Positions 1 through 23,758 of a DNA stretch of 23,758 nt are shown one piece after another. The notes beneath the pieces are model-generated. The model searched no databases and was not told the origin of the DNA. It saw nothing but the letters and a program-made list of their open reading frames with translations. The stretch covers positions 1 to 23,758 of IMG/VR virus record IMGVR_UViG_3300024518_003202, one strand, 5' to 3'. The DNA is from a virus. Position 1 is the stretch's first letter; every line of letters starts with the position of its first letter. The translations under genes were made by a program, and so were the position numbers.

Positions 1-254
1 ATAAGTCGCTCGTTGCGTCGACTGTTAGCGCACCGGATCCGCTTGATACTTCGGTGACGGCCTGCGCCACCCCGTCAATGTAAAACGCGCTGCCGCCACT
101 CGCTGGCGATGTCAAGCTAACAGCGACATGTACCATCACGTCCGCTGTAAGGGCCGCCGTAGTTCGGTGGTCCATATTGCCGCCAGCCGATTGGGCGTAG
201 CACCGAAGGTTTAGCCCGGCCGTCAGGCAAAACGCTTTCTCGTAATCACCTTTG
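1..254. repeat. Terminal direct repeat, left copy
   Basis: These 254 bases recur at the right end of the window (23505-23758) with a single difference: C at 127 here, T at 23631 there. The split LamG-like gene rejoins in frame when the copies are merged, so this is either a circular assembly overlap or a true terminal redundancy. The C/T difference changes one codon (Val176 here, Ile176 in the right copy). Confidence 0.97.
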
Positions 255-652
255 GCAATAATGCCACTCGCTACCCCGGTAGTGGGCGCAATCCAAGCGG
301 ACATGGAAAACGATTCGAAGTCATCAAACACGGAATCGGCATTACTCAGGTGGTCGGAATTACCCGCCGTAAACCCCACGGACGGGATACCCTGCGGACC
401 GCCTGCCAAAGCAAACACGGGCTTGTCCGTCGCTTCGGCCATGTCGTAGCCCGCCACCAGGTCCAACCAGCTCGCAACGTCCGCAGCACCGGCTACCCCG
501 ATTCCACGCCGTGGATCCCAGTACCCGATGGCTCCCAAGTCGAGTGCCACGGGCCTGCCTGGCGTTCGCCAGAACGTCTCCGCCCAAACTTGCGCGGCCG
601 CGATACTTGCGTTATAGCGAGTCCGGTTTTCCGCACCTATATTGAATCCCAC
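1..652 (-). CDS. LamG-like (concanavalin A-fold) adsorption protein, 5' part
   Basis: This is the N-terminal part of a 254-residue protein whose end lies at 23392 on the other side of the circular junction (652 plus 113 bases = 765 = 255 codons). The GTG start at 652 lies two bases after the TGA of the preceding gene and follows an AGGGGA ribosome site. After about 75 residues, the protein has the signature of a Laminin_G_3/LamG jelly roll: FTAGNSDHLSNADSVFDDFESFSMSAWI, then alternating beta strands, and near the end SIVLGPVAYFDRPLSAAEV, which is the usual C-terminal LamG motif. Family knowledge: such domains bind carbohydrate or protein, and in phages they sit on fibres or capsids. With the coupled beta-helix and Asp-box genes that follow, a host-recognition role is inferred. 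Confidence 0.82.
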   Translation of the reverse strand, partial: MGFNIGAENRTRYNASIAAAQVWAETFWRTPGRPVALDLGAIGYWDPRRGIGVAGAADVASWLDLVAGYDMAEATDKPVFALAGGPQGIPSVGFTAGNSDHLSNADSVFDDFESFSMSAWIAPTTGVASGIIAKGDYEKAFCLTAGLNLRCYAQSAGGNMDHRTTAALTADVMVHVAVSLTSPASGGSAFYIDGVAQAVTEVSSGSGALTVDATSDL

Positions 653-654
653 GG

Positions 655-1014
655 TCAATCCCCTTCTACCGCTGTTTTGATTTGTTCCAGGGTCACGTTG
701 GCCTGGTCGATTTTCAACTCTGCCCGGGCGTGGTCCGTGTCCACCTCCGCGCGGAAATCCGGACTCGGATATTGTTGGGTCTGGATCTTAAGCAACGTCG
801 CATCCATCGATTCTAGGGTGGTCCCGGTCCGGTCCATCATTTGTATCTGGGCCCGGACCACTGGCGGGAGGTTCAAGTATCCCAGAACCAATGTCCCCAC
901 CATGAAAACCCCAGGGATTCCCACCATTTGCAGAATCCCCACCCATTCCTTGACACTCACGCCCCAGATGGTCTTCACCACCACCGCCTCCGCCGCCTCC
1001 GGTTGTTTTGCCAT
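655..1014 (-). CDS. Small membrane protein, possible holin-like
   Basis: The 119-residue product has one clear hydrophobic segment at about residues 24-48 (WVGILQMVGIPGVFMVGTLV region). A charged, probably helical C-terminal half follows (residues 60-119). The short N-terminus carries few positive charges. I do not recognise a family. The gene lies between a 104-aa protein with a hydrophobic C-terminus and the LamG-like gene, downstream of the papain-like peptidase, so a role in lysis or membrane anchoring is possible but unproved; canonical holins are often shorter. The ATG at 1014 is preceded only by a weak CGGGAC site. A strong hairpin at 1035-1058 lies just upstream and may limit its expression. 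The last codons carry the ribosome site of the next gene. Confidence 0.75.
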   Translation of the reverse strand: MAKQPEAAEAVVVKTIWGVSVKEWVGILQMVGIPGVFMVGTLVLGYLNLPPVVRAQIQMMDRTGTTLESMDATLLKIQTQQYPSPDFRAEVDTDHARAELKIDQANVTLEQIKTAVEGD

Positions 1015-1031
1015 CTTTGTCCCGTTATCGC

Positions 1032-1058
1032 AAAGGGGGACCCCTCCCAGGGTCCCCC
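1032..1058 (-). terminator. Intrinsic terminator-like hairpin
   Basis: On the minus strand a perfect 9-bp stem GGGGGACCC / GGGTCCCCC with a 6-base loop is followed by TTTGCG. It sits in the 66-base gap between the stop at 1081 and the ATG at 1014. The stem is very strong but the T-tract is only three bases, so partial termination or attenuation is more likely than a full stop. Confidence 0.6.
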
Positions 1059-1080
1059 ACGTGATTTGTCCGAATTGTTG

Positions 1081-1395
1081 TCAAGCAAACAGCGCAAACA
1101 GTTGTAGCAAGAATGGCATAATGGCCGCAAAAAATTCGGCCATGCCACTCCAGTCCAATTGCGGATCCGCCCACCCTTCAGGATGCGCGTCACTCGCGCA
1201 CGCAATCAGGTAAGCTATGCGCTCATCGTCACTCATGGCGGCCAGGTCCACGCCCTCACGTCCGGCCTGGATGGCATAGCCAACCAGGTGGCGATTGAGA
1301 AGTCCCAACCGCCGCCGGTTTTTGCGGGTTAAATGTCCTTTTGTTGCTTCCACCTGGGCCAAACTTGACCCCAACACTTGCAAGTCCATTGGCAT
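1081..1395 (-). CDS. Hypothetical protein with hydrophobic C-terminus
   Basis: The 104-residue product has a basic N-terminal half (TRKNRRRLGLLNRH, residues 23-36), an acidic centre, and a strongly hydrophobic last 20 residues (MAEFFAAIMPFLLQLFALFA) that could insert into a membrane or form an amphipathic helix. I do not recognise a family. The ATG at 1395 follows GGGGTGG with a 7-base spacer; a second ATG lies at 1389. It sits 22 bases downstream of the cysteine peptidase stop in the same direction, so it probably shares that transcript. Together with the 655-1014 product it gives two consecutive small proteins with membrane-prone segments beside a peptidase, which suggests a lysis or surface function by inference only. 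Confidence 0.72.
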   Translation of the reverse strand: MPMDLQVLGSSLAQVEATKGHLTRKNRRRLGLLNRHLVGYAIQAGREGVDLAAMSDDERIAYLIACASDAHPEGWADPQLDWSGMAEFFAAIMPFLLQLFALFA

Positions 1396-1417
1396 AAGAA
1401 AACCACCCCATCACTCG

Positions 1418-2104
1418 TTAAATGGCCTGGCCCGCCACGCGCACGGCATAGGCCCCATAGGCCCAATTGACCCGCCGCATATCAAGACGGCCATACCCCT
1501 GATCACCCCACGCGCCCCAGCTATTTAGGTACTCCGCCTCCACCAGGGACTTGAGGGACGTGAAGACCACGCTATGGCCCTCCCATCCAAAGACCACGGG
1601 GAGGCCCGCAATCAGGCAACTCCCAATCTCATCCACGGAGGTGACGTCATAGAATTCTTCGATGCGATGGCGGAGCGCCGCGTCATACGCTTCCGCGCTT
1701 GGCCTGGTCCGCCATCCCTTGTCCCGGTCCCATACTGACCTGGGCGCTATGCCGATCTCCCGGGCCAGTCGTAGATTCTCATCGATGGAGCTACCACGAT
1801 CCACGCCACCGGATGAGTGGTAATACAAGAACCACGGATTGAGGGGGACGCGTTCCATGCCCGCCATCACTTCCGCGATCTCCACGGCCTTCTCCGTGGA
1901 CTCCGTGGCGCAACTCCCCACGCCGTTCTGGTCATTGGGCACGCCACCAAACGGCCGCAAGTCCACCTTGTCAATCCAAGGGGTCCACTCCTGGTGAGGA
2001 ATAATGTCGATCTTGTCCGCCGCCATGGGTGACCACTCACCAGGCTTGGACTTGCGGACCAGACACCCCGTCTTTTTTCCGGGAGGGATTATCAAGCTAC
2101 TCAT
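1418..2104 (-). CDS. Papain-like (C1-family) cysteine peptidase
   Basis: The 228-residue product shows the full papain-type catalytic set in the right order: oxyanion Gln59 and nucleophile Cys65 in NDQNGVGSCATES, His177 in GWEGHSVVF, and Asn194 in YLNSWGAWGDQGYG. The Asn loop with its following Gly/Trp is the classic C1 signature. The length fits a mature peptidase core; no long inhibitory propeptide or signal peptide is visible. The ATG at 2104 overlaps the upstream gene by 8 bases and follows GGAGG with good spacing; an upstream in-frame start at 2170 would add residues lying wholly inside the previous gene. C1 peptidases are uncommon in phages. By position it could cleave host surface protein, process a virion protein, or act in lysis in place of a muralytic endolysin. 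Confidence 0.85.
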   Translation of the reverse strand: MSSLIIPPGKKTGCLVRKSKPGEWSPMAADKIDIIPHQEWTPWIDKVDLRPFGGVPNDQNGVGSCATESTEKAVEIAEVMAGMERVPLNPWFLYYHSSGGVDRGSSIDENLRLAREIGIAPRSVWDRDKGWRTRPSAEAYDAALRHRIEEFYDVTSVDEIGSCLIAGLPVVFGWEGHSVVFTSLKSLVEAEYLNSWGAWGDQGYGRLDMRRVNWAYGAYAVRVAGQAI

Positions 2105-2759
2105 ACCCCAACACCTCCGCGATACCGTCCAGGGTGGCGGGCATCTTAGCGACGCCAACGACCGAACCATCTGTTTTGTCCAGGCTTACCAACACGGGCA
2201 GCGCTAGGTTGGCCTCACGTACCGCCTGGGCAATTGTCGGCGGGAGTAAGTCCTGGTCTTTCAAGTCCACGCGTTGGGCCTGGCCCGCTGGCCACCGGAG
2301 GCGGAGCTGTTGGAATAGATAGGCCTGGGCCGGTGTTCGGTCCTGCGTCTCCTCCACGATTATCCCCCACCGATTTCCCGGTGGGGGTGGCGGAGGGTCC
2401 GGCGGGTCCACCTTCCCGGTGACCGTAAACGGGGCCTCCTCCTTGACCCAATCCCACCCTACCAGGACTATCTCCCCCTGGTCATTCGCTTGGACTTGAA
2501 TCCACATAACCTCGTAGGTCAACAGGTACTCACCAGGCGCGGCCCAGATGGCCACCTGGTTGGAGCCAGGCGGTTGCCAGAGTTGGGCCCCCACGCATCG
2601 AAACCCGGGGCCCTTCACCTCCGCGCCGTCTGGGATACTTTGCCCGATTGACGCCACGATCTTGGCGCGGTCTTTGTGTTCCGGGGCAATTTTGATCTGG
2701 GCCCAGAGAGGGCCGGAGAGGACAAGAAACGCCAGGCAGGACGCCAGCAATCGGAACAT
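2097..2759 (-). CDS. Secreted/periplasmic protein with Pro-rich linker
   Basis: The 220-residue product begins with a clear signal peptide (MFRLLASCLAFLVLSGPLWA, cleavage probably after Ala20). The ATG at 2759 is preceded by GGAGG eight bases away. Residues 21-115 form a beta-rich domain. A poly-proline linker (PPDPPPPPPG) leads to a C-terminal domain of about 90 residues whose alternating pattern (WGIIVEET, then LPVLVSLDKTDGSVVGVAKMP) resembles a thioredoxin-like fold without a CxxC centre; this fold call is tentative. The LASC at residues 5-8 is too close to the start to be a credible lipobox. It is translationally coupled to the papain-like peptidase, so the two may act together outside the cytoplasm, for instance as anchor, inhibitor or partner. 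No specific function is recognised. Confidence 0.78.
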   Translation of the reverse strand: MFRLLASCLAFLVLSGPLWAQIKIAPEHKDRAKIVASIGQSIPDGAEVKGPGFRCVGAQLWQPPGSNQVAIWAAPGEYLLTYEVMWIQVQANDQGEIVLVGWDWVKEEAPFTVTGKVDPPDPPPPPPGNRWGIIVEETQDRTPAQAYLFQQLRLRWPAGQAQRVDLKDQDLLPPTIAQAVREANLALPVLVSLDKTDGSVVGVAKMPATLDGIAEVLGYE

Positions 2760-2845
2760 GGAAAAGGCCTCCGTGGGTGCGTTGTGGCCAGAGTGCTCAC
2801 CCACAGAGGACCAAGTCCGCGCGTTTATGTCAAGAGCTGGGGGGG

Positions 2846-2914
2846 CTAGTCGTCCGCCGCTTTCTTCTTGGCCGCCTTCTTGGCGGGTTTCGAAGCCGCT
2901 TTTTTTTTCGCCAC
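2846..2914 (-). CDS. 22-aa lysine/alanine-rich peptide
   Basis: A GTG at 2914, one base after the RusA stop and preceded by GTGAGGAC within the RusA tail, opens a 22-codon frame that reads AKKKAASKPAKKAAKKKAADD and stops at TAG. Nine of 22 residues are lysine and nine are alanine. This resembles the C-terminal tails of histone H1-like and HU-like bacterial proteins, so nucleic-acid binding is plausible. The gene begins with a run of nine A residues on the coding strand, which is prone to slippage. It could instead be a chance frame in a short spacer, but the tight junction and usable ribosome site favour a real, coupled peptide. Confidence 0.55.
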   Translation of the reverse strand: MAKKKAASKPAKKAAKKKAADD

Positions 2915-2915
2915 G

Positions 2916-3455
2916 TTAGTCCTCACTTTCCAAACAGTCCAGGCAGATGGCCGCCAGGCCATCCTCCACGGTAATCACCGGAAACCCGCAGGACTCGCAC
3001 GAGTCCAACACCAGGCCACTCCGGGCCGCCACGCGTTCCACGTCCGTCTTGGCGTTGGTCACCTCCACCTCAATGTGGCCGCCGCCACGCCGATCCCTGG
3101 CCCCCACCATCCACCGGAGAGTTTTTATTACCCGCCACGAGTCGTCCGCGATAACACGGGCCGCGCGGAGTCCGTCCAGGATGGCCTTTAGTTGGTTGTC
3201 CGGATCAAATAATCGATCCGATGGCCGCCAAATTATCAGCTCCACGGAAAGGGGACCGCGCAGAGGTAGCGGTGGGCGGCCACCCTGATTATTGACCGCC
3301 ACCGCCACCTCCTCCTTGAACACCTTACCGGCCTTGGTCAACACCATTCGCATACCGCCGCGCGGACCCGTGAACGGTTTGTAATAGTCGTTGACCGATG
3401 GCGGCCAGGGGAGGCGGTATCGATACACGTACACTCCGGCCGGGTCAATTGTCAC
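2916..3455 (-). CDS. rusA: RusA-family Holliday junction resolvase with C-terminal zinc-ribbon-like tail
   Basis: The 179-residue product has the RusA core: an N-terminal LPWPPSVNDYY motif (residues 15-25) and the acidic catalytic region FDPDNQLKAILDGL (Asp84, Asp86, Asp94). RusA enzymes resolve Holliday junctions and in phages debranch replication intermediates before packaging. Usual length is about 120 residues; here a tail of about 40 residues adds two CxxC pairs (Cys153/156 and Cys171/174), which looks like a zinc ribbon and could bind DNA or a partner. The GTG start at 3455 lies inside the end of the preceding gene behind GGGAGGG. It is the last large gene of the replication block. Confidence 0.9.
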   Translation of the reverse strand: MTIDPAGVYVYRYRLPWPPSVNDYYKPFTGPRGGMRMVLTKAGKVFKEEVAVAVNNQGGRPPLPLRGPLSVELIIWRPSDRLFDPDNQLKAILDGLRAARVIADDSWRVIKTLRWMVGARDRRGGGHIEVEVTNAKTDVERVAARSGLVLDSCESCGFPVITVEDGLAAICLDCLESED

Positions 3456-3738
3456 TGGGCCCTCCCTTCTCCGGTTGCGATGCCAACCAGTGGTCACAAT
3501 GGAGCCAATGGTCCTCCAGGGCCTCCGCCAGTCGTTCGGAGAATCGATCCACGGACGCGGTCAAGTCGTTCGGCTCCTCCTCACTCACGCATGGCGTCCG
3601 CAGAATGTTACAAATGAGACCCCGCAAACGCGTATCGACCAGGCCCAGCAAGTCCGTCATGGCCGTAGTCATTTTGATAGCCTGGCCCAACAAAGGGACG
3701 TCCTCCGGCGGGGCCACGATATGCTTGCGAATACTCAT
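3445..3738 (-). CDS. Hypothetical 97-aa protein
   Basis: The 97-residue product is mostly helical in appearance, with a central LLGLVDTRLRGLICNIL segment and an acidic C-terminal half. No family is recognised. The ATG at 3738 overlaps the stop of the preceding gene as ATGA, and its end overlaps the RusA start by 11 bases, so it is embedded in the replication operon by translational coupling. A regulatory or accessory role in replication is inferred only from location. A longer upstream frame exists, but its extra residues are a Gly-rich shadow of the previous gene. Confidence 0.72.
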   Translation of the reverse strand: MSIRKHIVAPPEDVPLLGQAIKMTTAMTDLLGLVDTRLRGLICNILRTPCVSEEEPNDLTASVDRFSERLAEALEDHWLHCDHWLASQPEKGGPSDN

Positions 3739-4391
3739 AGCGGGCCACCGCCTTCCGCGTCCAGGCAGACTTGGCAGGCCTCCGGGGCCTCCCCGTGCGA
3801 ACACGTGGGGTCCGGCTGGATTAGGTCCGCCAGGTCCGTCTCCCGCTCCGCCACCAGCTCCGCCGCCGCGTTGGCCACGTCCTCCTTGGTGAGTCCGTGG
3901 GGCAAACCCTCCGCCGGTTGCGGATAACGCGCTCCCGCCCCGGTCGCCCCGTAGCTGGCCGCCTCCGCCGCCTTCATGCAAACCGCACACCCGCCCCACT
4001 CGATCCCGTGCGGACAATGGTTCCACGCGTCACTGGTGGCCGCGGGTCTCCCTTGCAAGATGGCCGTGGCCAGCTCCGCTTCCGTCTTGATCTCATGGAC
4101 GCCCGATAGCGGCCCGGACTCCGCCACCGTCTCCTCATGGTCCGCCACCGTCTCCTCATGGTCCACCCCCGGGACCCAGATGGGGCGCGGCGGGTCCTCC
4201 ACTCCCAACCGCGCCGGGTTCAGCAAGTCCATGGCCTCATCCACGGACGCCACCAGGGACTCCGCCGCCTTGCGGATAATCCGTTCCCGGTGGTCCGATA
4301 TCACCTCCCCCTTGAATCGATCCAGGGAGGCCAACAGCTCCGCCTCCGCCGCCGCCATCCGTCGCCCCAGTTGAAAGAATCGTACACTCAT
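3735..4391 (-). CDS. Hypothetical protein with two identical-spacing CxHG...CxxC motifs
   Basis: The 218-residue product starts with a helical region (residues 1-60) and has a tandem heptapeptide DHEETVA x2 at residues 78-91. It then carries two putative metal-binding motifs of the same design: Cys126-x-His128-x6-Cys135-x2-Cys138 and Cys197-x-His199-x6-Cys206-x2-Cys209. Each is short and reads C-P/S-H-G then C-x-V-C, so they probably arose by duplication and bind zinc. I know no named family. It overlaps the preceding gene by 4 bases and couples to the following one by ATGA. Its place among SSB, initiator and RusA genes suggests a nucleic-acid or protein-binding adaptor role. Confidence 0.75.
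   Translation of the reverse strand: MSVRFFQLGRRMAAAEAELLASLDRFKGEVISDHRERIIRKAAESLVASVDEAMDLLNPARLGVEDPPRPIWVPGVDHEETVADHEETVAESGPLSGVHEIKTEAELATAILQGRPAATSDAWNHCPHGIEWGGCAVCMKAAEAASYGATGAGARYPQPAEGLPHGLTKEDVANAAAELVAERETDLADLIQPDPTCSHGEAPEACQVCLDAEGGGPL
4120..4161. repeat. 21-bp tandem duplication within a gene
   Basis: Two exact adjacent copies of a 21-base unit (4120-4140 and 4141-4161) encode the duplicated heptapeptide DHEETVA in the linker of the 218-aa zinc-motif protein. Exact identity suggests a recent duplication or selection for the repeat. Confidence 0.95.
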
Positions 4392-5008
4392 TTTGGGAAC
4401 TCCTCATCAGTGCGGTCCAGGTTGGTTGATTGGACTTGCTGGAAGCTAGACCGCGCTACCTCCAACATAGCCACGTCAAACTGGGGACTCTCGTCCCACT
4501 CCATAACCGTTTGCACCAGGTCCGCGTAGGAGATCAGTGGAAACCCGGCGGACCAAATGGGCGCGGATCTCAATGGATGCGCTTTGCCCTTGGCACAATC
4601 GCAACGGATCATACACGTGGCCAGGCGCTCGCACGTCCCCGCTTTGAGCGCCGCGATTGTCCTGGGGTTCAACACCTCCACCAGCGCGTAGTCCATGCAA
4701 CGCGGACAGGAGGCCACCAGGATACCGCCCACGAGTTTTGGCCCGTACGTGTCATCGATCCCGTGGGGGCCGCCTTCGGTCTGGCGGACCAGCTCAGCCA
4801 CGCGCCTGGCGTGGGACCCGTACCCCTGGGGTTGATCCGGCAGCGCGTAGAGTAAATCGGTGGCCTCCCGTAGCTTGACCAGCTCCAGGCCGTAGAGGGT
4901 CCGGCCGATATGTTTGACCTGGTCCGGATTGGTCCGGAGCCATTTGCCAAACCCCGGATAGGCCCCGGCGTGATACTCCAACCAGGCGGCCAGGGTTTCT
5001 TCACTCAT
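4388..5008 (-). CDS. Cysteine-rich protein, possible replisome accessory factor
   Basis: The 206-residue product has a helical N-terminal domain (residues 1-75, with AYPGFGKWL and a helix ending ATDLLYALPDQPQGYGSHARRVAELV). A six-cysteine centre follows: Cys101, Cys104, Cys126, Cys132, Cys136 and Cys138, likely a zinc ribbon. The C-terminal region (residues 150-206) is helical. The N-terminal layout faintly recalls phage helicase-loader/inhibitor proteins of the G39P type, but this is a weak resemblance and I do not assign it. The ATG at 5008 overlaps the preceding gene by 8 bases. It lies directly downstream of the initiator and the 56-aa protein, which supports a replication role. Confidence 0.75.
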   Translation of the reverse strand: MSEETLAAWLEYHAGAYPGFGKWLRTNPDQVKHIGRTLYGLELVKLREATDLLYALPDQPQGYGSHARRVAELVRQTEGGPHGIDDTYGPKLVGGILVASCPRCMDYALVEVLNPRTIAALKAGTCERLATCMIRCDCAKGKAHPLRSAPIWSAGFPLISYADLVQTVMEWDESPQFDVAMLEVARSSFQQVQSTNLDRTDEEFPK

Positions 5009-5171
5009 GGCCCTGGCCCTCCTCAAATAGCTTGCGCTGGCCACGGTCGCGGACCGCCTGGTCCACCTCCCGCTCCAAGGCCTTGGACTTGCGTAGCTCA
5101 TCCGTTCCACGCGTCTTAAAATACTGCCGTTGCGCCTCACGCATCTTGGCAACCAGGTCATAAATATCCAC
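5001..5171 (-). CDS. Small charged phage protein of 56 aa
   Basis: This 56-residue, highly charged helical protein (VDIYDLVAKMREAQRQYF, then RGTDELRKSKALEREVDQAV) resembles a type of small protein often found in phage early regions, with a DLVxxMRxAQxxYFxTR start and a KxLEREVD helix; that comparison is from memory. Two GTG codons are possible, at 5177 and 5171; GGGGAG is better spaced for 5171, which I chose. The function is unknown; the helices could form a coiled-coil dimer. It follows the initiator stop at 5174 within a few bases and overlaps the next gene by 8 bases. Confidence 0.78.
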   Translation of the reverse strand: MDIYDLVAKMREAQRQYFKTRGTDELRKSKALEREVDQAVRDRGQRKLFEEGQGHE

Positions 5172-5173
5172 GC

Positions 5174-5938
5174 TCACTCCCCTTTTTTGAACAGGTCCCG
5201 GATCGCGGCTTGGTCCGGAGTTGGTTGGTTGGAGGCCGGGGCCCCGTTGCCACCTGGCCGTGGTCCGCCGCGTTCCGCGTCCCAGCGTTTCTGCCGTGCG
5301 TTCCACTGGGAGGCCGCCGCCTTCCAATCTTTCATGGCCGCGCCCTTGGCCAGCTTCCACCCACGGGCCTGGTAATAGCTCCAGAAGTCCTCCGGGTCCG
5401 TGGCCGATAGTCCGGCCGTCTCCACGTGGACCTTGACCTGGTCAACAGAGGGGGGGCGGAAGGCGGTCCCCCTCTTACTTCTTACCTTCTTGGTCTTCTT
5501 GGTCTTCTTGTGGTGTGTGTCCGATGGTGTGTCCGATGGTGTGTCCGATGGTGTGTCCGATGGTGTGTCCGATGGTGTGTCAATGGTTGACACACCCTCC
5601 GCCTGGTACTTCTCCCAGTTTATGACGGTCACGAGCGTACATTTTGCAGACGGTTCCATCGTGATGCACTCCAGGTCCACCAGGGTCTGGAGTCTCCGCC
5701 GGAGGGTGTTGACGGATATCCGCAAGTCCGCCGCCAACAGGCGGAGGCGGACCGCATATTGGCCCGCCTCCAACTCCACCACCATCGCATGCGCTCCGAT
5801 TCGCAAGATGGCCTTGCGGGACTTGTGGGACGTCCGCAGGAGTAGGCAACACCACAAGCGCCAAACCCCGTCCCCCGCATCCCAGACGGCGGACCGCTCC
5901 GCCTGCCGCCATAGTTTCACGTATCCGAGTCCGTCCAT
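5174..5938 (-). CDS. Replication initiator / replisome organizer (winged helix plus DnaD-like C-terminus)
   Basis: The 254-residue product has three parts. Residues 1-112 form a winged-helix-type DNA-binding domain (VKLWRQAERSAVW at the start, then a helix-turn-helix around LAADLRISVNTLRRRLQTLVDL). Residues 118-158 form a linker of five DTPS repeats followed by a basic KKTKKTKK stretch. Residues 159-215 match the C-terminal module of phage replisome organizers (FRPPSVDQVKVHV, EDFWSYYQARGW, MKDWKAAASQW). Such proteins bind the phage origin and recruit the host helicase machinery. The linker DNA itself forms a 12-bp iteron array, so the origin may lie inside the gene. The ATG at 5938 follows GAGGCG just after the SSB stop. 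Confidence 0.85.
   Translation of the reverse strand: MDGLGYVKLWRQAERSAVWDAGDGVWRLWCCLLLRTSHKSRKAILRIGAHAMVVELEAGQYAVRLRLLAADLRISVNTLRRRLQTLVDLECITMEPSAKCTLVTVINWEKYQAEGVSTIDTPSDTPSDTPSDTPSDTPSDTHHKKTKKTKKVRSKRGTAFRPPSVDQVKVHVETAGLSATDPEDFWSYYQARGWKLAKGAAMKDWKAAASQWNARQKRWDAERGGPRPGGNGAPASNQPTPDQAAIRDLFKKGE
5473..5510. repeat. Purine/pyrimidine-skewed tract beside the iterons
   Basis: This stretch is almost pure pyrimidine on the plus strand and GA-rich on the minus strand, with a roughly 9-bp periodic unit (CAAGAAGAC-like) repeated about three times. It encodes the KKTKKTKK segment of the initiator. It is less GC-rich than its surroundings and lies directly beside the 12-bp iterons, so it could be the unwinding element of an origin. 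Confidence 0.6.
5515..5580. repeat. 12-bp iteron array, candidate replication origin
   Basis: Five exact head-to-tail copies of gtgtgtccgatg (plus strand) plus a half copy, 66 bp in all, lie inside the replication initiator gene and encode its DTPS linker. In lambda and related phages the origin iterons lie within the initiator gene and bind its product; the same arrangement is inferred here. A skewed tract flanks it on one side and a palindrome on the other. Simple expansion of a linker repeat is the alternative. Confidence 0.8.
5575..5595. promoter_or_regulatory. 9-bp perfect inverted repeat at the iteron edge
   Basis: The arms gtgtgtcaa and ttgacacac are separated by tgg. The left arm begins with the last half iteron, so the palindrome directly abuts the array. 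It may be a binding site for a dimeric initiator or another origin element; function is inferred from position only. Confidence 0.6.
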
Positions 5939-5950
5939 TGTGGAGCGCCT

Positions 5951-6496
5951 CTAGAAAGGTATCTCATCGTCCGATACGTCAACGGATGGCGAGGCCTGGG
6001 CCGGTGGCGGTGGCGGTGGCGGTGGCGTGGCGTCCACCGGGGCCACTCGAATCCCATCCACGGCCCGGCCCTGGTAGTCCACCAGGTCCACGTACAAAAC
6101 AATCTGGCGGCCCTTCCACGCGTCCGTGTCGGCGCCGTGATGGTGGCTAATCATCTGCGCGTTGGTCTTATTCAGAATGAGGCGCTTGGTCTTTCCCACG
6201 AATGTCACCACCCACTTTGTGGCCGGGCCGTTCTTGTCCTGGACCGCCTCCTGGCGGACGTCCTCAATGGTGACCACGGGCCGGTGGCCCCGGATATCAC
6301 TGGCCGCCAGGTAGGCCGATCCGAACATGTCGTTGACGTTTGGCATTGGGTACAACTCCTCATAGTTCAGTGCTAGTAAGTCCGGCCGGACTCCCTTGGA
6401 CCACGGCCAGATAGAAAGTCGTTGCGAGTCCTGGGCGTGGTCCTCCGCCCACTGGGGTCCGTACTCCACCAGTCGCTCGTGGTCCCACGGTTCCAT
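5951..6496 (-). CDS. ssb: Single-stranded DNA-binding-like protein with acidic DDEIPF tail
   Basis: The 181-residue product ends in DVSDDEIPF, the acidic tip by which bacterial SSB proteins recruit replication partners. This is preceded by a poly-proline linker (eight Pro at residues 158-165). The middle (residues 51-155) is beta-rich and compatible with an OB fold: NVNDMFGSAYLAASDI, VVTFVGKTKRLILNKTNAQ, GRQIVLYVDLVDYQGR. It resembles phage SSB-like proteins rather than E. coli SSB. The ATG at 6496 lies two bases after the preceding stop behind GAGGGC; an internal ATG at 6346 with its own GGAG site would give a 131-residue form lacking a Trp-rich N-terminal extension. Both could be made. It lies directly upstream of the initiator gene. 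Confidence 0.82.
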   Translation of the reverse strand: MEPWDHERLVEYGPQWAEDHAQDSQRLSIWPWSKGVRPDLLALNYEELYPMPNVNDMFGSAYLAASDIRGHRPVVTIEDVRQEAVQDKNGPATKWVVTFVGKTKRLILNKTNAQMISHHHGADTDAWKGRQIVLYVDLVDYQGRAVDGIRVAPVDATPPPPPPPPAQASPSVDVSDDEIPF

Positions 6497-6498
6497 GG

Positions 6499-6789
6499 TC
6501 ACGCCCTCATCAGTGCGGCAAACTCGTGGCGCTCCACCTCCCACGCGTGGAACAATGTGGACGCGCGCTTGACATCCTCCCGCTCCCAGACTTCCGCCAG
6601 GTGGAGGATCTCCTGGGGACTAATGTGGAACCGGTCCCGGGCCAGGTCCCCAGCGATACCGGGGTGGCGCTCCACCAGGAGACGGTCCACGATGAGGCCG
6701 CCGGTGGGATGGTCCCAGGGGATCTTGGAGCCACGGGCCAGAGGGACCCGAAAGATGAGATAGAAAACGAAATGGGGATGAGCTGCCAT
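6499..6789 (-). CDS. Hypothetical early protein of 96 aa
   Basis: The 96-residue product starts MAAHPHFVFYLIFRVPLARGS and continues with an amphipathic, charged region (LARDRFHISPQEILHLAEVWEREDVKRASTLFHAWEVERHEFAALM) that is probably all helical. No family is recognised. The ATG at 6789 has a strong GGAGG site seven bases upstream; a further in-frame ATG at 6816 lacks one. It precedes the SSB-like gene by two bases and is likely cotranscribed with it. About 110 bases separate it from the small membrane protein gene upstream; that gap holds a weak inverted repeat (aggccacc / ggtggcct) but no clear promoter. Confidence 0.72.
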   Translation of the reverse strand: MAAHPHFVFYLIFRVPLARGSKIPWDHPTGGLIVDRLLVERHPGIAGDLARDRFHISPQEILHLAEVWEREDVKRASTLFHAWEVERHEFAALMRA

Positions 6790-6899
6790 CCGTCCGCCTC
6801 CAAAAAAGCAGGCCACCAGGTCCGCGCACTGGGCAGAAACGCGGTGGCCTGGCGGCCCGGGAGTGTGCGTAAATTGTGGATGCCCAGTAGTCCGGGAAA

Positions 6900-7094
6900 T
6901 TAGCCGGATCTGAAAAACGTGTCAACGTGTCTTTTTGACGACACGGCCCGGGCCGGGGTCTCCTCAAACCCCTTCCGGAATCGTTGGTATCGTAGCTCCC
7001 AGACCCCCAACCAGGCCAAGATGGCCAGGCCGATGATCACCAGGAGGATTAACAGGGCCGCCATCTGGTCCAGCTTGCCGTTGTTTCTAGTCAT
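6900..7094 (-). CDS. Small single-span membrane protein, first gene after the repeat region
   Basis: The 64-residue product has a short polar N-terminus, one strong hydrophobic segment (MAALLILLVIIGLAILAWLGVW, residues 11-32) and a basic cytoplasm-type tail (ELRYQRFRKGF). The topology is probably N-out/C-in. The ATG at 7094 follows GGTGAGGAA at short spacing; an in-frame GTG at 7145 would extend the protein into the repeat region and is less likely. It is the first gene downstream of the TTGACGACA cluster and its 3' end contains a further copy at 6935-6943. Superinfection exclusion, early membrane takeover or lysis are possible roles; none can be chosen. Confidence 0.7.
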   Translation of the reverse strand: MTRNNGKLDQMAALLILLVIIGLAILAWLGVWELRYQRFRKGFEETPARAVSSKRHVDTFFRSG

Positions 7095-7212
7095 TTCCTC
7101 ACCTGTCGTCAGTTTGATAGACCGCGGGAGTCCGATTGACGACACAGCTCGACGCTGTCGTCAAAGGGATACGCCGGCACCTTGGAGTCCGCGTCAGTTT
7201 GACGACAGATAA
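7095..7212 (-). promoter_or_regulatory. Intergenic control region with TTGACGACA repeats
   Basis: This 118-bp gap between the last late gene and the first early gene carries four copies of a 9-base motif: TTGACGACA at 7136-7144 and 7199-7207 on the plus strand, its complement TGTCGTCAA at 7156-7164, and an eight-of-nine match at 7104-7111. The pair at 7136 and 7164 forms a perfect inverted repeat with an 11-base spacer. An 11-base direct repeat cgtcagtttga also occurs at 7107 and 7192. The layout suits an operator cluster or a second origin-like site controlling the early operon. TTGACG resembles a -35 box but I see no matching -10. Confidence 0.65.
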
Positions 7213-7719
7213 TTATGCGGAATCCACAAACTCATAGAGTTGGGGACCCCGGTAGTGATACTCCAGGCGGCCGGACTTGGACCCGTCCGGCGGGTTCAGG
7301 ATTAACACCTTGGCGTCATCGTCGCGCGGATCGATGGTCCGGCCGTCCCACGGTCCTCCCTGGAGGCGGACCAGGTTGGCCGCCAGTTCCGGCTCCACGT
7401 CCACCGTGGGGTCCAGGATGACCGTAAACGGTAGGTCATGGCCTGGAGTGTCTAGAAAGTCCAGGTCCATCTCCGGCGGTTCTGGGGCCTCCCCGGGCAA
7501 CATACTCCGGAGGCGGTAGGCCATAGTGGCGGCCCCCCACGTGATGACCGCCGTGGCCACCTGGGCCAACAGGCGGCCGAATCCCTTGGACGGCCGCAGC
7601 TTGACCCCGGCCCCGTCCGCCAGGTCCGCGATAAAGGCGGCCCCCATCGCTATGGCCCCGTCCGCATTGTTGGCCACCTGGTGACCCCGCGCTATCAAAC
7701 CTTGGACTCGTGGAAACAT
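7213..7719 (-). CDS. Hypothetical late protein with GGPWDG motif
   Basis: The 168-residue product has a small Ala/Gly-rich N-terminal region with a weakly hydrophobic stretch (residues 45-68). The C-terminal half has VRLQGGPWDGRTIDP followed by LEYHYRGPQLYEFVDS. The G-G-P-x-D-G motif followed by a short beta domain recurs in many small phage proteins of unknown function; that is family memory, not proof. The ATG at 7719 follows ACGTGAGGG with nine bases spacing. It is the last gene of the tail/late block before the intergenic control region. Its role in the virion or in host takeover is unknown. Confidence 0.72.
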   Translation of the reverse strand: MFPRVQGLIARGHQVANNADGAIAMGAAFIADLADGAGVKLRPSKGFGRLLAQVATAVITWGAATMAYRLRSMLPGEAPEPPEMDLDFLDTPGHDLPFTVILDPTVDVEPELAANLVRLQGGPWDGRTIDPRDDDAKVLILNPPDGSKSGRLEYHYRGPQLYEFVDSA

Positions 7720-7736
7720 AATCCCATTCCCTCACG

Positions 7737-7946
7737 TTATGGCCAATGGTCCAGGGGACACGCGCCCCAGGACTTCACGGCCTCATATGCGTGGGCGCAT
7801 CCCATCGCAATTTGGATACATCGATCCGTCCGAAATTTGTCGGATGGGCAAACGGCGCAAACGTCCTCCACGTCCTCCACCTCTCCGATGGTTCTTTCTA
7901 TGGGTGCCGGGAAGGGACCACCCGCCGGGTCCGGGGTCGCGGTCAT
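7737..7946 (-). CDS. Small cysteine-containing protein, 69 aa
   Basis: The 69-residue product contains a CAVC pair (residues 30-33) and three further cysteines (about residues 43, 50 and 62), a pattern consistent with a small zinc-binding domain. The N-terminus is Pro-rich and acidic. The ATG at 7946 overlaps the preceding stop as ATGA, with GAGGTGG upstream, indicating translational coupling to the 217-aa gene. No family is recognised. It may be a late accessory protein; a structural role is possible given its place at the end of the tail cluster. Confidence 0.7.
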   Translation of the reverse strand: MTATPDPAGGPFPAPIERTIGEVEDVEDVCAVCPSDKFRTDRCIQIAMGCAHAYEAVKSWGACPLDHWP

Positions 7947-8596
7947 ACGTCCACCTCTACCAGGTTCAAAACAAATTGGGCATTGTAGGCCGCCGCGCCG
8001 GGGAGGTGGTCCGCCACAAAGGAACTATCGGCCGAAACCACAAATGAGATATTCCCCACGGTATTCTCCTGGAGCCACGGGACGTCCGTGTTGCCACCGC
8101 CGGTGATAAAATCCGCCAGGTCCGTACCGCCGGAAAGAATCGAACAGTCCGCCATCCGGAGATCCGCCTGGCCCGCCGTGAGGGGATGCGTCTTTGTGTT
8201 CAGAATAGCGCCACCCGTGAACGGTGTTTCCGCCGTCACGGAAATCCCCGTCACTCCGGAGATCCCGTTGACGTATGCGATGGTGGCGGAAAAACCGGAG
8301 TGTTCCGCCGTCAGGAACAATCGGCCGGACCAGGTGGCCCCCGTGATCTGGCCCCACCAAGACGGGTCGGCCTCCGCCATGGTCCACGCTATCAAGTCGT
8401 AGTCCGCCAGGGTCCCCGAATAGTCGGCGGACTTGTGGACCGTATGACCGTTGGCCTCCCAGATTGCTTTGCATACTCCCAACTGGCCGCCATAGTCCGC
8501 GTTGACGTCACCGGCCGCGTCCCAGATGAGGACCTGGCGTGCCGGAGGGGTTCCGCAGCAATTACACCCCGGGTTGTTTTTCTTAAACCGTCCCAT
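7943..8596 (-). CDS. Tail-region protein with N-terminal Cys motif and Rossmann-like body
   Basis: The 217-residue product begins MGRFKKNNPGCNCCG, a short basic Cys cluster. It then has alternating strand/helix segments (VLIWDAAGDV, YDLIAWTMAEADPSWW, GRLFLTAEHSG) and ends with a segment seen in glutamine-amidotransferase-like/ThuA-like folds (NTKTHPLTAGQADLRMADC, then DHLPGAAAYNAQFVLNLVEV). The fold call is tentative, and no catalytic triad can be claimed. The ATG at 8596 is coupled as TGATG to the previous stop. It lies downstream of tape measure and baseplate-like genes, so it may be a tail-tip or host-interaction protein. Confidence 0.72.
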   Translation of the reverse strand: MGRFKKNNPGCNCCGTPPARQVLIWDAAGDVNADYGGQLGVCKAIWEANGHTVHKSADYSGTLADYDLIAWTMAEADPSWWGQITGATWSGRLFLTAEHSGFSATIAYVNGISGVTGISVTAETPFTGGAILNTKTHPLTAGQADLRMADCSILSGGTDLADFITGGGNTDVPWLQENTVGNISFVVSADSSFVADHLPGAAAYNAQFVLNLVEVDV

Positions 8597-8970
8597 CACG
8601 CCTCCGGGGAACAGCGCTCAAAGTCCGCGACGAAAACGCCCGTCACCCCGTCACGTTTGCATTGGATATAAGCGGACCCCGTCACCGCCTCCTCCGCCAT
8701 ATTGTAAACCGTTATGAAGAAACCGGCGGAGGCCCAGTCCCCTGCGTCCAGCTTATAGACGGGACACGATGCGGACCCGGGAGTGTCGCCACCCTGGGCC
8801 GCGATCCCACCGGCCGGGGCCTTCGCCACATAGGCCCAGGCGTCCCCTAATTCGCAACTAGTGGCCCGGAGTTGGCGGCGGAGGGACTCCAGCTCATTCT
8901 CCAGACGGCGGACCTGGGCCGCGATCCGCTGGAGGGATCGGTCCTCAACTGTTGGGATTGTCCGCGCCAT
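8596..8970 (-). CDS. Tail-region protein with N-terminal coiled coil
   Basis: The 124-residue product starts with a coiled coil (LQRIAAQVRRLENELESLRRQL, about residues 12-33) and continues into a beta-rich domain (DAGDWASAGFFITVYNM, then TGVFVADFERCS). The coiled coil followed by a small beta domain is a common plan for phage tail-tip trimers and fibre stems, which is the basis for the tail assignment; no named family is recognised. The ATG at 8970 is preceded by ACGTGAGGG at good spacing. It begins seven bases after the 365-aa protein's stop and its own stop overlaps the next ATG. Confidence 0.75.
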   Translation of the reverse strand: MARTIPTVEDRSLQRIAAQVRRLENELESLRRQLRATSCELGDAWAYVAKAPAGGIAAQGGDTPGSASCPVYKLDAGDWASAGFFITVYNMAEEAVTGSAYIQCKRDGVTGVFVADFERCSPEA

Positions 8971-8977
8971 GGTACCC

Positions 8978-10075
8978 TCACGTCTCGAAGAATTTGAACG
9001 GTATACCGCCGCCGGTTCCGTAGTTGGGATCGTAGTGGAACTCCGCCAACTGGTCTTTGAGCCACGAGAAATAGAATCCCTCATCCTCCCAGGCGGCCCC
9101 GGCCGTCATGGCGGACCCGGCACCGTCCAACAGGACCCGCTCCGGCACGCGTCGTCCGCGCCCGTCCAGGAGTGGCATAACCGGCGCGGCCCCTGATTTG
9201 AGCGCCGCCATTTGCCCGCCCAGTCCGTCCGGATCTCCCGCCGCTGCCCTGGCCGTGATCCCCATATCTAGAATTTGCTCATACCAACCACCTTGCCGGT
9301 AAGCAAATTCAAAATGCCATTCCCAGTATCCCATGAGGGTCCCGTCAATGACCTTGGTCCGGTGTTCGGCGGAGGACTCGTTGCACTTGAGATAATAGCG
9401 CGGAAACCTAAACGGCATGATGCCATACACGTCTTGGAGGAATGGGTGGACCCCGCATGAGGTTTCGTTGACCTTCCCTTGGAGGTTGCGAAGCGCCCAG
9501 TCGAACAGGATCGAATAACACGTGACACGCCAGACGCTATCGTGTTCGTCGCGCATTAACGTGGGGTCCAGGACAATCCCCGCACTATTGACCACCGGGC
9601 CCAAGACATTGGCCGCGCGAGTGTATGGCGTCCCCAGCGCGGCCCCGGCCAAGGGATGGGGGAAGGCCGTGAGGTTAGTGGCCTGGTAGCAAGGCTCCTG
9701 CCACGCCACCCCGGCCATCTGATGTTTCCACAGCCACTCCGTGGGGTCCTCCGATATACCGCCGCCTGGCGTTTGGCCCTCCTCCTCCTCAATGTATTTA
9801 TAGCTGGCCGTGAGGGTCCACGTCTTGGCCGCGTTGGACTTGCGCGATGGGCAACTAAGGCCCGTACACCTGGCGTTCAGGTCCTCATCGTTGGCGATTT
9901 TATAACCGGACCCCAGGGAGAATCCCTGGCCGATCATGTAGTCAAGAACAATCTGGGGCCCGTCCGCCTGGTCATCCGTCTGGACTTCCAATGGGATCGA
10001 ATAAGACCGCATCCCCTTCTCATCGTACGATCCGCCAGGCCCTTGCTTGGCCACCTTCCAACTCGTTGCGGTCAT
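8978..10075 (-). CDS. Large tail/baseplate protein of unknown family
   Basis: This 365-residue protein directly follows the tape measure gene, the usual place for distal tail or tail-associated proteins. It is rich in aromatic residues and cysteine (for example CTGLSCPSRKS, and a WYEQILDMG region) and ends with a compact aromatic tail (AEFHYDPNYGTGGGIPFKFFET). I cannot match it to Dit, Tal or another named family by eye, so a tail-tip role rests on gene order. The ATG at 10075 lies three bases after the tape measure stop, with CAGGAG as ribosome site inside the tape measure end. The next gene begins seven bases after its stop. Confidence 0.72.
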   Translation of the reverse strand: MTATSWKVAKQGPGGSYDEKGMRSYSIPLEVQTDDQADGPQIVLDYMIGQGFSLGSGYKIANDEDLNARCTGLSCPSRKSNAAKTWTLTASYKYIEEEEGQTPGGGISEDPTEWLWKHQMAGVAWQEPCYQATNLTAFPHPLAGAALGTPYTRAANVLGPVVNSAGIVLDPTLMRDEHDSVWRVTCYSILFDWALRNLQGKVNETSCGVHPFLQDVYGIMPFRFPRYYLKCNESSAEHRTKVIDGTLMGYWEWHFEFAYRQGGWYEQILDMGITARAAAGDPDGLGGQMAALKSGAAPVMPLLDGRGRRVPERVLLDGAGSAMTAGAAWEDEGFYFSWLKDQLAEFHYDPNYGTGGGIPFKFFET

Positions 10076-10078
10076 GGT

Positions 10079-11368
10079 CTAGATGCTCCTGGGTGAGATT
10101 ACGATGGCGGACCCTAAGACGGCCCTAGTTATTTCCGCCAGGGCCAGTAGGGTCTCCCGGTGTTGGAGGGCCCGGTCCGCGCGCTCCCTCTGGGCCGCCT
10201 GGAGGGCCGAGAATCCACCGGCGCTCCGGCGGGTCAAGGCAGCCACGCCCGGGGTCTCCAGCTTCTCACGCTCACCCCTGGCCCCCTTGAGATCCGCCTG
10301 GGCCTTCCGCATGGCCCGGCCATACGTCTCCCATCCGATCCCACCGTTTGCCAACAGCTCCCGCAGCTCCGCCGCCTGGTCCTTGAATACCTCAAAGGGA
10401 GTCCGGAGGGACTTGGCGATATCCGCGCCACGCTTGGCGATATCCTCCGCCGCCGTTGCCAAGGCCTTCTTGGCCGCCTCCGCCGCCTTCTTGGCCGCCT
10501 CATCGATGGGAGCCACAAAGGCGGCCGCCGCCGCTTTGGCGTGGCCGCCGGTACTCTGGGCCGATCCGCCCATCCCGAATAGCTTGGTGAATCCGGCCAC
10601 GAGACGGGCCACCAGGTTGGCCGTTTTCTCCAACCACGGGGCCACGAGAATGGCCACGCGCTGGATCATGCCACCCCACGCTTTTTTCATATTGTTGATG
10701 GCGTCGTTTGCTTGTTCCACCACCTCCCGATTGTTGCCCAGGAGTTGGCCGTTTGCTTCCGCCTGGCGTCCAAATTCGTCCAGCGCGGCGGACCCACCTT
10801 TCATGGTGTTCACCAGGGCCACGCCCTCAGAGTCAAATAACTTCATGGCCAGGCGGACCTTGTCACCTTGTCCACTCACCCCGGCCATGGCGTCCGCGAT
10901 CGCGCCGAATTGTTTATCCGGGGATAGGCCGGTGAGGTACTCAGCCGACAGGCCCAACTCCTGGAGCGCCTTGACCGCTTCCCCGGTTCCGTGCGCCGCC
11001 TCATTGACCCGCCTGGTCATGCGCTGGAGTCCCATTTGCATGGTCCCGGCGGAGGCCCCGGACTGTTCGGCCGCATAGTTGAGGATCTCCAATTGATCCG
11101 CCGCCAGGCCGATCCGCGCCGCAAACTTGGAGGTTTCGTCCATCGATCCCATGGCCGCCTGGACCTGGCCGATGATTGCGCGGACACTCATCAGGCCCGC
11201 CGTGATCCCAGCCAGGCCCGCCGTGAACTTGGCCATCCCGGCCGCCACGTGTCCGCTCATCCCTTTGCCCAGGTCATCGATAGCCCGCTTCCCCTGGGCC
11301 ATGCCCACCTTGAGGCCCGCCGTCTGGGCCTCCAGCGCAATCCTAATTGTCGCCGCTGTTGCGCTCAT
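10079..11368 (-). CDS. Short tail tape measure protein
   Basis: The 429-residue product has the hallmarks of a tape measure protein: long Ala/Gly-rich helical stretches, a hydrophobic segment near the start (GMAKFTAGLAGITAGLMSVRAIIGQVQAAMG, about residues 44-73), then the conserved SKFAARIGLAADQLEILNYAAEQSGAS and the FGAIADAMAGVSGQGDKVRLAMKLFDSEGVALV block, and a second hydrophobic run near residues 245-275. Tape measures span the tail lumen and set tail length. At 429 residues this is short for a siphovirus, so a short tail is expected (roughly 60-65 nm if about 0.15 nm per residue holds). The ATG at 11368 overlaps the end of the GT frame by 26 bases. Confidence 0.9.
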   Translation of the reverse strand: MSATAATIRIALEAQTAGLKVGMAQGKRAIDDLGKGMSGHVAAGMAKFTAGLAGITAGLMSVRAIIGQVQAAMGSMDETSKFAARIGLAADQLEILNYAAEQSGASAGTMQMGLQRMTRRVNEAAHGTGEAVKALQELGLSAEYLTGLSPDKQFGAIADAMAGVSGQGDKVRLAMKLFDSEGVALVNTMKGGSAALDEFGRQAEANGQLLGNNREVVEQANDAINNMKKAWGGMIQRVAILVAPWLEKTANLVARLVAGFTKLFGMGGSAQSTGGHAKAAAAAFVAPIDEAAKKAAEAAKKALATAAEDIAKRGADIAKSLRTPFEVFKDQAAELRELLANGGIGWETYGRAMRKAQADLKGARGEREKLETPGVAALTRRSAGGFSALQAAQRERADRALQHRETLLALAEITRAVLGSAIVISPRSI

Positions 11369-11675
11369 GTTCCTGGGCCTCCATTTGTTGGGCTATGTCT
11401 TCAAACTCCGCCCGGACACTCTCCGGGGTTTCCGGGTTCCAATATGGCCACTCCATGGTCCACCCCTCCGTCCCCGTGTTGATCCCGGTGGACGCCAGCT
11501 CCCTGGCGTCCGCCCGCTCCTCACCCCACGGCCTGGCCTGGTACTCATGCCACCAGTCCAGGACGTCCTCCAATGGCATGGCCTCTAGGAGTTGTCGAGG
11601 GTGGAGGTACCGTCCTCCTCCGATGTTCCGGCAGAGCAAGAAGCAGAATCCTCGGAAACCTCCGCCGGTGGAGCT
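11343..11675 (-). CDS. GT extension of the tail assembly chaperone, reached by -1 frameshift
   Basis: This is the 110-residue part translated after ribosomes slip from the G frame at CCCCCCA (11681-11675), giving a G-GT fusion of about 218 residues. The frame has the tail-chaperone signature LHPRQLLEAMPLEDVLDWWHEYQARPWGEERADAR; the E-W...GEERAD block is widespread in phage GT proteins. Coding-like sequence starts upstream of the only plausible ATG (11582), which supports frameshifting over independent initiation. An ATG with AGAGGCC just before it exists as an alternative start. The end overlaps the tape measure gene. Confidence 0.85.
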   Translation of the reverse strand, partial: SSTGGGFRGFCFLLCRNIGGGRYLHPRQLLEAMPLEDVLDWWHEYQARPWGEERADARELASTGINTGTEGWTMEWPYWNPETPESVRAEFEDIAQQMEAQEHERNSGDN

Positions 11676-11998
11676 GGGGGGACCAGGCCGATGGCCTCCA
11701 TGGCCAGGTTGCCCAGCGCGACTAGTGTCGGGAGCTGGACCATTGTGGTCCACCCGTGACTAGTGGCCACCGGGTCCACGCAAACCACGGCCAACAGCTC
11801 ACCAAAAAAGTCGGCCACCTGGTCATCCTCCAGGTCCCCGGCCTGGTGTTTTCCGAAGTCGTTTTTCATGGCCAACACCTGGGCGGCCGCCGGTTTGCGA
11901 AAGTAGACTTTCCGGTCCTCCCACGGTGGATAGTCCACCGCAATCACCGGCCGGTCATCGTCGTCCGTCAACGGTTTCGGTTCCCATTCTTCGCTCAT
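11585..11998 (-). CDS. Tail assembly chaperone (G-like)
   Basis: The 137-residue acidic protein lies between the major tail protein and the tape measure gene, the invariant place for the lambda gpG-type chaperone. Features include a basic PWEDRKVYFRKPAAAQVLAM segment, helices around residues 60-100, and an acidic Ser/Glu/Thr-rich tail after the slippery site. It holds the tape measure soluble while the tail tube assembles. A minority of ribosomes shift to the -1 frame at CCCCCCA (11681-11675) to make the GT form. The ATG at 11998 follows ACGTGAGGACAAG; a terminator lies upstream, so it probably has its own weak promoter or receives read-through. Confidence 0.85.
   Translation of the reverse strand: MSEEWEPKPLTDDDDRPVIAVDYPPWEDRKVYFRKPAAAQVLAMKNDFGKHQAGDLEDDQVADFFGELLAVVCVDPVATSHGWTTMVQLPTLVALGNLAMEAIGLVPPAPPAEVSEDSASCSAGTSEEDGTSTLDNS
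11675..11681 (-). promoter_or_regulatory. Slippery site for -1 programmed frameshift (C CCC CCA)
   Basis: In the G frame the codons read GTC CCC CCA, so the heptamer C CCC CCA fits the X XXY YYZ rule for -1 slippage; the -1 frame reads CCC CCC AGC. The continuation in that frame has the conserved GT signature. The site lies about 90 bases before the G stop codon, as is usual for tail chaperones. Confidence 0.85.
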
Positions 11999-12059
11999 CT
12001 TGTCCTCACGTTTCGTTTCTTGTCACGGTAACACGTATACCTAATAGAGGCGGGAGCCA

Positions 12060-12092
12060 TTAAAGAACCGGGCCCGATTGTCTGGGCCCGGT
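12060..12092 (-). terminator. Intrinsic terminator after the major tail protein gene
   Basis: On the minus strand a perfect 9-bp stem ACCGGGCCC / GGGCCCGGT with an 8-base loop (AGACAATC) is followed by TCTTTA. It lies about 12 bases after the stop of the 143-aa tail gene. Between it and the next ATG (11998) lies AT-richer sequence that could hold a promoter for the chaperone/tape genes, though no clear boxes are seen. Confidence 0.8.
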
Positions 12093-12103
12093 CCCCCTCC
12101 TAC

Positions 12104-12535
12104 TCAAGATGCAGTGTCCGCACCGATCCCGGTCCCGGCCACGATCCCCTCCACCAGGCAGGTCACCGGGTCGTTTCCCCCGAAGGCCTGGGGCTCCAAC
12201 TTGGTGATATACCCTTGCCATGGACGGACCGCCGTGGTCGATCCCACCATGTCTACTTTCATGCCCAACAGCGTGTCCGCCTCATAGGCCGTGCGGAGCG
12301 CCGCGTCCTGGGTTTCGGTGGGGTCCCAAATGATCTCAAAGGACCACGTTGGGACCTCCTCCATGCCTGGTTGGCCGGACCCTACGGTGTCCTCCATGCC
12401 TCCCACGTCCACGGTCCCCTTGGACTGGCCCGGCGGTTTGATGTTCCGGGCCAACAGGACGGCCGCATAACTAGTCCCGCCCAACACGTCGATGTAGACT
12501 TTCCCGCCTTTGCCGCTGCGTCTTATTTTCGCCAC
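12104..12535 (-). CDS. Major tail protein (tail tube)
   Basis: The 143-residue beta-rich protein sits between a head-tail module and the chaperone/tape genes, as major tail proteins do. It shows a tail-tube-like pattern: KVYIDVLGGTSYAAVLLARNI near the start, a central WSFEIIWDPTETQDAALRTAYEADTL helix, and a terminal beta hairpin (GYITKLEPQAFGGNDPVTCLVEGIVAG). Short length without an Ig-like domain fits simple siphovirus tubes. The start is GTG (12535) two bases after the previous stop, with GGGGATAAG as ribosome site. A terminator follows, consistent with high, separate expression. Confidence 0.82.
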   Translation of the reverse strand: MAKIRRSGKGGKVYIDVLGGTSYAAVLLARNIKPPGQSKGTVDVGGMEDTVGSGQPGMEEVPTWSFEIIWDPTETQDAALRTAYEADTLLGMKVDMVGSTTAVRPWQGYITKLEPQAFGGNDPVTCLVEGIVAGTGIGADTAS

Positions 12536-12537
12536 GC

Positions 12538-13167
12538 TTATCCCCTTATGTCACAAAGTAATTCCATCGCGCCGATTGACGCGATGACCGCCGTGGCCGT
12601 GGCCCCATCGACTACCGCCACCGTTATCCGCACGTCCAGGACGTCCCCCGCGCTAAGACCGCTGGGCGTCACCACAAAGTCGTGGTCAGAAAACACCAGG
12701 TCCGCGTTGATGTCCTGGGCCGCCGTGGTCACCAGGTCCGACCCGTCCACCAGGCCCTCCCGGTCCACCTTGAAGGCCTCCACGTCCACCGTGGCGGAAG
12801 TGTCCGCCACCGTGGTCTCCATGGCCGCGCTAAGGCGGAGGCGGACCGTCTCCCCGTCCTCATATTCCGGCGGGAGGGGGACGCGGCACCACCTACCGTA
12901 ACGCGTGACCGTGGAGGCCTTCACGTCGCCCACCGTCAGCTTGACCGTGTTGGTCCCGTAGGTGCCGCCGCTTATCCCCAGGTCATCCGCCGCACTGGTA
13001 CCAGGCAAAGGGGTCTGGACCGCGTCATGGACCACGCCCGCCGTCAGGTCGATGGGATACACAGCCAGTGCGTCCTGCGTCAAACCGGATCGCGGTATGG
13101 ACGGCATGTTTCCAACTACGGAGAGATCCCCAGCAATTCGCACGCTATCACTAAAACGCGTAGTCAT
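12538..13167 (-). CDS. Virion structural protein near the head-tail junction
   Basis: The 209-residue protein is beta-rich, with an opening MTTRFSDSVRIAGDLSVVGNMP and a body built of long strands (TYGTNTVKLTVGDVKA, PPEYEDGETVRLRLSAAMETTVADTSATVDVEAF, SAGDVLDVRITVAVVDGATATAVIASIGAMELLCDI). Proteins of this design recur in phage structural clusters, in my recollection; the actual location in the particle is unknown. The ATG at 13167 overlaps the gp10-like stop as ATGA. It lies between tail-completion and major tail genes, so a tail tube accessory, decoration or fibre role is possible. Confidence 0.75.
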   Translation of the reverse strand: MTTRFSDSVRIAGDLSVVGNMPSIPRSGLTQDALAVYPIDLTAGVVHDAVQTPLPGTSAADDLGISGGTYGTNTVKLTVGDVKASTVTRYGRWCRVPLPPEYEDGETVRLRLSAAMETTVADTSATVDVEAFKVDREGLVDGSDLVTTAAQDINADLVFSDHDFVVTPSGLSAGDVLDVRITVAVVDGATATAVIASIGAMELLCDIRG

Positions 13168-13673
13168 TTGGTTGCGCCCTTGCGGGCCTCCTGTTCAAGT
13201 CGGGACCCGAAGGCCTTGGAGAATGTTGACACGGCCACGCTATACGCTCGCCGCGCGGCCCGTGTCATAAAGTCGTTGGCCCTGGACCCGGGGTGGTGGA
13301 TGTTCCGGCGGACCTGGCCGCCTGGTAGCTTAGACGGGCCGGGGATGACGTGGGGCCTGGTCCCCATCACTACCAGGTGGAGGACGGAGGCCCTGGCGGA
13401 CGCGCCCTTCTTGGCCTGGGCCTTGGTCCGCTTTGGTTTGATATTCCCTTGGACCACGCCCGTGGATCGGAAGTATCGGAGGGACTGGCGGAGCTGGCGG
13501 GCCAGGTCCCCGGTATCGTGCGGGGCCTCAGACTTAGCGGCTTGGAGTAGCGGCCTGTTTCCCTTGCGGACTCCGAAGGCCACTATGCGGCGCTGGGCCT
13601 TCCGCTCCAGGTCCTTGAGGGCCTGGACCGCCTGGGAGATCCCCTCCAGCTTGACCGTTGCGCCGTCACTCAT
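13164..13673 (-). CDS. HK97 gp10-like head-tail/tail completion protein
   Basis: The 169-residue basic protein has the HK97 gp10 pattern: an N-terminal helix (GISQAVQALKDLERKAQRRIV), GNRPLLQAAKSEAPHDTGDLARQLRQSLRYF, then a VVMGTRPHVIPGP strand and a C-terminal HHPGSRANDFMTRAARRAY helix. The P-H-D-T-G-D-L motif and the H-x-P-G-x3-N-x-F/M block are typical. Members join heads to tails during siphovirus assembly. A stretch KPKRTKAQAKKGASARAS is unusually basic. The ATG at 13673 couples to the preceding stop by ATGA, and the same kind of junction follows it. Confidence 0.87.
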   Translation of the reverse strand: MSDGATVKLEGISQAVQALKDLERKAQRRIVAFGVRKGNRPLLQAAKSEAPHDTGDLARQLRQSLRYFRSTGVVQGNIKPKRTKAQAKKGASARASVLHLVVMGTRPHVIPGPSKLPGGQVRRNIHHPGSRANDFMTRAARRAYSVAVSTFSKAFGSRLEQEARKGATK

Positions 13674-14068
13674 GCCAGCATGACCTCCACCGCGATGGCC
13701 GCAATCTGGAGGCGCTCGTCCGCCTCAATCATGCGTGGCGTGTAATCATCGTACTGGTCCGCTATGGAGATCCAGGCCACCGCCGTGGACGTGAGGGTCC
13801 CGTGGGTCCCGGCCAGGCGTGCCGTGACGGCCGCCGCCAGGTCCTTGGCCGCATCCAAACTAAGGGCGCAACATTCCACGTCATAGTTGACCACGGCCGG
13901 TTCCGGCGGGTCCGCCGAATCGTCCCACTCCACCTTGGACTCCCGCATCCAAATGAGTGGCAGCGTGGCCGCCGCATCCACGTCATTGACCAACAGTTGA
14001 TCCGTGATCCCGGCCACGGTGCCGTCCGCAAGAATGTAGGTCCGCAGGTCCTCATCGCGATCAGCCAT
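13670..14068 (-). CDS. Tail terminator-like protein (DUF3168-type)
   Basis: The 132-residue protein starts MADRDEDLRTYILADGTVAGITDQLLV and continues through TLPLIWMRESKVEWDD, a VNYDVECCALSLDAAKDLAAAVTARLAG helix and a terminal strand ERLQIAAIAVEVML. This plan (short N-terminal helix, strand, long helix, strands) matches DUF3168/tail terminator proteins that cap the tube and bind the head connector. The ATG at 14068 overlaps the preceding stop as TAATG with GGAGGGGG before it. Gene order between head closure and gp10-like genes supports the call, though the match is by pattern only. Confidence 0.75.
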   Translation of the reverse strand: MADRDEDLRTYILADGTVAGITDQLLVNDVDAAATLPLIWMRESKVEWDDSADPPEPAVVNYDVECCALSLDAAKDLAAAVTARLAGTHGTLTSTAVAWISIADQYDDYTPRMIEADERLQIAAIAVEVMLA

Positions 14069-14421
14069 TAGGGGTCCCCCTCCACGCAAAGCAGTTCCAG
14101 CATTATGTTGGCCTCATCGATATTTATTACGTGGCCAATGTGCAAGGCCCGGGACCCGTAGAGCAATCGGAACTCCTTGGTGACGTCCGCGCGGTAATCC
14201 ATGCGGACCTGGTGGGTTGCCTCCGTGAATAGCTGGTGCGCATACTCCGCCGTCCTGGCCGTCAATGGTTTGATCCCCACCCACTCCGTGGCGTTGGCCG
14301 CCAGGTTGCCCCAACTCCCCTCCGTATGTCCCCGGTCATCCGTTCCGGTTTCGGTCCACTCCTGGAGCGTCACCAGGCGGTCCTTGTCCCCGGGGTGGAG
14401 TGTCGAGTTTTGCCGCGCCAT
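14068..14421 (-). CDS. Head closure / head-tail adaptor protein
   Basis: The 117-residue protein has the SPP1 gp16-like adaptor layout: LHPGDKDRLVTLQEWTETGTDDRGHTEGSWGNLAAN, then ATEWVGIKPLTARTAEYAHQLFTEATHQVRMDYRADVTKEFRLLYGSRALHIGHVINIDE and a short end. The conserved W-V-x-I-x-P-L-x-x-R-x-x-E-x and R-Y/V-R-M-D-Y pattern is typical of phage head-tail adaptors that close the portal and accept the tail. The ATG at 14421 is coupled as TGATG to the connector stop and lies six bases after GGAG; two ATGs further upstream (14433, 14424) are less well spaced. Confidence 0.85.
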   Translation of the reverse strand: MARQNSTLHPGDKDRLVTLQEWTETGTDDRGHTEGSWGNLAANATEWVGIKPLTARTAEYAHQLFTEATHQVRMDYRADVTKEFRLLYGSRALHIGHVINIDEANIMLELLCVEGDP

Positions 14422-15071
14422 CATACTCTCCATATCTTGCGGCGGATCTCAGCGGACCAACACCGGCCCACCGCCTGGGCCGCCTGGACCTGGAGGCCTG
14501 GGGCTCCGTCCAGAATCAACTCCCGGCCGGGGCCGTGGAGCTGGGCCGCCTTCACGAAAATGGCGTTCATGGTCTCCGCCTCAATCGCGGCCGCGCTGGC
14601 CGCTATGCCGGTGGTGTAATTGAGCTGGACCGCGTTGGGCCGGTAGTCCACCGCTGGACTCGTGACCAGGGCGTTTTCAGCAATCACAATCCGGGCCGGT
14701 TCGCCAATTAGATCCGTGGCGTAGTTTCCGCTGGACCATGTCTGAAGGACATTATCCGTGTCGTAGTATTTGATTGAGTCCACGGAAACTACCGGGGCCA
14801 GTTGCGGGTGGACTACGTCCACGTGATCCCACGGCCAGACGTCCCAGTATTCCACCACCGCCGCCTGGACAAGCAGGCGGGAGGTATCGTCCTCCCACTG
14901 TCTGGCGGCCGTGTTCAGATAGCGCGTCAACTCCGTGTCTTGAGTGGACCCGCTCACGCGCACGTGGGACTTAAACAGGGACAACAGCGTGGCCCCCACG
15001 GCCGTGCGGTTGGTCTCCGCGTCCAGGGCCACGTGGTCGAACACGTTGGACCAGTATCGTTGCCACGTCAT
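14421..15071 (-). CDS. Head-tail connector protein (gp6-like)
   Basis: The 216-residue protein follows the connector plan: helical start with LDAETNRTAVGATLLSLFKSHVRV, TRYLNTAARQWEDDTSRLLVQAAVVEYWD, then a beta segment (LAPVVSVDSIKYYDTDNVLQTW), a VQLNYTTGIAASAAAIEAETMNAIFVKAAQLHG block and a final helix. The strand-rich centre with V-x-S-I-x-Y-Y-D and the Y-T-x-G motif are typical of gp6/gp15-type adaptors that dock under the portal. The ATG at 15071 follows GGGAGAAAG. It is separated from the preceding structural gene by a 109-base gap with two inverted repeats. Confidence 0.87.
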   Translation of the reverse strand: MTWQRYWSNVFDHVALDAETNRTAVGATLLSLFKSHVRVSGSTQDTELTRYLNTAARQWEDDTSRLLVQAAVVEYWDVWPWDHVDVVHPQLAPVVSVDSIKYYDTDNVLQTWSSGNYATDLIGEPARIVIAENALVTSPAVDYRPNAVQLNYTTGIAASAAAIEAETMNAIFVKAAQLHGPGRELILDGAPGLQVQAAQAVGRCWSAEIRRKIWRV

Positions 15072-15086
15072 ACTTTCTCCCTTCCC

Positions 15087-15126
15087 CGGGCCCGCCTGGC
15101 GCTGTCAAGACCACCAGGCGGGCCCG
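15087..15126 (-). promoter_or_regulatory. Strong inverted repeat in the connector leader
   Basis: A perfect 13-bp stem (CGGGCCCGCCTGG / CCAGGCGGGCCCG) with a 14-base loop lies 15 bases upstream of the connector ATG, just ahead of its GGGAGA ribosome site. It lacks a T-tract, so it looks more like an RNA-processing or attenuation hairpin than an intrinsic terminator. A weaker hairpin (TTGACC / GGTCAA) lies at about 15161-15175. Confidence 0.65.
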
Positions 15127-15180
15127 CCTTCCGCCAACCAACCACGCGTCAATAAGGTTTTGACCTTTAGGGTCAAGGGG

Positions 15181-15678
15181 TCAATCTGTGATAGCGGAAA
15201 CCGCTATGGACGGATTGTGCATCCCGGGATGCAACACGTAGAGCGCCGCCAGGACCATGTTGGCCCCGTTGCCAGTCCCCACGCGCAGACAATCAAAACT
15301 GTTGTCAATGTCCAACTGGGCCGCCACGTCGATCTCAATGACGTAAAGCAAATTCTTGGCGTTGGTGGTGTCGGTGGTAAACGTGTCGGACGTCACGGCG
15401 GTCTTGACCAAGGTATCAGACGCGCCCGTGTCCGTGTTCACGTAGACCCAGTCGAACTCCACCGCCTTCTCCCCGGTACCGGCCACGGCCGTGGCCTGTT
15501 TGACCGTGATGGCGGACCCGGTGACCGTGGTCCCGTTGTCCACCAGCAAGATGATTGTGGCCCGTGCGTAGTCCTTCACGCTCACGTAATCCGGGGTGGA
15601 TGAGCTGGGCGTGATGGGAGCCAGGCCCGTCACGATTTTGGACTTCATCAGTAGTTCAATGTAGGCGTTCACTGTCAT
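15181..15678 (-). CDS. Head decoration-like structural protein
   Basis: The 165-residue beta-rich protein follows the major capsid gene and has a repetitive Thr/Asp/Ala-rich strand pattern (ARATIILLVDNGTTVTGSAITVKQATAVAGTGEKAVEFDWVYVNTDTGASDTLVKTAVTSDTFTTDTTNAKNLLYVIEIDVAAQLD). Similar proteins stand next to capsid genes in many environmental phages, from memory, and a decoration or stabilising role is the usual inference. The ATG at 15678 lies close behind CGGAGGAT (short spacing). It is bracketed by the post-capsid terminator and the hairpin-rich leader of the connector, so its expression is set separately. Confidence 0.78.
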   Translation of the reverse strand: MTVNAYIELLMKSKIVTGLAPITPSSSTPDYVSVKDYARATIILLVDNGTTVTGSAITVKQATAVAGTGEKAVEFDWVYVNTDTGASDTLVKTAVTSDTFTTDTTNAKNLLYVIEIDVAAQLDIDNSFDCLRVGTGNGANMVLAALYVLHPGMHNPSIAVSAITD

Positions 15679-15704
15679 ATCCTCCGGAGTGTTTCGTTTG
15701 ATAG

Positions 15705-15741
15705 TAAAAAGGTGGGCGGTCTTTGGTTCCCGGTACCGCCC
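15705..15741 (-). terminator. Intrinsic terminator after the capsid gene
   Basis: On the minus strand the stem GGGCGGT / ACCGCCC (7 bp, 14-base loop) is followed after ACC by TTTTTA. It lies 36 bases after the major capsid stop, in the 98-base gap before the next gene. It probably trims the abundant capsid message while allowing read-through to the rest of the late genes. Confidence 0.78.
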
Positions 15742-15776
15742 AGGATTCCGGGGTGAGGTTTCGCCCCACGGATCGA

Positions 15777-17225
15777 TTATGCGCGGACGGCCAGGGACAC
15801 GTACGGACTGTACGTGGCGGACCCGGTCCGGGCCGAAATGGTCTTGGACCACCGTGGCATTCCCATAAGTCGCCAGACGGCCTTGACGGCGGTCAAGTCG
15901 TAGTCAAACCAAAGGTGCATAGACGTGGAGAGATTCGGCCCCAGTGTCTTATACCCAATGAGGTACTGGGAGAAATCGGACAGGAGAATGTCCCCCTTGG
16001 TCCCCAGGGTTTCGCACGCCTGGTGAGGAATCGATGGGCGGCCCAAGATGCTACCGAACGGGGCCCCGGCATAGCTGGACCCCTGGGGTCCGCTGGGCAA
16101 GTAGACGGGCGTGTCCGATGAGGTACCGGCCACCACCATCTTGAGTAACTCCGTCTCGCAATCCTGGTTGAACACCCACGTTGCGCGGCCACGGAAATCT
16201 CCATAGCACGCGCTATACATCTTGGAGATATTTGTGGAGTTGATCGTGGCGGCCGTCTGGCCGGATTCCTTGGCCACGTTTTTAAGGGCGTTGGACGCCA
16301 GTAGGCCTTTCATTTGTCCGGCCCCGGTCCCCTGGAGGACTCCGAAGTCCACCTTCCACCGGAGTTTCTTGCCGATGGTGGCGAACAGGTAAGCGCCCAA
16401 CTGCGCCGCGTCCGCCATCAGCTCATCCGTGACGGGACAGATACACGTCAGCTTGGCCAGGTTCATTCCGGACTGGCCCAGGTTAATCTTGCTTTGCGTG
16501 ATCTGTTTTCCCTCGCCCTCCCAGTAGGCGGTGGGCCCGTTGGTACTCCAAGGCGCGTCCTCATCCACGGGCCAGGCCAGTGCATGATTGACGGGCGTTT
16601 TCTCGCACAGGTCGAATAGGGACCCCTGGGCACCCACGTACTCCATGACCTGGCCGGAGAACTCCGGAGGAATCAGAAAGCCACCGTCCGGTCCGCTTCC
16701 CGTGTTGGCCCAAGTCGTGGGGGCCATGCGGGCCAATCTTTCGTCCGTCTGGGGAGACCCGGGGCGCTGGGCCAGGGAGGCCACCCGCGCGAACTCTCCG
16801 AAGTTATCAAACCCGGCCCGGGGATCGCGGCCCCAGGCAAAGGCCTGGCGGCCAGGTGCCGGGTTAGGATCAGTCCGCCGTCCGCCACCAGCTCCGCCGC
16901 CGTCGCCACCAGCTCCGCCGCCACCAGCTCCGCCGCCACCAGCTCCGCCGCCGTCGCCACCAGCTCCGGCCAGGCGGGCCACGCCACGCTCCAGGACTTG
17001 GATACGCGCCTGGCGGTAGTCGATGTCCTGGTCAATTTGCTCCAGCTCCGCCACCTCCTCGTCCGTCATATCCACGGCCTGGCGGCCCTCAAGTAACTCC
17101 TGGACCCGGGCCCGCATGGTATCCACCTGGCCGCGCAGTGTCGCCAGTTGGTCCTCCGCTCCCGGGACGTCCATCCGCGCACGGCGGTGGAGTGGTTGCG
17201 CGTCGATAATGTTTCGCATGGTCAT
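15777..17225 (-). CDS. Major capsid protein, HK97 fold, with delta-like domain and Gly-rich linker
   Basis: The 482-residue protein begins with a coiled-coil delta/scaffold-like domain (about residues 22-86, EDQLATLRGQVDTMRARVQELLE and similar). A pure Gly/Ala/Asp linker spans residues 87-115. The HK97 capsid core follows from about residue 160 (TGSGPDGGFLIPPEFSGQVMEYV, then WPVDEDAPWSTNGPTAYWEGEGKQITQSKINLGQSGMNLAKLTCICPVTDELMADA). The N-terminal part is presumably removed by the ClpP-like protease encoded just upstream. The ATG at 17225 lies two bases after the protease stop with GGAG ten bases upstream; a GTG at 17231 is the alternative. A terminator follows the gene. Confidence 0.92.
   Translation of the reverse strand: MTMRNIIDAQPLHRRARMDVPGAEDQLATLRGQVDTMRARVQELLEGRQAVDMTDEEVAELEQIDQDIDYRQARIQVLERGVARLAGAGGDGGGAGGGGAGGGGAGGDGGGAGGGRRTDPNPAPGRQAFAWGRDPRAGFDNFGEFARVASLAQRPGSPQTDERLARMAPTTWANTGSGPDGGFLIPPEFSGQVMEYVGAQGSLFDLCEKTPVNHALAWPVDEDAPWSTNGPTAYWEGEGKQITQSKINLGQSGMNLAKLTCICPVTDELMADAAQLGAYLFATIGKKLRWKVDFGVLQGTGAGQMKGLLASNALKNVAKESGQTAATINSTNISKMYSACYGDFRGRATWVFNQDCETELLKMVVAGTSSDTPVYLPSGPQGSSYAGAPFGSILGRPSIPHQACETLGTKGDILLSDFSQYLIGYKTLGPNLSTSMHLWFDYDLTAVKAVWRLMGMPRWSKTISARTGSATYSPYVSLAVRA
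16885..16967. repeat. 15-bp-type repeats encoding the capsid Gly-rich linker
   Basis: Degenerate tandem copies of ccaccagctccgccg lie within the capsid gene and encode GGGAGG-type repeats between delta-like domain and core. Repetitive DNA of this type can change length by slippage, so linker length may vary between relatives. Confidence 0.85.
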
Positions 17226-17227
17226 AG

Positions 17228-17851
17228 TCACTTAACTCCATATTTGGTTTTCAAATGGTCAACGTCCACCGGCACGTGGCGGGCCCCTAACATCTGGGCC
17301 AGCTTGTCCCGATCCCTGGCCGTGTATTCCTCCAGCGCGCCGTTTTGGACGTCACGCCGTGCGGAAATCACGTTATTAATAAACCCCATCCGGCACGCCG
17401 CCTCCGCGTCCAGATAAGTCTCAACTTGCATCATGCGGGATAGGGCGTTGCGCGGTTGTTTGGTCGCGCCCGCATACACTCCCAGGACTTGGTCTTTGGT
17501 GGCCTTGAGATATCCAAAGTCACGTTCCGCCGTGGCCAGTGTCACCATTTCACTGGTGGGCGGTATCCATGGGTCATGGATCATCATAAGCGCGTTGGAC
17601 GGGGCCTCCGCGTAGTCCGCCGCGCAGACCAACAGCGTACCGGCGGAGAATACGTCCCCCTCCAGGTACGCGTTGACGTGACGTTTTGACGATGCCAGTA
17701 AATTGTGGCACGTGATCCCCGCATGGAGTAGGCCGCCTGGTGACGCGATCCGCAGGTCGATTGGATCGGCCGCCGGGACCGCGTTGATGGCCTTGCGCAA
17801 GTCGCTTGCAAAATCCTCAGTAATCACTCCGAAACATTCAATGACGGCCAT
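17228..17851 (-). CDS. ClpP-like prohead protease (S14 family)
   Basis: The 207-residue protein has the Clp serine-protease plan: an N-terminal strand, IDLRIASPGGLLHAG (residues 31-45), nucleophile Ser69 in GDVFSAGTLLV, His92 in NALMMIHDPW, and Asp148 in TYLDAEAACRMGFINNV. Together these form a complete Ser-His-Asp triad. Phage ClpP-like proteases cut the capsid scaffold domain during head maturation. It lies between portal and capsid genes, the standard position. The ATG at 17851 follows GGAGAGGAATAGC one base after the portal stop, and the capsid start is two bases after its own stop, so the three are coordinately translated. Confidence 0.92.
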   Translation of the reverse strand: MAVIECFGVITEDFASDLRKAINAVPAADPIDLRIASPGGLLHAGITCHNLLASSKRHVNAYLEGDVFSAGTLLVCAADYAEAPSNALMMIHDPWIPPTSEMVTLATAERDFGYLKATKDQVLGVYAGATKQPRNALSRMMQVETYLDAEAACRMGFINNVISARRDVQNGALEEYTARDRDKLAQMLGARHVPVDVDHLKTKYGVK

Positions 17852-17852
17852 G

Positions 17853-19151
17853 CTATTCCTCTCCCTCCCCGTCCACCACCTCCTCCGGGTCCGGGTCTGG
17901 CGGAGGTATCGGCGGGGTCCCGATTGTTTGCGTTGGCACCGGGTCCGGTTTCGGTGCGTTTAATTGCTCCAGCGTTTGCAGATTGACGGGACACGTGAAC
18001 ACGTCCCCGTCCGGCCCCAGGTCCGGCATACCTTCCGCGCGGCGGATCTCATTTGGGCTAATCGATCCCAGGTCACGGAGGCCCTTGTAATATTTGACAC
18101 GGGTTTCCGGGTCCAGGCGCAGCAAGGCCTTCGGACTCATTTCGGAATAGAATTGGTGGACCCGGGCGCGGCTTATCAACTTGCGGTTGGACTGTTGTTC
18201 CAGCTTGACCACGTGGGGCCCCAGGGAGTCCCGGATAAACTCCAAGGACTGGTGGGCTATGTTGCTAAACGTGGCCCGGGTCAAGTCGTAAACCATATGC
18301 GGTGGGACCCGGCAGAATCGGCAAATGTCAATCACGGAGAACTCCCGGGACTCCAGGAGTTGCGCGTCCGTGTTCGGCATACTCATAGGCTGGAAATCCA
18401 GGCCCTCACTCATCATTACCACTTTGCCATGTTTGTCCGCGCCGCTGTTTTGCGCGTTCCAGCTTTTCTGTAATTGTTTGGCCTTGGTATCCCCCAGGTG
18501 GCCGCCGCCGGCCGGAGACAATAGGCCGGAGATCCGGGCCCCCTTCTCCATTTGGGACGCCATGGATACTTCTTGGCCGATGGCCAGGCCCAGACAACGG
18601 GCCATATATTGGACCACGGACCACCCTTCCAACTCGTCCCCCATCCCACGGAAATGCAACACGTCCGCCGCCGGTAACACCTCCGGATTCCCGGTAGGCT
18701 GTTGGACCTCATAGTAGAGTTGGCCCTGGTGACGGAAGGGCGTCACCCGCCACGGTTCAATGGGCCATAGCGCCACCGGCCGGTAGGCCGTGTCCCGCAC
18801 GATTTCCGAATATGCGTTTCCCCAGACCACCTTCCACCGCATCATTAGCTCACGCCAGACGGCCGCATCTTGCTCGTGGTTGGGGGCCCGGTATAGCAAT
18901 CGGTCCGCCGGATGGTCCCGCGCGATCCGGTTGGAGCCATTGGAGTCAATCACCTCATGGACCCGCCAGTCCATTTGGCTAACGCCCTCACAGAGGACCC
19001 GCACGCAACACCAAAATGCGGACACGGTCATGGCCGTCTCATCCGTCACCAGTTGTCCGGCCGTCTTAGCGGGGAGCTGGAGCTGTTGGGCGCGGCCATA
19101 ACTGGGAAGGATTCTCCGGGCCATCTGGGCCAGGCGCTTAGTCCATTTCAT
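17853..19151 (-). CDS. Phage portal protein (HK97 family)
   Basis: The 432-residue protein has the HK97-type portal pattern: VSAFWCCVRVLCEGVSQMDWRVHE near residue 45, HPADRLLYRAPNHEQDAAVWRELMMRWKVVWGNAYSEIVRDTA, PVALWPIEPWRVTPF, VLHFRGMGDELEGWSVVQYMARCLGLAIG, and ICRFCRVPPHMVYDLTRATFSNIAHQSLEF in the C-terminal half. Portals form the dodecameric DNA gate. The C-terminus is Pro/Asp-rich (TPPIPPPDPDPEEVV). The ATG at 19151 overlaps the terminase stop by 14 bases, with GGAGGAG upstream at long spacing. Confidence 0.94.
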   Translation of the reverse strand: MKWTKRLAQMARRILPSYGRAQQLQLPAKTAGQLVTDETAMTVSAFWCCVRVLCEGVSQMDWRVHEVIDSNGSNRIARDHPADRLLYRAPNHEQDAAVWRELMMRWKVVWGNAYSEIVRDTAYRPVALWPIEPWRVTPFRHQGQLYYEVQQPTGNPEVLPAADVLHFRGMGDELEGWSVVQYMARCLGLAIGQEVSMASQMEKGARISGLLSPAGGGHLGDTKAKQLQKSWNAQNSGADKHGKVVMMSEGLDFQPMSMPNTDAQLLESREFSVIDICRFCRVPPHMVYDLTRATFSNIAHQSLEFIRDSLGPHVVKLEQQSNRKLISRARVHQFYSEMSPKALLRLDPETRVKYYKGLRDLGSISPNEIRRAEGMPDLGPDGDVFTCPVNLQTLEQLNAPKPDPVPTQTIGTPPIPPPDPDPEEVVDGEGEE

Positions 19152-20868
19152 AAATCACAATCTCCTCCGAATCCGCGTCCCAGTGGATGGCCTGGGAGTA
19201 GGCCATAACGGCCGCCTGGATTCCATCCACCGTTTTATGCGGGGCCCCGGTCTGGTCCGGTTTTAGGGGTTTCTTATAACCGTGGGTGGTCGAAACGCAT
19301 GACGCGTGTTTTGCTTGCCAGGCCAGGATAGGGTGGCCGGGGTGCTCCAGCTCCGCCGCCTTTATGTCCGCCTCAAAGTTATCGGTGGCCTCGTGGTATG
19401 ACTCGTGGGATTGGCTAAACGGGATGACCTCCACGCCCGTCTCTTTCTGGACCTCATTGATAATCGATTGAGCGCCCTTCGGATCATAGAGCAAGGCCCG
19501 GACCTGGTGGGTCTGGGCCACCTCGCAAATGGTCTGGACAATTGCGTCCTGGTTGATCCGCTCACCATCGCAAACGTGGATGTCCCCGTCCGCCTCCCAC
19601 TGTTCTATCGCGGTCCATTTGCGCAGCTCCAGGGCCCGCATACGTGGCACCCAGAACCACGGCCAGATACGTGGCGGCCGCGATCCGTCCCACGCTTTGG
19701 ATACCATGGCCAGCGCGGTCAAGTCCGTGACGGAGGACATATCCAAGGCCAACCAGTTGGCACCGTCCGCCAGACTGGCCAGGTCATAGTCCTGGCGGCA
19801 TGTATCCCAGTGTCTCACTAGCCACTCATTCCTGGCCGCCGTCCTCCAGATGCAATAAAAAAATCGGAGGAGGTTGGCCATTAGACTTGGATTCTGGAGG
19901 GCCTCCCGGATTTGGGAAAGCAAGAAAGATTCGGGAATGATTGTCCCTAGTCCCGGGTTGCATCGATAGGCCACGGGCAAGCGCGTGGCCCCACCGGCCA
20001 CCGCCTCAATCTCCGCCTCCGCCTGTTCGCGTCCGGCGGTATAGATACGCCCGTGGAACTCCGGTGCGTCCACCTCACCGGCCATAACCTTTTGCGCGTA
20101 GGTCCTCTGGCGAAAGCAAACGGATTCCTCATCGTCCCCGCTGTTTGTGATGGCCAGGTGGAGCCACCCCAGGCGGACCGCGCTTCCGTAGGTCCATTTG
20201 TCAAAGGACTTGGAATTGGTCCACTCGTGCAATTCGTCCATGACCAGCAAGAAGGGATTCGGTCCGCTCATCCCCTTACCGCTCAAACATTGGATGACGC
20301 TATTAGAGTCCGGCCAGGTTATCCGATCCCCACGGACCATCCGGCACCGTAGCTCCAGGTCATTGTTGGCCGCCACCAGCTCCTCCACCTGGCGCTGGAC
20401 TATCTTGGCCTGGTCTTTGGTGGACGCCAGGTTGTAACATTCCGCGCCACCCTCTCCCATGAATCGCGAGAAGTAGGCCGCCACGGTGGCCGCAAAGGTG
20501 GACTTCCCGGACTTCTTTCCGCACTCAATGTAAACCTTATTGACGCCACGGACGCGGTCCTCCCGGTACCAACCAAAGATAGGACGGACCCAGTCCGTGA
20601 GTTGCCACGGGGTCCACTCAATCGGTTTGCCCGCCCATTGGCCCTTGGAGTGTCGGAAGAATTGGCGGCATATTGTTGTGAAGTGTTCCACGGCCGCCGG
20701 AGAATACTTCCACCCCGAATCCAGACGCAGGCGATTAACTGGCGATAGGCGCGATTCTCCCAGCGCTTGCCGGATGAGCGTAGCATTATCCGTCCAATCC
20801 ACGGAGGGATTCGGCATGGCCGGGAAGGCCAGCGGGGATAGCTTTCTGGGGTCAATCTTTCCCGTCAT
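19138..20868 (-). CDS. terL: Terminase large subunit
   Basis: The 576-residue protein has the two-domain terminase layout. The ATPase domain shows Walker A at residues 116-123 (CGKKSGKS) and Walker B at 207-212 (LLVMDE). The nuclease domain begins with Asp376 in LALDMSSVTDLTAL, with later acidic positions in LLYDPKGAQ and KTVDGIQAAVMAYSQA. These features fit the HK97-like Terminase_1 family. It pumps DNA into proheads through the portal. No small subunit was recognised; the HNH gene just upstream is a common neighbour in HK97-like phages and may be needed for cutting. The ATG at 20868 has only a weak CAGGCG site; spacing to the next gene upstream is 30 bases. Confidence 0.95.
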   Translation of the reverse strand: MTGKIDPRKLSPLAFPAMPNPSVDWTDNATLIRQALGESRLSPVNRLRLDSGWKYSPAAVEHFTTICRQFFRHSKGQWAGKPIEWTPWQLTDWVRPIFGWYREDRVRGVNKVYIECGKKSGKSTFAATVAAYFSRFMGEGGAECYNLASTKDQAKIVQRQVEELVAANNDLELRCRMVRGDRITWPDSNSVIQCLSGKGMSGPNPFLLVMDELHEWTNSKSFDKWTYGSAVRLGWLHLAITNSGDDEESVCFRQRTYAQKVMAGEVDAPEFHGRIYTAGREQAEAEIEAVAGGATRLPVAYRCNPGLGTIIPESFLLSQIREALQNPSLMANLLRFFYCIWRTAARNEWLVRHWDTCRQDYDLASLADGANWLALDMSSVTDLTALAMVSKAWDGSRPPRIWPWFWVPRMRALELRKWTAIEQWEADGDIHVCDGERINQDAIVQTICEVAQTHQVRALLYDPKGAQSIINEVQKETGVEVIPFSQSHESYHEATDNFEADIKAAELEHPGHPILAWQAKHASCVSTTHGYKKPLKPDQTGAPHKTVDGIQAAVMAYSQAIHWDADSEEIVIYEMD

Positions 20869-20898
20869 TTGTTACGCCTGGTTTAACACGTCAAAATT

Positions 20899-21045
20899 TT
20901 AGGGACCGCCAGGGTCTCCGTGATGGCGGCCGTAGGTCTCAGACCCCCATCCCCTCGCCACCACCATACCATCGACCACGATGGTCCACCCCCGCCGCTT
21001 CTCGATCCCATACGACCGATCCCACTCAATGCGTAAACTGTTCAT
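20899..21045 (-). CDS. Small hypothetical protein, 48 aa
   Basis: The 48-residue frame starts MNSLRIEWDRSYGIEKRRGW and continues into a short hydrophobic strand TIVVDGMVVARGW; a small beta-rich fold is likely. The ATG at 21045 lies inside the end of the HNH gene (20-base overlap) and follows GGAGG with a nine-base spacer, which supports real translation. No family is recognised. It lies between HNH and terminase genes, the place where small terminase or packaging accessory proteins can occur, but at 48 residues it is too short for a typical small terminase. Confidence 0.6.
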   Translation of the reverse strand: MNSLRIEWDRSYGIEKRRGWTIVVDGMVVARGWGSETYGRHHGDPGGP

Positions 21046-21388
21046 GGCCACGCGCCTCCAGCTCCACCTCCACCTGGTCCCCACCCTTACCGTGTCGCAT
21101 GAGGTGGCAGACCACGCATAGGGACACTACGTTGGACCTCTCGAATATGAGATCTGGGGCCACCATTTGCTCTATCAAATGGTGGACCTCGGTGGCCGGT
21201 ACCGGCCGGTTTGCTTTCGTGCAATCGGCACAGTAGGGGTGGTCCGCCAGGTAGGCCTTGCGCCACCGCCTCCCCTTACGTGACCGCCACCGCTGATTGT
21301 CCTGGCGTGGTACGTGGAGCGCCGCATGGACGTCACAGAACCGGCCCACGATGGCCACGCGCGAACAGTGTTTGCAGAGTCTACTCAT
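21026..21388 (-). CDS. HNH endonuclease
   Basis: The 120-residue protein carries an HNH nuclease core: TEVHHLIEQ (His69/His70), SNVVSLCVVCHLMRHG (Asn86 and His95), with zinc ligand pairs Cys53/Cys56 (YCADC) and Cys91/Cys94. An extra N-terminal CKHC/FCDVH pair (residues 5-21) looks like a second zinc finger. In HK97-type phages an HNH protein encoded next to the terminase supports specific packaging cleavage, so that role is likely. The ATG at 21388 overlaps the stop of the Asp-box gene as ATGA; a GTG at 21397 is possible. Confidence 0.9.
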   Translation of the reverse strand: MSRLCKHCSRVAIVGRFCDVHAALHVPRQDNQRWRSRKGRRWRKAYLADHPYCADCTKANRPVPATEVHHLIEQMVAPDLIFERSNVVSLCVVCHLMRHGKGGDQVEVELEARGHEQFTH

Positions 21389-22521
21389 TTGTACCACGCG
21401 TTCCTTGATTGCGTTGGTTGGCCAACGTATCCCGCCAGTGCGTCGAACGATCCGAAGTAAGGACTCAGGATCGTGAGATCCCCCACCGCCTCAATCGAAA
21501 AACACAACACCCCCACCGCTCCACCATCGTGCATAGCCAACACCTCACGCGCCTCCTGAATCCGCCCCGGGGTGGACGCGTAAAGATGCATATGATTATC
21601 GCCTTGGTATGGCGCTCCTGGATCGTGGGCCTGGTTTCCAATTAAGACCGTACCCGTCCTGGCGCACCGGCCATAGCTCCAGATCTCCCCCACCACCTTC
21701 CCCACGTCCGCCACGGCAGCGTGTTTGGGTATCTCCAGCTCCGTGACCGCCAGAGTGTCGCGGTGGACTCGGACCATGGGGACGCCACCAACCGGGCCAT
21801 AGCTATCCACACCGTAAAGCAGATAGTCGCCCTCCGCGATCATGCCAACAGTGCGGTATAGCTGTTGTGACCCGTACCCAAGAACGTAGTCCGTGTCGAG
21901 CGTACTCCGGGCCGCGTCCGTCAGGCCCCACCAGGTCCGCCACTGCGCCGCGTTGGCGACCAGGTCGGCCAGGTCATCGCATACAAGAATTGAGGCCGCG
22001 TCACCCGAGTCCCCAGTAAACAAAAACAGCCGCTCCGTCCTGGCGTCCCAGAATCCCCCGTGAAAGTGTCGGATGGCCCCAGCGTATGACGTCAACAGTA
22101 AGGCCCAGGAATCGCCCCCGTCGGCGCTATACCATAACCGCGCCTCGTTATCGTAGCTCGGTAGGTTGTCGGTGGTGTATTCCACAATGACCAGGCGGCT
22201 TGACCCGCAATCAATTAGCAGTGGCAACGCCGGTGACATCCTCCCCGCCGCCGTAGTCAACACCGTACTAAACGCCTGGATTCCATCGGTGGACCGTTCC
22301 AGCGTCATGGTACCGCTTTGGCTCGTTAGTCCGAACACTCCGCAAGACGTGGAATAGAGACGTGTGTACCAACCGGCCGGAGGTTCCACCGCGTCCACTC
22401 TGGTGGCACCGTTGGCCGCATAGCCACCAGCCGCTATTTGCCACCCCTCATGGACAATTGCCATGGATCGTAATAGCCCGGCCTCTCCGGCTTGTTCGGA
22501 CGCGTCAGTCCATGCGTACAT
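21385..22521 (-). CDS. Beta-propeller-like (Asp-box/BNR) adsorption protein
   Basis: The 378-residue protein contains an Asp-box motif (YSADGGDSW) and a degenerate second one (RSTDGIQAF), within repeated beta segments typical of sialidase-like or BNR beta-propellers (for example ARTERLFLFTGDSGDAASILVCDD, and RVHRDTLAVTELEIPK). Such propellers bind or cleave glycans. Catalytic residues of true sialidases are not evident, so a binding function is safer. The ATG at 22521 lies 17 bases inside the beta-helix gene; an alternative ATG at 22542 exists. It ends coupled to the HNH gene. It is the third member of a receptor-recognition set placed before packaging genes. Confidence 0.78.
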   Translation of the reverse strand: MYAWTDASEQAGEAGLLRSMAIVHEGWQIAAGGYAANGATRVDAVEPPAGWYTRLYSTSCGVFGLTSQSGTMTLERSTDGIQAFSTVLTTAAGRMSPALPLLIDCGSSRLVIVEYTTDNLPSYDNEARLWYSADGGDSWALLLTSYAGAIRHFHGGFWDARTERLFLFTGDSGDAASILVCDDLADLVANAAQWRTWWGLTDAARSTLDTDYVLGYGSQQLYRTVGMIAEGDYLLYGVDSYGPVGGVPMVRVHRDTLAVTELEIPKHAAVADVGKVVGEIWSYGRCARTGTVLIGNQAHDPGAPYQGDNHMHLYASTPGRIQEAREVLAMHDGGAVGVLCFSIEAVGDLTILSPYFGSFDALAGYVGQPTQSRNAWYK

Positions 22522-23395
22522 TAAGCGTACCCGCCTCCCCATTGCTCCAAGGGTTTGGCATTGGATCGGTGGCGATATAGTAAGGCCACCCGTGTGACCA
22601 GCTCCGCCGCCACTCTGGCCGCGTCATATGCGGACGATACGGAAAACACCCCTCATAATCCCCTTCTGTCACCTGGCCCCAGAAGTCCTCCGCCACGTGG
22701 CCCGCTTCTCCTGGCCGTGCAGCTATTGGCCAGTAAACTCCTCTAACACGATCCACCACGTCGAAGTGCTCCACCCAGTTATTCGCCACCAGGTTATCCG
22801 CGCCGCGAATATCCAAGGGGTCCGCCTCATCGATGGTATTATTCGCCACCAGGTTATCCGCGCCGCCCCATATAACGATCCCGTGTCCTCCCGCCTGGCC
22901 GTGAATTAAATTGCTCGTCACCTTGGCTCCGTGGACCTCTGGGACCAGGTGGACCGCCCATCCACTATTGTGACGGAACACGTTTCGCTCAATTCGGAGG
23001 CCTAAGCCACTAGCGTAGAGTCCGTGATAAAACTGGACGTGATGGCCGTTGAACTCCACCAGGTTCTCCGCGATGGTCAAGTCCTGGGCATGATGGGCCG
23101 CAATCCCGTTCCCGTTGCGTGCCAACCAACACCTCCGTACAATCCCACCTTGACCATTCTCAAAGCGCACTCCCGCGTAATCTGCCCCCGTCACGCGTAG
23201 GCCAGTCACCACGCCACCGGCCGCCAGGTAGACCCCGTGGCCTTCACGTCCACGGACGTGGGCGGTCCACTGACGGATGGCGGTGAGGGTTGTTCTGGTC
23301 CGACAACGTATCGGATCGTAATTGCCCGGCTCCAGCTCCAGGTCCGGGTGGCCTTCCGCGATAGCGGAGTCGATAGTTTCCGGGGTTACCCTCAT
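22505..23395 (-). CDS. Parallel beta-helix (tailspike/pectate-lyase-like) protein
   Basis: The 296-residue protein shows right-handed beta-helix coils: GVYLAAGGVVTGLRVTGADYAGVRFENGQGGIVRRCWLARNGNGIAAHHAQDLTIAENLVEFNGHHVQFYHGLYASGLGLRIERNVFRHNSGWAVHLV. Asn-ladder units GADNLVANN are repeated twice, 20 residues apart. This is the plan of NosD/pectate-lyase-like domains and phage tailspikes that bind or degrade surface polysaccharide. The C-terminal 80 residues are aromatic-rich and probably form a separate tip. The ATG at 23395 overlaps the LamG-like stop as ATGA. The short length suggests one part of a multi-protein receptor device. Confidence 0.85.
   Translation of the reverse strand: MRVTPETIDSAIAEGHPDLELEPGNYDPIRCRTRTTLTAIRQWTAHVRGREGHGVYLAAGGVVTGLRVTGADYAGVRFENGQGGIVRRCWLARNGNGIAAHHAQDLTIAENLVEFNGHHVQFYHGLYASGLGLRIERNVFRHNSGWAVHLVPEVHGAKVTSNLIHGQAGGHGIVIWGGADNLVANNTIDEADPLDIRGADNLVANNWVEHFDVVDRVRGVYWPIAARPGEAGHVAEDFWGQVTEGDYEGCFPYRPHMTRPEWRRSWSHGWPYYIATDPMPNPWSNGEAGTLNVRMD
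22779..22806. repeat. 28-bp direct repeat, copy 1
   Basis: This exact 28-base repeat recurs at 22839-22866, 60 bp away. It encodes the GADNLVANN coil unit of the beta-helix protein. The 60-bp period equals 20 residues, close to one coil, which suggests recent duplication of a beta-helix rung. Confidence 0.93.
22839..22866. repeat. 28-bp direct repeat, copy 2
   Basis: This is the second exact copy of the repeat at 22779-22806, within the same beta-helix gene. Nucleotide identity, not just protein similarity, points to a recent duplication or gene conversion between rungs. Confidence 0.93.
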
Positions 23396-23758
23396 AGTTG
23401 CTCGTTGGCCAGGGCCATCACCTCCGCAGCGCTCAAGGGCCTGTCGAAATAGGCGACGGGACCCAGGACAATGGAACCATACCCGCCTGCCGCAAGGCCG
23501 AGAAATAAGTCGCTCGTTGCGTCGACTGTTAGCGCACCGGATCCGCTTGATACTTCGGTGACGGCCTGCGCCACCCCGTCAATGTAAAACGCGCTGCCGC
23601 CACTCGCTGGCGATGTCAAGCTAACAGCGATATGTACCATCACGTCCGCTGTAAGGGCCGCCGTAGTTCGGTGGTCCATATTGCCGCCAGCCGATTGGGC
23701 GTAGCACCGAAGGTTTAGCCCGGCCGTCAGGCAAAACGCTTTCTCGTAATCACCTTTG
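23392..23758 (-). CDS. LamG-like adsorption protein, 3' part
   Basis: This is the C-terminal part of the 254-residue LamG-like protein that starts at 652 and crosses the circular junction. The visible end reads SAFYIDGVAQAVTEVSSGSG, then DLFLGLAAGGYGSIVLGPVAYFDRPLSAAEVMALANEQL, the typical closing strands and helix of a LamG/concanavalin A-like domain. The stop at 23392 overlaps the beta-helix ATG (23395) as ATGA. The right-hand copy of the terminal repeat covers 23505-23758 and carries Ile176 where the left copy has Val176. Confidence 0.82.
   Translation of the reverse strand, partial: KGDYEKAFCLTAGLNLRCYAQSAGGNMDHRTTAALTADVMVHIAVSLTSPASGGSAFYIDGVAQAVTEVSSGSGALTVDATSDLFLGLAAGGYGSIVLGPVAYFDRPLSAAEVMALANEQL
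23505..23758. repeat. Terminal direct repeat, right copy
   Basis: This copy matches 1-254 at 253 of 254 positions (T at 23631 against C at 127). Both copies lie inside the same LamG-like gene, which fits an assembly overlap of a circular map better than a dedicated packaging end. Confidence 0.97.

Follow-up and report, generated by a model that had tools for sequence, protein, structure and literature searches.

The segment at positions 5472–5596 is very probably the replication origin of this uncultivated phage, or one of its origins. To judge from its anatomy, it would consist of iterons and an unwinding tract placed inside the linker of the phage's own initiator gene. The analysed window is a linear record of 23,758 bases, a fragment whose minus strand carries the genes of a tailed phage (terminase, portal, protease, head and tail). 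An origin with iterons inside a gene is of a known kind. The addition made here, by sequence comparison, would be a frame-independent demonstration that linker repeats are DNA elements in a widespread initiator family, in which they are kept whatever the reading frame; the literature search yielded no paper that reports this for the DnaD-like initiators. Besides a concrete candidate origin, the analysis offers a simple sequence rule for locating the origins of phages and prophages.

Replication initiator and its linker

The replication initiator gene (5174..5938, minus strand) encodes a protein of 254 aa with a winged-helix N-terminal domain, a linker predicted to be disordered and a C-terminal helical domain. 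The protein matched phrog_2514 (DnaD-like helicase loader; E 2.6e-19, residues 5–155), and its C-terminal part matched phrog_15768 (E 3.5e-15). According to the Pfam analysis, the DnaD domain (PF07261), present in the A118 and PVL homologues, is absent from the window initiator, so the latter is placed with the DnaD-like phage initiators by its winged-helix domain only. This domain covers residues 11–112 (5603..5908, minus strand), with the recognition helix at about residues 76–88. In the AlphaFold model, ten-residue blocks over residues 21–110 have mean pLDDT values of 87–97 and show a winged-helix arrangement, and most of the linker (residues 115–158) was modelled at very low confidence, the basis on which it is predicted to be disordered. 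The linker peptide reads IDTPS-DTPS-DTPS-DTPS-DTPS-DT. Several of the viral structure matches of the initiator are named replisome organizer, and its nearest folds in the PDB are winged-helix regulators (CadC, CodY; E 0.05–0.2, not significant alone). Searches of viral and genome contigs returned no direct homologue and no close relative of the window initiator; the conservation of its array was judged through distant homologues rather than base by base in a near one.

Iteron array, inverted repeat and low-stability tract

The iteron array (5515..5581) contains 5.6 direct exact copies of the 12-bp unit GTGTGTCCGATG (GACACACCATCG on the coding strand), namely five exact copies at 5515–5574 and a 7-nt partial copy extending to 5581. 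No other tandem array in the window scores as high in TRF (134, the next being 99). The preliminary description, made from the sequence alone, had reported five exact copies and a half copy within the winged-helix initiator gene, which agrees with these data; the array lies in the linker between the domains.

The head of the array is formed by a perfect dyad (5574..5596), GGTGTGTCAA-TGG-TTGACACACC, which encodes VSTIDT on the minus strand. A perfect 9-bp palindrome had been described at 5575–5595; the palindrome is indeed present, but its size was understated, since the arms are of 10 bp and occupy 5574–5583 (GGTGTGTCAA) and 5587–5596 (TTGACACACC). This is one of only two perfect inverted repeats (arm of at least 10, loop of at most 12) in 23.8 kb. 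The other lies at 21160–21185, within an HNH endonuclease gene, and has 10-bp arms and a 6-nt loop. On the coding strand the dyad reads GGTGTGTCAACCATTGACACACC; its second arm starts the first iteron and its first arm is the reversed core, that is, one inverted iteron core stands head-to-head with the first direct iteron. The reversed core encodes V-S, outside the DTPS protein repeat. When the peptide EKYQAEGVSTI was synonymously recoded with the downstream iterons fixed, a 10-bp arm was reached in 170 of 20,000 recodings (p 0.0085). Dyad symmetry of individual iterons was absent, the units being plain direct repeats with the single dyad at 5574–5596. An extra iteron core, ACACACCA (5511..5518), has a 2-nt offset that takes it out of the DTPS register; by the 8-mer pairs of ACACACCA, the out-of-frame repeat is significant in the window alone (p 0.003).

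The array adjoins a candidate DNA unwinding element (5472..5511) of low stability, purine-rich on the coding strand, in which a 9-bp unit is repeated 2.8 times (5486–5510). The 40-mer starting at 5472 has a GC content of 40% versus about 62% for the window, which places it in the bottom 0.7%; its nearest-neighbour energy puts it within the 0.07% of lowest stability. The tract is also the window extreme of pyrimidine skew on the plus strand (purine on the coding strand), as expected from the earlier mention of a purine-skewed, less GC-rich tract at 5473–5510. GC skew showed no clear switch at the array and was uninformative for the origin.

The same codons are used in every DTPS unit, which has p = 2.7e-7 by independent codon choice; this value alone is not proof of selection at the DNA level, since recent slippage also yields identical copies. 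For the same reason the window by itself cannot decide the matter, and a comparison of homologues was needed.

Linker repeats in homologous initiators

Homologues were collected by the DNA-binding domain alone, using tblastn and profile searches, which gave 34 genes. The scored region was the 150 nt following the conserved NYxxYQ border, the measure was the number of repeated 8-mer pairs, and the expectation was derived from the same protein synonymously recoded with the gene's own codons. The linkers contained 813 repeated 8-mer pairs versus 135 expected, and windows elsewhere in these genes gave about 24. Out-of-frame pairs numbered 479 versus 25 expected and were individually significant (p<=0.05) in 25 of the 34 homologues, some of which are mutually related, so that the counts are not fully independent. 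As a control, 168 windows in other genes of the same loci gave 69 pairs versus 60 expected, and 29 versus 26 out of frame. A significant linker repeat was absent in 8 of the 34 homologues.

The same DNA words recur in different frames. In the Paracoccus gene L187 (unit GATACAGTCGC), GATACAG occurs in all three frames, as does GAACAGCTACC in L191; in O of coliphage mEpX2, TTGTCCAAC is found in three frames and TTGTCCAACGG recurs with an 11-nt period. L132 has GACACTGA in two frames, and its GACACTGACGGG is read as DTDG and later as TLTG. The linker peptides differ completely among the homologues, while the DNA repetitiveness persists with frames shifting. The excess over recoding and the out-of-frame pairs, with no excess in the neighbouring genes, indicate that the linker repeats are kept as DNA; as far as can be read from these sequences, the comparison shows that evolution keeps the DNA repeat and not the protein repeat. 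The preliminary description had asked whether relatives conserve the repeats beyond codon need, and the above counts give a positive answer; the opposite case that it named, a DT-type linker devoid of a DNA repeat, was seen in no homologue examined. Its interpretation of the array is thereby supported.

A repeat coinciding with the window unit in 11 of 12 bases, GATACACCATCG, was noted in L005 (6215) and L009 (3945), where the initiator is distantly related. These two phages are 98.6% identical over 1.5 kb upstream and have 6 and 9 copies, respectively.

When the linker region was searched for its AT-richest 40 nt, this stretch came after the repeats, towards the C-terminus, and was A-rich on the coding strand in all 28 scorable homologues and in the window (29/29 genes). 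This order of parts is supportive and not decisive, because by position alone most genes would show such a placement. Lambda ori has the same succession, and the composition agrees with that of SPP1 oriL. In addition, iteron similarity tracks the similarity of the recognition helix after correction for the rest of the domain, and this apparent link is a small effect (partial r 0.16, permutation p 0.002, 34 genes). Bacillota genes with the helix WSNTKV, for example, have ACGACA-type repeats.

Other explanations of the linker repeats

The array could be a neutral tandem repeat, i.e., a 12-bp unit expanded by slippage in a length-tolerant linker and having no function as DNA. The perfect identity of the copies, the difference between 6 and 9 copies of GATACACCATCG in near-identical phages and the presence of DT-type tandem arrays in many non-initiator proteins would all agree with this. 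Nevertheless, neutrality appears unlikely, because the out-of-frame repeats in the linkers of the homologues are far above expectation and those of the neighbouring genes are not, and the inverted core sits outside the protein repeat. Codon use also argues against it: in initiators, 55 of 69 pairs of adjacent DT units with differing spacers share their Thr codon (0.80; expected 0.33), versus 164 of 269 (0.61) for DT-repeat proteins of other kinds (p 0.004). It is very improbable that selection acts on the (DTPS)n hinge itself, through spacing, phosphorylation or partner binding, with the identity of the DNA as a by-product. A DT pair every four residues does recur in the initiators of unrelated phages, but the complete divergence of the linker peptides under persisting DNA repetitiveness, and the disorder predicted for the linker by the AlphaFold model, speak against selection on the peptide.

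As for the function of the conserved DNA, the repeats could serve as initiator sites for autoregulation, partition or packaging, with the origin located elsewhere in the phage. Since the record is a linear fragment, a further origin could lie beyond it, and in SPP1 a second origin is located far away from the initiator gene (PMC6316719). This explanation is judged very unlikely, since the adjacent low-stability tract is kept in position across the family and the best-studied cases of such a layout, lambda and SPP1, are origins. An origin within the initiator gene is the preferred reading.

Comparison with known origins and proposed mechanism

The ori of phage lambda lies within O and has iterons followed by a 39-bp AT-rich region (PMC6022878), and oriL of SPP1 has repeats and a DUE within gene 38, which encodes a replisome organizer, a second origin being present (PMC6316719). 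A repeat kept as DNA fits iterons with an unwinding element, as in both of these origins. Similarly to lambda ori, the iterons of the window occupy the middle of the initiator gene, where the linker joins the DNA-binding N-terminal domain to the C-terminal domain, and are followed by an unstable tract (PMC6022878). Lambda, however, has four 18-bp iterons, each with a dyad, whereas the window has 12-bp direct units and one head dyad; its unstable tract, rich in purines, has an AT content of 60%, and no loader gene like lambda P was detected among its genes. Since its units have no dyad symmetry of their own, the segment is compared with lambda ori in its way of working and is not filed as one. 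SPP1 oriL, likened here by its published layout, has in common with the window that the initiator gene contains direct repeats and an AT-rich unwinding element. SPP1 differs in having its own helicase and loader and a second origin, neither of which is seen in the window.

The DnaD-like initiators of Listeria phage A118 (gp49), Staphylococcus phage PVL (orf46) and Bacillus phage 000TH010 (gp63) have a homologous winged helix, the NYxxYQ border and a repeat-bearing linker followed by an A-rich tract. The identity with them is about 20–30%, the iteron sequence varies between phage groups, and the window protein has no recognisable PF07261. Origins within replication genes occur in lactococcal phages as well, e.g., TP901-1.

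By analogy with lambda and SPP1, the winged helix of the initiator would bind the 12-bp iterons and the head-to-head pair at 5574–5596. The bound array would strain and melt the adjoining unstable purine-rich tract (5472–5511), and the C-terminal domain would recruit the replicative helicase or the helicase loader. The DTPS linker would then be largely a by-product of iteron DNA at a site where any disordered hydrophilic sequence is tolerated. One DNA stretch thus appears to double as a landing strip for the initiator and a flexible protein hinge, an example of an embedded DNA signal that would dictate protein sequence. The window genes that were searched included no recognisable helicase or loader gene, which is consistent with the use of the host helicase; the incompleteness of this fragmentary record may be an alternative reason.

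Search for related repeats in other phages

When one inverted GAYAC core and three direct ones were used as a search pattern, 17 viral stretches matched, most of them lying within replication-initiator linkers and encoding VSxxDT, as in the window. The arrangement GTRTC-N7-GAYAC at the head of the array was also found in other phage initiators. GAYAC is set by the D-T residues except for one base, so its recurrence alone is no evidence of selection on the DNA, and out-of-frame repeats were used as evidence instead. GAYAC arrays were discarded as a stand-alone signature, as among the matches listed these were mostly in low-complexity proteins. The dyad GGTATCAANNNTTGATACC was likewise rejected as a specific origin marker: it was present in 25 contigs with only 3 independent initiators, and its scrambled control in 13 contigs, never within an initiator. 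On its own the dyad lacks specificity in these searches, and a universal motif is not claimed.

Two or three exact GGTATCAANNNTTGATACC dyads per initiator linker were observed in L194 (7584–7602 and 7770–7788) and L200 (5183–5285). The GC-rich contigs L013 (~7154–7182) and L016 (~5077) contain direct and inverted GATACC repeats in a 6-bp register, which in L013 fall within a replication-like protein.

A more general proposal, put forward tentatively and more doubtful than the origin itself, is that diverse DnaD/O-like phage initiators across bacterial phyla might share a few origin half-sites, such as the GAYAC 12-bp register with the head dyad GTRTCAA-NNN-TTGAYAC, which would force the DTxx and VSxxDT linker peptides. 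The half-site might then be predictable from the recognition helix, and phage origins would become callable from sequence alone.

Gene neighbourhood and other repeats of the window

The gene immediately 5' of the initiator (5951..6544, minus strand) matches phrog_21613 (function unknown). Its product has a proline run followed by the C-terminus DVSDDEIPF, a tail similar in sequence to the acidic tip seen in single-stranded DNA binding proteins; searches for relatives of this gene found none. An SSB gene is located immediately 5' of the initiator in L138, L139 and L146. The same replication/recombination region of the window encodes a RusA-like Holliday junction resolvase (2916..3497, minus strand; phrog_34, E 1.3e-28; Pfam RusA). 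Rfam and tRNA scans of the window gave no match.

Among 80 loci sharing the tape-measure gene, none had the window initiator nearby, and a profile search likewise gave no match; the replication module is thus regarded as mosaic.

Two further repeats were observed in the window. A gene of unknown function has a 21-bp repeat (4120–4171, 2.5 copies) encoding VDHEETVADHEETVA. Tandem repeats of 15 bp (CCGCCGCCACCAGCT; 16875–16968), which encode a glycine-rich linker, occupy a place in the front part of the gene for the major head protein.
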